Assembly (NCBI GenBank): GCA_021018995.1
Contig: CM037587.1
Location: forward strand, 7,132,866-7,196,865
DNA: 64,000 nucleotides
DNA from: Chloranthus sessilifolius
Lineage: Eukaryota; Streptophyta; Magnoliopsida; Chloranthales; Chloranthaceae
Direction: 5' to 3'
This document shows positions 1 to 64,000 of this stretch, one piece after another. The position numbers and the translations under genes are program-made. Every line of letters begins with the position of its first letter. Within the stretch, counting starts at the first letter, position 1. The notes beneath the pieces were generated by a model. That model did no database searches, was not told where the DNA came from, and saw nothing but the letters and a program-made list of their open reading frames with translations.

Positions 1-166
1 CTTCAAAAAAAAAAAAAAATCAAATGAAAGAGGTATAGGCCGATACCCATTCCGTATCGGACGATACCGATACCGGTATACTATATCGGGGGCGATACGT
101 ATTGGTTGGCTAAAATACTGATACGTATTGCTGATACCTATCGGTATCGGCCGATTCTTGATACCT
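1..166. mobile_element. hAT-like MITE remnant with GTATCGGCCGATAC palindromes
   Basis: The segment is made of overlapping degenerate copies of GTATCGGCCGATAC and CGATACGTATCGG. It ends in TTGATACCTTG, the complement of the CAAGGTATCAA-type terminus seen elsewhere in the window. The left end is cut by the window edge or replaced by an A-rich run, so no target duplication can be tested. Assigned by likeness to the copy at 776-991. Confidence 0.5.
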
Positions 167-382
167 TGGTGATGACACCTTGTGCTGCACCATTACCTAA
201 AATGATTCTATTTGATTTTCCTTTGCTGTTTCTTGACACCTTTGGAATTGCCCTGTAAGTAAAACCGACATTTTCCTTTCCATTTACGAAGCTCTATGGT
301 GAACTGGTTCGGAGGAAAAGCAAATTCAGTTCTACACTGCACATTTCTGGAAGGAGTGCCATTATTTAAGCCCTGCGAAACT

Positions 383-748
383 GTGACCTCACCCCAACTC
401 CTCCAGCTGGCATGAATTGATCGTTTACGAATCAGACGACGGAGATCGTTTTCATCCCAATCTTCCATTCGATTGAACTTGAGATCATACGCGTACAATC
501 AGACGGTACATTTTTTATTCCATGAAGCACCTCGAAAAGTGACCCTAAAATTATGTGGCACACATCACACTCAAACGTAATTTTAGGATCACTTTTGTGG
601 ATGTGTGCTACGTGGAATAAAAAAATGACCATCTGATGGTACGCCCATGATCTCAAGATCCGTTCTTTGGAAGAGGTGAGAAAAGATTTCCAGCATCTGA
701 TTCAAAGCGATCAATGCATACCAACTGAAGGAGATGGGGTGAGGTCAC
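383..748. mobile_element. Long-hairpin MITE, GGAGATCG family (Mutator-like), diverged
   Basis: Two inverted arms of more than 100 bases fold on each other. GTGACCTCACCCCA near 383 pairs with TGGGGTGAGGTCAC at 735-748, and further in GGAGATCG / AGATCC and the central ATTTTAGG blocks pair. No protein is encoded; frames read here are shadows of the hairpin. It belongs to the same family as 1566-2007 but has different outermost ends, so its borders are uncertain. Confidence 0.6.
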
Positions 749-775
749 AATTTTACGACATGTAAGTAATGTTGC

Positions 776-991
776 CAAGGGTCAAAATCTCGCTATTCTG
801 ATATGTATCGTGCAGCTCCAAACCGATACGTATCGGAATAGTAACTTACCGGACGATACATTGAATGTATCGTCCGGGCCTTCCCATACAAATTTGACGA
901 TACGGTACATTCAATGTACCGTATCGTCCTAGTCCAATACCGATACATATCGTCCGATTCATATTGGTATCGGACGATATTTTGATCCATG
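776..991. mobile_element. hAT-type MITE with CGATACGTATCGG palindromes and 8-bp TSD
   Basis: The termini are CAAGGGTCAAAAT and ATTTTGATCCATG, an inverted pair. The flanks are AATGTTGC (768-775) and AATGGTGC (992-999), which match at 7 of 8 bases. An 8-bp target duplication is typical of hAT elements. The interior is a run of overlapping palindromes such as CCGATACGTATCGG and ACATTCAATGT. Nothing is encoded. The weak TIR and strongly self-complementary interior mark it as non-autonomous. Confidence 0.75.
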
Positions 992-999
992 AATGGTGC

Positions 1000-1556
1000 C
1001 CTTCTGAAAGTCTATCTGTTGATATATCTATACTCTCTACATCATTCCATCTATTTATTCTTCTTTATGTAATAAAAAACCAAGTTTCCTTTATTTTACG
1101 CGGCCAAATTCTCTGAGAAATCTATATAATACATGGCAGTAATTGATACATTTCTTGTGTTGACTCTTACAGGAAAGAAATCTTCACACCAATGTACTTC
1201 TTCTTGGCTCGGAAACCGCTTTCTGCCTCTTCAGAATCCCAAGATGCTGCAGATGATATGTGAGGTTACTTTTAATCTTCTAAACGAAATTGGATTCTGA
1301 TGTCTTACCGAGTGATTAAATTCTAATAATGGTTTTTTTATTATTTTAATTTGATTATTCAAATAGGTTATTATGACTAAAATCTTGGTTAAATGAATGT
1401 TACAGCATAGCTCTTTCTAGGGAAGAATTGATCATGATCATGTGGATGGCACGGATTTTGAGGTTGACAAAGCAGTAGATGTTCTCATCGACTGCCGTTT
1501 CTCAGCGTTGAGATCAAGGTCCTAGACAGATTCTCCCTGTGGCCTGTACTCTGGTT
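1000..1556. other. No gene recognised; possible exon-like scrap near 1170-1270
   Basis: AT-rich sequence without a convincing coding frame. A pyrimidine-rich stretch ending CTTACAG at about 1164-1171 followed by a more balanced segment looks like an acceptor plus a short exon, but its translation matches no family I recognise. It is treated as unassigned. Confidence 0.3.
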
Positions 1557-1565
1557 CTTTTGGAA

Positions 1566-2007
1566 GGGTAGCTCTATTTGCGCTCACACGTTCTTTGAAA
1601 GTGCCTACGTCTCGGATCCCTTGCGAAACGTTGATTGCATCTAATTCGATGACAGATATTGTGTTGCACCTTGATCCTCCACACAATGGATCTTGAGATC
1701 ATGACGTACTTATCAGACGGTCAGTTTTTAATTACATGTGTCATAGATCCCAAAATAAGGATCTTCATTCATATGGCACACATCACGCTCAAATATGATT
1801 TTAGGGCTATTGTTTGGTGATTTGTGACACATGGAATCAAACACTGATCTTTGGATGACTGCGCAATGATCTCAAGATCCATTGTGTGGAATATCGGGGT
1901 TAATACCGATCTCTATCATCTGATTCGAAGCAATCAACGGCTTTTAAGAGTTTTGAGACGTAGGCGCTTTCAGAGAACAGAATGCGTGGGCAAGAATAGA
2001 GCTACCC
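1566..2007. mobile_element. Full-length Mutator-like MITE (GGGTAGCTC family) with 9-bp TSD
   Basis: The element begins GGGTAGCTCTATTTGCG and ends in the inverted form ...GAGCTACCC. The inverted arms run about 150-200 bases and include the words GACGTAGGCGC and GATCTTGAGATCAT. The flanks are CTTTTGGAA (1557-1565) and CTTCTGGAA (2008-2016), 8 of 9 identical, as expected for a Mutator-type target duplication. The frame read at 1851-2051 is a hairpin shadow. This copy is the reference for about a dozen partial relatives in the window. Confidence 0.8.
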
Positions 2008-2173
2008 CTTCTGGAAAGGGTGCCTTTGCTTCCATAGGTTATGGTGACTGATGCTTGCCACTGATCCTGAACATGGTCACCAAATTCGCTGAATTTCTAA
2101 GAATTCACGGTGCGATTTTAATTTTTTACAAATTAATCACAAATTTTTCAAAAATTCATGATCAATTCTTTTA

Positions 2174-2487
2174 GGGAGATGCATCTTGCACACGAAATTT
2201 GTATCGTTGCACATCTTTTACAAAAAAATAATTTATATTTTTAGGACTTGTGTCATGTGGAACACCATCCAAGCTGTCTGATCCAAAGGCCATGATTTAA
2301 AGATCATTCGTGTCAAAGATAGGCACAAAACACGATCTCTATCATCTGATTCAACCCAGTCAAAGCCCATCATCTGATTCGTTGGAGACAATGTTTGGTG
2401 CCATTCTTTGGCACCGAAGATCTTGGCTTAGATGTTGTTACATTTGACACAAGTCCCCAAAATATCGTGGTGCAAGTTGTAGCTCCC
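2174..2487. mobile_element. Mutator-like MITE, GGGAG...CTTGCAC family, 9-bp TSD
   Basis: The termini GGGAGATGCATCTTGCAC and its inverted partner at 2470-2487 (GTGCAAGTTGTAGCTCCC) match imperfectly. The flanks ATTCTTTTA (2165-2173) and AATCTTTTA (2488-2496) match at 8 of 9. It is the same family as 17517-17875 and 45114-45519. No coding potential. Confidence 0.75.
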
Positions 2488-2809
2488 AATCTTTTATTGT
2501 TCGTGGGCACCATAAGTCCTGACTTGTAAATATATTTAAAATCAATGTCATTTTTTTATTATTGCTATGAAAATTCTCCAATTATTTTCCCGGATTATAA
2601 CCTTGCCAACCCCGACTTGGTGATTATGATCCTGAAATTGAGGAGCATTATTTGAACTTTGAAATCCGTGCCATAGGTTCCCTTCTTTTTCAAATAAAAA
2701 GCGGGGACCAGAAAAGGACTCATTTTCGTTTGAAAAATTTGAGCTGTTTGCGTTTCCTCACTTGTATTGCATATTTGCATCTAAGAGTGAGCTGCTTATC
2801 AAGGAAGCC

Positions 2810-2905
2810 TGAAACCGAAATTTCAGCCGAAAACATCACCATACATTCTAAAACCGAAACATTTCAGCCGAAATCTGAAGATTTCGGCCGAAATTTTGAT
2901 CCATG
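2810..2905. mobile_element. Short hAT-type MITE with CCGAAATTTCGG palindromes
   Basis: It starts CAAGG and ends ATTTTGATCCATG. The inside is overlapping words of CCGAAATTTC and TTTCGGCCGAAA. The flanks CTGCTTAT (2802-2809) and GTGCGTAT (2906-2913) match at 6 of 8, so the target duplication is suggestive only. It shares its ends with 776-991 but has a different interior word. Confidence 0.6.
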
Positions 2906-2913
2906 GTGCGTAT

Positions 2914-3500
2914 GCTCTGGGAGGTCTCTTCCTTTCCATCTGATCGCACAGATCAGGGCATCAAAATGGGAAGTACAACAATGTAGTTGTTGAACATGGA
3001 TGAACTATGTTGTGAATTGGTTCACACACCATATCCAAAAGGGCTTTTTTAACATAACTTTGAGAGTCTGCGAGATCCTTGACCCAGCGGTTTTAACTAA
3101 TGCTAATTATCTGTCGAGATACCAATATTACCATTGCCTTATGACACATTTTTACGAAGTAGTTCAATTTCTTGCCAATCAAATTATTCAACTGTTTGAT
3201 TCTGAAGTGGTTGAAATGTTTCGTTTAATCTTGTTTTGAGGTGGGAGAGAAAATAGGAAAACAAAATCCATCCTTATCTTAAACTTATTAAGGGATTTGA
3301 GAGAAGAGGAAATAATGATTATCTTTTAAAGTTATTTAGAGGATAGTAGAGAAAATAGGGAAAAATTGTAGTTTTTTTTACCATGTGATTACAACACGGC
3401 TATGCATGTTTAACTTGGACGATCGTATGATTTTGATCAGGGAGAAATTGAATGACCAAACATTTTTTAACCACTATGTTAGGATATATGTGTCGTTTTT
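2914..3500. other. No gene recognised
   Basis: Short open frames occur (for example 3000-3239), but they have no recognisable domain and the region turns strongly AT-rich toward 3240. I see nothing I can name. Confidence 0.3.
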
Positions 3501-3507
3501 AAAATTA

Positions 3508-4015
3508 CTAGTAAAAGGGCACGTTTGAACTTTATTTTTTAGAAATCTATCAGTTGATTTGAACATAAAAAAAAAAATATAGTATATCTAGTGTTCGATA
3601 CTATATTTTATGATTTATTAAAGACAAAAAAAGAAACTATATTTTATGATTTATTAAAGACAAAAAACGAAACTTATTGCATGATTTATTAAAGACAAAA
3701 AAGAAACTATATTTTATGATTTATTAAAGACAAAAAAAGAAACTTATTGCTATATTTCATATGTCTTTATTATTTATAATTTAAAATTATAGAAAATTTA
3801 ATAAAAAATAAAAAAAATATAACTTATATTATCAACTATAGAACATAAAGAAAAAAAATAAAAATTAACAAATAAGTATAATCTGGAAAATTCAATTAAA
3901 TCGAAAACGAGTATTTATTCCTTCTCCTTCTCGACTTTGATAAATTGTATCTTAATTCTTTGACACATGTATGACCTTGTAAGATAATTTTGATAAATTA
4001 TATTTTGCACTGATT
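3508..4015 (-). mobile_element. Non-autonomous Helitron-like end, copy 1
   Basis: On the minus strand the 3' terminus reads ...CTTTTACTAG followed by T, the CTRR end of Helitrons. The subterminal hairpin is eroded in this copy but clear in the relative at 8441 (CACGTGCATTTGCACGTG). The body is AT-rich, contains a short tandem of GATTTATTAAAGACAAAAAA at about 3610-3745, and aligns with 8441-8890. No Rep/helicase frame is present. The 5' TC end was not located. Confidence 0.5.
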
Positions 4016-4418
4016 TTTGATATATTTGTTCATGTGACTCTTTAATTATTCTAAATTAATCCTAAAATTGAAAAATAAACCATATTTTACTTATAAAAAA
4101 GTCTTGGCTCATTATACTTTTTCTAAGATAATTGGAGATACTCATATTGTTGGATTGTGATGGTAGGTACCTAAGAGAGTCAGAGCCTAGACATCATGCA
4201 CCCATGTAGCCTTGGAATAGGTCTATTAGTCTACATCATAATATGAAACTCTTAAGTGGTACATGTGAAAAATTTGAGCGAAAACGTTATTTATGCACCA
4301 AACATTGTGGGATAAGACAAGCTTGATAAGACATGCTTAAAGCTTCAATTGACTTGGGTGACTTCAGCTAAATACCATTTGAACAATATCATGGTCTTCC
4401 TTAATATATTTATATATA
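4016..4418. other. AT-rich spacer between two Helitron-like ends
   Basis: No coding frame, no terminal repeats. It does not align with the corresponding spacer 8895-9430 of the duplicated block, so one of the two spacers has been replaced. Confidence 0.3.
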
Positions 4419-5060
4419 CTAGTAAAAGTACATGTGTGTTGTACGTGGATACTATAAAATGAAATATTGTGATAAAAAATGATTTTAATTATGAGTTAAA
4501 ATTTATTGATCATATAAAATTATAATCGTATATTATTAGTTAATTATTAAAACATTAATAACAATTATTGTTAAATATTATATTGATTCGAGTATTTTGT
4601 AGAACTTATTCTTTTATAATATCTAAAATTTTAAATTTAATTAAAATTCGTCTTACACAATGGTACACATGTCAAAATATTAATTTTGATTGATGAAGAA
4701 AATCAAATCAATAAAAAATTAGGCTGGTAAAGTAACAAATCTAATTAAATTATCAAAATTATTTGGTTTCAATAGTTTCTTAATTTTTTCATTTATAGTA
4801 AATACTACATTTTTATTTATGCATGATAATATACGATTATATTTATTTACTATATTTAAATGTTTACTTTTTACTATAGATACATGTTTCTATCTTATTA
4901 CGTTTGATTAATTCGATGATATACTAATTTTATATGTTTAATAAAAAATTTTAATTGTTAATTTCTACTTTAATTTTATAATAAATAATGTAACTAAATC
5001 AATAGGCTTCGAATTTTCATACCCTACTTATTTATTAATAATTATTAAAAACATGAATAG
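4419..5060 (-). mobile_element. Non-autonomous Helitron-like end, copy 2
   Basis: ACTAGTAAAAGTACATGTG at 4418-4436 is, on the minus strand, a hairpin-like segment followed by CTTTTACTAG. The body is AT-rich and aligns with 9434-9800, which has lost its CTAG. No proteins are encoded. Confidence 0.5.
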
Positions 5061-5084
5061 TAATCTCCATCCATCCATAGGGGT

Positions 5085-5205
5085 GCAAGTTTTGACCAGA
5101 AACCCGAACTGGACTTGAAAATCGGCGAATCGAACTGGTCTAAACAGACTTGAAAATCGATATTAAACCTATTCTGGACCCGTTTTGATTTTGGGGAGCA
5201 AAGTA
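5085..5205. mobile_element. hAT-like MITE fragment, GGGGTGCAAGTTTTGA type
   Basis: It begins AGGGGTGCAAGTTTTGACC. The inside alternates CCCGAACTGG, GAATCGAACTGG and AAAATCG words. The right end is not clear. Relatives occur at 9825-9940, 10118-10240 and 46393-46723; the last has a possible 8-bp target duplication. Confidence 0.45.
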
Positions 5206-5274
5206 GAGAATTGATTAGGTAGGATGAGAAAATAAAAAAAGTAGCCTAAAATAATAAAATGGTGATTGCACCCA

Positions 5275-5610
5275 TTCAAATCCATGATTGCTTGCAATTA
5301 GGTGATGGAGATCGTTTTTCACCCCAATCTTTCATAGAATAGATCTTGAGACTATAACCTTACCCTCAAATGAGTAGTTTCTTATTCTGTGTGGCACATA
5401 TCTCAAAAAGAGACCCTACAATCACGTTTGAGCTGATGTATGTCATGTGATTTTAGGCAACATTTTTGTGATTTATGCCACATGAAATAAAAAAATGATT
5501 GTTCGATGGCATCGAACGCCCATGGTTTCAAGATCGCTTAGAGGAAGATTGGGGAGAAACATGATCTTCATATTCTGACTCCAAGCAGTCAATGGGTTTG
5601 AATTGGCTTT
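5275..5610. mobile_element. GGAGATCG-family hairpin MITE
   Basis: GATGGAGATCGTTTTTCACC near 5304 pairs with the inverted arm ending near 5600, and the centre again carries the ATTTTAGG...CACATG blocks. The outer ends are diverged, so no target duplication is called. Confidence 0.6.
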
Positions 5611-6400
5611 AGACGTAGGCGCGGACAGAAGTACCTATAAAAATACGGGGAGTGATTACTTGCATCGAAAAATTATGCTATTACACCCAATTTAAAAGAA
5701 AATTTAATATTTATGGGACGCAGCCACTTGGACGATATACATCTTATTTTTTACTAAGATGTGTTCCGATCATGAACAATCACTTGGATTGTTTAGATTT
5801 ATCCCAAATATTTGTAATATGACATAACATTGAGGTTTTCTTTGTTGGTGTAAGATCGGAGCTGTTTGAGATAACTCGGAAATCCGAGATTTCAAACGAT
5901 GCTTTAAACCCATTGATTGCTTCGGATCAGGTGATGGAGATCGGTTTTCACCCCGATCTTTCACAAAATGGATCTTGAGAACATTAAACACATATGAGAC
6001 AGACAGTTTGTGTGAAAAAAGATCCTTTGTGGAGAAGATCAGAGTGAAAAATGATCTCCATCATCTGATCCTCATCAATCAATGATTTTCAATGGACCTG
6101 ACATGTTGACGCTTCCTATATTGGTGAAAGGCTAATCCACGTTACAAATCTCGTGTGCAAGCTTGAGCTCCCTGTATTAGCCGATGCACCTTACTCCAAC
6201 AAAAGGATTAAAGGGAAAACATCTGAAGCTATATCTCCACCCTCCAATCAATAATAGCCGGAGTAACAGACTAATAGCGCATGGAAACCAGCTAGCTATT
6301 TTATGGTATATACTATAGTACTATATATCATAAAATATATTATAGTATAAATTTTTAAAATTTATATTATTGATGGTGTAAAATCTTTTAAACATCATTT
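5611..6400. other. MITE fragments and unassigned sequence
   Basis: 5925-6100 is a short, internally deleted member of the GGAGATCG family (GATGGAGATCGGTTTTCACC on the left, the inverted arm on the right). 6300-6360 is a small TATAGTA-rich palindrome. The remainder shows no gene. Confidence 0.4.
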
Positions 6401-6753
6401 AAGTGACGGTTACGAGAGTTGGCCCCTTTCTATTTTCACAAAATAGATCTTAATATAATGAAGCATATATCAAACGATTAAATTTTAATTACATGTATCA
6501 CATATTCTCAAAAAATGCCATAAAAATCACGTTTGAATGTGATGTATTTCATGATTACGGCCATATTTTGGGGAGTTGTAAAATGTAGAATAAAAAATTA
6601 GCCGTCTGATATATGAGTCATGATCTTAAGATCTATTATGTGGAAGATCAACGCGAAATACAACCTCCATCTGATCTGACGCAATAAGCAATTTTCAAGA
6701 GGCTTGAGGCGTGGGTGCTTTCACTAAATAGGTGGGCGCAAATAGAGTTGCCC
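6400..6753. mobile_element. GGAGATCG/GGGTAGCTC-family MITE, left end worn
   Basis: The right end GTGGGCGCAAATAGAGTTGC then CC matches the terminus of the full copy at 1566-2007. The left arm is recognisable from CACAAAATAGATCTTAA onward but lacks a clear outer end. Confidence 0.55.
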
Positions 6754-6909
6754 AAATGAGTTTAATGCTCTCAGCTTGCAAGCAACCGCCTTAGGCGGTT
6801 ACTCTGTCGGATACCAGTTCATCTGGTCACCATTCTCTCAACACCCATACACCCATACGGTCACCATTCTCTTTGTTTTTTTTGGCCTTAAAAAGCTCCA
6901 AGAATTTGT

Positions 6910-7374
6910 ATGGTCGTCTCCATAGAGGTGAAGGAGAGAGTGACTTTGGTCCATGGTCTCCACTCCCTAATCCTCCCCTCAACCTTCTCTCTCCTCATCA
7001 CACCTCAAATCTTAGCCCAGGTATTTCCTGGCTCGACACTCACTGCTTCCACCCGAAACGTTACATGGCTCTCACCAAATAGCGGTTTCTCTTTCGGTTT
7101 CTTACCCACCACAACCAACCCATCTCTCTTCTTCGCTGGCTTCTTCCTCTCAAACAACCTGGTCTGGACCGCCGCCAACGGCTCCGCACCTGTTTCTTCA
7201 TCTAGCACCATCGATTTCCAATCCAACGGTAATCTATGCGTGGTCAACGAATCCGGCATCGTGGTCAAAGAAGAGGCCGACGACAACGATATAATATGCC
7301 CCTCCCTCTTTGGTGGTGGGGACAACAATGGGTCTCTTCTTTTAAGGGCGGAAGGAAGCCATCACTTAACATGA
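6910..7374 (+). pseudogene. Truncated G-type lectin S-receptor-like kinase, N-terminal fragment
   Basis: The frame holds 154 codons. A hydrophobic, leader-like stretch (SLILPSTFSLLITPQILA) is followed by VFPGSTLTAS, then LSPNSGFSFGF, LFFAGFFLSNNLVWTAA and a GNLCVVNESGIVV segment. That order (leader, SPN..F.FGF, VVWTAN-like, GNL.L.N..G) is the start of the bulb-lectin domain of G-type lectin receptor kinases and EP1-like glycoproteins. Whole family members run to roughly 800 residues with S-locus, PAN, transmembrane and kinase domains. Here the lectin domain stops midway, and none of those domains follows in the next kilobases. I take it as a truncated pseudogene. The upstream start codon may not be the ancestral one. 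A small expressed secreted protein is possible but not supported. Confidence 0.65.
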
Positions 7375-7399
7375 CTCTTCTACGCTTTAGTTGGTTTTG

Positions 7400-7780
7400 C
7401 AACCAAGGGTGTAGTGAGGCTTTTACTACCGTTTTGGAATCCGGCCAGGGAGCCATATATTGGTGAGAATTTGGCTCACGAGAAATTGAACAAAATTTGT
7501 TGAATTGACCTAATTTTTGCATTAGTATATATATATGAATTTTTAAGAGATTAGTACTCTAAAATCAAAAGTACTAGAGATTCAAGCTTGCTCGCTAATT
7601 ATTTAAACAATGATGTTTTCTCTTTCTAAAAGGACTTGAATACCCTTTAACTAAATCGAGCGGCTAGTCATTGATGTTGCCGGGGCTGCCAACAGACATA
7701 GCGGTTGCTTGATACGGTAATCCCATCAGGTACATAAATACACAAACAAAAAAAGATAATAATTGATTTACCATTTTGCA
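7400..7780. other. No gene recognised downstream of the lectin fragment
   Basis: A few tens of codons after the fragment (to about 7466) keep balanced base composition and could be decayed receptor sequence, but I cannot align them to a domain. The rest is AT-rich. Confidence 0.25.
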
Positions 7781-7909
7781 GCAGCTCCGTTGATGAAATC
7801 CCAACTCTCGAATTGCTTGTGGGCTCTTAAAGAATCTCAATTTCAGCAGCTCCTTTGACGAAATCCCAACTCTCTGAATTGCTTGTCGGTTCTTAAAGAA
7901 TCTCAATTT
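7781..7909. repeat. Two-copy tandem repeat of about 65 bp
   Basis: GCAGCTCCGTTGATGAAATC... (from about 7782) is repeated as GCAGCTCCTTTGACGAAATC... (from about 7847). Each copy ends TCTTAAAGAATCTCAATTT. The copies differ at a handful of positions. Confidence 0.8.
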
Positions 7910-8059
7910 CTACCAATTTCATGTAGATTACAAGCTTTAGTAAAGATGTTGGAAGAGGAAATAGGAAATGGCGATTTGAGTCTTTTACTACTGCTAAAAG
8001 TACTAACATCAAAAGAGGTAAGATTTTCTAGTTTAATTAGAAGTGTAATAAGTTTAGTT

Positions 8060-8300
8060 AGATTTTCTACTTTAATTTGAAGTGCCCAGTTCCTACTTTA
8101 ATTAGAAGTGCTTTCAAATGTCTACTTTAATTAGATTTTGTTTAATTAGCTGGAAAAGTTCCAAGAACTTCGTTAATTTCCTACTTTAATTAGAAGTGTC
8201 AGTTCTTACTTTAATTAGAAGTGCCTAATTCAAATGTATACTTTAATTAGATTTTGTTCAATTAGCTGAAAGAGTTCCGAGAACTTTGTTAATTAGAAAA
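8060..8300. repeat. Two-copy tandem repeat of about 118 bp built on CTACTTTAATTAGAAGTG
   Basis: The order CAGTTCCTACTTTAATTAGA, CAAATGTCTACTTTAATTAG, AATTAGCTGGAAAAGTTCC, GAACTTCGTTAATT is repeated with small changes from about 8180. Within each unit the 13-base word TACTTTAATTAGA occurs several times, so this is a repeat of repeats. Confidence 0.7.
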
Positions 8301-8440
8301 TATAGGGATAGAGAAGGAAGAACTTGAGGGTAGATAGAGAAGCTTAAGGGTATTTTGTTCCTAGGGATATTTTGTTCCTAAAAGTATGAAAATATCAAAA
8401 TTGACAGAATAAAACGTATCATTCGTGCTTTTATATAGTA

Positions 8441-10112
8441 CTAGTAAAAAGACACGTGCAAATGCACGTGGATATTAGGACCTTTAAATGATCGAATTTT
8501 ATTTTTAGACATCTATAGGGTGATTTGAACATAAAAAAATATAGTATTTCAAGCGTTCGTTACTATGCTTTATGATTTAGTAAAGACAAAAAAATATATT
8601 TATTATTAAGTTTCTTATATCTTTATTATGTATAATTTAAAATTATAAAAAATTTAATAAAAAATAAAAAAATATAACTTATATGGTCAATTATAGAACA
8701 TAAAGAAAAATAAATAAAAACTAACAAATAAGTATAATCTAGAAATTTTAATTAAATCGAAAATGGGTATTTATTCCTTTTCGACTTTAACTTTCTTGAG
8801 GATTTGATCGTCTACATCATCCGTAGTCTCAAATTTAATGTTTTGGGATATCTACAACCTTGTAAGATAATTTTGATAAATTGCATTTTGCACTTTGACT
8901 TGAAAGAAATACTCATTTTCGAAATATTGACACCAAATTTGATTTTAAGGTCACTTTTTTGGGATCTGTGTCACGTCAAATCAACGTCTGACCATTTGAT
9001 GGTACGCCCATTATCTCGAGATCAAGTGTGTGAAAAGTTGGAACAAAAAAATTCTCCATCATTTAGTTTAAAACTGTCAATTAGATTCGGTGGACATAGT
9101 TAATTAAAGGTAAAATTACATTTTGATAAAATCACCTGTCATTCATCTCGTTTAAATTTGATTTTAAGGTCACCTTGAAATTTATGCATGTCAAATCAAT
9201 ATCTAACTGTCTGATGGTACGCCCATAATCTCAAGATCAAGTGTGTGAAAGATTGGAACGAAAAACACTGTTATCATCCATTTCAAAGCAGTTAATGGGT
9301 TTTAACATGGGCGTTCTCAAATATTTAGTTGAGATATTTAAAGGTATGTTTGGAGGTGGGATTTTAATTGGCATGCTGAGTTGCTATAGTTTGATCAGGT
9401 CTAATTGGTTGAATTTTAAATGCGGTTCAAACATATTTGAGAAGTACATGTGCATTGCACGTGGACACTGTAAAATGAAATATTTTGTTTAAGGATGATT
9501 TTAATTATGAGTTAAAATTGACCGATCGTATAAAATCATAATCGTATATTATCAGGCAATCACTAAAAAACTAATAACAATTATTGTAAAATATTATATT
9601 GATTCGAGTATTTTGTAGAACTTATTATAGATACATGTTTTTATCCTATCATGTTTGATTAATTCGATGATATACTAATTATATATGTTTAATAAAATTT
9701 TCTTAATTGCTAATTTCTACTTTAATTTTATAATAACTAATGTAATTAAGGCTTCAAATTTTCATACCCTATATATTTATTAATTATTATTAAAAATATG
9801 AATAGTAATGTTCACCCATACATAGGGGTCCAAGTTTTGACTCAAAACTCAAACCTGGCCTGAAAATCGGCGAATCGAACTAGTTCAAACAAACCCGAAA
9901 AGCGATAATGAACCTATTCTGGACTGTTTTGATTTTTGGGGGGAAAAATAAAAAATTTATTAGATAGTATGAGAAAACTGAGAAAGTAGTTTAAAATAAT
10001 AAAATGGTGATTGCACCCCATTCAAATTCATGATTGCTTGAAATTAGGTAATGGAGATCGTTTTTCACCCTAATTTTTCGTAGAATAGTTCTTGAGATTA
10101 CGATCTTACCCT
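8441..10112. repeat. Diverged second copy of the 3508-5365 block (Helitron ends plus MITE starts)
   Basis: The block order repeats in the same orientation: a CTAG-hairpin Helitron end (8441; minus-strand CACGTGCATTTGCACGTG hairpin intact), the AT-rich body, a second Helitron-like end (about 9434), a GGGTCCAAGTTTTGACTC element (9827), and the start of a GGAGATCG MITE (about 10020). The middle spacer differs and carries two GGAGATCG-family half copies (about 8940-9090 and 9155-9310). Confidence 0.65.
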
Positions 10113-10117
10113 TGTAT

Positions 10118-10240
10118 GGGTGTAAGTTTTGAATCGAAATCCGAACTCGCCCAAAAAACCTAAGTAATTGAACCATCCCCAATCGATTCAAAAATCGGTT
10201 CAAACCGAATCTGATTTCGATTTAGGTGGGAAAAGTCGAA
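10118..10240. mobile_element. hAT-like MITE fragment, GTGTAAGTTTTGAATC type
   Basis: GGGTGTAAGTTTTGAATCG followed by degenerate AATCGATTC / CGGTTCAAACCGAAT words. No second terminus is visible. Confidence 0.35.
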
Positions 10241-10469
10241 AACCGATTAAGTAAGATGAGAAAATTTGATTAGGAGTATATTAATCGTGGCTCAAAGGTG
10301 GTTTCAACATGCCAATAAATTATTATTTGGGTAACTTAACACCCGTGAAATCTTAGAGGGCATCTATGCAAAAAATCATTGACTCTTTGTATTAGTTGAT
10401 GGAGATCATTTTTCTGCCCAATCTTTCACATAAGGGAATTTGATATTAAAGTAAGTCAAATATTATATA

Positions 10470-10738
10470 GCAAAATTGTTAATTCTAATAACTTTGTGGG
10501 TTTCTTTAAAGGTGTTAAAAAAGATAACTTTTATGGTAAAGTTGTTAATTTTTTTAACTTTGTAAGTTTCTTTGAAGGTGTTAGAAAAGAAAACTTTTAT
10601 GGCAAAATTGTTAATTCTCTTAAATTTGTGGGTTTCTTTGAAGAAGTTAAAAATAAGGAAGGAAAGAGAATTTATTTAGATACCATTATTCACATATTCT
10701 CATTGGAAAAGAGATTCTATGTTTTAGGGAGGAGTTAA
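10470..10738 (+). repeat. In-frame tandem repeat, unit about 72 bp, roughly 2.7 copies
   Basis: An open frame (10496-10738, 80 codons) is built of a repeated block: FFKGVKKDNFYGKVVN, FFEGVRKENFYGKIVN and FFEEVKNKEGK. The nucleotide units are GTGGGTTTCTTTAAAGGTG... and relatives. It is not a known protein family to me. The frame may be open only because the unit length is a multiple of three. A partial unit recurs at about 11146-11260. Confidence 0.6.
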
Positions 10739-10759
10739 GGATATTTTTGGTATTACAAA

Positions 10760-11150
10760 ATGTGACAGAAACTATTTTTACTTTTAGAAAAGTCCTCCTG
10801 TCCTCCATGGGAGGACGGTTACCGTCCTCCAAGCTTCTACATGGAGCTCCACGTGGCAACCAAAATATTGTTTCGATGCCACATGGAGCGCGGGTGCATT
10901 GCTTAGATCATTCTTAAATTTTTTTTTTTTTGAAAACTCATCTCCACCGTCTGTTTTTTGAACCGTAAAATGTGGACCAATGAAATCCGTTAAACTTTGA
11001 CTTGTGAGTTAAAAAAAAAAAATTCGATTTTTTTTTTAAAGTATTGATCTATACCGTCCACTTGTGCTCCACGTGGCACCCAAATACTATTTTGAGTACC
11101 ACGTGTATCTTGGAGGATGGTCACCGGCTCTCTTGACTTTTATATGACTC
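10760..11150. other. Insert between repeat copies, with CCTCC/GGAGG and CCACGTGG words
   Basis: The segment has TCCATGGGAGGACGG near its left end and CTTGGAGGATGG near its right end, and two AGCTCCACGTGGC-like words about 230 bases apart. The flanking sequence (CTTAAATTTGTGGGTTTC...) is present on both sides, which suggests an insertion or local duplication. No gene. Confidence 0.35.
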
Positions 11151-11269
11151 TTAAATTTGTGGGTTTCTTTGAAGGAGCTAAAAATTAGACAGAAGAGAGA
11201 ATCTATATTTTAGAGAGGAGTTAAGGGTATTTTTGATATTACAAAATGTGGAGTGAGGTTACATAGAGA

Positions 11270-11640
11270 TAGAGCGAGGGTGTACCAGAAAAGAGGAAAT
11301 AATGGTTATCATAAACTCATGAAGAGGATATAACAAAAAATAAGGAAAAATAATGGATACATGTCGTTTTAAAAATTATTTATCCTAAAAAATAAGTCAT
11401 TAATTACTGAACAAAAAGGCCAAGATAGTGTTGGTATTTTGATATCTTACAATTAGTTAGCATCACTTAAAAATTGTTAGGTAACAGATCTCACCAATTC
11501 CCAAAGTTAGTTAAGTCATATTACAAAAATCCTTACACGTCGGTCATAGTCTTAAGCCAGTGCCATAGAATAAGGTAGTAATGATGATGATGATTCATAG
11601 TTCTAATATGTAGGATGGCAAAGTAAACCAGATACCATAA
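11270..11640. other. No gene recognised
   Basis: AT-rich with short imperfect direct repeats. Nothing assignable. Confidence 0.25.
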
Positions 11641-11930
11641 AATTGATCAGAAATAAGGTTACCAATGGGTTGGGTCGGGCCATCAACTGATCGTGCACCC
11701 GACCCGATAGGCCAAGGATATATGCCTGAACCAACCCGATATGCCACCTTACTTGGAAACCCCTTCTGACTCGGTTGAAAACTCCCCATTTCCTTCATTT
11801 TATCTCTATAGATCATTGGTTGGGGTTGAGCCGTCCTAACCTTTCAGCTGACCCAACCCGACTCGAACGTCGGTCGAATGCTTATGCCTGACTTGATGGG
11901 TCTAATTTATGTGTCTAACCCAATAAAGAA
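11640..11930. mobile_element. hAT-like MITE remnant with GGGTCGGG / CCCGACCC words
   Basis: CCAATGGGTTGGGTCGGGCC, CACCCGACCCG, GAACCAACCCGA and GACCCAACCCGAC form a degenerate palindromic array like that at 14583-14808. The termini are worn. The 73-codon minus-strand frame here is read from the array. Confidence 0.5.
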
Positions 11931-12424
11931 CTTGAGTCGGTCAATTAAAAGCTACAAGTGTCACGAAAATCAATGGCTAAAATAGATTGTTGACAAAGGC
12001 ACGATAGTTGATCAATTTTTTATTTTTTTGGCAAAGCCGATTCTAAATTGATGGGATAAAACTCTATTAATCATATGATTGAGATAATTTTTCAATGCAA
12101 TCTTAAAATAAATTATATATATATATTTGTTAGTCAGCATGAATCACGTCTCATGATATGAAACCAAGATGAAAATAATAATGGAAACAACACAAAAACC
12201 TCTTCCCTTGGATCCCCAAACAAAATCGAATCAGATAAGTTGGATGGCATTGCTAGAAACCCTTAGCTGGTGTCCAACTGACATAAGAGAGACATAGAAG
12301 TTAAACACCAAAATGGTGTGACCCATTATTTAAATACGTCTCATCCAAAAAATTTATTAAACAAAGCACGCCCAAAAGATGATTTCCCCTTCCGCACATT
12401 GACTAGTGGGCCATAGAATTTACA

Positions 12425-12690
12425 ACATGTACGTATAGTGACAAATATCGTTTTCGATAATTTTTCTTTGGGGTCCTTTTGGTACATTTTGGATTAATCT
12501 CGATAACTTTCGGAAAAAATTCGGGAGAGTTTCGGGAATTAAAAATATATTTAATATTTTTTTAAAAAAATTATTACAATATATACTAAATTACTAACAT
12601 GCTTAAAAAAATAAAAATAAATTTAAACATAAAAAAAAATACCAAAATTTTCTGAAATTTTGCCAAAAAATACCGAACTTTCCCCCTTCT
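12425..12690. mobile_element. hAT-like MITE remnant, TATAGTGACAAAT type
   Basis: The left end TATAGTGACAAATATCG resembles the CATAGTGACAAATTTCG terminus at 15531. The interior is CGGAAAAAATTCGGGAGAG-like words and a T/A-rich core. The right end is unclear. Confidence 0.45.
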
Positions 12691-12774
12691 GCACATTGAT
12701 TGATTAGTTGACAAAAGATTTACATGTAAGATCATTTAAACACTAGTTTGATATTTTAATGCCGGTTAAGAGAA

Positions 12775-12930
12775 TCATGCCCCTGATTTTTAAACGAGTG
12801 ACTACTTGCACACGGTATTTGTGTTGTTGCACATAATTTAGAAAGAAAGACTTACTATTTTTTAGACTTGTGCCACTTGTAGCACCGACTAAGCCGTCTA
12901 ATTTGAAGGTCATTATAAAAAATGGGTAAA
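12775..12930. mobile_element. Truncated Mutator-like MITE, CTTGCAC family
   Basis: GAGTGACTACTTGCACACGG followed by TTGTGTTGTTGCACAT, a poly-A-rich piece and GACTTGTGCCACTTG matches the left half of 2174-2487. The right arm is missing. Confidence 0.45.
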
Positions 12931-12939
12931 ATTCAGCAA

Positions 12940-13190
12940 GCATTTTTGGAAAAAGTAATGGAATACTTAAAATATTAAAAAGATAAATAATTTTTTGGAA
13001 AAAAATGAAGAAATATTTGGGAAAAATTCATAAAAAATTCATTTAAAATGTAAAAAATGCGATTTTATAAAAATATGAGCATTGTTTAAAAAGACGGGTT
13101 TTAAATGTATTTCCGACATTTAAGGAAAAAAATAAACGAGTTTTCTTTTAAAAAAAATATCGATTTTGGTAACTATGTTGTTGATCGTAA
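12940..13190. mobile_element. hAT-like MITE remnant, ...GGTAACTATG end
   Basis: GGAAAAA and TTTTTGG words flank an A/T core, and the right end ATCGATTTTGGTAACTATG resembles the CATAGTNAC termini in inverted form. The same end is seen at about 19405-19421. Confidence 0.4.
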
Positions 13191-13239
13191 TCCCTGTTCT
13201 AATCAGATTGCACTTACCAGCCAAGTAACCTACTTTCCG

Positions 13240-13440
13240 GTGTTCAATGGGCCGGCCGGTTTTAGGTTGGTCTTTTCATAGGCTAGACTATTATCGACCC
13301 AAAAATTTAGGCCTAACATTGGCCGGATATAAAATCAGGACGGGCCCGACTCGATTACATTTGGGTTCAAATTTTTTATTTAATCCCAAACCCGACAGCT
13401 CGGGCCCAAACTAATCAGGCCGGGCCAAGTCCTTGTTTCG
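13240..13440. mobile_element. hAT-like MITE remnant with GGGCC/CCCGAC words
   Basis: Degenerate GGCCGGCCGG, GGGCCCGACTCG, CCCGACAGCTCGGGCC and GGCCGGGCC words in a run. No clean termini. Confidence 0.4.
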
Positions 13441-13599
13441 GTGGGGTTCGATACTTTTCAAAAAAATTTTAGGAAAGTTTTAGAGATTACAAAAATATAA
13501 AAAATGTATTTAATATTTAAAAAAAAATTAGCAATTGATCCAAGTGGCCAAGCACTGAGGCCAAGCTCAAGCATAGAACTATAGAAGACAATTGACCAA

Positions 13600-14028
13600 G
13601 GGTGCCGTTATACTCAACCCAACATGATGCTTTTTCACCCCTTCTCCTCCACATGCAATGCATTGACCGCCTTTGAATCAGATGGTGGAGGTCATTTTTC
13701 GCCCCCATTTTTGCACAATGAATCCATGGATTTCGAGCGTACCATCAGACACTCGATTTTTTATTAGATATGATACACATAAAAAAGTGACGCTAAAATC
13801 ATGCTTGAGCGTGGTGGGGTCATATGATTTTAGGGTCACTTTTTGAGATATGTGCCATGTGTAATAAAACATCGACCGTCTGATGGTACCCCCACGATCC
13901 ATGGATCCATTGTGAAAAAGATGGAGATGAAAAACAACTTCCACCATTTAATTTAAGGGCAGTCAATGCATGTCGGCTGAAGAAGGTGAGGTGAGAAAGC
14001 AAGCTAATGGGTGAGCATAATGGTACCC
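13600..14028. mobile_element. Long-hairpin MITE, GGAGATCG family, subtype GGGTGCCGTTATACTCA
   Basis: The ends GGGTGCCGTTATACTCA and TGAGCATAATGGTACCC pair, and the arms extend about 150 bases each. The 9-base flanks (ATTGACCAA and ACAAACTAC) do not match, so the exact borders or history are uncertain. The frames read here are hairpin shadows. Confidence 0.6.
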
Positions 14029-14386
14029 ACAAACTACACGTTTTTGTAACTTCATTTAGTCCCACATTGGTGGCTAGAGAAAACTCTTCACTCTAGTCAC
14101 TTATATAAAGTGTTCTCCATTTATATTAGCAGCACAATCCATGATAAAAAAAACTAAAAAAAGAAAATATTAAAATTTCTGAAAATTTTAAAATTTATTC
14201 AAAAATTACGAAAATAGACAACTAATTTTCCTAAATACACTCAAAATAAAACTAATCTAACTATAAAAAAAATAAAACTAATCTAATCTAATCTTAAATA
14301 TGTTTTATTACCCTTCTTCAATAGATTATAAAAAATGGCACCCCTATATGCACCTGTTAAACTTGTGAAGAACACATTCACAAGTG

Positions 14387-14388
<2 letters not shown>

Positions 14389-14430
<42 letters not shown>
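14389..14430. repeat. (TA)n microsatellite
   Basis: A perfect TA run. The YIYIYI-containing open frames across it are artefacts of the repeat. Confidence 0.95.
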
Positions 14431-14435
<5 letters not shown>

Positions 14436-14582
14436 GGCTGGGTGTTGGAATATTCAACTCAAGCTTGATTCAGATATCGGGCCGGATTTGCTTGATAGAA
14501 AGTATCACTTTTTCTGAGTCGGATGCGGGCCAAATTTTGGCCCGGCCCATTGAAAACCCTAATTCCAAGTACGTGGTATAAA

Positions 14583-14808
14583 TAGGGCTGTCAATGGGTC
14601 GGGTTCAACTGATACCCGACCTGATATTTTACCGTTTGGGTATATAAGTTTGACCTGTCGGGTCGGGTTAGGCATGAGACATCTGAACCGACCTTCGAGT
14701 CAGGTTGGGTTGACCAAAAGTTTTTTTTGGCCAATCTATATATGTATCGATTTTTTTTTTTGATTGACAAAATTTTTAACTGACCGACCCGACCCATTGA
14801 CAGACCCA
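14583..14808. mobile_element. hAT-type MITE, GGGCTGTCAATGGG family
   Basis: The termini are TAGGGCTGTCAATGGGTCGG and the inverted CCGACCCATTGACAGACCCA. The flanks GGTATAAA (14575-14582) and GGTAAACA (14809-14816) match at 6 of 8. The interior is degenerate CCCGACC / GGTCGGG words plus T-rich sequence. Confidence 0.65.
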
Positions 14809-14829
14809 GGTAAACATCCTCATAAGCAA

Positions 14830-14960
14830 TTGCAATCAGGTTCTCGGTTCACTTTTGGAAATGTGTGCCACATGAAATGAATATTTGATAGATGTGCCAT
14901 GATCTCAAGATCTCCTGTGCCAAATATTAGGATGAAAAACGATTCTCTATCGTCTGATTC
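14830..14960. mobile_element. Right-half fragment of a GGAGATCG-family MITE
   Basis: CACTTTTGGAAATGTGTGCC ... GATCTCAAGATC ... GATTCTCTATCGTCTGATTC matches one arm and the centre of the family. Confidence 0.45.
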
Positions 14961-15099
14961 GTTGGAAAAACCTAATTATTGTTGGTAAAGAATAATTAGT
15001 TTAAAAAAAGGTTATCCATAAAAGATAACATGCCCATATTTAGGCCAATCTTTAACTACCGGCAACCACAGATACGTAACAAACTTACTCCATTTATTA

Positions 15100-15323
15100 C
15101 TATAACTTAAGCTTCTCCTCTAATCCTTTCATTAGTTTATTACTATAACTCTATAACTTTGTTTTAGTTATAACTTAGAAGAGACAGTGGAAAAAAGAAT
15201 TAAACCCTCCCTTTTGGTTTTCTGCCTCTTCATAGACTTAGAAGAAAAGCCTCCTCTCTCGCTTTCACCCAATAATATACCCATTCGCTTCTATCAGTGA
15301 TCAAGAACAACAGCATAGATCTT
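15100..15323 (+). promoter_or_regulatory. Candidate promoter and 5' untranslated exon of the STP gene
   Basis: A CT-rich, leader-like stretch (CTCCTCTCTCGCTTTCACCC near 15250) ends at AGATCTT, followed by GTAAGT at 15324-15329, a near-ideal plant donor. An acceptor ATATGGTGCAG lies at about 16682-16692, so a 1.37-kb leader intron (15324-16692) is plausible. The intron would contain two MITEs. This is inference from splice-site appearance; no transcript evidence is available. Confidence 0.4.
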
Positions 15324-15530
15324 GTAAGTAACATGTATTTTTATTTGGTTTTAACTTTTAATATATATATATATTATTTATTTATTTTCTCTCGTGCTTC
15401 TGCCTTTGAAAGCCGGAAACACAGTAAGAGAAGTTGTGTTTGGTAAGTTTGCTTCCGGCTTGCTTTCTGCCCTTTGAAAGATTCTGCATCCAGAAGCATA
15501 AAAAATAAGCTTCAGGATTTTGCTGTTGGG

Positions 15531-15746
15531 CATAGTGACAAATTTCGTTGAAAATTTTGGGAAATTTTGGTAAAATTTTCGATATTTTTTGATAAATTTT
15601 GGTATTTTTCTGTAAATTTTTATAAATTAAAAAAAAAAAAAAATTTTTATATATATATATATATTCGGAAGGTATGGAAATTAATCCGAAGTGTACCGAA
15701 TGGACTCCTCACCCAAAAATTCCCGAAAACAAAATTTGTCACTATG
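15531..15746. mobile_element. hAT-type MITE, CATAGTGACAAATTT family
   Basis: The termini CATAGTGACAAATTT and its inverted form AAATTTGTCACTATG are almost perfect. The flanks GCTGTTGG (15522-15529) and GCTGCGGG (15747-15754) are similar, offset by one base. The interior is made of GAAATTTTGG / CGATATTTTTTG words and a (TA) run. It lies in the presumed leader intron of the STP gene. Confidence 0.75.
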
Positions 15747-16094
15747 GCTGCGGGGATCCAATTATATTTTATAGCTTCTTTATTATTATTATTATTATTA
15801 TTTATTTATTTATCTTATATCTTGATACTTTTAATGGTCTCGATCTTAATCGATGATTTACTTTGGTAATCTATATTAATGGTTTCCGTATTCAATTGGA
15901 ATCGGACAATAGATTCTATATTTTCTATAGACTGATTTTCTTGGTGTTTTTAGTTATCTCGAAATTTATTATTGCTATTTATGGCTTTATAATACCCCTA
16001 TAATTAGTTCTATCTTGAATCCATGATCCATGCATGAAGAAGGGTTCCTACATTTCCGGATTTAGATTAACATTGCTTCACGGATCTCTAGGGA

Positions 16095-16385
16095 TGCATG
16101 TAGGGCTGTCAATGGGTCAGGTTGGGCCAGGTTGGGTCGGGTCAAAGTTTTGGCTGCCGGCGTGATCCAACCCGAGAGCTTGACCCAACCCAACCCGGTA
16201 AACCCCCTATTTTTATGATTTTTTAAGTACAAAATATCGGTCTGGGTCGGGTCGACCTGAACCGACCCGATGTCTATCCTCGAACCAACCCGACAAGCAA
16301 ATTTTATGTACCTGACCCGGTAAAACCGGGTCAGGTCATATCGGGCAATGGGCTGATCCAACCGTTGGCATTCCAACACGTATGA
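16095..16385. mobile_element. hAT-like MITE, GGGCTGTCAATGGG family
   Basis: It starts TAGGGCTGTCAATGGGTCAG at about 16103. The interior is GGTTGGGTCGGGT, CCAACCCG and CCGACCCGATG words. The right end is GGGCAATGGGCTGATCC, worn. The 105-codon minus-strand frame across it is read from the array and is not a gene. Confidence 0.6.
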
Positions 16386-16770
16386 AGATCTTTAATAATT
16401 TGCTTTATGAAAGATAGCATGCTATCTTCCCCCATAGCAGTCCTCACGTGAATTTCACGTGACCCTCAACAGCTGACTATAAGATGCGTAGAATGTAATA
16501 AAGATTTATTTCTAATTTTATTACCGTATAAAGAAAGAAAATTTCCTAACTTCTCGGTTAATATTCTTCCAAATTTATTGCAATCTTATCCCATATCAAA
16601 ATCAACGTATCAGATTTCATTAAATATATCATTCTAATATGTGATCATATTTCATCATTTTTCTCACTTTAATTTTCATATATATGGTGCAGCAATATTG
16701 ATTATACTATAAACTGCAAATTTTTGTGAAGAAGAAGAAGAAGAAGAAGATCGAAGAAGCAGCAGCAGAT

Positions 16771-16957
16771 ATGCCTGCAGTTGTGAGATCGAATGAGGGA
16801 GGACAGGAGTTTGAAGGGAAGATTACAGTTTATGTGGTGGTTTGTGGGCTTATAGCAGCTACTGGAGGCCTTATGTTCGGATATGATATTGGGATCTCAG
16901 GTATTTATTATTAACAATGTCAACGGTTTCTGTTTTATGGTTACTTAGGTTTTTTTC

Positions 16958-17022
<65 letters not shown>

Positions 17023-17167
17023 GTCATGGGATGTAAATTTATGACTCGGGCTTCTATTGATTGAATGTCGCATCAATTAACTTTTTAAAATGCACTGATG
17101 TGACATGTAGCTAATAGGGGATCAAGTCATAGATTTATATCTCATAGCTCGGGTCATATAATCATTT

Positions 17168-17207
<40 letters not shown>

Positions 17208-20200
17208 AACTTGAGTATTTGGGCCTCTTAGAGCACCTCTTTAAAATCTCAGGAGCACATGTACAACCTAAATTCAGCACATGTCGGGTCAGCACATGAT
17301 ATAAATCTCAAGGGTTGCCTCAAGGGGGGTAGGAGGATTTAAACGCAGGTATCCTGCTTTTGGAAGCAGGTATCTGGCTAGCTCGCCTAACCCTGAGGTT
17401 ATATCTATCCTTATATAGCACTGCCCTAAAAGAATTTTAAAAAGACTTTTTAGTTTTGGCATGAAAATCATGCCATGTTTGAATAAAATAAAGACAAAAA
17501 ATTATAATTGTCATTAGGGAGCCATTACTTGCACTCGCTTTTTAAGTGATTGCACATGTGAAAACGCAATCCGGGTCGCCTGATTTAAAGTTCATGATCT
17601 ATAGATCCTTAGTGGATAAGATTAAAATGGAATATAATCTTCATCATGTGATTAAATATAGACAAAGGCTATTATTTGATTCAACGGTTGACAACAATAG
17701 ATCATATAATAAATATCGTGTTTTACCCCATCTTATCTACTAAGGATCTATAGATAATGAACTTTAAATCAACCGACTTAGATTGCATTTTCACATGTCA
17801 CATGTCTCTAAAATATAAAGTCTTTCTTTAACCTTGGTGCAATCACTTAAAAAGAGTGTGCAAGTAATGACTCCCTTGTCATTGTTGTGTAGTTGAATAT
17901 TGGGAGTAATGATAGCATGGTGCACGATACTTCCAAAGTCTACGGTGGATGGGTCACCAAACTTTTAGATGGTCCATAAAGTTGAGAGACGTTCACTTTA
18001 CCGAAATCGAATGAAATCGGTTTGGTTTTCGTTAGTTTTTCTAAATCAAAACCAAATGGAAATTCAAAATTTCTGTTTTTTTTGTCGGTTTTGTTTGTTT
18101 GTTTTTTTTTTTTTTTTTTTCTTCCTTCTGTATTTTAATATATTTTTTCAATTTATTTCTTAATTTGTTCAATTTTCTCATCCTAACTAATTGGTTTTCA
18201 ATTTTGGCCAACTAAATTGAACCATAACCGATTCGTTTCAATTTCAAATCAGTTTTGGTCTGATTTGATTTGAGCAATTTTCAGGTCAGGTTTGAGTTTT
18301 GAGTTAAAACTTACATCCCTATCTATAAATAACACATGGTGGGTAATGATCTACTCTAACTCGTTGAATCTGATTTTGAGTTGATCAGATTTGCAGCCGT
18401 TTGATACAAGAGAATTTTGATTGCATGGAAACCGTTGGGTGTCAAGATTCTCTTCTATCCAACGGCTGCAAATTTGGTAGAACCCAAAATCAGATTCAAC
18501 CAATTGGACCAGACCCTTACCCAACTCATCACTATTAGAAAAAAAAACCTATCACTATTAATAAAAAAAAATTATTAAAAACTATTAAGACTATTAGTTT
18601 GATAGCAATAGTTTTATTATTTATAGTGCATGATAATGTTCATAATAATTATATATAATGTAAATTAAATTTAATCCAAAAAAAAATGCGCATTAAAAGA
18701 TGCTTAACATTAAAAGACTGCCATGCGGCATGAAACTATTATGGTGAGGGATTTATCAAGTGATGCTGCCAATTAGCCTTACAAGGCAACATTCCATAAA
18801 AAAAAAATATATTGGGTCACACATATGGGGCTGACAAAGAGTCGAGTTGGTTCGGGACCGGTCGAGCCAAAATTTGGCTTTCAGGCGGGCAAAAGGCACA
18901 TGCCTGATCCAACCCAGACACTAAAACCCGAGCCAACCCAGATTTTCTTTGATTATATATATATATAATATTGGGTTAGATCAATCCAACCTGGCCCTAC
19001 CTTTGAGTTGACCTAACCTGACTTGGAGATCAAATCGGATGTTGCATCCTCGATCCCACAAGTCAAGTTTATGTACTCGACCCGGTAAAAAAAAACTCGT
19101 CAGGCATTCTCCTGACCCATTGACAGCCTTTGGACACTTCATTGGGGATCCCGCTGACCATATTTACCAAAATCTCTAATTTTATAAATACTCATATTTT
19201 AAAAAAAAAATCGTAATTTTTATGTTTAAATGCATTTTTTACATTTTTCCCGGAATTTTCTTTGTTTTTGTCAAAAAAATATATTTAATTTTTAATAATT
19301 TAAAATTTCGATAAGTATTCCCAAATGCTTCCTGATATTTCTTTTCGAATTTTACCAATTTTTGGCTCACTTTTTTTTTTTCCTTCTCGATTTTTTCCCG
19401 AATTCCAACTTGGTAACTATGCTGTTGACAGTTGTGAGATGAGATGATGAGTGCACAATGCACAGTGACACTGTGGATGCACCTAATCTCATTAGTTATT
19501 TGGAATTTAACTGTTTTTTTTTTCATATATATTAGGAGGTGTAACAGCTATGGATGATTTCTTGGAGAAATTTTTCCATAAGGTTTATGTAAGGAAGCAT
19601 CATGTGGCTGAAAACAACTACTGCAAGTACGATGATCAGGGCCTTCAATTATTCACATCTTCTTTGTACCTTGCGGCCCTCTTTTCGAGCTTCGTAGCGT
19701 CGAAAGTGTGCAGTAAACTCGGCCGGAAGCCGACGATGCAAGCTGCATCAATTTTCTTCTTACTCGGAGTTGCCTTAGATGCTGGGGCATTCAATCTCCC
19801 AATGCTGATCATAGGTAGGATTCTTCTTGGCGCCGGAGTCGGATTCGCTAATCAGGTATGTTTAACCACCTTTGACTAATGGTCCGATCGTGCCATACAT
19901 CATCCTTGGATTTATTTTGATCATTTTATAAGGAATGAAATCCGATTAGAGAGCCAAAAGTCTGCATAGACGAAGGTTTTCAAGTCAATTAGAGCTCTCC
20001 GATTATATTAGAGCGCCAAAAATTAACGGCCCGCACAATAAGTAATTAATCACGCTATTTAAGGATTAATAGATTTAAAAAAATTGATACAAACTAAATT
20101 TTACTCATTTTCTTGCCAAAAAATGTAAAAACATATTGAAATCTATTATTATTATATATTATTAAAAACATATTGAAATTTATATCAGAGCCGTATTGGT

Positions 20201-23200
20201 TTTGCTTGGCCAAGAGATTGGTATATATCGGTATAGGCCGATACTTGATATTTTGATGGAGAGACACTAAAAATATCTGTAGTCATAAAGATTTATATGT
20301 AAAACAAATATGTTTTTTTGAATTAGAAACAGGTTTATTAGTAATACAATTGCTTAGAAGTGGGAGATTTTTACCTAGGTAAGGTATATGATCTCTCTGT
20401 AATATTTCTTAAGGATGGGAATCACTTAAAGTATAACTTTGACCATGCACTCTTTATTTGTTGCTAAAAATATCCGCACAGCTCTTAGGCGGTCAAAATG
20501 GGGCAGTGTTAGTATAACAAAAAAAGGTTACCTCTATTTGAGCTCATATATTAGGGTTTTTGATGCGTATTTTAGATTCGTCTGTTTAAATCGTGGTCGG
20601 ATAAAGAGGAGACCTCAAAAGAGAAAGTAGACACACGAATGAGTTTTTAAAAAAAGGCTTGTTAAAGACCCGTTTGATTAGAAAGAGTCTTCAACTTTCA
20701 ATCCTGTCACTTTTATGTTTGACCTATTTTGAAGTGTCAAACGAAATTAGATTGATGTAAAATTGGTCATATTTGAAAGTTTATCGAAGTAGTTTTCCAA
20801 CGAGCCAAAAAATGGGCAATTTCGACGAGTATTGAAGAAGTTATGGTCAGTTTTCGAAAGCTGTACATAAAGTGACGAATTTCAAGAATCTTAATTAAAT
20901 TAGCATTAGTCTCTTTTATTATTTTATTTTAGAAAGTAAAAATTATTATTTTTATTAGAAATAGGATTAGTTTCCTTATTGTTGGTTTTCAATTTTAATA
21001 CTATGACGTGCGATCAAGATTCTCCTATTTCCAAAGACAACAGATGGGATAGGATTGGAAATCTGATTCTACTTGGTAGGACCTGACCCTTGCCCCCTCA
21101 AGGTGCTATTTAAACACAAAACTGGAAATTGGGAAGTTATTTATAAATAAGTGAAAAATGGGTAGCATTTATATAGATGCATGCCAAACCATAAGGGTAT
21201 ATGCAAAAAAATAACTCGACCGTAGCTAACACAACAATAGTTATTCGATGATTTAAAATTTTGAAGAGCTAACAACAATTTCAAAGATTTATATTGTAGC
21301 CAAAATTTTCTTCTCCAAATTGTTCTTTATCTTTATATAGTTTATTAGAAATGAAACCTATATATAATATTCAAATTGCTGTACCTCTAGTATACAGCCA
21401 ATAGATGCTCAAGTCATGTAATCATTTTTCTTGTTATATGTTATCGATTGCAGGCAGTTCCTCTCTTCCTGTCGGAAATCGCTCCGGCTAAAGTTCGAGG
21501 CGCTTTAAACATATGCTTTCAACTCTTCATAACAATTGGAATTTTCGTCGCGAACCTCGTTAACTACAAAGCAGCCAAAATTCACCCTAATGGATGGAGG
21601 CTAGCCCTAGGCCTCGCCGGTGTGCCGGCAGTAATCTTGTGCATCGGATCGCTATTCATCGCCGAGACCCCCACAAGCCTCATCCAGCGCGGTAAATTGG
21701 AGGAAGGGAGGAAAACTCTTAAGAAGATAAGGGGCATTGAGAAGGTAGATGCCGAGTTTGCTGAGCTATTGCAAGCGAGCGAGAGGGCGAAGCAAGTGAC
21801 CGAACCCTTTAAAAAGTTGATGAAGCGATCGAGCCGTCCGCCACTAGTGATTGCAATCTTCATGCAAGTGTTCCAACAATTTACGGGGATCAATGCGATC
21901 ATGTTCTACGCGCCGGTTCTCTTCCAGACGATCGGGTTCAAGAACGATGCTTCCTTGTTATCGGCTGTGATTACGGGGTCAGTGAATGTGCTCAGCACTC
22001 TAGTTTCCATCCTCTTGGTTGACAAGGTTGGGAGACGGATGTTGCTACTTGAAGCTTGTCTTCAGATGTTCCTTACCCAGGTGAGAGTTCCTCATGCCAT
22101 CTACTTTCATGTGTTTTTAAGTACAATTAGGGCTTTCAATATTGGGTTGGACACATAAACTTAACCCCTCGGGTCAGGTTGGGCATCAAGTTCCTTCGGT
22201 TTGAGTTGGCCCGTACTTGACCTGCCAGACTCAAATATTTTATCAGGTCGGGCACATAAACTTGACCCATCACAGTTCGCATCAGGCATCAGGGACCTTT
22301 GGGTTTTGTCGTCCCGTGCCTGACCTGCCATACTCAGATTTTTTACCGGGTCGGGTACATAAACTTGACCCATCACCCTTTCGGTGGGGTGGTTAGGTTG
22401 GGTTGGACATATGCCCTTCCATCACCCTTGGGATCAGGTCGACTCAAAGGTTGGGTCAGGTCAGGCATAATGCCCTATACTTGTCCGGCAACCAAAACTT
22501 TTACTCTACCCGGCCCATTGACAATTCTAAGTACAATGAGCTTAGGGCTCATTATAGACAATGAGCCCTGTCTTGTCAGCTTTTCATTTATTGGGCTCAT
22601 TGTGGACAATGAGCTTAGGGCTCCCTAAAAGTCTCGCCAGGTCGGGTTGGGTCACAGCCCGACCTGACCGATTTGACAGCCCTACTCCATGGAGTTTGGT
22701 TGCCCCTAATAAGTACAGTTTTATGTGATGTGTGCCATGTGGAACCACCATGTAATTTGACTTTCATTGACCTCAAGATTTATTTTGTAAAATATTAGAA
22801 TGATAACAATCTCCATCCTCTGATCCAACATAGTCAAATGCAATCAAAACTTTGACATATGATGAATTTACATGGTAGCCACGAAGTTAGATTGATGTTT
22901 GACGGATTTGAATTAAATGATGGAGATCGTTTTTCTCTCAATCTTTTACACCAAAGATCTTTATATCAAGGAGCACCTATCAAACAATATATATAATTAG
23001 TTTCAAATATCACATATCCCAAAACGTGACCTCAGTATCAATTCAAATAGCTTAATTGGTGTTCTCCATGGCACAAATCCCTAAAATAACAAAATCCTTC
23101 TTTTTAACCATGTGCCACGGTAGTTTACGGATGACCCGAAAACTCAACCAGGCCAGGTTAAAATCACCTTATTTTCATTGATTCGTGTATAAATATTATT

Positions 23201-23803
23201 AGGTCGGGTCGGATGCTTCATGCCCAGATCAATCCGATGAGTCAAGCTTATGCCTCCGATCTCGTATCGGGCCAGCCCGACCCGTCAGACAGCCCTAACT
23301 AAAGTTTCGGAACCACTAGGGTTATGTTGTGGTCTTTGGGCATCAACTGATTTTTTGATTTCTATTATGTGATGATGCAGGGTGCAATTGGAATAATTCT
23401 ATTTCTAAATTTGAATACTACCAACACCCTCGACCATGGCGCAGCCATATTCGTTGTGGTGCTGGTGTGTCTCTTTGTGATGAGCTTTGCTTGGTCTTGG
23501 GGTCCCCTTGGTTGGTTGATTCCAAGTGAAACCTTCCCCTTGGAGACGAGGACCGCCGGCTTCGCCTTCGCGGTGAGCTCGAACATGCTCTTCACCTTCA
23601 TCATAGCTCAAGCCTTCCTTTCGATGATGTGCCACTTGCAAGCCGGCATCTTCTTCTTCTTCGCGGCGTGGATTTTCATAATGTGCATGTTCGTTATCTT
23701 CCTATTGCCGGAGACGAAGAACGTTCCGATTGACGAGATGACCGAAAGGGTATGGAAGAAGCATTGGTATTGGAAGCGATACATGGATGATGGTGATCAC
23801 TAG
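16771..23803 (+). CDS. Sugar transport protein (STP-type H+/hexose symporter), four exons
   Basis: Plasma-membrane H+-coupled monosaccharide uptake is the known role of this MFS family. Exons: 16771-16900, 19536-19855, 21454-22080 and 23381-23803, 1500 nt in all, 499 residues plus stop, the usual STP length. All introns are GT-AG. The start is the ATG of MPAVV; an in-frame upstream GTG with poly-Lys is untranslated leader. Motifs in order: [14 protein letters not shown] (proton-coupling Asp), NNYCKYDDQ (lid-domain Cys), [63 protein letters not shown] (sugar-binding QQ..N), [38 protein letters not shown] (second lid Cys) and [11 protein letters not shown]. Twelve membrane segments are expected. 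I see no frameshift or missing key residue. Which STP paralogue it is cannot be settled here. The stop TAG overlaps a MITE end (see 23801-23958). Confidence 0.95.
16959..17018. repeat. (TA)n(GA)n compound microsatellite in STP intron 1
   Basis: A TA run from about 16962 to 16988 passes directly into a GA run to about 17018. A second TA run lies at about 17171-17204. Confidence 0.9.
17210..17410 (-). mobile_element. Possible SINE-like repeat in STP intron 1
   Basis: It starts next to a TA run and reads GGGCCTCTTAGAGCACC ... AATCTCAAGGGTTGCCTC ... CTGGCTAGCTCGCC. A similar order follows the TA run at 28369-28560, where AGATTCGAACTCA is a minus-strand B-box-like word. The copy here has lost a clear B box. 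The assignment is tentative. Confidence 0.35.
17517..17875. mobile_element. Mutator-like MITE in STP intron 1, 9-bp TSD
   Basis: The termini GGGAGCCATTACTTGCACTC and the inverted GTGCAAGTAATGACTCCC lead long arms (GATCTATAGATCCTTAGTGG pairs with CTAAGGATCTATAGAT). The flanks are TTGTCATTA (17508-17516) and TTGTCATTG (17876-17884), 8 of 9. No coding capacity. The hairpin lies far from the splice sites. Confidence 0.8.
17985..18325. mobile_element. hAT-like MITE remnant, ...AAACTTACATCCCTA end
   Basis: The right end TTTGAGTTAAAACTTACATC then CCTA is the inverted GGGATGCAAGTTTTGA terminus. The interior is CCGAAATCGAATG, AATCGGTTTGG and AACCGATTCG words with a long T run. The left end is unclear. 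It sits in STP intron 1. Confidence 0.45.
18825..19130. mobile_element. hAT-like MITE, GGGCTGACAAAGAG variant, STP intron 1
   Basis: The left end TATGGGGCTGACAAAGAGTC and right end CTGACCCATTGACAGCCTTT form a worn inverted pair around GGTTCGGGACCGGTCGAGCC and CAACCTGGCCC words. The 8-base flanks match only partly. Confidence 0.5.
19150..19430. mobile_element. hAT-like MITE remnant, ...TTGGTAACTATG end, STP intron 1
   Basis: CGCTGACCATATTTACCAAAAT on the left and CCAACTTGGTAACTATG on the right flank CGGAATTTT / TTCCCGAAT words. It is related to 12940-13190. The minus-strand frame rich in Lys at 19239-19526 is an artefact. Confidence 0.4.
19856..21453 (+). other. STP intron 2, mostly unassigned
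   Basis: About 20180-20260 carries CGATAC-type palindrome words ending ATTTTGATGG. 20380-21130 reads like decayed LTR sequence (no coding frame, no paired end seen). The 63-codon frame at 20439-20630 has no family. The splice ends CAG|GTATG and GATTGCAG are clear. Confidence 0.5.
22128..22531. mobile_element. hAT-type MITE in STP intron 3 with perfect 8-bp TSD
   Basis: The termini TAGGGCTTTCAATATTGGG and CCCATTGACAATTCTA are inverted. The flanks are AGTACAAT at 22120-22127 and AGTACAAT at 22532-22539, identical. The interior is direct and inverted repeats of GGGTCAGGTTGGGC and TTGACCC-type words, with a roughly 80-bp unit (GGTCGGGCACATAAACTTGA...) repeated about three times. The exact duplication suggests a rather recent insertion, only 47 bases past the exon 3 donor. 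Confidence 0.85.
22532..22700. repeat. Inverted GAGCTTAGGGCTCAT words and a second GACAGCCCTA end
   Basis: AATGAGCTTAGGGCTCATT occurs at about 22537, with related ACAATGAGCCC and GGGCTCATTG words after it. A separate CCTGACCGATTTGACAGCCC end near 22684 is probably the right end of another hAT-like MITE. Confidence 0.5.
22720..23060. mobile_element. Fragments of GGAGATCG-family MITEs in STP intron 3
   Basis: GATGTGTGCCATGTGGAACC ... CTCAAGATTTATTTTG (22720-22830) and AATGATGGAGATCGTTTTTC (about 22917) with following CTTATATCAAGGAGC are two half elements, possibly one split copy. Confidence 0.5.
23130..23305. mobile_element. hAT-like MITE remnant, ...GACAGCCCTAAC end, STP intron 3
   Basis: GGATGACCCGAAAACTC on the left, GGTCGGGTCGGATGC and GGGCCAGCCCGACCCG inside, and CAGACAGCCCTAAC on the right. 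The right end matches the family. The left end is worn. Confidence 0.45.
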
Positions 23804-23958
23804 GGGGCGGACCTACGTAGTGGCGAGTGGGGTCAACTGGCCCCTCTCGAAATCTCGACCTTCCAAACTCTCTCTCTCTCTCTCTCTCTCTTTTCGCCTC
23901 TTCTATGACTCAGATCCCCTGTCCCACTCCAATAGAAGAAAATCCTGGGTCACCACTG
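23801..23958. mobile_element. hAT-type MITE at the STP stop codon
   Basis: The left end TAGGGGGCGGACCTACG and the right end, read inverted as CAGTGGTGACCCAGGATT, resemble the common plant hAT terminus CAGNGGCGGANCCAGG. The flanks GTGATCAC (23793-23800) and ATGATCAC (23959-23966) match at 7 of 8. The first three bases of the element are the TAG that ends the STP frame. Beyond the right flank the frame ATT TTA ATT GGA CCA TCA ATG TGA lines up with the host codons, so the earlier protein may have been seven residues longer. A CT run lies inside the element. Confidence 0.7.
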
Positions 23959-23966
23959 ATGATCAC

Positions 23967-24155
23967 ATTTTAATTGGACCATCAATGTGATCCTGCTTTG
24001 TTTCTTTCTTTCATTAGTACTTTGCACAACGTAAGTGTTTTAATTTTTTTTTTCTCTAGCATAATTTTTAAGTTTTTTCTCTTGCTTAATTTTTTCATAG
24101 TAATTTTTTTCTTAATTTTTTTTTTTTCATATTGATAAGTTAGCTATGTTAGAAA
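23967..24155 (+). other. Likely 3' untranslated region of the STP gene
   Basis: T-rich sequence (TTTAATTTTTTTTTTCTC) follows the displaced ancestral stop. No unambiguous AATAAA signal is seen; plant signals are loose, so the transcript end cannot be fixed. Confidence 0.35.
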
Positions 24156-24865
24156 TGTTAGATAAAATTAGGAACAGAAATTCGAAAGTAATGAAGTGGG
24201 CAAGAGAATTGGACTCGAGGCACGTAATCGTTGTCTTTAAAACGCTATTCGCTCCCTATTCGAATAAATTCTCGAGTTTGTAAAAGGGTTTCAGCGAGAC
24301 GTTTCCAGGATACAACGAGCCCAATCTCTTGGATGCAATCCTTTACTTTGCAACAGTAGAGGATCGCCTCAGAAAACTCAATTTGATGAAATACCATCAA
24401 AAGAAGAAAGCCAAAGAAAATTCTCAGGTTTATGCAAGGATTCCGATGGATTTCAGAGTCTCCGAATCTGTTTCCTAAGGCCTCATTATATAGAATTTTT
24501 AATATGACTGTTAGACCAACAGTCATATTTTGGACGACTAAAATCTTTCAAAGATCTCAACTGCTACATGAAAGGAATAATTTGATAGTTGGATCTACCT
24601 GGTCAAAATCACCAATCACCAATCGCCACGTACGCGCGCGCAAAGCCACACTCTTCTCTTCTTATTGTCAAACAATAATAGAAGGTGAAAGGTTTTATAT
24701 ATAGCTTAGGCACTTTTTACTTTTACCAATGTGGGACTATTCATTTGCATATAAAACTTCAGAATATCTATTGTCTAAAACTCAACCCAAAACTAAGAAA
24801 TCAAAATAAAGTTTTATTTTCTTTAAATTATTAAAATATTTATTATATTAATAATAAATATAACA
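24156..24865. mobile_element. Solo LTR (probably Copia-type), exact 5-bp TSD AGAAA
   Basis: It starts TGTTAGATAAAATTAGG and ends AATAAATATAACA, a TG...CA pair with TGTTA/TAACA ends. AGAAA flanks both sides (24151-24155 and 24866-24870). No PBS or internal domain adjoins, so it is a solo LTR of 710 bp. The words ACCAATGTGGGACTATTC near the end are LTR-like. An internally shorter relative lies at 29581-29840. The exact target duplication points to a fairly young insertion. Confidence 0.8.
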
Positions 24866-24910
24866 AGAAATTGCCACCTTGAGGTTACAATATTGTCAAC
24901 CTTCCATTCT

Positions 24911-25226
24911 TGTTAGATTTGTCCCACATAAGCTATGAGCTAGCCCTTCTTGGTCTCTTTGTATCTTGGGCAAACCTCACCTTACAAGCTGGTTTTGTGA
25001 GGTTGAGTGAGGCCCATTGGATTTCTTATCATGATATCAAAGACGTTCTTTATCCCCATGTCACCCATTTCTTGTCCATGTGATTTAGCTTAATCATGCT
25101 AACACGTGCGGGGGCGTTTTGGATTTGTCTCACATCGATTGTGGTTGGTCTTTCTTGGGCTTTTTATATCTTGGGAAAATCTCACCTTACAAGCAGGTTG
25201 AGTTAGACCCATTGGATTTCTTATCA
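24911..25226 (+). mobile_element. TRIM: complete miniature LTR element, 316 bp
   Basis: LTR 1 (24911-25031) and LTR 2 (about 25115-25226) share CTTGGGCAAACCTCACC-like, CTTACAAGC and CCCATTGGATTTCTTATCA blocks. The internal domain is only about 83 bp. It opens with TGATATCAAAGAC, a worn match to the initiator-Met tRNA primer site, and closes with GTGCGGGGGC, a purine-rich tract. The flanks ATTCT and ATTGT match at 4 of 5. The features together fit terminal-repeat retrotransposons in miniature, which encode nothing and depend on other elements. The LTRs are visibly diverged, so it is old. Confidence 0.75.
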
Positions 25227-25239
25227 ATTGTACTACATG

Positions 25240-26035
25240 CCCACTTCTTATTATGGGCACTTACCAAACAAGGAACTAATATATAAAATAATAATCAATT
25301 TACACCATTTTAAAAATAATAATCATACAGGGTTTTATAAAAAATGATTTACTGAAAAAGGTATTTCAAAAACATACCTTCTATTACAAAATTACATACT
25401 TACCTGTGATTTAAATCTTACCCACAAATTCTCATTTAAAAAAACAATAAAAAATTTGGACATTTTTTTATTAGGCATATGAGAGAATGCGTACGAATAC
25501 GGTCCCATATTGGCCCGTATGGAGTGCATTTTCGTAATTAAAAAAAATTGACTTTTTTTATAATAAAAATATAAATGGGGTGCGTTTTTATACTTTTCTC
25601 TTAAATCTTATTAAGCATTTAACATATTGGTAGTCTAGTCATTTGCTAAATAAGATGATACCCCTTTAGGTATATATTTTTATAAATTCTCTCTATGATA
25701 AAATGTTTAAAATGGGTATAAAATTGATATTATTTTTAAAAATAGAGTTATTATGGTAAATTTACGTTTTATTATTTATAAACTCCTATTGAAGTTAAAA
25801 AACCTTTGCATGAGCCTAAAGTGGTAAAAGAGGATGACCAGCATTGCGGGATCACATTCCTAAAAGCCGGAAAAAGATGCATCTCGTGACAAAATGGAAG
25901 CAATTTTGATTTTTGAGTATAAACTATGAGCATGGAACATGATAGGTAATTAGTGAAAATTAGCATAACAAAACTGGTATCTATGAAGTATAAATTTAGT
26001 GAACATAATAGCCTAAAGGAGTATTTATTTAAAAT
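25240..26035. other. No gene recognised
   Basis: AT-rich. Short frames (for example 25772-25966 on minus) have no domain. Nothing assignable. Confidence 0.3.
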
Positions 26036-26036
26036 T

Positions 26037-26175
26037 AAGGATCAAAATTTTGGCTGAAATGACCGAAATTTCGGTCAATTTTGTATAGGGTTAAAATTTT
26101 TGGCTGAAATTTCGGTCCAAATTTTCAGTTTCAGTCCCCTTCGAAATCAAAATAAAACCCGAAATTTTGATCCTT
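26037..26175. mobile_element. hAT-type MITE, AAGGATCAAAAT ends, CCGAAATTTCGG interior
   Basis: AAGGATCAAAATTTTGG and CGAAATTTTGATCCTT are inverted ends. The interior repeats GACCGAAATTTCGGTC and GAAATTTCGGTCC. The flanking bases (TTAAAATT, AATTAAAG) are AT-rich and only partly alike, so the target duplication is not proven. Confidence 0.65.
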
Positions 26176-26334
26176 AATTAAAGTAGAAAATCATCTATTG
26201 TCATATTGTCATAGATTCTACTATGTAGGCATTTCTTAAATAGGATAAATACATGTTAAATGTAATGGAGACAAACAAGCTGAAGATTGTATGATCTAAG
26301 ATTATCACCTATTAAGAAAAAAATTAAGAGCATT

Positions 26335-26597
26335 GCTTGAGGTGGTTTGTAGAAGTTTGTATGAAATCAAAAACAAACCTTGTATGAAGAGTTGAGACAC
26401 TATAGGCATAGGGATGCAGGAAAAGTTGAAGGTCAGTGAAGAACTGGAGGGACGCAATGCGAGAAGGGATGAGAAAGATTGTGATATTACATAGCGCTTA
26501 ACCCTAATAAGAAATGAGTGGAGGAATAAGATTTATAAAGCCGATCCCAAATAGATGGGGTAAGGCTATGATAAAAGTGATGTTGATGATGATAAAC
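26335..26597 (+). mobile_element. 3' fragment of an RTE-clade LINE
   Basis: The stretch around 26515-26580 reads, in frame, WRNKIYKADP, like the C-terminal tail (W..RI..ADP) of plant RTE-type LINEs. It is followed by CGATCCCAAATAGATGGGGT and AAGGCTATGAT and then a GATGATGATGAT tail. The preceding 150 bases are decayed coding sequence. It is heavily 5'-truncated. No target duplication was identified. Confidence 0.65.
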
Positions 26598-26719
26598 TAT
26601 TAAGGTGGAGCAAAGGAAAATCCCTTCTTAAAACAGAGGTGGTGACCACGACTATGCAATAAAAGGCTAAGCTTGTTAAAACACCACATTAATCCATATA
26701 TGATATGTACATATAAGTA

Positions 26720-26830
26720 TGTATCAAAATATCGGATTTTCGATACGTATCGTCCAACCTCAAAACCAATATGTACCGGATGATACGTATCGATTCCGGA
26801 TGATACATTCTGGTATTGATCTAAAAAAAA
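26720..26830. mobile_element. hAT-like MITE remnant with CGATACGTATCG palindromes
   Basis: GTATCAAAATATCGG on the left and TGATACATTCTGGTATTGAT on the right surround TTCGATACGTATCGTCC and GATGATACGTATCGATTCC words. Confidence 0.5.
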
Positions 26831-26984
26831 CAAAAACAAAAAAAATGATAATTTGAAATTATGTGAGAGAGAGCGCTCTCCAATATAAGATGATATTATG
26901 TGTGCTAATAACGACGGCCTTTAAAAATTTTGCCGATGGAACTATTTTCACGGGCGGCTCGTGATAAATCACTAGTGTAACAAC

Positions 26985-27115
26985 ATCGATAAAAATCTCT
27001 ATTTTTTGAGTGTAGGTCTAAGATCTCAAGATCATTGTGTCGAGGATTGGAATGAAAGATGATGGAGTGAAAAATAATCTCGATCATCTGATTCAAAGCA
27101 TATAACGATTTAAAC
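26985..27115. mobile_element. GGAGATCG-family MITE, one arm
   Basis: GATCTCAAGATCATTGTGTC and AATAATCTCGATCATCTGAT then TCAAAGCA match the right arm of the family. The left arm is absent. Confidence 0.45.
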
Positions 27116-27974
27116 ACTTAAAACTAAAGTTGAGGAGGAAGAATCTTGGATGGTAAATAAAAATACGCTTAATTAATATGAATACCCATTGTATGCAGAA
27201 GGATGAAATAGATCTTTAAATCATAACTACGTTATAGTGACGTAAGCGTCACAAGGATCACAATTTTGTTAGTGACATAAGTTGAATCAAAAGTTCCCAA
27301 TTTTAAATACCTTTCATGCTCACAGAATATCTACAGTCACAAAGTTACACGTGGCATAAATTTTCAATGCGCCGTGATCCATGGCCATTTGGCCACCCAC
27401 AAGCCATAGACTACTAAAGCACTTAAAAAAGATGTGGGAAGCCACTAGGAAGTCAAATAAAAAACCCATAAAAGGAGTGGGAAACTTAAGCCTGCTTTAA
27501 TTAGCTAGCTTTACTTTTCTCACTGTGTTGGTGGTCTCAAAGGCATGAAACCACCCACCCAACTTTGAACTACTTTTGGTGACGTGGCAACTTTGATAGG
27601 GACATGTGTATGGTATCGATTTCGCGATTAATATTCCAATTAAGAGGTCCGAGGATATGGGTTGGAATGCATTGTGGATCCATGCATTTGAATCCTGTGA
27701 GGTCTGCGTGGCACCCGTACAACAGATCATGTACCATGATAACTTGCCCGAGGAACATCAGAGGGCACCCAAAAAATTTGGACACGATCTGATGTATATC
27801 TACCATCCAAATGTGGTGAAAGGCTAAAAAATTTTAATATACCAAAATGTGTGAGGTAGTATATAAACTTTGACCACCAAAAAAATTAAATTCTTTTTAA
27901 AAATAAAAATAAATTGTATGTTATGGGACACATGATCCCAAGAGGGGTATTGTGAGCTACCCTGGGCTTCTAAG

Positions 27975-28257
27975 CATGGATCAAAATATCGTCCGATACC
28001 GATACGTATTAGTTTGGGACGTGAACGGTACGATAGTTTGGGTATTTATTGCCTCCCCTGAAAAAATAGTCAAATTATCATTCAATGTATCATCCGTATC
28101 ATTCAATGTATTGTCCGTATCGTTTAATGTATCATTCAAATTATTAGTTTTCATGTTTTTTTTTTTTGTAAAAAATCGGATAGTATCGTTTGAAACCAAT
28201 ACGTATCGGTTTTGAGGCTGGATGATACATATCGAAAAAGCGATATTTTGATCCTTG
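27975..28257. mobile_element. hAT-type MITE with 8-bp TSD, CGATACGTATTAG interior
   Basis: CATGGATCAAAATATCG and CGATATTTTGATCCTTG are inverted ends. The flanks CTTCTAAG (27967-27974) and CTTCTCAG (28258-28265) match at 7 of 8. The interior has CGATACCGATACG, direct repeats of ATTCAATGTATCATCCGTAT and CCAATACGTATCGG. Unit B carries no copy at the equivalent site, so it probably arrived after the duplication. Confidence 0.75.
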
Positions 28258-28316
28258 CTTCTCAGTCTCTAGAGAATTTGAAATATCTGATCTAGGCAAT
28301 CTAATATGGAGAGTTG

Positions 28317-28320
<4 letters not shown>

Positions 28321-28368
<48 letters not shown>
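28321..28368. repeat. (TA)n microsatellite, unit A
   Basis: A perfect TA run of about 48 bases. The counterpart in unit B is at 32407-32460. Confidence 0.95.
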
Positions 28369-28372
<4 letters not shown>

Positions 28373-28560
28373 TTGGTTGTCTGAGCCTTTTAGAGTACCC
28401 GATTAATCTCAAGGGCATGTGCCTGTCCCAAGTTAGCATATGTCAAGTTTGCAAGGGATGTAAATCTCTAAGGTAGCCTATGGAAGATTCGAACTCAAGT
28501 CTCCGATTGCCTGAGGCGGGTACCTGATAATTAAACTCGTCAAATCCATTACGATTAGTT
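28369..28560 (-). mobile_element. Possible tRNA-derived SINE remnant
   Basis: On the minus strand GAGTTCGAATCTTCC contains a B-box-like GTTCGAATC, with a possible A-box region upstream (GTTTAATTATCAGGTACC), and the 3' side abuts a TA run. In unit B the same B-box word is seen near 37560-37575 (plus strand GATTTGAACGTAGG), with the long-TIR element between. Tentative. Confidence 0.4.
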
Positions 28561-28724
28561 GAGAATTTTTTAAACCGTTCGTTGCTACAAGATATACTCA
28601 TTGAATGGTTCCGATCATTTGATAGGCATGAGAGTTACGTTGGTTGAGACATGTGTCAATGATGAGTCACTCGGCGATTCTTCTTATTATGCCTACAGCT
28701 ATGCTGAAAATGCCTACGAGTCTG

Positions 28725-29060
28725 AAACCCAATGAAATCCGTTGACTGGTTCAAATTGGAAGATGGAGATCGTGTATCATTCTAATCTTTCGCACGAAAG
28801 ATCTTAAGACCACGTGCGTATCATCAAACGGTCTGTTTTTTTGTTTCTACGAGATATAGATCCCATAAAAATGACCCTAAAATCACAAGGCACACATCAC
28901 ACTCAAATGAGATTTTAGGATTTTTTTTTGAGGAAATATGTGAGACATAAAATAAAACCACTGACCGTCTGATGGTTAGGTCATGGTATCAAGATCCGTT
29001 TTAAAGATTAGATAGAGATACAATCTCCATCGTTTGATAATTAATCAGTAGGCACAAACA
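28725..29060. mobile_element. GGAGATCG-family MITE in unit A
   Basis: AAGATGGAGATCGTGTATC on the left and ACAATCTCCATCGTTTGAT on the right lead inverted arms with central ATTTTAGGA. The same element sits at 38430-38745 in unit B, so its insertion predates the tandem duplication. Confidence 0.65.
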
Positions 29061-29580
29061 GAGTACCCATAAAACACATGATAGCTCTATTTGCACCCAC
29101 AATTTAAAATGCCCCTATTTGAACTGCTGGAATTCACATGGCATATAACCTACGAGCTTAATGCGATCAGCAAAGTCGGTCTCTAAATTCTGTTTGAACA
29201 GACTTTTGGCAACCACTTCTACACCATTGACCGTTGATACTAAAATGTCAATGGCCCAAAAGTCAATAAAACTTGAGAGGTAGGGTCACACTATTTACAC
29301 CCACCAAAACCCTAGAAGCACCCACTTGTCTCACTTGTCAAATCTCCAACAAGTTGGTGCTTTTTTGGTTGGGATAAATAGAGCTTCCCTAAAAAATATT
29401 GGACCCAACTCTTCTAGCCGCCAGTGATCTATATCATCAAAGTGATAGATTATAGATTGAAGTGCAAGTGATCCAAAATTAATGTTTTAGGGTAATTTAA
29501 ATTATTCAATTTGTACACTATAATATCAACTGTTACTTTTAATTTTAATAGCTGACATTAAACTTTACCAATATAAGTGG

Positions 29581-29840
29581 TGTTAGATAAAAGTAAGAAC
29601 AAAAATTCAAAAATAATAAAATGAGCAAAAGAATTGGATAGAAGGTGAAAGATTCTATATATAGCCCAGACACTTTTTACTTTTACCAATGTGGGACTAT
29701 TCATTTACATATAAAAAAGAGAATACCTATTGCCTAAAAATTAATTTACAAAACTAAGAAAAAAATCAAAAGCAAGTTTTATTTTCTTTAAAATTATTTA
29801 ATATATTTATTATATTTTAAACTAATAAATAAATATAACA
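29581..29840. mobile_element. Solo LTR relative of 24156-24865, internally shorter
   Basis: It starts TGTTAGATAAAAGTAAG and ends AATATAACA, like 24156-24865, but lacks about 450 internal bases of that copy. The flanks AGTGG (29576-29580) and AGTGA (29841-29845) match at 4 of 5. The corresponding site in unit B (about 39308-39320, ATAAGTGGTTCATCC) has no insert and only one copy of the target, which independently fixes the element borders. Confidence 0.8.
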
Positions 29841-29989
29841 AGTGATTCATCTACTTAGAGACATGTTTTTTAAGGTTAAGACGTACTCCAATGATAGAGT
29901 GCCACTTTGTTAATATGCAACACTATCCTATTGACTTGGACTTAGTATAGCAATCCAATCCATCCAGCCAAAGGCCATTTTCAAATTTA

Positions 29990-30437
29990 AATTGGCTTCT
30001 ATAGACTGTGCGCTACTAGATGTTGTCCTCTTTATTGGTATATGGGAATAAAAATCTAAGGATCAAAGTGATAGATGCTCACTAGAAAGCCTCAATGAAG
30101 GTGATCAACAGCCTCGCGGCACTTTTTTCAAAGATCATGTAACGATAGGTGATTAATCAACAATCCAAATTTCATGAGACCTGACACTCTTATCAGTGAC
30201 TCATTGGACGATTGATCTACTTTACAATCACTGGTCCCGATATTGTGTTTTTAGTTCATACGCTTAATCAGTTCATGAACCAACCTCGAAAACCGTTTTT
30301 AGATGCAATTATATGTGTTCTATGGTATCTCATAGGCACACCTGATCAGAGAATATTTCGGTCTACGCATATCGGTCTACACATGTCGGTCTACCAGTAA
30401 TTATTGTACAATGTTTGGCGACAGTCTTGTTTCACAT
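29990..30437 (+). mobile_element. Copia-type retroelement fossil, unit A fragment
   Basis: 30212-30400 encodes a stretch (PDIVFLVHTLNQFMNQP ... VLWYLIGTPDQ) that is the end of the reverse transcriptase domain leading into RNase H of Ty1/Copia polyproteins. It is a partial, decayed remnant. It is cut off by the duplication junction, whereas the unit B copy continues further. Old. Confidence 0.7.
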
Positions 30438-30649
30438 AAATTGTTGGTGGTCTCAAAGACATGAAATCACCCACCGTACCTCTCCATTCAATTCTCTTCA
30501 ACTTTGAACTACTTTAGGTGACGTGGCAACTTTGATAGGGACATGTGTACGGTATTGATTTCGCAATTGGAAAGACCACAGATATTGATCCATGCATTTG
30601 AATAGTGCGAGGTCCACATGGCACCCATAAAAGGGCTCATCTATCACGA

Positions 30650-31430
30650 CCATTAGCAGAGTCACGTTATGACTTGGGTGGTCAATTGACCACTTAAATT
30701 TTCTAAAAATTTGTTATAAAGTTTTAGGTGTTCTAATTTATATTAGTGGATTCTCATCCATCTAAAATTATATTGACCACCCAAAATGATCTAAAATCTT
30801 CAAACAAATTTCTTTATGGTATTTGTTATCATAACAAATATTTATTCTTTAATTTTTTTAACTAAATCCTATAATTTTGGCCTATTTTTAGGCTTCCCTT
30901 CATCTATTTAGATACTCGACTTATTTTAAAAAGATTTCTCTCATAGGCTCTACTATGTTGTAGAGCTACATACTCACATATATGACGTATAGGGTCTAGT
31001 ATAATTAATTAAAAAAATTAAGAAATTTATTATACATAACAAATATATGTAAAGAGCAAAAAAAAACTTAATACATATATAATTTTATAAAGGCATCAAA
31101 ATTATTAAATAAAAAAAATGTTAAGTCTTCCCGTTCATTATCGGGATATGTTTAACAGCTTCGATGGTCTCACGAGCTCCATGTAACGTACTGCCACATC
31201 ATCCTACTATTTGGAGGATGAGGATGATACTACCTCGTAGTCATTCTTCGAGGGAATTTTGAATTAGGTCAATTTTGTTGAAGCGACCTAATCAATATGT
31301 ATCTGATTTTCTTTTATTTCGCATCTAGTTTCATTTGTAGATATTTTTTTTTTAGCATTTGCTTAAAAAAAAATTATATAATTTTTCAACATTAATTGAT
31401 TAGATGACCACTCTATGAAAAAATCCTGAC
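30650..31430. other. Unit-B-specific AT-rich insert, unassigned
   Basis: No coding frame or clear terminal repeats. GTTATGACTTGGGTGGTC near 30668 is reminiscent of transposon interiors, but I cannot name it. Confidence 0.25.
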
Positions 31431-31759
31431 TTCATCCCTGACCATGACAAATTGTTGGAGAATGATCAGAGGCCACCCAAAAAATTTGGACACGATTTGA
31501 TGTTTGTCGTGCTTTAAAATGATTAAAAGCCACCCAAAATATTTGGACATGATCTAATGTATATCTACCGTCCAAAATATGGTCAAAGGAAAAAAATTCA
31601 ATATACCAAAATGTGTGGTGGTATATAATCTTTGACCACCACAAAAATTTAACTTTTAATTTTTTTTTTAATAAATTGTATGCTATGTGACACATGATCT
31701 CAAGAGGGGCATGATTTTGAGATCAAGTGTCAAGTGGCATGTGATCTAGGATTTGAGTG

Positions 31760-32340
31760 CATGAGTTCATCGGTACCCCAACCCATTAACCTATTACCTT
31801 CAATTAATAAGGCCTTCATCACAAAATTCTATTTTCGTACTCCCTGATTTTATTTTATTTTCAATATTTGTTTGAATCATTCTCCAAATTTGTCTGAAAT
31901 AAAATGAAACAACCTCTTAGTGAAATATTATCGAAAAAGAAAGTTGTCACTACGATATTGGGAGCTACCTTAGGCTTGTAAGGCTGCGTATGGTATAGCT
32001 CTTTGTTAGCCCCTGCCACAATGGAGTTCGTCGGCTTTAGTTTGTTTTCATTTTCTTTTCTAATTCCTTGCAAATGAAGATTTATTTGCTCTAATAGTAA
32101 CCTCCCCGCTCTCTACTAGCTTCCTACCAGAGGAAATAAAATCTGCTATGTTAAAGAGTGAGTAGAGAGGAGGGTAAAACTACTGAACATGTAATTCTTG
32201 TATAAAATCTTGTTATGCAAGGAGTTATCAAGGAGAAAGGGTACATGCTAAAACAAGTAGCGATATATTAGCAAAGAGGATGAGAACCTACTAAAGCAGG
32301 TGAACTCTGCTATGACAGGGGCTACCAAAGAGCTATGCCA
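31760..32340. other. Unit-B-specific segment with inverted GCTATG.CATACGCA arms
   Basis: Around 31985 GCGTATGGTATAGCTCTTTG and around 32326 AAAGAGCTATGCCATACGCA are inverted, with further paired words inside (GCCCCTGCCACA / TGACAGGGGC). This looks like a MITE of about 350 bp (roughly 31970-32350). Superfamily not determined. Confidence 0.5.
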
Positions 32341-32406
32341 TACGCAACCTAAATCTCTACAGAATTTGAAATATCCGATCTAGGCACTCTACTGTGGAGA
32401 GATGAG

Positions 32407-32460
<54 letters not shown>
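32407..32460. repeat. (TA)n microsatellite, unit B
   Basis: A perfect TA run, the counterpart of 28321-28368. Confidence 0.95.
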
Positions 32461-32463
<3 letters not shown>

Positions 32464-32470
32464 GGCCGCG

Positions 32471-32617
32471 CAAGGATCAAAATTTTGGCCGAAATGACAA
32501 AATTATCGGTTTCAGTCCCCACCGAAATCGAAATTTTGGACTGAAATTTCGATCATTTTTGCATAGGGATTGAAATTTCGATTTCAATTACCTCCAAAAC
32601 TGAAATTTTGATCCTTG
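32471..32617. mobile_element. hAT-type MITE, CAAGGATCAAAAT ends, CCGAAATTTCGG interior
   Basis: CAAGGATCAAAATTTTGG and GAAATTTTGATCCTTG are near-perfect inverted ends. The interior words are GGCCGAAATGAC, CCACCGAAATCGAAATTTTG and GAAATTTCGATC. The 8-base flanks (GGGCCGCG, GGATTGAG) do not match. Confidence 0.65.
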
Positions 32618-33830
32618 GGATTGAGGATATGCGCTCAAGCGTAGAGATATCTCTACGTCAATTGATATGTGCACGACACATAGCGCCTTTTTTGTGAAGT
32701 GATAGGTGACATGAGAACCACTTTACTAATTAGAGTTACACCTTTAAAATATTTTAAAGGTTAAATAGCCTTTCAGCCGTCATTATTGAATTTTTAAAGT
32801 CTCTTTTCTCTTTCTTCTCTCCACTCTTTCAAGAATTTTTCAGAGTTATTTTTTCAAATATATTTTACACAAAAAATATGAGCAGCCGGTAAAAGAGAGT
32901 TAGCACCTTGACAGTAAAGCGCTGTGTGACGGAGGTACGCAGCGTGACTACTCAGGCCATCCGCGACACCACTCGTGCACTTGGTGCTCCACGCAGGGAT
33001 ACGCTATGTGGTGCCAAGAGGGAACGCAATATAAAGTCACGAGGGTTTCGCAACATAACCGCGATACAGTCGCATGGGAAGATGATGCAGGGGGTCATGG
33101 GCGTAGTGGTGTGAGGCATGACATTCTGTGCCATAGAAGGATTCCATGTGTCATGAGGGTATGACAAACCAATACGTTTGAGGTCCTTGAGTTATTTACC
33201 CATAGATAGTGTTTGGACCATTTATGTGAGAGAGGTGCTGGATGAGATGTCTCCTACTCACACGGGGGCCTTGCATCGTCAGAGGGTGCTCAAGTGTCTC
33301 CTGGCTCGAAAGGGTGGGCCTAAGACGTTGCTTCGATAATACCGTGTGACACTAAGGTGAGGTTGTCATGTGGCCCCGGGCCGACGTCGCAGTGCACATG
33401 GGTCAATAATGAGGTAGGCACTCGAGGGCTACATGAGACACGGTAGCTGAAGGTCGGATGTAGACGTGTGTTAGTAACGGGAAATGCACACGATGGTAGG
33501 CTTGGTTCGGTATGTTGGCGAGTTATATTAGAATGAGACTACATGAGAAAATGCATGCTACTGTTACGAAGCGAGGTACTAGTGTACGCCATGCGAGTTT
33601 GAAACTTGAGCAGGTCAAGCAAGGTACAGAAATGCTGGCAGGCATGTCGTAATAGGTATGATGCGATGAATGGTTGGCCTCGAGAGAAGGCAACCATGAA
33701 CGAGAGCTCCCGTCCTCTAGGCGGGTGATATTAGAGTCTGATGGTTGGGTAGGTTGGCTTCGTTAAACACGACATTGAGGCGCCACACGGGTATGATAGT
33801 CGTGTCGGGCTGCGCCCCCATGACAGATGG

Positions 33831-35700
33831 TGATGTGTTGATTTAATTTGTACTCGTAAGTGCACGAATCGTGATGTAGTCAGTGGGTGCAAAGTACGAG
33901 ATCGTTCCTACGAGGATTAGTTAGAAAATTTAAAAATAAAAAATAGCAATTAACTAAAAGAGTTTCCACAGATCTATCACAGTAACCAACAATCTAGGGT
34001 TCTCATAAATGAGATAAATGCTAACAGATAAATACTAAAGGAATTTAACAATTAATGAAAGATAAGGATTGAGATGCTAAATCCTCCCATCGTAAGTTTA
34101 TCATTTACAGAATACCAATCTGTGGATTAAGAAATGAGATCTTTAACAGATTTCTCAAAAGAAGCACTGCCCTATACACACGTGAGTTCTAAAATATATA
34201 TCTGATATCACGGAGATGTATGATTAACATCCTATGAGTGTATGATTAACACTCACACCTCGGACAACATTTAGAACCCAATCTCTAGGGTGATTTCCAA
34301 AGGACAATATAAAATCAAGGAGATGTATTATTAACATCCCATGGGTGTATGATTAACACCCACACCTCAGATCGTGATTGGAACTCACCACTGGGATAAA
34401 GTCATACTATCAATCCGAGATCAAGGAGATGTATGATTAACACCCCATGAGTGTATGATTAACACTCACACCTCAGATGGTAGTAAAACTTCACCCCGAG
34501 ATGGGTAATAATTAGGATAAAATTATTATTGCAGATCTGAAATCATAGGGCTCCTAGATCTCGGACTGAAATGATGATTTCACCATTTTCAAAGAATATT
34601 AAGGTCTTAAAAAGTATCTAACATCTCAATCACACAGATTTATATTAATATAAAATGAATACCTCGGATGGGGTTCATTAGATCCCCATCCTTAATGAAA
34701 CTAGCCACACATAATTGAAATAAGTAATAAAATAAATACAGAAGTTGAAAATACCATTAAAATACCGTAAAGAATTATCCACAAAAATTCACAAAAGCTT
34801 TAATCCAAAGTACGTACACCTCCTTCTTGAAAGTGGATCCAAATCAGAAAACTAAGACTTATCTTCTCTCACAATAAATATTAAAAAGATAGTTCAAGAA
34901 ACTGAGACTCTATGCTCTTACAGGTTAAAAAGCAGAAGACTAAAAAAAATAGAAGAATGCAGTAAAAAAATGAAAACTCTCAAAAACAGAAGTCCCTCAA
35001 AAGAAGAATGCAGAAAGAAATAAGAATAAGAATAAGAATAATCATCTCTGAAGGACTCCTCAAATGAATATATCTCAAAGAATATCTTTTTCCTTAATTG
35101 TCAAAACAGAAGCCGCTTTTTCCTCCAAGATTTTATTCCGTGAAAAGAGTACCGAGATTTTCGAGGCCAAACAAAATTTCGAACTCAAATTCAAATTTGG
35201 TCGATCGATCGACTAAAGAGGGTCGATCGATCGACCATATCAGATTCTGTTTTGAAATTCCAAATCTTCCGGATTAGGTCAATCGATCGACCAAAAAGGG
35301 TCGATCAATCGACCTCACAGATTTTCGTGAATTCCCGCTACACTTTGTATCAGACACTGCCTCGGTATTTCGGCCATAACTTTCGATCCCGAAGTCGGAT
35401 TGAGGCGATGTTTACGGCGTTGGAAAGCTGACGATGAGTTCTACAATGTTTGCGTTTTGACAAATTTCTGAATCTAATGTCTTGAAGGTTCAAATTAAGC
35501 TCCAAGTCGGGATAAGTTTCGAATGATCCAAGGTAGCACGAATTTGACGTTATATTCTGAACTTTTGGATTATTTCATGCTTAACATATCTCCAGGCCTG
35601 TAAATCACTAAAACTATATAAAACATGTTAAATGACTTTCATCGGGTAGCTAAATGTAGGTCTTTAGGGGTAAAATATCATCATATTTCACTGCACATCA
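33831..35700 (-). mobile_element. Solo LTR, same family as 54098-55895, inserted at a primer site
   Basis: On the minus strand it starts TGATGTGCAGTGAAATATG and ends CAAATTAAATCAACACATCA. It aligns with the LTR at 54098-55895 over most of its length (1870 bp). The flanks GATGG and TATGG share four bases, and the insert falls inside the primer-binding region of the host LTR element. It contains four GTCGATCGATCGAC-type palindromes (35200-35315) and a tandem array at 34188-34490. Confidence 0.75.
34188..34490. repeat. Tandem array inside the LTR, unit about 120 bp, three copies
   Basis: GGAGATGTATGATTAACATC / GAGTGTATGATTAACACTC / ACACCTCAGAT recurs three times with substitutions. At the equivalent place the LTR at 54098 has its own, differently worded array (55085-55455). 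Confidence 0.75.
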
Positions 35701-37875
35701 TATGGTATCAAAGCCAAGTTCAATCCGGAAGAGGTGATGTGGTGCCAGAGGGCACGCAATATCTTGGTGCCAAAGGGCATGCGATGTAGTGTCAAGATGG
35801 CACACGATATCTCAGAGCTAGTTAAGAGGTGAGGACATTGAGACTAAAGAACCAGGTGAATCTGAGATGGGTGACGCTGGGGAGATAGTGGAAATGTGTG
35901 GACCTAAGAACTAGGATAAATCGGAGAGTTTGGGAAATAGAGGGGTTAAATCAAGGCCGAGGTATCAAGGTGTTTCGAAAGCTGAACTTAGTCAGCGAAC
36001 AAATTGCTTTGTCATGAAACGACAATGCACGGATGGTGTGTAGTGAAGACTTGAAGTTTAGGGACTACATTATCAAGTGAGGGCATATTTAAGAAAAAGA
36101 AGTGTCTTTGTGTTAATGAGGACATTGACGATTTTGAGTGGGGGAGGATGTGACGGAAGTAAGCAGTGTGGCTACCCAGGCCATCCGCAACACCACTGTT
36201 GCACTTAGTGCTTTGTGCAGGGGTACGTTATGTGGTGTCAGAAGGGCATGTTATGTGAAGTCAGGAGGGCTTTGCAACACGGTCGCATAGGAAGATGATG
36301 TGGAGCGTCATGGGCATAGTAGTGTGTGGTATGACACTGTGTACCACGAAAGGAATTCGTGTGCGGTATGACAAACTAATACATTTGAGGTTATCGGATT
36401 ATTTTTTCATATATGATGTTTTGATCATCTATGTGGGAGAGGTGCTAGATGAGATGTCTCCTAGCCACACGAGGCCTTGCATCGCCAGAGGGTGCGCAAG
36501 TGTCTCATAGGCTTGAAAAGGTAAACTTAGAAAATTACTCTGACAATGTCGTGTGACACCCAAAGTGAGGTTACCATTTGGCCCCAAACTGGCGTCGTGG
36601 TGCACTTTGGTCAATAATGAGGGAGGCACTTGAGGGCTATGCAGGACATGGTAGTGCACGATAGTTGAGGGCCTGATGCAGATGCGTGTTTAACGGGAAA
36701 CGCACATGATGGTGGGCTTGGTTCAGTATGTCGGCAAGTTATGTTGGAATGAGATTGCATGAGGAGCTGCATGCTACTGTTGCGAAGCGAGGTACTAGTG
36801 CAGAGCACGCGAGGGTAAAGTTTGAGCAGGCTAAGCGAGGCACAGAGGTGCTGACAAGCGTGTGTAAGGGACACAATGCGATGAATGATTGGCCTCGAGA
36901 GAAGGCAACTGTGAGCGGAAGTTCCCGTCCTCTAGGCGGGTGGTATCAGAGTCTGATAGTTTGGTAAGCTGACTTTGTTGCACGTGACATTGAGGCGCCA
37001 CACGAGTGTGATAGCGGTGGCGGGCTGCGCCCCCGTGACAGTTGGTACCTTCGCGCGCCTCTATATCGAAGTGTCAGCGCTTCGCTAAAAACAGAAAAAA
37101 AAAATGGCGTCGGCACCTCTAAATTAACGTGCTAGTACTTTAAAAAAAAATAAACAATAAATTTTTTATTTATTTATTTATTAGCGAAGCGCTCGTACCT
37201 CAATATAGAGGCGTTAGCACCTCGACGTCGGAGTGTCAACGTTTCGCTGTCGAGGTGCTAACAATTTGTTATCGGCTGCTAATATTTTTTTAATAAAATA
37301 TACCTGAAAAAGTAAGTTTGACACTTTCTTAAAAAAAATAACAGTGAGAGAAAAAAGAAAATAATTTTTAAAATTTTTTTAAAAAAATAAAAAATAATGA
37401 CTGATAAAGAATATAACTTTTAAAATATTTTAAAAATTTTAACCCTAATTAGTTAAGTGAGCCCTATATCATTTATTACTTAAAAAAAAAAAAAAAAAAA
37501 AACATGTATCACGCCCACATTAATTAGTGTAGAGAAATCTTCCAGATAGTCCCCAAAAAAGATTTGAACGTAGGTTTTTCACTTTATGAAGCCAGCAGTC
37601 GATAAACTCGTCATATCCATTGAGGTTGGTTGAGAATTTTTTAAACCGTTCGTTGTTAAAATATGTACTCATCGAAGGGCTTCGATCATTTGATAGGCAT
37701 GAGAGTTGATTGAGACATGTGTAAATGATGAGTCAAACCCAACAAAATTAATAAATAAATTTAGTAGGATCTATATAAATAAATAAATAATATCTACTAT
37801 TGACCTTTCATTTACCTTTTGGACTAAAAGGTCAACAGCCCAAAAGTCAAACGTGAGTATCACGATGGTTCCACT

Positions 37876-38090
37876 CAAGGTATAAAAAATACCGATATGT
37901 ATTGAATTTAAGCAAATCGATACATACCAGTATCCCAATAGGGATACCCGATCGGCCGATACATATGGGTTTATCCCTAATTTTACAATTCTTTTTTTTT
38001 AAAAGTAAAATTGGCTGATACATATCGATCGAGTCGTATCAGTCTTGGACAAACCAATACCCGATCGATACCGATTTTGATAATTTGGTC
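37876..38090. mobile_element. hAT-like MITE remnant with CGATAC palindromes
   Basis: CAAGGTATAAAAAATACCG on the left, then GATACATACCAGTATCCC, GATCGGCCGATACATATG and CGATCGATACCG words; the right end is near TTTGATAATTTGGTCC. It directly abuts the next MITE. Confidence 0.5.
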
Positions 38091-38098
38091 CCTATAGG

Positions 38099-38371
38099 CA
38101 TAGTCATCAAATCGGGGTTCGACAATATTTTTATGCAAGGTTAAAATTTGGAAAATGCCAACAAATTTGGGAAGTTTGGGAAACCATTCGAAAGAAAAAT
38201 CGGTGAAAAAAATTAAAAGATTTAAACCTATAAAAAAGAAAATTTAATATTATAAATTCAAAATTTTTTTGAAAAATTTAGGAGCTATTTGCATGTTATT
38301 TGCGAAATTTCAAATTCCTGAGACCTTAAATTCGCGAAATTTTCAAAAATTAGACTATGTTTGTGACTATG
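38099..38371. mobile_element. hAT-type MITE, CATAGTCATCAAAT family, perfect 8-bp TSD
   Basis: The ends CATAGTCATCAAAT and the inverted GTTTGTGACTATG are clear. The flanks are CCTATAGG on both sides (38091-38098 and 38372-38379), identical and palindromic. The interior has TTTGGGAAGTTTGGGAAACC, ATTCGCGAAATTTTC and similar words. The family matches 15531-15746. Confidence 0.8.
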
Positions 38372-38429
38372 CCTATAGGTATGCCGAATGCGCCTACGAG
38401 TTCGAAACTTAGTGAAATCCCTTGACTGG

Positions 38430-38745
38430 TGCAAATCACCTGATGGAGATCGTATTTCACCCCAACCTATAACACAATAGATCTTAAGACCACCCGTGTA
38501 TTATTAGACGGTCTATTTTTTATTTTCACGTGACACAAATCTCATAAAGATGACCCTTGTATTATAGGACACACATCACACTCAAACATAATTTTAGGAT
38601 TTTTTTTTTTTTAGGGGTGGGGGATATGTGAGACATAGAATAAAAAAACCAACGGCCTGATGGTTAGATCATGGTATCAAGATCCGATATAAGGATCAGA
38701 GTCAAATACAATCTCCATCGTTTGATAACTAAACTGTAGGCACCA
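38430..38745. mobile_element. GGAGATCG-family MITE in unit B
   Basis: CTGATGGAGATCGTATTTCA and CAATCTCCATCGTTTGATAA lead inverted arms. It is the counterpart of 28725-29060. Confidence 0.65.
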
Positions 38746-39499
38746 GCTGGTACTGACAAACCAAAGGGTAGCTCTAGTTGCAACTACAATTTAAAATTCC
38801 ACTATGCGAACCGCTGGAATTTATATGACCTACGAGCTTAATGCAGTCAACAAAGTCCGTCTCTGAATTCTGCTTGAACAAACTTTTGGTAACTGACTTC
38901 TGCACCATTGACCTTTGAGGCTAACAAGTCAATGACCAAAAGTCTATTAAACTGGAGAGGTAGGGTCACACACTATTTACACTCACCAAAACTCTAAAAG
39001 CACCCACTTGTCTCATTGGGTAAATCTCCTACAAGTGGGTGCTGGCTTGGTTGGGGTAAATAAAGTTTCCCTAAAATATACTGGACTCTTCTAGCTGTCA
39101 TTTAAGTACAAAAATGGGGTTCATATCATCTTACATGCATCTGGTTTCACATGCCAGCCATGTATATCATCAAAGTGATAGATCATAGATTGAAGCGCAA
39201 CTGACTCAAAAATAATATTTTAAGGCGATTTAAATCATCTGATCTGTACACTATAATATCAACCGTTACTTTTAATTTTAATGGATGACATTAAAGTTTA
39301 CCAACATAAGTGGTTCATCCACTGAACCACTTACATGCATGTTTTTTGGGGCTGAGACGTGTTCCAATGATAGTGTCACTTTGTTAATATGCAACACTAT
39401 CTTGTTGATATGGAATTAGCATAGCAACCCAATCCATCTAGCCAAAGGCCAATTTCAAATTTAACTTGGCTTCTACATATGGTGCGCTACTAGATGATG

Positions 39500-40315
39500 T
39501 CCTCTTTATTGGTACATGGGAATAAAAATATGAGGATCAAGTGATAGATGCTAGTGGGAAAGCCTCAATGAAGGTTATGAGCAGCCTAGCGGCACTTCTC
39601 TCGGAGATTATATAACGGTAGGCGGTTGATCAACAATTCAGATTTTATGGGACCTGACACTCTTATCGGCGACTCATTGGATGATTTATCTACTTTACGG
39701 TCACTAGTCTCGATATTGTATCTTCAGTTTATATGCTCAGTTCGTTCATGAACCAACCTTGGAAACCTCGCCTTGATGCAACTATATGAGTTCTATGATA
39801 TCTCAAAGGCACACTTGGTCGTCAGAGAATATTTCTTTCTGCATCTAGCCCACTGTGCATGTTAGTACATTGTGACTCCTATTGGGCAAGCTTTCCTATC
39901 ACGTGTTGCTCTACCAATGATTATTGTACAATGCTTGGTGATAGTATTATTTCATGGAAACAAAGAAACAACCCACAGTCCCCCATTCATCTGCTGAAGT
40001 GGAGTATCGCTCCATGATAGTTGCATCTTATGAATTACAATGGTTATGCTACCCTTTTACAGGACCTGAAGTTTTCTCAAAAGAGGCTCATGACTCTCTT
40101 TTGTGATAATAAAGCCACCATACATATCACGACTAATCCCTTTTGTTTCGATCGTACAAAATACATTGAACTTGACTCTCATCTAGTTCTTGAACATCCA
40201 ACAATGACTTATTCAAACAAGTCACATATCAACCACTCAACAACCGACTGACATATTCACAAAGGCACTTCGAAAGGATCAATTTTATCGTCATAAGCGC
40301 AAGTTCAATGTTCCG
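39500..40315 (+). mobile_element. Copia-type retroelement fossil, RT end and RNase H region
   Basis: Translated stretches resemble the end of reverse transcriptase and RNase H of Ty1/Copia polyproteins, including SWKQ-, LFCDNKATIHI- and FTKAL-like words (the last near 40257-40270). The pol end lies at about 40310. It is broken in several places and has no paired LTRs in the window. The first part is shared with unit A. Confidence 0.75.
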
Positions 40316-40317
40316 AA

Positions 40318-40490
40318 GAAGAAATTATAATAAGCCGACCTCAAATAGCATACCAACAACGAACTGCTTATGTGGCGCGATGCAAGTAGTTGGCCCGACT
40401 TGCATTGTTGGGACTCATTGCGCTTGCATCGTGCCACATGAGTGGACTGTTGAATGGTCAGTTGTTTGCGGTTCGTCATATATCAGTGTC
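40318..40490. repeat. Hairpin repeat shared with 44230-44400
   Basis: The arms TGTGGCGCGATGCAAG and CTTGCATCGTGCCACAT are inverted around TGTTGGGACTCATTGC. The same order, more diverged, is at 44230-44400 (GAGCAGACCTCAAACAAC ... GGGTCAGCCATATATAAG). Probably a MITE. No target duplication found. Confidence 0.55.
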
Positions 40491-40580
40491 CCAATCCAAT
40501 CCATCTAGCTAAGTTCAATTTCATATTTGAATTTGTAGCTACTGATTTCATGGATCGGCATACTTCCTTATTTGGATTTA

Positions 40581-41074
40581 GGGAAAATTTTAAAATAACC
40601 CCTGAACTTTTATCACATCATTTATAATGCACCTAAACTATTGCTCTTATCTAATAGAAATCCAAAGTACACATAAGTTCATCAACTAAACCCCTACCGT
40701 TACCTTCTATGCAAACGAAAAATATTGAGTTGGCATACAACACCCCAAAATAGCATGAGTGGCATACCAATGTGGGAGAAAGGACCAACGGTTCTTTGAG
40801 ATTTTTTTTGTTCTTTTTTCAAACTATTTTGGAGAGACAAGTCAAATCAATAGTCATGCCTGTTAAGTCCTCTCCACGTTTGCATGCTAGGCACACTATT
40901 TTGGGGTGTTGTATGCCAACTCAGTATTTTCCGTTCGCATATTAACGGAAGGTGACAGTAGGGGTTTAGTTGATGAACTTATAAGTACTTTGGGTGCTTA
41001 TTAGATAGGAGCAATAGTTTAGGTGTGTTAGTGTTGACGGGGTGAAAGTTCAAGGGTTATTTTGAAAATTTCCC
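40581..41074. mobile_element. Mutator-like MITE with perfect 9-bp TSD
   Basis: The ends GGGAAAATTTTAAAATAACC and the inverted GGTTATTTTGAAAATTTCCC lead arms of about 200 bases (AACCCCTACCGTTACCTTC pairs with GGAAGGTGACAGTAGGGGTT). The flanks are TTGGATTTA at 40572-40580 and TTGGATTTA at 41075-41083. No frame of interest. Confidence 0.85.
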
Positions 41075-41089
41075 TTGGATTTATATCCT

Positions 41090-41770
41090 AACAATCTTGA
41101 AATATTTGTTCCATATGTAATCTATATATACCTGCTATACTAATGTATTAATATACATTTGATTTTATTTTAAAAACTAACATACTTGACATTTTAGATT
41201 AGTCATTTATGTATGTCACATGGCATAATGATAAATCACATTTCAATTATGAGACCGTGAGAGATAAAAATATACTTTCACTAATATAAGATCACTTAAA
41301 TGATGGATCTATTGATCCAAACACCCAAATATTTTTCCTAGGATCTAGGCGTATGATTAATCAAAACAATAAATCAACAATCCATAAATTATAATATATA
41401 TGTGCATACCTTGGTTGTTAGCCATGAAAGATGGGTTGCCGCTTGGATTTTCATCGATCTCTTCGCTCTCAATACCTACGAGGACAATGGGGATGTTTTT
41501 GCTAATAAGAAGGTTGAAGTGTGTCGAACAATCGTTGGGACTAAGCATCCCTTATATTTATAGCCAATGAGTCATTTTCCATTAAAGACTTAAATTATTA
41601 ATTATATTGTGATTGAAAATCACAATCATACTCTAACTAAAAGGCTTAATTATTAATTATTTATTCTCTTTAAATTCGCCGAATTAGCAAATATTATATC
41701 TCAAGATTGATCTTATATCATTCATCGGTCAACGGATTGACCATAGTAACAGCCACCAAAAATAGAAACG
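41090..41770. other. No gene recognised
   Basis: AT-rich. The 63-codon minus-strand frame at 41357-41548 has no family. Nothing assignable. Confidence 0.3.
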
Positions 41771-41777
41771 TCTAACA

Positions 41778-42200
41778 TTAAATACCATTTTTGTGTTTAA
41801 ATGTCCATTAAGAACAATTATCCCTTAAATTAAATTCTTTATCAACCTTTTTATTATTTTATTATATTTCTCATGAAAGAAAATGTAAGCATCTTAGCAT
41901 AGCTTTAAAATTGTAATGTTTTATTTATTTTTTGGTTTCCCCCTTTATGAATGAAATTTCTCGAATTCATAAAAATAAAAAAATAAATAAAAGGTGGTGC
42001 CCATGTGAGTCTCATTTAAACACCATTTTTTTTGTTTCAATGTGGATTAATTAAGAACCATTATCCCTCATATTGCATTATTTTTTAAACTTATTATTAT
42101 TATTTTATTATATATTTCTTAAAAGATAATGTGGGCATCTTAGCAGAATTTTAAAATTGTAAAAAGAAAAATTATAAAAAAGTGTGGTTCCCATGTGATG
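41778..42200. repeat. Two-copy tandem duplication of about 235 bp
   Basis: TTAAATACCATTTTTGTG ... AAGAACAATTATCCCTTAAA ... GCATCTTAGCATAGC ... TTTAAAATTGTAA recurs from about 42016 as TTAAACACCATTTTTTTTG ... AAGAACCATTATCCCTCA ... GCATCTTAGCAGAATTTTAA. The first copy carries an extra A/T-rich stretch before GGTGCCCATGTGAG. Confidence 0.7.
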
Positions 42201-42374
42201 ATCAATTTCTCTTTTGTTTGCTTCATTGGAGGCTATAAAGGTGCATGGGGATGCACAGTGCACTTTACAGTCTTTATTTTGCATCACTAACTCATTATTT
42301 GCGCTTTGTCCATCGTTCATGCAACCGTTAACTTTGACTCATCATTTGATCCGGTGATTCCCTCGTGTGTAGAG

Positions 42375-42533
42375 CAAGGATTAAAATTCCGGATGTCTTT
42401 ACGGTTTCGGTGCGGACCGAAATTTCGGCTAAAATCTTCAAACACATATAAAATAAGCCGAAATTTTATATTATCGTTTCGGTTTCTGTGATGCCAGAAA
42501 TCAAAACATTTGGGCCGAAATTTTGAACCATAA
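42375..42533. mobile_element. hAT-type MITE, CAAGGATTAAAAT ends
   Basis: CAAGGATTAAAATTCCGG on the left and GCCGAAATTTTGAACCAT on the right, with GGACCGAAATTTCGGC and AAGCCGAAATTTTA inside. No clear target duplication. Confidence 0.6.
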
Positions 42534-42553
42534 TATGGTGTTATGATTATTGA

Positions 42554-42656
42554 TCCAAATTCAATGCTTATCTATCAAAAAATATATAATATTTTATTAA
42601 ATGTCCAAATTCAATGCTTATCCATAAAAAAAATATATAATATTTTATTAAATGTT
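42554..42656. repeat. Two-copy tandem repeat of about 51 bp
   Basis: CCAAATTCAATGCTTATC plus AAAAATATATAATATTTTAT occurs twice, head to tail, nearly identical. Confidence 0.85.
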
Positions 42657-42994
42657 GAAATGTTATTGTTAAAAATAATTGGTGGAAATGATGAATTAAA
42701 GAGGCAACGAACTTATATGCAAGTACGCGAATTGAATCCGATGTTTATATAAGCCTTTCTTCCTACCCGATGTGGGATTTATCCGACAAGTATATATATA
42801 ATTTTAAAATCTTTAAAATAAACAATAACTATAATGCCTATGTCCATTGTATTGAGCTTTTGAGGTAACGTAGCAAGTTAGAAATGATTTGCAACTTTTT
42901 ATACATAATATGGTGATTTGGAATTAATGTTACTTAATTTGTTCATTCATATATCAAATCTATATTTAAAGGATAATGGAATATTTCTAGAACC

Positions 42995-43141
42995 AATGAG
43001 AGTTTGACGTAGTGGCTAAGACCATACTTGAAGAAGCGGAGGTTCCGAGTCCGAATCTCACCCTCTGTTGGCCTCTTGTAGAGATTTATCCCTATTAATT
43101 GGTATGTGTGATGTGTTGCACATGCATATCCAAATACATGT

Positions 43142-43183
<42 letters not shown>
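42995..43183 (+). mobile_element. tRNA-derived SINE ending in (TAA)n
   Basis: The A-box-like ACGTAGTGGCTAAGACC and B-box-like GTTCCGAGTCCGAATCTC are spaced as in a tRNA promoter. The body is followed by TTATAATAATAAT repeats to 43183. The length of about 190 bp fits plant SINEs. The left target duplication was not found. Confidence 0.65.
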
Positions 43184-43184
<1 letters not shown>

Positions 43185-43314
43185 CAAGAATTATAAGACA
43201 TCATGCTTTTGGGAAAAATTAATGTAAGATTGGTTTGTGTGATGTGATGCACATACCTGAGTAAATGTTATAATAATAATAATAATGCAAGAATTATAAG
43301 ACATGATGCTTTTG
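43184..43314 (+). mobile_element. 5'-truncated SINE copy with long direct-repeat flanks
   Basis: The SINE tail (GGTTTGTGTGATGTGATGCA ... AATGTTATAATAATAATAAT) is repeated. It is bounded by GCAAGAATTATAAGACATCA at 43184 and GCAAGAATTATAAGACATGA at about 43287, both followed by TGCTTTTG. This is either a second, truncated insertion with a target duplication of about 25 bases, or a local duplication of the first element's tail. Confidence 0.6.
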
Positions 43315-43425
43315 TGAAGAATGTAGGCTCAAGCCATGTTATTAGCTTTTAGACAAATGGTTATACAATTATGCTTTTGTGAAGTAGCAGGGTTTAAAAT
43401 TGCACTAATTGAATGACTCCACTAT

Positions 43426-43679
43426 TATTTTTTTTTTTTTTTATTTTTATTTTTTTTGATACGGCTCGAGAATCGAGGAGCAGGCACGCACACATATATG
43501 ATAGTCGGAGAGCAACATCAAAGAATACCAACTATAGTGGTGAGGTTTAACTAACAAAACCCAACCCACACCTTATAAAGACAAAGGTGAGAAATAATAT
43601 GGAGGACAAGTATCGAACCCACGACCTCCTCCCTCACAATGGAGGGAGGTTATCAACTGGGCTAATGCCTCTTTTGATA
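43426..43679 (-). mobile_element. tRNA-derived SINE, poly-A, with 14-bp TSD
   Basis: On the minus strand an A-box-like TTAGCCCAGTTGAT and a B-box-like GTGGGTTCGATAC precede a body that ends in an A-rich tail (T-rich at 43426-43460 on plus). The flanks AATGACTCCACTAT (43412-43425) and AATGACCCCACCAT (43680-43693) match at 12 of 14. At 254 bp it is a near-complete SINE. It is not a functional tRNA gene. Confidence 0.8.
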
Positions 43680-43693
43680 AATGACCCCACCAT

Positions 43694-44230
43694 CTTATTA
43701 GCGTTTTTTTGTTAAACAGAAATTGTTATACAATGCTTTCATTATATATATAATACCCTAAGCTTGGCCCCATTGATAGCCCACATGCACCCTATTTAAT
43801 ATATTTTGCAAAACTATATATACAGGGAGTCGGTTAGGTTCGGCCAAAAATTAAATGTTTAAGGATAAGAAGAAATTGAGGAAAAAATAATTAAAAAGTT
43901 TGAAAGTAAAATAAAATAAAATAAGAAAAACAAAAACAACTAAAAAGTTGTGAACTAATCACAAAATTAGTGACTTTTTCAATAACCCAATATTATTTTA
44001 TTTTACTTTGAAAGGGTCGTGATTAAAAGTTTAAAACGTAATTTATTCGTTTTACAAATAAGTCGTATTTTACTCATAACTTTTTCAAAAAGTCGAAGAA
44101 TTTCGTGACTATGTTCTCTAACAAGATGGGAGTAGATTAATTGATAAAAATGATTTTCTTTTAGTTATTAGTAGACAGATTGTAAATAATTTTTAAACTC
44201 AAAAATTAAAAACTTTATGTACTTTTTACC
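43694..44230. other. No gene recognised
   Basis: AT-rich, with a region of GAAAAAGT/ACTTTTTC words at 43960-44100 that resembles a worn hAT-like MITE ending CGTGACTATG. Not firm. Confidence 0.3.
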
Positions 44231-44400
44231 TATTAGGAAAATTATAATGAGCAGACCTCAAACAACGGACTGCTTAGGTGGTGCAAGTGGCTGACCTGAC
44301 TTACATTGTTGGGACCCACTGCACTTGTTCACATCGCGTAAACGGTCTATTGAATGGATTGTTGTTTCGGGTCAGCCATATATAAGTATCGTACTTTTTA
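44230..44400. repeat. Second copy of the 40318-40490 hairpin repeat
   Basis: AATTATAATGAGCAGACCTC ... GGTGGTGCAAGTGGC ... TTGTTGGGACCCACTGCAC matches 40318-40490 block by block. Confidence 0.55.
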
Positions 44401-44724
44401 CATGAAGGTGATACAAAAAAAATGCTAGAAATGATGCTTCCACACTATATGATTGGCAAGGCTCCTGAAGAGTTGATTTCACTTAAAATTGATTCCCACA
44501 TAAGCAGAATCCCAAAATGGGTTCTTGCTTCTTCCATAATCCATCTTTTTTTCCCTTAAAAAGGATTCCCTCAAAAGTTGATCATTAGTGTGTTTTTGCC
44601 AGTTTTTATTATTTTGGTTTACAAAACCCATATAGGGCCCAAATTAGAGGACCTTTATTTTATTACTACTTGAGATTTTTGGTTGTCAACCCGAGTTTCA
44701 TATGTTAAAATTATTAATTGCTTT

Positions 44725-44825
44725 GAATAAGATGATCGAGATTGCTCTTTCATCTCAAACTTCCACTCAATAGATCTTGAGATCATAAGCCTACCATCAA
44801 ACGATCTATAGAATTTTATGGGCCT
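44725..44825. mobile_element. GGAGATCG-family MITE fragment
   Basis: GATGATCGAGATTGC ... CAATAGATCTTGAGATCATA ... CTACCATCAAACGATC is one arm of the family. Confidence 0.45.
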
Positions 44826-44850
44826 AACTCAATTTCACAAATTCGGCTTA

Positions 44851-44922
44851 TAAGGTGAGGAGTGCCCCGGACTTCTTGGGCTATATATAATCGGGCACTC
44901 CTCACCTTATAAGCAATATGGG
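44851..44922. repeat. 22-bp near-perfect inverted repeat with 25-base loop
   Basis: GCTTATAAGGTGAGGAGTGC followed by CC is matched, inverted, by GGGCACTCCTCACCTTATAA then GC at the far side of a short loop (CTTCTTGGGCTATATATAA). Similar CTCACCTTA words occur in the TRIM at 24911, so this may be an inverted pair of LTR fragments. Confidence 0.7.
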
Positions 44923-45113
44923 ACTCAGTTCTCGATATCATATGGTGAAAAATAAATTTAAAATCTTACTTAGAAAAAGTAAGTATACAAAAAGACAATT
45001 CAAACTGTTAAGCATTGTATTTTATTGTTGTTGTTATTATTAATTATTACTACTATTGTTTCTATTATTATTATTATTATTATCATTGTTATTTATTAAT
45101 ATAATAATTATTA

Positions 45114-45519
45114 GGGCCCCATTACTTGCATTCATAATTAAACTTGGCGCTTCCACCAAACTTAAAACAAAAACTTACAAGTTTGGTGATCTCTACCATA
45201 TTAAAACGCTATCTAAACTGTTTGATTGGAAGGTCATGATATAAAGATATTAAGTGCAAAAAATTAGCACGAATTATAATTTTTACCATATGATTAAATA
45301 TAGTTAAAAGCTATTATTTGATTCAACAATTGACTTTAATAGATCTTATGACAAATATTGTGGTTTGCTCCAATCTTACACGCCAAAGACCTATAGATCA
45401 TGAACTCCAAATCAAATAGCCCAGATTGTATTTTCACATGTCATGTGTTCCTAAAATATCAAATCTTTTTTTTAACTTCGGCGCAAAGGCCAAGTTTACG
45501 AGTGCAAGTAATGGCTCTC
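45114..45519. mobile_element. Mutator-like MITE with perfect 9-bp TSD
   Basis: GGGCCCCATTACTTGCATTC and the inverted GAGTGCAAGTAATGGCTCTC open long arms (CAAGTTTGGTGATC region, CTATAGATCATGAAC). The flanks are TAATTATTA at 45105-45113 and TAATTATTA at 45520-45528. It belongs to the CTTGCAC family together with 2174 and 17517. Confidence 0.8.
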
Positions 45520-45796
45520 TAATTATTATTAGCATGTTTATTATAATTTTGTTTAATTAGAAAGTAAATCCCTCAAATCTTATTTAAATAAAAAGTAAAT
45601 TCAGTACAAAATATCATACATGTAGCACAAATAATATAGTTTCTTGACTTATTTTTCTTCTTATTTTAAAAGTTATTTTATTGCCTAATATATCTTAATA
45701 ATGCGTCTCTATTTAAAAACATACCTTTCCTAATTTTCCTTGATTATTATTTTTTTTAAACTTGTTTTCTTTTGATGTGCCAATGACCATATATTG

Positions 45797-46115
45797 CATA
45801 GTCACAAAGATAGAGTATGTGAATAAAACGGCAGGAAAAAAAATCGGTAAAAACAGAAAGTACCAAAAAAGAAAGGGGAAAAAGACGGGTGACAGGAAGA
45901 ATGTGTCGAGGGAAAAATTAAAAAAAAAAAAAAAACAGGAAAAATATATTTAAAAATTTAAAAATATAATATATATTTTTCCCAATAAAATGCGTTTTAT
46001 ATGAAAAAAAACATGTTTTATACATTTTTTAATATAAAACAGCTTTTCATACATTTCTTAAAAAATATATTTTTTATACATATTTTGATAAATAAGGCAC
46101 GTGTTTAGTGGGCTA
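45797..46115. mobile_element. hAT-like MITE remnant, CATAGTCACAAAG end
   Basis: CATAGTCACAAAGATAG on the left, AAAATCGGTAAAAACAG and GGGAAAAAGACGGG inside, then ATATATTTTT/ATGTTTTATA words. The right end is not identified. The Lys-rich frame at 45762-45953 is an artefact. Confidence 0.4.
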
Positions 46116-46392
46116 TGTAATTGTGCACTTTCAGATATGCACATGTATTTAGGGGTGACTAGATATGTGAATTTGGCATTGCTCTTTTCTACTCTCCTGA
46201 AGAATAATGTTAAATATAACCTAGGTGACCAAGTTGGGGTTCAAGAACAAATCGATCAACTTGGGAATTTTTTTTTTTAAATTGGGAAAACAGGGATAAA
46301 TTTTAGAAACGTAAAAAAATAAAATTAAAAGAAATATTAATAAAAAGGATAAAGGTCTTCTAATCTCATGGACTAGGTAAGTTACCTACACC

Positions 46393-46723
46393 TAGGGATT
46401 CAAGTTCGGTACCCGTATTGAATCGCCCAAATTTTTCGGTTTTGGTTCGGTACACCCGAAATCGAACCGAAACCCATTCGATTCGGTTTGGTATTTTAGT
46501 TTTTTTTGAATTGACACCGAAATCGAAACCCATTCGGTTATGTTCGGTGTGGACATTTTACCTAGTTTTTTAGGTTTACTCATCCTACCCCCACGACTTT
46601 CTATTTTTGCCACCCTAAATCGGAACCGAATCGAACTTTGGTTCGGTTTCAATTGGTTTTCGGTGAGATTCAGACTGGTTCGAGAGTCTCGATTTTTGGT
46701 TCAGTTCAAGGCTTGCATCCCTA
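46393..46723. mobile_element. hAT-type MITE with CGGTTCGG / CCGAACCG words
   Basis: The ends TAGGGATTCAAGTTCGG and GGCTTGCATCCCTA are inverted. The flanks CCTACACC (46385-46392) and TCTAAACC (46724-46731) match at 6 of 8. The interior is a palindromic array of TTTTCGGTTTTGGTTCGG, CCGAAATCGAACCGAA and similar. The open frames on both strands (62 and 86 codons) are array artefacts. Confidence 0.65.
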
Positions 46724-47216
46724 TCTAAACCCATGCTTGGTGGCTGCCAAGTGACGCTTGATTACATGGTGGGGTGTTAAATGGATGTGCAGGCCGATGA
46801 TTTGGACCATTGAAAAAAATCCCAAAAATAGTTATATATATGGGAAATTTCCCAAATCAACCCTGTCAGATTCAACCTTTCCGTCAGAGACCTTATATTT
46901 TCACCTTTCACCTAACCGATCAGCTCTAACCTCAGCCGTCGCCCGCCTTTATGAAGTGCCGAAATTACCCCCAAGGTAATAAATAGTTGTCATAAATATA
47001 GGGTCATCATTGTTTTAGCTTTTACTTTTTACTTTTCGTTCAAAGTCGGTGTAAGGCAGAGTCGTTTCAAAGTCAGTGATGCTCGATTGTTCAATTTTCA
47101 AGCTACCAAATATGTAAGTTAGAAACCAAATTAGCTTCCATTTCTATAGAATTTTATCTTCTTTCGACGGTTTATATTTTGAATTAATTTTTTTTTATTT
47201 CACTATCATAACGGAG

Positions 47217-47350
47217 CGATAACGACTGTTTATAGACAATCGATATCGATTGTCTATGCAGTCGATATCGCTTGTTTAAAAAGTCGTTATCGATATTATA
47301 TACAGTCAATATCAATTTTCTATGCAGTCGATATCGATTTTCTATACAGC
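47217..47350. repeat. GTCGATATCGATT array 1 (upstream of the Ulp1-type gene)
   Basis: About six copies of a roughly 22-bp unit whose core is GTCGATATCGATTGTCTATA, in variants such as GTCGATATCGCTTGTTTAAA and GTCAATATCAATTTTCTAT. It lies in the presumed leader or promoter, ahead of the first ATG. Confidence 0.8.
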
Positions 47351-48307
47351 CTGATTATAATATACAGTTCATTTAAACAATCTGTTTTAGTATGGGAGTC
47401 ACTCTTTTCAATTTTGTTACAGTTCATTTTAACAAGACTTCAAGATGGTCGTACAGCGGGCTATTGCCAAATGTTCCCCTACTGGCATTTGGACGTTCTA
47501 CGATGAGGCTAGCCCGGAGCGGAAGGAGTTACTAAGAGCATCAGTTTTCGATGGAATATTCCAAATGCTAAAGGTTGTGAGTTTTCTTGAAAATGTCGTC
47601 GATGCGATGTTGAGTTTTTGGGTTGAAAAGAATCACTTCCGAATCGGAAAAAAAAGATGTTTATATTTGAAAGATGGATATTGCCTTAATGCTGGGCTTT
47701 GTTGTGGTTGAATCCCAACAGTATACCCCTTCCATTAAACCATCGGAAAAGAAAATGATTCGCTACAAATATTTTCGTGGACTGTCTACCGGGAAAATTC
47801 TTTGGTCTCATATAGACTCTGGAATCAGGCTAGCGCAAAGTGACGAAGACTTTGTAAAGTTGGTTGTTCTATTTATGTTGTGAACATTTCTCTTTCCGAG
47901 GTCCCACCATCAACTTTCGAAAGATTACGTTGACTTCGTCGATGCCGTCGAGAACTTCAAATAAACTCCGTAGGGTCGCTATGTGTTCCATGACTTGCTG
48001 GAGTATATAGAGAAGGGTGTGGTGAATAGAAAGACTGCCGACAAGGATATAGCTTTTAAGCCGTATAATATTTATGACTGTATTTGTGTACTTTAATGGT
48101 GGGGCTATGAGATGCTGCCAGAAATCTCACTTGAAATAACGCCCTTGAAAAACCCTTTCCCACAATAGTTGAAATGGGCAGAGAAGGCACAAATGAGGAC
48201 GAAAGGCTACTCTCTTGGGAGGATACAGAACAACAAAACATGATGTCTATTTAAATACTTCAAATTTCTAAAGATAAGGACTGTAAAGAGTACCATTGCC
48301 AATTGTA

Positions 48308-48395
48308 TAGGGATATCGACTTCTTTCACTGTCGATATTGACTTCTGTCACAGTCGATATCGACTGTGTTAGCAGTCGATATCTTGCGCTAATAA
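48308..48395. repeat. GTCGATATCGACT array 2 (presumed intron)
   Basis: Four units: ATATCGACTTCTTTCACT, GTCGATATTGACTTCTGTCA, CAGTCGATATCGACTGTG and CAGTCGATATCTTG. It lies between the DUF1985-type block and the next coding block. A T-rich tract ending AAAG precedes the next block at about 48450. Confidence 0.8.
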
Positions 48396-49754
48396 TCTAT
48401 TTTCGATTTTGTATTTTGATATTTTGGGTGTTTCCCATTTTTTTTTAAAGGTTTGCGCTCCCCCCTTGAACCGGTTTCCTTCGAGTTGTAGATACCCGTT
48501 GTAAAGGAATATTTGCGAGGTCGAAAGGCTGTTGGGGGGAAGAGGAAAGAGATTGATGAATATGTCAAGTAAGCTGTGGAAGTGAATTTACGGTCGAAGA
48601 AGAAAAGAAATTACTTTCCGATTGAAGATATTGACGAGGAAGAATTTGAGAGCCAATCGACATTGGATGAAGACTCGTCCTCAATAGAGGGCCCCGTCCA
48701 ATTAGAGTGGCCGAGAACAAGAGAGGCAACGAAGGCAAGCGACAGTGCACCAAACTCCTCTAATAAAGTATTGTTGAAGAGGATTAACGATATGACACTC
48801 GACAACTTGAAACTCACTCAGAGAGTGAGCCATTTGGAGTAGAGAGTGAACCATTTGAATGAAGAGAATGCGCTCCTCCAGACACGATGCAACTTCTTGG
48901 ATGACCAGCTCACTTCAAGAGATGTGGAGCTGCAGACGATTAATCACACCAACAAGTTGATCAGAAAGGATCAAGGGATTTTCAAAGAACTCCTTCAAAT
49001 TATTTTGGAGGTAACACCTAAGGTAGTGTTGTAATGTAGTTTGTATAAGTGAATAAAATTATAACTTTCTAATAAAGTTTGTTTTGATATTCAGGATTGT
49101 GTTATTTCGGAGATGATATTGAAGGTGCCTAGCACGGTCTTCGATATCCCATCTAAGGGATCAGCTGATAAGGGACCAGCTGCTGAGGAGGTGGCAGCTG
49201 CTGACAACCAACCCGAGTCTCATGTCGAAAAGGGTCTTGTTGGTTATGAGTAACCCTCTTCCCATCCCGAGCAACCAATTGACGCTCGCTTGAGGCCTAG
49301 GAATAAACAAAACAAACTGTCGTGAAACCTAGGACCGGACGAAAGGGTCAGCAAAAAAAAACACCTAGAACGGAGACAACCATTGAGGAGAGGTTGGTCA
49401 TTTCTACGATTGAGCTGACAGGTAAGCAAAAGTACATGAATGCCCTCTGGAGCAGGCTTGCTGCGGATGACAAATAAGTTTTCCCATGATAGTTAGTAGT
49501 TAACTTTGTTATTAATATAGCACCTACGTAAGCACAGTCGATGATTTTACGCTCCAACTGCAGTCTTTGAGATGTTTGAAAGGCACAGAATACTTGGACA
49601 ATATTGTAAGTAACCGAATTTTCTCATATTGTTTGAGTGATGTTCATTTTTTTATGAAATTAAATTCGATCGCTTGTTCATGTTTAATTGCTCTCATTTT
49701 TGCTATGAAGTAAGGTAAGAAGTACCGAATGAAAAAATGATCGACCTTTTAAAC

Positions 49755-49900
49755 AATCGATAACGATCGTATGAACAGTCGATACCGATTGTATAAAGAG
49801 TTAATAACGATTGTCTATAAAGTCGATAACGATTGTGATACGGGTTGATACCGATTGTCTAAAAAGTCGATAATAATTATATATAGAGTCAATGACACTA
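49755..49900. repeat. GTCGATAACGATTGT array 3 (inside the GTAAGT...TTTCAG intron)
   Basis: About six units: CAATCGATAACGATCGTATG, CAGTCGATACCGATTGTATA, AGTCGATAACGATTGTGATA, TTGATACCGATTGTCTAAA and AGTCGATAATAATTATATA. It is wholly within the intron predicted at 49606-49913. Confidence 0.8.
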
Positions 49901-50981
49901 TTTTTTCCTTTCAGATAATAAGAGCCTATTTAAAACTCCTGAAAGCCATTAATGACAGTGTTCATCCTGAGATAAAGGATGAATGCTTCCTTATGGGCCC
50001 CACCGATTTGACCTATATGGGCTTAGACTTTAAGGATTTCAACAAATTTATTGTTTCTGAAAAACTCAACGAGTAAGTGTTGGGGATACAAATCGAATGG
50101 TGGTCTGCCCATAAGGAAGAAGTAAACCAACGTAGGAAAGTGCTACAAAACTTCTTTTTCGATCGATTGTTGGATCTGTGGGCTCACCAATGTACCGCGG
50201 TACATTACGATTACTACCAATAATGTTTCAAATTTTCAAATTGTATCCACTAATATTATATTATTCTTTTCAAATATTTGTCCCAATTCATTCTCATAAT
50301 CTATTACATTGGGTGTTTGCGATCGTGAAGGTTGTCGAACGATCGATAATGATCGTCGATCTTATTTTGGATAGGCCCTCTAAGGATAAATATCTGAAGC
50401 AATTGAATGTCCTGGTAAGAATATATAATACCAATTGTCCAAACTTACAAGTTTTCAACCCATATGCTTATCTTATCTGACATTGCATTTTTTTGAAACA
50501 TACCCCATTACCTTCTCGCACTTGTGTATTTATACGGAGATTCCACTGCACTGAGCGTTGAAATCTATCTTTGGTCAAGTTCTGACTTCCGGATCAAATC
50601 CCTTCCCTGACAGAGCAATGGGTGGGATTGTGGGGTGTTTATGTTGAAGTATGTGGAGTACTTCATGACAGGGAAGACATTCGACTTCACGCAAGAAAAA
50701 ATAAGTCAAATCAGGGCAGAAATTGGTCATGCCCTTGCTACATTCAATGGCGATGGAGGGGAGGAAGAAAGCGACAAAGGACTTACTAAAGATGCACCAC
50801 CCTCGTAGTTTTTTTCAAATGTAATTAAATTGTCATGTATATTTAAATTTGTCAGTAAATTGGCAATCTCAAATATGTACAAATTTATATGTGAAAATAT
50901 TTGAAAGTCAAAAATTTGTAATTTGAAGTATGTACAAATGTATATGTGACCATTGCCTGTTGGACTGATTTTGGACATGTG

Positions 50982-51232
50982 AACGACTGTATAGACAGTC
51001 GGAATCGATAGTTGACAGTTAAAACAGTCGTTATCGATTGTATATATAGCCGTTGACAATTGGATAAAGGATCGATATCGACTCTTTAACTAGTCATGGA
51101 CGACTGTTTATGAAATTGATATTGACGGTTTTCACACTTGCCAATGACTGTTTATGCAATTGATGACGACTGCGTATACAGTTGACAACGACTGTTTATG
51201 CAATCGTCAACGACTATTTATATAGTCGTTCA
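50982..51232. repeat. GTCGTTATCGATTGT array 4 (between the convergent genes)
   Basis: About ten units in more diverged forms: CAGTCGTTATCGATTGTATA, GATCGATATCGACTCTTTAA, CGACTGTTTATGCAATTGAT, CAGTTGACAACGACTGTTTA and CAATCGTCAACGACTATTTA. It lies after the end of the Ulp1-type gene and before the end of the transposase gene. Confidence 0.8.
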
Positions 51233-51399
51233 TTGCTACTCTTTAATCGATTGTAGACCTATTGCTGAAGGTTCTGAGAAAATATTGCAAGTTCTAAGAA
51301 AATGTTGCAAGTTATAAGAAAGTGTATTTTTTGGCATTGTTAATATTAGATTCAAAATTTATAAAAATTACTAACCGAATTTTTTCATTCCTATTTTAT

Positions 51400-54097
51400 G
51401 AAAAAATATACATTCGAAAATGGTAATTCATTGTATATATTACATTCCAAATTTATAACTATTAAGAACCAAATTTGCGGCCAAACTTTGCTTCGTAATG
51501 TTCCTTGTATGATCTATGCAGCTTCTTGTACTGTTTCTAGATGCGATCTATCTCCATCTGCTGCGCATGAATTACAATCCTATCATCTATCGGTAGATGA
51601 CTTGTGTCAAATTTATACCAACATATCCTATTTTCGGAGAATGATTCTGTATCGGAGGTTATTTCTTCATTCTTAAAATTTAAAATAATTACGAAGGCGA
51701 TCATATAATAAAGAAAAAATTTAATATAATAAAAGTTGTACCTAGTGGTAGTAAAATTAGTCTAACGATTTTTCATGTCCACTAGTTTGAAAGTTTCAGT
51801 GCGTAAATATCATCTTGCCCTTGTCGGAGGTGCAAGCCTACAATTATCGTTTGGGTTACGGGACGTGACGTACCTTCACAATGAAAAATACAAACCAATC
51901 TCTGTCGGTAAATAAGTTACCAAATAAAATCTCATTTGTTAATAGACAGAAAAATGTAAGTTATGAAACTCTTAATGAAACACTTCCGCACTCATTGCTA
52001 GGATTAGAGAGCGATTTACTATATATCAACCCATCGGTCCCACAGCCGTACAACTCCTGTAATTGTGATCATACTCACTACACCTATCACATTGTAGGGC
52101 CCTAATTTTATCCTCAGATCGAATCATTCTCTTCCTCAGATGTCCGGCCTGCTTTCGTGCATTATAGGGTAGTTTTGCTTTCATATTTTCCGGCAGTTAG
52201 TCAGCTTGGATTGCCCATTGGCTTTTATTGAGTGTGAGAACTTATTGTTCGTCGTATATTTGTCTAAAGCAAGCGATGAAAAATTACTTCTCACAAAAGT
52301 TGTGGTAATAATAATTTCTCCGATTGATGGCTGCAACCGCATGTGAGCAAGGCAAATAATTAATGAGTCAACGGCGACAAGTACATGTCTTATGTTCCAA
52401 GTCAACGTGATGAATGAAATTCCCAAAATTCACTTGGAACTGATCGCCCATATATGGTTGAGCTCTCTTTCTTCTAGCCCATTAGAGCACCTTCTTCATA
52501 TGCTCGTTTGTTTTTGGATAGTAGACGATGCTCCAATTCTCATAATTCTATCGGTGTTTTTGAAAATAATTCGCAACTTTCTCTGTAGTAGTTCTGATTA
52601 AGTCGATAATTGGTTTCTCTTGAGCCACCTTCAGTACGCTGTTTAAGCTTTCAATATTATTCATAGTAAGAGAATCATACTGCCTTCCTTTGAAATATGC
52701 GTGTGCCCAATGCTTCAGATCTATTTTTGAAATATAGTCGAAGGCCCGAGGATCAACATCTTTCTTGATTTTGTTAATAGAATAATCAAATTTGTCTGTT
52801 GAAAATGCACGGGCAACGCACCAGCTAGATCCAACGCACCATTCTTGGGATACTTGTTTCCCAAATTTTGTGTCATATATTGCATGCAGTAGTTGTAGTG
52901 TGCGTTAGGAAAGATTTATTTTATCGCCTTTATTAAATCCTTCGACCTGTTCGTGATAATAACAAAATCTTTGTTAAACTGACTAATCACGAACACACTT
53001 ACCCATTCAAGAAATCACATTCACGTATCCTCTTCTTTTAACTTGACGAGGACGAATGCTAACAATAATATATGACCATTACCGACTTGCGCTAAGACGA
53101 TAAGTAGGATCTCTTCGAAACATTTTCATAGATTTATGCCATCTATAAGTAATATGCAATAAAGTGTATTGTAGTAGCTACCGATGCACGGGCCAAAATC
53201 TCAAAATAAATCTTTGGAACTTACCATCAAGTGTAAGTTGAAAAGATGTTCGTACATTAGGATCTACCATCTTGATCTCCTTTACGTAGACCGATAGATC
53301 AACAAACTGTCTTTGCCAACTTCATTTAATATCGTTTAGGGCGATTTCTTTTCCCCTCCAAGCCTTAAAATATTTGATTTATACATTATAAGTTTTTACA
53401 ATATCAAACATTATAGATGCAGGTGTATATTCGAATCTTTCCATAAGTTAGCCCCATACATAGTTGGCTACGAACGAAACTATTGCATTATCGTGTGCTC
53501 CAATCTTAGCAGCCCCGCATGTGTGAGTACTATTGAACGTCTTGATTTTGAAAGAGTCGAGCTCAGTCAATTTAGACGCATGTATTCGCCATGAACAATC
53601 GGGTTCGTAGCATCTGACTGTCACTCGATAACTAACAATTTTCAAGGGCCAGATTTGAAAGTTTTTCTCTATCGCATGTTCTTTTATTACTCTTTGGAAT
53701 GCTTGTTTGTCTCTGAAGATCTTTCCAACTTTAAATATCCAATTCTGATATTCGGTTTATACCTCTTGATCAGAAGAGCTGTCCGATGTCTCTGACCCTT
53801 CGTAATCTCCATCTACTAGAGGATTATTAATGTCTCTCACGAAAATTCTCAGATCCTCTTTTATAAACCCATCTGATTCGCTATCATAGTCTTGTGCGTT
53901 CTCTTCTAAGTTATCTTCATTAGTGGGTCGGGGATGGCTACCCCCTTCACCAGACCCTTCACCAGTGGGGTTCTGATTAGGCCCTTCACCGAATGGGTTC
54001 TGGCGTGGTTGACTAGGCCCTTCATTGAATGGGTTTTGGCATGGTTAACTAGGCCCTTCACCAAATGGGTGCTCATGTGTTTGACTAGGCCCTTCAC
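51400..54097 (-). pseudogene. MuDR-type MULE transposase, decayed, N-terminus cut by an LTR insertion
   Basis: Read on minus. The N-terminal end at 53760-54097 is a repeat-rich, acidic leader (NEDNLEENAQDYDSESDG, then NPLVDGDYEGSETSDSSDQE). Then comes the MuDR DNA-binding domain at 53448-53720: FRDKQAFQRVIKEHAI, YRVTVRCYEPDCSWRIHASK, SFKIKTFNSTHTCG (Cys, Cys, His, Cys kept). Further along, at 52800-53000, decayed catalytic-domain words appear (FVIITNRSKDLIKAIK, then FPNAHYNYCMQYM, the conserved HxxC-like block). Possible SWIM zinc-finger traces lie near 51560-51640. Stops and frameshifts interrupt it throughout. Transposase for the element and related MITEs is the family role; this copy is inactive. 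Confidence 0.75.
53920..54097 (-). repeat. 36-bp coding tandem repeat in the MULE transposase leader
   Basis: AGGCCCTTCACCGAATGGGT... repeats every 36 bases (about 53970, 54018, 54054 and a partial unit at 54087-54097). In one minus frame each unit gives a 12-residue word (NPFGEGPSQP-like). The LTR element begins exactly after AGGCCCTTCAC of the last unit. Confidence 0.75.
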
Positions 54098-55895
54098 TGA
54101 TGAGTAGTGAAATATGATGATATTTCACCCCTAAATATCTATATTTAGCCGTCCGATGAAGGCTATCTGATGAGAATTACTAGATTTGAAGTGTTTCAAG
54201 TAAATACAATCCAAGTGCAGAAAACAGCCCAAGAATTCTGAAAATAATATCAAAACACTGCAACTTTGGGTTATCAAGAACTTGGTGCGACTTGCAGCTC
54301 AATTTGGACCATCCAGACTTTAGCTTCACGAAATTTCCAAAACACAAAAGTTGTATATCTTTCTGTCAGCTTTCCAACGCTGCAAGAATCATATTAATCC
54401 GAGTTCGAAGTAGAACGATATGGCTGAAATACCGAAGCAGTGTCTGATATATAAGTGGGCTAGAATTCACAAAAATCTGGGAGGTCGATGCATCGACTCT
54501 TTTGCTTGATGAATCGAGGGACAAAAGTAGTCTGACATGGAATAAACTCTTTAAAGCAGATTTTTAGAGATTTTTGGAGGGTCGATGCATTGACCCTGAC
54601 TTTTCGAGCTGGAAAACCTACGCAATTTGGAAACTATTTAAAGCCGAATAAACACTCCGAGAGGGGAATTAGATAGATAATTAGAGTTAGTTTTAGTTTT
54701 TCTTTTTCATAGTTAGACGTAGAAATAGAGATTTTCTTTATTCATTTTTGAGAGCTTTGTTCCTTTAACTTTTCAGTATTCCTTCCTTTAATTTATTGTT
54801 CTTGTTCAGTTGATTCATACTTTAAATTTAAAGATTAGTAGAGAGCATTATTAATTTTGTTTCTGAAGATCATCGTACTTATGGATCAAAGAATTTTTAT
54901 TGAAGTTTGAGGTATTTTTAATTGATTAAATTGATGTTATTTTTCCTTCCTTATTTATTTATATCATTTAATTACAACATGTGTGACTAAATTTATAGGG
55001 ATGGGGATCTAATGATTCCCATCCGAGGGATGCACTTCTAATAATATAAATCTATGATTAAAATATGAGATCTTATTTTATGGTTGTTATGTTATCACGA
55101 ACGGATGAAATCCCCGCCACTAACTGGGATCGAGTGTACTGAGCCATACCCTGGATCTCAGATCTATGACGGAAATTTTGCCCCAATCATTGTTATATGG
55201 TATTTTACTTTCATCGTGTGGATCTACTTATGATTATGATCTGGGATCTCGTGTGTCTAGCCATGCCCTGGATCTTGGATCTGTAATGGTAAGTTTATCT
55301 TAATTACTCCCTAATCTGAAATCAAGTGTGCCGAGCCATGCCCTTGATCTCAGATCTATGGTGAAATTTTTATTAGAATTTTTACCCACTTTGGAGATGA
55401 TTTTTATTTGCATCTGAGATCAAGTGTGTCGAGCCATGCCCTTGATCCCAAATCTATATATGAAAATCATCTATGAAGTTAAGTCCTGATTGCAGGGATG
55501 CAACGTGAAACCTATCAGAGTTTTGACCATTTATCTTCCATAAAAGATGTTTTTCTTCAATGGTATATCTCATAGTTTAATCCTTAGATTTATATTATGG
55601 GAAGAACAGACCAAAGATGTGAGGATTTAGTATCTTCATATTTATCTTCATCTTTACCTTTATTTTTGAATTATCAATTAAGTTTTAGTTTGTAGTCGGT
55701 AATTGTCATCTCACAAAACTAGATCATAATATTGGTAGGGTACTGTTGAATCTTAGTAGATTTCTTGAATTGCTGTCTCATCTTTTTAGATCTTCAAAAA
55801 TAGTCCTCGTGGGAACGATCTCGTACTCCGCACCCACTATATACAATCTAATTCGTGCGCTTGCGAGTAAAATATTACAATTAAAAATCACATCA
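54098..55895 (+). mobile_element. 5' LTR of a Ty3/gypsy-type element
   Basis: It starts TGATGAGTAGTGAAATATG and ends AATTAAAAATCACATCA (1798 bp). It is matched by the partial 3' LTR from 63482. It contains GTCGATGCATCGAC-type palindromes (54482-54600) and a four-copy array of about 110 bp (55085-55455, core GAGCCATGCCCTTGATC). Over the roughly 505 overlapping bases the two LTRs differ at about 45 positions by eye, so the insertion is some millions of years old, more if the plant is slow-evolving. Confidence 0.85.
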
Positions 55896-56333
55896 AGTTT
55901 TTAGCGCCATTGCCGGGGACTAAATCAAGAAAATCTGAATTTTTGGGAAATAGACAATTAATTTTAGAGATTTCCATGGATTAAAACAGTATCTCTGCTA
56001 AAATTTAAAAAAAAAGGAGTATCGATCGATCGACCTAAACAGTCGATCAATCGACTCCAAAAAAAAAAATAATAATAAAAAAAATAAAATAAAAAGAAAA
56101 TTTTTTTTTTGGTGTTATTGGTGAAATCATGTCAATGCATGAATTCAATCTAAAATCATATGCTATTTGTGGAAATTCGATGCACATTTCACCTATGTGT
56201 CCCTTGAACAACTCAAATTATTAGCCTGAACAAGTCCAGCTAAATCCTGTTTGGAACAATCATGACTGGCAGAGTCAATCTAATGACATGTGGGGTTTTA
56301 ATCAACCTCTAATGTGTGATATGATGCCTTACA

Positions 56334-57122
56334 ATGATCAAAATTCTTATCCCAACAAATTTTCATGAGTTTTCACAGCAAACTCAATACTTTCAAGACA
56401 CAAAACCATATGAACCAGCCCAAAATTCTTCTTACCCCTTAGAATATTTAAAAGGTTTGGTGCACACCAACACTCAAAGAATTTCTAGGATACAATCTCA
56501 AGTTAGTCAGATGATCGAGTACTTACAAATGAAAGTTGAAATGGTGGATTCCCTCATTGATACCGATCGGAATGAGGAACATTTTCAAGAGGACTCATCT
56601 GATTTTGTTCAAAAATACGAGGATGACCAATTGGTCACTACGCTTGAGAGTGACATAACGAGCGTTGAGGTAGTGCAAGTGCAAGGAAAAGAGGAAATGG
56701 AATGGAACGATACTTATGTCGAAGAGGGACTTGAGAATCAAATTGAGATGAGAGAGAAAGAAAATAGCACCCTTACAACACCTGATAAGGGAAACATAAC
56801 TTTTTCCGATAAGTGTGAATTCGGTTTAGAAGAAAAAGAGGAATTTCAAATTTGTTGCCCATTCATTGAATACATTGATAATCAACAGAATGTCGAAAAA
56901 AGATTAATGAGTTTGAATCTGGAGTGCGATTTTGGGAATGTCAAGTACAGGGTAGAAATGGATCATAATAGTGGCACTTGGGCACATCATGGGAGTGTAA
57001 CTAAGTCCTTGAAAAGAGAAATACCGGGACGATTAAATAAATCGCTGATCCTGCTTAGAAATTTTTTTATGAAGATTTGGGATCCTGGTGGACTCGAAAT
57101 GAATTACAACCTTGTAGATTAA
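56334..57122 (+). CDS. 262-codon open frame inside the LTR element, gag-like in character
   Basis: This is the longest uninterrupted frame outside the STP gene. The N-terminal third is Gln/Tyr/Asn-rich, then comes a helical stretch (RISRIQSQVSQMIEYLQMKV), then a long acidic region (EDDQLVTTLESDITSVEVVQ). Position just after the primer site and this composition fit the C-terminal part of a gag-type protein. There is no zinc knuckle. No certain family. Retroelement fossil. Confidence 0.5.
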   Translation: MIKILIPTNFHEFSQQTQYFQDTKPYEPAQNSSYPLEYLKGLVHTNTQRISRIQSQVSQMIEYLQMKVEMVDSLIDTDRNEEHFQEDSSDFVQKYEDDQLVTTLESDITSVEVVQVQGKEEMEWNDTYVEEGLENQIEMREKENSTLTTPDKGNITFSDKCEFGLEEKEEFQICCPFIEYIDNQQNVEKRLMSLNLECDFGNVKYRVEMDHNSGTWAHHGSVTKSLKREIPGRLNKSLILLRNFFMKIWDPGGLEMNYNLVD

Positions 57123-57179
57123 TTTCGCAATTTTCCTTTAAAAAAAAATATAAATAATAATAATAATATTAATAAAATT

Positions 57180-57670
57180 AAAATTAAAATTAAAAAAATT
57201 CTGCTTTTGGTCGACTAATCGACAAAGGAGGTCGATTAATCGACCCTTCCACTCAATTAATCGACCTCTTCATGTCGATTAATCGACAGTAATGATGAGT
57301 GTCTCCTTTTTCAAGGAGACAACATTTATGGAGGGGCTGACTTATATGTCAGTCGATTGATCGACTTTCAAAGTCGATGCATCGACTACTCCGTGTTGAA
57401 GACCGTGCTGTCTTTTCAGATTCTGTCAGGATGTTTTTTTTAATGGAGTCAATTCATCGACTCCCAGAGCTGATTAATCGACTTAAATTCTGTGCATGCG
57501 TTTTTGTCTTTTCACTGCCTCGATTAGAGTCGATGCATTGACTTCGAGTGTCGATTAATCAACCTTTCCAATTCTGGATGTTGCGTCTTTTCATTCGATG
57601 CCGTTGTGTGTTTCCATGCAGTGCAGTTAAAGCTGCGCCTTTTCCCACTGAAGTCAATTAATCGACTATA
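57180..57670. repeat. Cluster of GTCGAT-NN-ATCGAC palindromes
   Basis: About a dozen 14-base palindromes or near-palindromes in 490 bases: GTCGACTAATCGAC, GTCGATTAATCGAC (several), GTCGATTGATCGAC, GTCGATGCATCGAC, GTCAATTCATCGAC. The centre varies (TA, GC, TG, CA), while the half-site GTCGAT is kept. Spacing is irregular. Related clusters: 35200-35315, 54482-54600, 56018-56060, 59727-59765, 60690-60870 and 63868-64000. Confidence 0.85.
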
Positions 57671-58599
57671 TGCGGTGTGACCGTCCAGAAAGGACGCCTT
57701 TGCGTCTACTTAGGGGAAGGACTCTATCTTCCCTTCTCATTCGATCTTTCTCCTGTTTCTCTCCTGACAGCCTCCGACATTTTGATCGTGCTTTCATGGC
57801 TTCCTCACCCGCCGCGCCGCAAAAGCTTTCCCAACGTCCTGTTGGTCATCCACGTGAGCAGCCACGTGGTCGCTTCGCTTCCCGAGATCTTTCTTTCGAA
57901 TATCTTTTCGATCTCACGCCATTTCAGGACATGCCTGTCTGCGTCGTTTCCCTTGCCTATGTAATGGCTCTCAACGTCCATTTTCTCCTCACTCCGCCTG
58001 TGATCAAAGTGTCCGAACGGGTCGTTCGTTTATTCTATCATAACATGGCATGGGTGACCGCCTCCGTTGAGGATCATGTCACTGCCCACTTCACTATTTC
58101 AATCGATGGGTGGTCGCGCCAGTTTATCCGCACACCATTGCGGATGTTTTTAACATTTCTTGCGAGCGTCCTCACAATCACACTTTGGGTGAAGAGATTG
58201 ACGATTCTCAGGAGGATATAATCAACGATATGTGCCGCGGCATATTTTCTTCAGGAGTCGCCACTAGGCGATCGGCGTTATCGCGCCCGCTTTTGTTCTA
58301 GGATAGTGTGGTCTGTAGTAACCTCTGCCCCCGTGGCCACATTTCTGAGAGCACCGGTGATCGGGTTCAGGCGCTTTATGGTGCCCCCGAAATTTGTGGA
58401 TCAACGTGCCCAGGATTCTTCATGATGGCATGTGACGATGCCATGAGGATATCACCAACCCTGCCATTGGTGAAATCCCATTGATATATTTTCCTCATTA
58501 TGTTATGAAGCTGCTTAATTTCCTTCGTTTCCCGTTTTATCGGGATGATGATCTTGGGGACCTCGCATTTTATCGCTATGGTGCAACCCAATGGAACCG

Positions 58600-60149
58600 T
58601 GATCGATTTTAAATGTAACCCTTGCAAGTGCACAAGATCTATTGCAGTATGGCAAGAACAAAGGTGTCGAACCCACAGAGAAATCTTGAATTTTAATTAA
58701 TTCTTTCAGAGATTTAAAAACGTCCCCAAGGAAGTACCAAAGGGCAGATTCAATTTACCAAAAATTTATCACACTTTTCCTATTTGCAAGAAAAATAAAT
58801 TAATGTAAACAACTAATTACTAATGAATCTAAAAATAATATTTAAATATGATCAAGGAATATGCTACCCCATATTTGTATCCCTTTTCTACCATTAAAAC
58901 CAACAGTTTTATTAAAGCATCATTCACAGCATCATTCAGCTATAGAGATGATTCGTAATAAAATATGATCATCAATCCGGCATACCCTATGTAAAAACAA
59001 TGACTCAGCCTATCATTGCGGTATGAGTCATGTAAGAAGCATAGCGTATCTCATGATGTTTAGATCACAATAGTAAACACATAATCACTCTGCAGCCTAG
59101 ATCAGTCTACAGGTCCAGATCTAGCGATTATAGCCATGATAGCATTCAATATATTTTCAATAACACAAACTTTGAGCAAAATGATTCCATGATGACATAA
59201 TAGACTATGGTATTAATCATAAATATGGGTACTTATCTGGGGATCGCATCTTCCCCGATCAACTGATTTAGCCGCTCATCTTTGGTGTATGATCTCCTTA
59301 TTCATTCAAAGTCATTCCTCTTTTTATTTCTTCCAAAGATCTTTGTTTACAATGCCTTTTCCTAAATACAATCTATGCTTTCATGAACGTAAAGGAAAAA
59401 TAATGCAAATCCTAGGTACAATCTACCCAGATGGAACCCTAGAAGGAGAAAGAAGAACTCTTGAAAAGATGCCAAGAGGAGTCTAAAACCAAAAATAATA
59501 ATAATGAATAATAATCTTCTAAAAAATTCTCTCCAAAAACTCTAAAAAAAGAAAAGCCAAAACTAACTCTCTAATTATCTATCTTTAATTCCCCTCTCTA
59601 ATTCCTATCTCTAATTCCTTATCTCTAATTATCTATCTCTCATTCCTCCTTTCCGAAGTGTTTGATCCGCTTTAAATAGAGTCGAAGTTTTCCAGCCACA
59701 GAGGTGTTCCAACTCAAAAATTTAGGGTCGATTAATCGACCCAATAGGGTCGATGCATCGACCTCCCAGATTTTCGTGAATTCCCGCCGAACTTTGCATC
59801 AGACACTGCTTTAGTATTTTGGCCATAACTCTCTGTCTCGAACTCGGATTGGGGCGATTCTTAATCCGTTGGAAAGCTGATAGAAAGATCTACAATGTTT
59901 CTGTTTTAACAATTTCATAATTAGGCCGTCTTGAATATACAAATTGAGCTACAAATCACACCAAGTTCTCGATGACCCAATGTTGCAGTGTTTTGACATT
60001 ATTTTCAAAATTCTTGGGTTGTATTCTGCACTTGGCTTGTATTTACCTGAAACACTTCAAATCTAATAATTCTTATCAGATAGCCTTCATCGGATAGCTA
60101 AGTATGGGTATCTAGGGGTGAAATATCATCATATTTCACTACTCATCAA
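58600..60149 (-). mobile_element. Solo LTR of the same family, inverted, exact TSD AACCG
   Basis: On minus it starts TGATGAGTAGTGAAATATG and ends in a TGATC-inverted tail (TTTAAAATCGATCA); 1550 bp. AACCG stands on both sides (58595-58599 and 60150-60154). It interrupts the accessory block of the LTR element. It contains GTCGATTAATCGAC and GTCGATGCATCGAC at 59727-59765. The perfect target duplication suggests it is younger than its host element. Confidence 0.85.
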
Positions 60150-60689
60150 ACCGCAGTATGCGTCTTTTGGGAAATGTCCCTGATACTCCACCACGTCAGC
60201 GCCGCCGCGTACGCCAGGATGACCAGCCTGCGCTTGATCAGGGACCCGAGGAGGGTGTGTCTCTTGGTTCGCTCTAAGCTCAAATTAACTCTTTACAGGA
60301 GGAGCAGCAGCGGCAACATGGTGCAATCTTGCACCGAAGCTACTATGATCGTTCCTTCCTCCATCAGATCGGGCAGCGCATGCGGCCTGATAGTTATGAT
60401 GAGATGTGCGCGAGGGCTCGCCAGGCTGAAGAGGATGGGGATGATTAGTTTGTTTAGTCTAGGATTATGATTTTTCGTTTTGTGTTATTTTTCTTTCTTT
60501 AGGTTAGGTTGTTTATTTTAGGAATTAAATCAGAAGTGTCCTTGTAGATTATCTTGCTTATCAATGAAAGAGTGTGTTTTCTAATCTGTTTGGGATTGCC
60601 AATATTTTTGCAAATTACCTGTTGCATTTAGAGGAGTTGAACAACAAAATTGAAATACCAATATCAGCGACTTTTCACCTCTCTGCCCA

Positions 60690-60870
60690 GATGGAGTCGA
60701 TTAATCGAGGGTTATACTCGATTAATCGACCCACGATTTTCAAAAAATAAAAAATAAAAATTTTGGGGGGCCAATTTGGGAGTCGATTAATCGACCCCCT
60801 GAGTCGATTAATCGATCCCCCAGGGTCGATGCATCGACCTCCCAGGGTCGATTAATCGACCCCCACTTTT
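60690..60870. repeat. Second dense cluster of GTCGAT-NN-ATCGAC palindromes
   Basis: Six copies in about 180 bases (GTCGATTAATCGAG, CTCGATTAATCGAC, then GTCGATTAATCGAC, GTCGATTAATCGAT, GTCGATGCATCGAC, GTCGATTAATCGAC), separated by short CCCCC/GGG spacers that extend several palindromes to 18 bases. Confidence 0.85.
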
Positions 60871-61499
60871 TGGGATCGGATGCCTCCTGCGACTCTCCTT
60901 GTCAGTCTCCGTTATTTTTTGGAGTCCCTCAAGCGTACTGACACACTTTTCATTAGTTCTTTTTGCGGGACACCTCTTTCCACTCCTACTCCAACTCTAT
61001 CAATTTTTCCCTTATATTCACCCTTAGGCTCACGTTCCATTAAATCTTGCACAACCTTCTCATGGCCCAACGATTCTATCTCACCAGAGCACGGTTATCA
61101 AAGATAGAGGAGACTGCTAAAAAGCGGGAGCGCCGCTCTCATCAGACGGTCGCTTTTGAGCCTAGCAATATTGAAATCATCGACCTTGATCCGATGATCA
61201 TTCCTTCCTGGGGAGAACCATCTAGAAAGAAGGTAAATCCTTCCAAATCTCCTACACCGTGCATCAATACTAATATCGAGATAATTGATGTGATTCCGTC
61301 ACCACCTCCCTCATCTTCATCTCCTACTGTCGCCTCACCGCCTCCATCCATACCATCGGCGGTGTCTCTTCAATTTTTCCTTGATCTTTGGGAGAAATTG
61401 TTCCCTGTGCCTACGAACATCGATTTAAGTGAACCAAGGTGGATGGGCCCGCCTACCACTGATTAAAGGAGTTGGATTCTTGATTAGTTTAGGATTTAA

Positions 61500-63481
61500 G
61501 ATTTAAGATTATTATTATTTTATTTTATTTAGTTTAGGTTATTTTTAATTCCCTAAATAGTGTACCCTTATTCCCTTCAATAAATTTTTGGTTATGTTCC
61601 AAGTTGATGCACATATTCTCTGCACCTGATCTTTGTGTTGAGGTACTTTTTAATAGGTTTGGGGTGCAATCCTTATTTCAAATCAATGAGGACATTGTCA
61701 TCTTTCGGTTTGAGGGTATGGTTATTTATTTTGTGTCACTTATTTTTTATTGCGTCACTTATTTTTTATATATGAAAAAAAAATAATTTTTTTTTTTTTT
61801 TTTTTGAAGTCATCATGCACATTATTTTGTAATTATTTTCAAACTTTAGTTGATGATGCATGTGAATTTAATTTTGAGAATATTGATGTCATATTTTGAT
61901 TACTTGTATCTAAGATGAGGATACTTAATGTGATATTTTGTGGGTAATTTTGATATTCATGCTTATAATTTTTGCACTTATACCAAGCTAAGACTTGAAA
62001 TCGATGAACTGTTTTGAACGTTGAATCTTAGGTTCTTAGTGGAGATTAAACCCAGTGAGCTTTAGAGCTAATTTCCCGTCATTGATGAGTGAATACATAA
62101 ACTCGGAGTTTTCTTTGAATACGACTTATTTTGCATAATCTCATACATTTTATTTTGACTTATGACTTTGCATGAAATCAAATTCATATTATTATGTTAG
62201 AATGTACTGCATATCTACTCAAGACAAATAGGCAAGGTTATCATCTTTTAAGGACATGATTGAAGGCCATCTTTGGCTCGTTTGTGCTTAAAATACCCCA
62301 CCTTATATAAATTTATCTTTCTAGTACCCCTTTGAGCCTATTAAAAAATTTACCTTTATACATTCCTTGATAAGCCACGTTAACCTTTAACCCTTCACCA
62401 TTTCTGAAAATTCAGTTTTACTCTTCTTATTTCTGAAAAAAATTAGCAACGAGGGATGAAAATGAACAAAAAGAGAGTAAATGGAGAGATATCGAGTTGT
62501 GGTGTTTACTGAGAGTGTATGGTAAAAATAAAAAGAACAAAAAGGGAGAGAAAAAGAAAAAAAAAGCTGTGAAAAATAATGGAAAAATATGAGGTGCTTC
62601 AAGAAAATAAAATTCAAAAGAAGAAATGGAGTGAGAAAAGAAAAAGAGAAGAAATAGAAAAATCAAAAGGTGTTCCCTTTCCGATTTCTCAAAAATTTTG
62701 AATTCTAACTTCCAATTCTTTCTTACCCTTACCTGAGCCCCATTACAACCCTAAAAAGACCTTCATGATCTGATCTTGCATTGGTAACTACCTTGTGGAG
62801 AGTAAATATGTGATACTTATGACACTTGATATGACATGCTTAGGATATACAAGTATCTTTTTATGAGATTTATTTTTGTTCATTGATTGCATCGTGTTTC
62901 ATTTATCATATGAGACTTTTTTATTTGCTTTGTATTGATCTCTCACATGTGTGCGAAAACTTATCCATCATCGGTGTCTTTATATTTTGAGAGTATACCT
63001 AAAGTGAGGATTGAGTCTAAACAACAGGTCCGACGATTTCCTATTTGAACTAGTTCTGAGATGAATGAATTTCGGTTTGGGTATGCACACACTTCACGTA
63101 TAGGCATGAATGGATGAGTTATCTAACGATTTGAGCATTAGACTAATTTGAATGGATATTAGTATGATTAGTATAAAATTGTTCTTTAAAATTGAGAATT
63201 CACATGTTGAATTGATTAATGGTTTTGAGTTTGAATGATATATATGTTATTAAAATCATGTTTTGAAAACTCAATTTTATCGATGGTTTCAAAAATGTAT
63301 TGAAGTTTGTGGGTAACTTCACTATAAACCCTCAAGAGACACAACTCCTCCACTAGGGATCACCTAGGGGTTTAAAGGCTTGTTGCACATGCTAAGTGTA
63401 ATCGTGCTCCATACGAAAGTGGCATTTATTTTTCTTTAGTTTGCTTTGCTCGAGGACTAGTAAAGTGTAGGTTTGGGGTTA
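61500..63481. other. Non-coding 3' part of the LTR element interior
   Basis: AT-rich, with T runs at 61785-61805 and A/G-rich sequence at 62440-62670. Two overlapping Phe-rich minus frames in the latter are artefacts of purine-rich sequence. No domain recognised. It ends in the purine tract before the 3' LTR. Confidence 0.45.
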
Positions 63482-64000
63482 TGATGAGTAGTGAAATATG
63501 ATGATATTTCACCCCTAAATATCTACATTTAATCATCCGATGAAGGCTATCTGATGAGAATTACTAGATTTGAAGTGTTTCAAGTAAATACAATCCAAGT
63601 GCAGAAAACAACCCAAGAATTCTGAAAATAATGTCAAAACACTGCAACTTTGGGTCATCAAAAACTTGGTGCGACTTGTAGCTCAATTTGGACCATCCTG
63701 AAGTCGGCTTCATGAAATTATCAAAACACAAAAGCTGTAGATCTCTCTGTCAGCTTTCCAATGCAGTAAGAATCATGTCAATCCGAGTTTGGAGTAGAAC
63801 GATATGACCGAAATACCAAAGCAGTATCTGATACAAAAGTGGGTTGGAATTCACGAAAATCTAGGAGGTCGATGCATCGACTCTTTTGCTCGATTAATCG
63901 AGGGACAAAAGTAGTCTGACACGAAATTGACTCTTTAAAGTAGATTTTTAGAGATTTTTGGAGGGTCGATGCATCGACCCTATAAGGTCGATTAATCGAC
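63482..64000 (+). mobile_element. 3' LTR of the Ty3/gypsy-type element, cut by the window end
   Basis: TGATGAGTAGTGAAATATG and onward aligns with 54098-54610. If it is the same length as the 5' LTR, it should end about 1.3 kb beyond the window. Confidence 0.85.

Follow-up and report, generated by a model that had tools for sequence, protein, structure and literature searches.

The window, a 64,000-nucleotide stretch of the Chloranthus sessilifolius genome, contains a Mutator-like transposon (MULE) with terminal inverted repeats (TIRs) of about 97 bp, a 9-bp target duplication, a MuDR-type transposase gene and, convergent with the latter, a decayed gene encoding DUF1985 and Ulp1 domains. The MULE is divided by a nested LTR retrotransposon, and its right end lies beyond the window, in the locus denoted L009. 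The features are as follows (positions refer to the window unless L009 is given).

46833..46841, no strand assigned: target duplication at the left end, 9 bp, TATATATAT; the identical nine bases follow the right end in L009
46842..46938, plus strand: left TIR, 97 bp; the right TIR is L009:3641-3737, inverted, 81.4% identical over 97 bp
47212..47341, no strand assigned: array S1, 6 sites, upstream of the DUF1985/Ulp1 gene
47446..48237, plus strand: exon 1 with a broken DUF1985 domain (tblastn with the DUF1985 exon of locus L039, E 1.7e-20 in a small sequence set)
48238..48450, plus strand: intron 1, borders compared across copies; the donor in the window copy is AC
about 48302..48389, no strand assigned: array S2, 3-4 sites, inside intron 1; two sites above the cutoff in the window copy
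49606..49914, plus strand: intron 4, GTAAGT...TTCAG borders, holding S4
49753..49902, no strand assigned: array S4, 7 sites, within intron 4
50136-50477, plus strand: weaker Ulp1 piece (E 0.0032, under the Pfam cutoff)
50339..50356, no strand assigned: lone site in the Ulp1 exon, scoring above 14 in the trained model
50611..50805, plus strand: Ulp1 (Peptidase_C48), C-terminal part (E 1.8e-6)
50995..51217, no strand assigned: array S5, 10 sites, between the convergent genes
53451..53756, minus strand: MuDR transposase DNA-binding domain (DBD_Tnp_Mut, E 1.5e-13)
54098..64000, plus strand: nested LTR retrotransposon; left LTR 54098-55895, right LTR from 63482 to L009:2288, duplication TTCAC
L009:3071-3249, outside the window: array S6, upstream of the transposase gene

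The Peptidase_C48 and DBD_Tnp_Mut matches bear out the original prediction of an Ulp1-carrying MULE, and the element combines a MuDR-type transposase with TIRs and a target duplication of about 9 bp. The DBD_Tnp_Mut domain was also found in other copies (L016, E 2e-9; L018, E 7.4e-12). All nine bases of the duplication agree in the window copy and in copy E016, whereas in several other copies the duplication is imperfect or unclear; TATATATAT consists of low-complexity bases and is weak evidence by itself. The transposase gene runs on the minus strand from roughly 54097 to 51500 and is cut at 54098 by the retrotransposon, the LTRs of which match at 91.5% (alignment gaps included) and past which the MULE resumes with array S6 and then the right TIR. 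In the convergent gene, the DUF1985 exon spans two frames and contains stops; of the 10 aligned copies, 8 have GT at the intron-1 donor, where the window copy has AC, and intron 4 has a GTAAGT donor in 8 and an acceptor ending in AG in 10 of 11 copies. Van Leeuwen is said to have described Ulp1-carrying MULEs of melon and rice in 2007.

Tandem Repeats Finder called 22-bp arrays at 47236-47349, 48312-48383, 49750-49873 and 51100-51221 of the window, and a symmetric model trained on the four window arrays (26 sites) gives a repeat unit composed of an 18-bp palindrome, ACAGTCGATATCGACTGT, and a 4-bp spacer, in agreement with the palindromic unit that had been proposed. Matches to the 20-bp word with up to three mismatches numbered eight in the window and were confined to three of the four arrays, compared with 0.00 over 100 shuffles. 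In a hold-out test, the model built from the other three arrays found 6, 2, 6 and 7 sites, with 0.018, 0.009, 0.016 and 0.028 expected, respectively (site rates expected from simulation refer to Markov sequences throughout), confirming that one word recurs in several separate non-coding gaps. Outside the arrays, two sites in the 64 kb score above 14, with 0.23 expected: one at 50339, in the Ulp1 exon, where its conservation, judged by eye, is no better than that of the coding surroundings, and a single site of the MULE word at 38061-38078, outside the MULE.

The word proved to be abundant in the same 2.17-Gb assembly (32 contigs), with 2412+2506 matches at up to two mismatches compared with 9+4 for the reversed pattern, and MULE sequence adjoins the array in seven of the eight loci first returned (L005 is without it). 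From contiguous stretches we assembled eight copies extending from TIR to TIR, including that of the window, and three partial ones. The word occupies up to six homologous slots in these 11 copies, upstream of both genes, in introns and in the intergenic region, so that arrays do recur at the same gaps as had been anticipated; every copy except the window's was located via the word itself. With a slot counted as filled when it holds at least three sites scoring above 10, S1 (upstream of the Ulp1 gene), S4 (intron 4) and S5 (intergenic) are filled in all eight full-length copies, S2 (intron 1) in seven, the window copy having two sites there, S6 (upstream of the transposase) in seven, and S3 (intron 2) in two of the eight full-length and all three partial copies. 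A set free of this selection was obtained by a search with transposase DNA only (1780 candidates, 40 scored), from which 12 of the top 15 were used, the window, one copy already in use and one with a match starting far inside being dropped. The S5 interval contains at least three sites in all 12 of these copies, chosen by transposase similarity alone, with 109 sites in 5,122 bp, compared with one site at the same threshold in positions 1-46000 of the window. A seven-site array of the MULE word was also observed at L023:4918-5101, in a 10-kb locus in which no MULE coding sequence or TIR was found; this array is a remnant or a non-autonomous derivative.

The claim that every non-coding gap of the element is filled was wrong. 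Intron 2 of the window copy (after 49050) is without an array, five of the 11 copies having one there, and no array was placed at 49966-50730 or 52024-54801 in the 11 copies, the bounds in E013p being too wide to judge; at least one further intron was read by eye in these array-free stretches. The companion claim, that coding blocks are free of the word, holds nearly but not strictly: coding blocks contain 12 of the 504 scored sites in the 11 copies, at two homologous positions, one corresponding to the lone site at 50339 (scoring in 8 of 11 copies) and the other at about 47834 (4 of 11).

Successive sites are spaced by multiples of 22 bp in 377 of 414 cases in the 11 copies, and exact GTCGATATCGA pairs occur genome-wide 384+399 times at 22 bp, some places being counted on both strands, compared with 1+0 at 18 bp. 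When units were compared among gaps and copies, as the original prediction had called for, mean identity was 0.689 for units of the same array, 0.651 for units that share a slot across elements, 0.649 for units from separate slots of a single element and 0.633 for the remainder; the difference between the last two values exceeds all 500 permutations, though it is slight and could stem from subfamilies. Array lengths vary between copies. Both this variation and the gradient of identity, highest within an array and slightly higher within an element, are what slippage and conversion predict if the arrays are neutral minisatellites, that is, if the word arose once, was copied among the non-coding parts and was kept by descent, with exons free since insertions there break genes. 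We consider this explanation unlikely, given that old, broken copies keep the slots filled and the 22-bp phase. CpG retention is 76% in units and 50-68% in coding blocks, but it was not used as an indication of hypomethylation, since a preference for CG is built into the site model.

Clustered subterminal transposase-binding sites are known in En/Spm and Ac, a precedent for the possibility that the MuDR-type transposase binds the arrays, of which S1 and S6 are subterminal and begin a few hundred bases from the ends of full-length copies, or that the arrays aid assembly of the transpososome. The proposed check for the word in the TIRs was negative, however: the terminal 100 bp on either side of all eight full-length copies lack it (best score 3.8, cutoff 10). 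Arrays also lie in the middle of the element and in introns, which makes a transposase-binding function very unlikely. The broader proposal that the arrays have a role in each gap fits the data better than spread followed by purging, except for its transposase-binding version, which is unsupported at the word-free ends.

The single open pieces of the MULE accessory gene produced no match to DUF1985, and the domain was recognized with the help of a relative and an alignment. In the related locus L039, the DUF1985 exon is open (E 1e-11) and is accompanied by an Ulp1 part (E 4.6e-6); in a small sequence set, this DUF1985 exon matches all 11 copies, with E values from 1.6e-36 (E014) to 1.7e-20 (the window copy, in two frames). 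In an alignment of the two families, namely that of the window (family A) and that of L039 (family B), all eight members match PF09331 (DUF1985), the best at 5e-15; the family A member shown has an E value of 7.5e-5, under the Pfam cutoff, and its relatives lie above it. A search of the DUF1985 profile against solved structures, up to E 10, returned one match only, to VANC21 (E 0.011), and a single-sequence search returned VANC21 at E 0.059 followed by a LysR regulator at E 0.14. A coiled-coil dimer domain, also considered, is weak, the heptad score being reached by 2, 12 and 89 of 200 shuffles in three copies.

Family B carries a different word at equivalent places. Its word, GAAGCG-N4-CGCTTC, most often recurs 21-23 bp apart, and in L039 plus eight loci chosen from the 150 listed by a DUF1985 exon search (mostly 2.4-kb pieces) there are 184 B sites in 27.2 kb, compared with 13.4 in simulated sequence. 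The B arrays occupy intron 1 and the region preceding exon 1, homologous to the family A slots, and a few lone sites fall within exon 1 or at its edge (L047:941, L045:1496, L042:1527). The B loci contain 6 A-type sites, and the A elements (97 kb) contain 56 B-type sites, near the simulated rate. Genome-wide, the strict B word is found 151+131 times and its reversed pattern not at all, and 25 of the first 100 B-word places listed are within 15 kb of a listed B exon (77 listed exons on the same six contigs; 0.27 expected). Both words keep CG-N4-CG at the centre. No transposase match was detected in 8 kb of L039, and family B is accordingly treated as a DUF1985/Ulp1 family that may or may not be a MULE. 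As homologous places in the related family hold a different word, the word appears to have been replaced in several slots, and the scenario of spread within the element followed by purging from exons, put forward originally, is not needed. A different palindrome with a nearly equal period at homologous places also argues against neutral minisatellites. Tandem Repeats Finder detected no arrays of this type in the 8 kb surrounding the gene in either of two further DUF1985 elements, L037 and L038. On the reverse strand of L038 (7457-7622), about 4 kb downstream of a DUF1985 gene, we observed a third palindrome cluster, TCGCTCGAGCGA, with four exact copies and one variant.

The distribution of slots over both upstream regions and introns would suit sites for a host factor acting as a transcription or intron enhancer. 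This seems to us the least probable of the explanations considered, since S5 lies beyond the 3' end of each gene and since different words in related families of one genome are not required by a host factor. In our assessment, the transposon instead likely carries a VANC-like anti-silencing system that acts sequence-specifically, with the arrays as its targets. A protein of the VANC type (DUF1985 plus Ulp1) would be the product of the convergent gene. Where intact, it would recognize the palindrome, probably in dimeric form, and occupy clusters in the upstream regions of both genes, the introns and the intergenic region, with sites phased two helical turns apart; binding would remove DNA methylation from the element and so lift host silencing. 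Specificity would come from the word, its density and its period, and the work of Sasaki from 2022 reportedly found motif sequence, density and helical periodicity to set specificity. We infer that word and protein co-evolve: the word would change across the slots along with the protein, giving rise to related families with different words. The window copy, being decayed, would be at most a target of the factor. Several observations count against this anti-silencing reading, namely the weak VANC21 match with LysR close behind, the family A DUF1985 value under the Pfam cutoff, the failure to find a transposase match in the 8 kb of L039, the form of the Arabidopsis motifs, which are short and of a single orientation where the present word is an 18-bp palindrome, and one array locus without MULE sequence.

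VANC proteins are described as carrying DUF1985, and VANC21 of Arabidopsis as binding YAGTATTAY, mainly in non-coding VANDAL21 sequence and often in tandem repeats, whereas VANC6 binds a motif other than that of VANC21 in tandem repeats of non-coding VANDAL regions (PMC5735166). A review describes a subset of VANC genes (KIU) that include Ulp1 and target motifs of related elements (PMC13317346). The best reading by analogy is that the present system would work like VANC/VANDAL and KIU anti-silencing. As accounts of VANDAL21 and VANDAL6 with VANC21 and VANC6 have it (PMC5735166, PMC10398659), the systems are alike in pairing a MULE with an accessory DUF1985 protein, in a short motif in variable tandem repeats within introns, intergenic and terminal non-coding regions, in related families having different motifs, and in a motif common to an unrelated element (AT9TSD1 there). 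In Chloranthus we correspondingly find a DUF1985 accessory gene, tandem motif arrays in non-coding regions with few sites in exons, and different motifs in related families, the last via family B, which may or may not be a MULE. The differences are that the present motif is an 18-bp palindrome with a strict 22-bp period, whereas the Arabidopsis motif as described is 9 bp in one orientation, that Ulp1 lies within the same gene, and that the TIRs measure 97 bp, whereas VANDALs are described with degenerate TIRs. Because of its 97-bp TIRs, neither degenerate nor absent, the element is not filed as a strict VANDAL, and a MULE review states that some VANDAL relatives do possess TIRs (PMC6446971). 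The KIU (Kaonashi) elements, described as non-TIR MULEs, are similar in having a DUF1985/VANC-type gene with Ulp1 and motif arrays in non-coding parts (PMC13317346), the Ulp1 domain in the accessory gene being the mark of the KIU subtype; the present case differs in plant, in words and in the presence of TIRs. Ulp1-carrying MULEs of grapevine are reported to combine a MuDR-type transposase with an Ulp1 region in either orientation, and the main text of that paper nowhere uses the word 'tandem' (PMC2528002). The Chloranthus elements display VANC-like anatomy across many copies of a large plant genome's MULE, and two families provide two readable words in one genome, with period and palindrome kept while the bases change, so that joint change of protein and target becomes directly testable, with the solved VANC21 structures 9lnj and 9lnk available for comparison.

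The nested retrotransposon belongs to an LTR family with a palindrome of its own, GTCGAT-NN-ATCGAC. The proposed sharing of a core with the MULE word is real at the level of the half-site, but the LTR half-sites stand two bases further apart. At up to two mismatches, the window contains 33 sites of the LTR palindrome, which include an older copy near 35200 (35200-35313) and one MULE site, and 16 of the 24 neighbour gaps shorter than 120 bp measure 21 or 22 bp. In the genome, GTCGATTAATCGAC occurs at 9280 places, compared with one for the reversed pattern, and pairs at 22 bp, the one spacing counted, number 4103+4134 (many on both strands), compared with none for the reversed pattern. Two internal pieces of the retrotransposon that were searched gave no Pfam match. 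The matching period in this family also speaks against neutral minisatellites. With half-site GTCGAT in both of two unrelated classes, each phased at 21-22 bp, one may guess at a factor common to the MULE and LTR palindromes; that the LTR family exploits the anti-silencing factor encoded by the MULE, or a related one, so that anti-silencing would be shared and parasitised between transposon classes, is a doubtful though conceivable extension. If the LTR family were tied to the MULE factor, this would be hitchhiking between transposon classes, like that described for AT9TSD1 with VANC6 (PMC5735166). Separately, a word like AAAAACGATCTCCATCATCTGA recurs at many places between positions 300 and 45000 of the window; a palindrome search of the whole window drifted to this word, which is probably the end of a small dispersed repeat.
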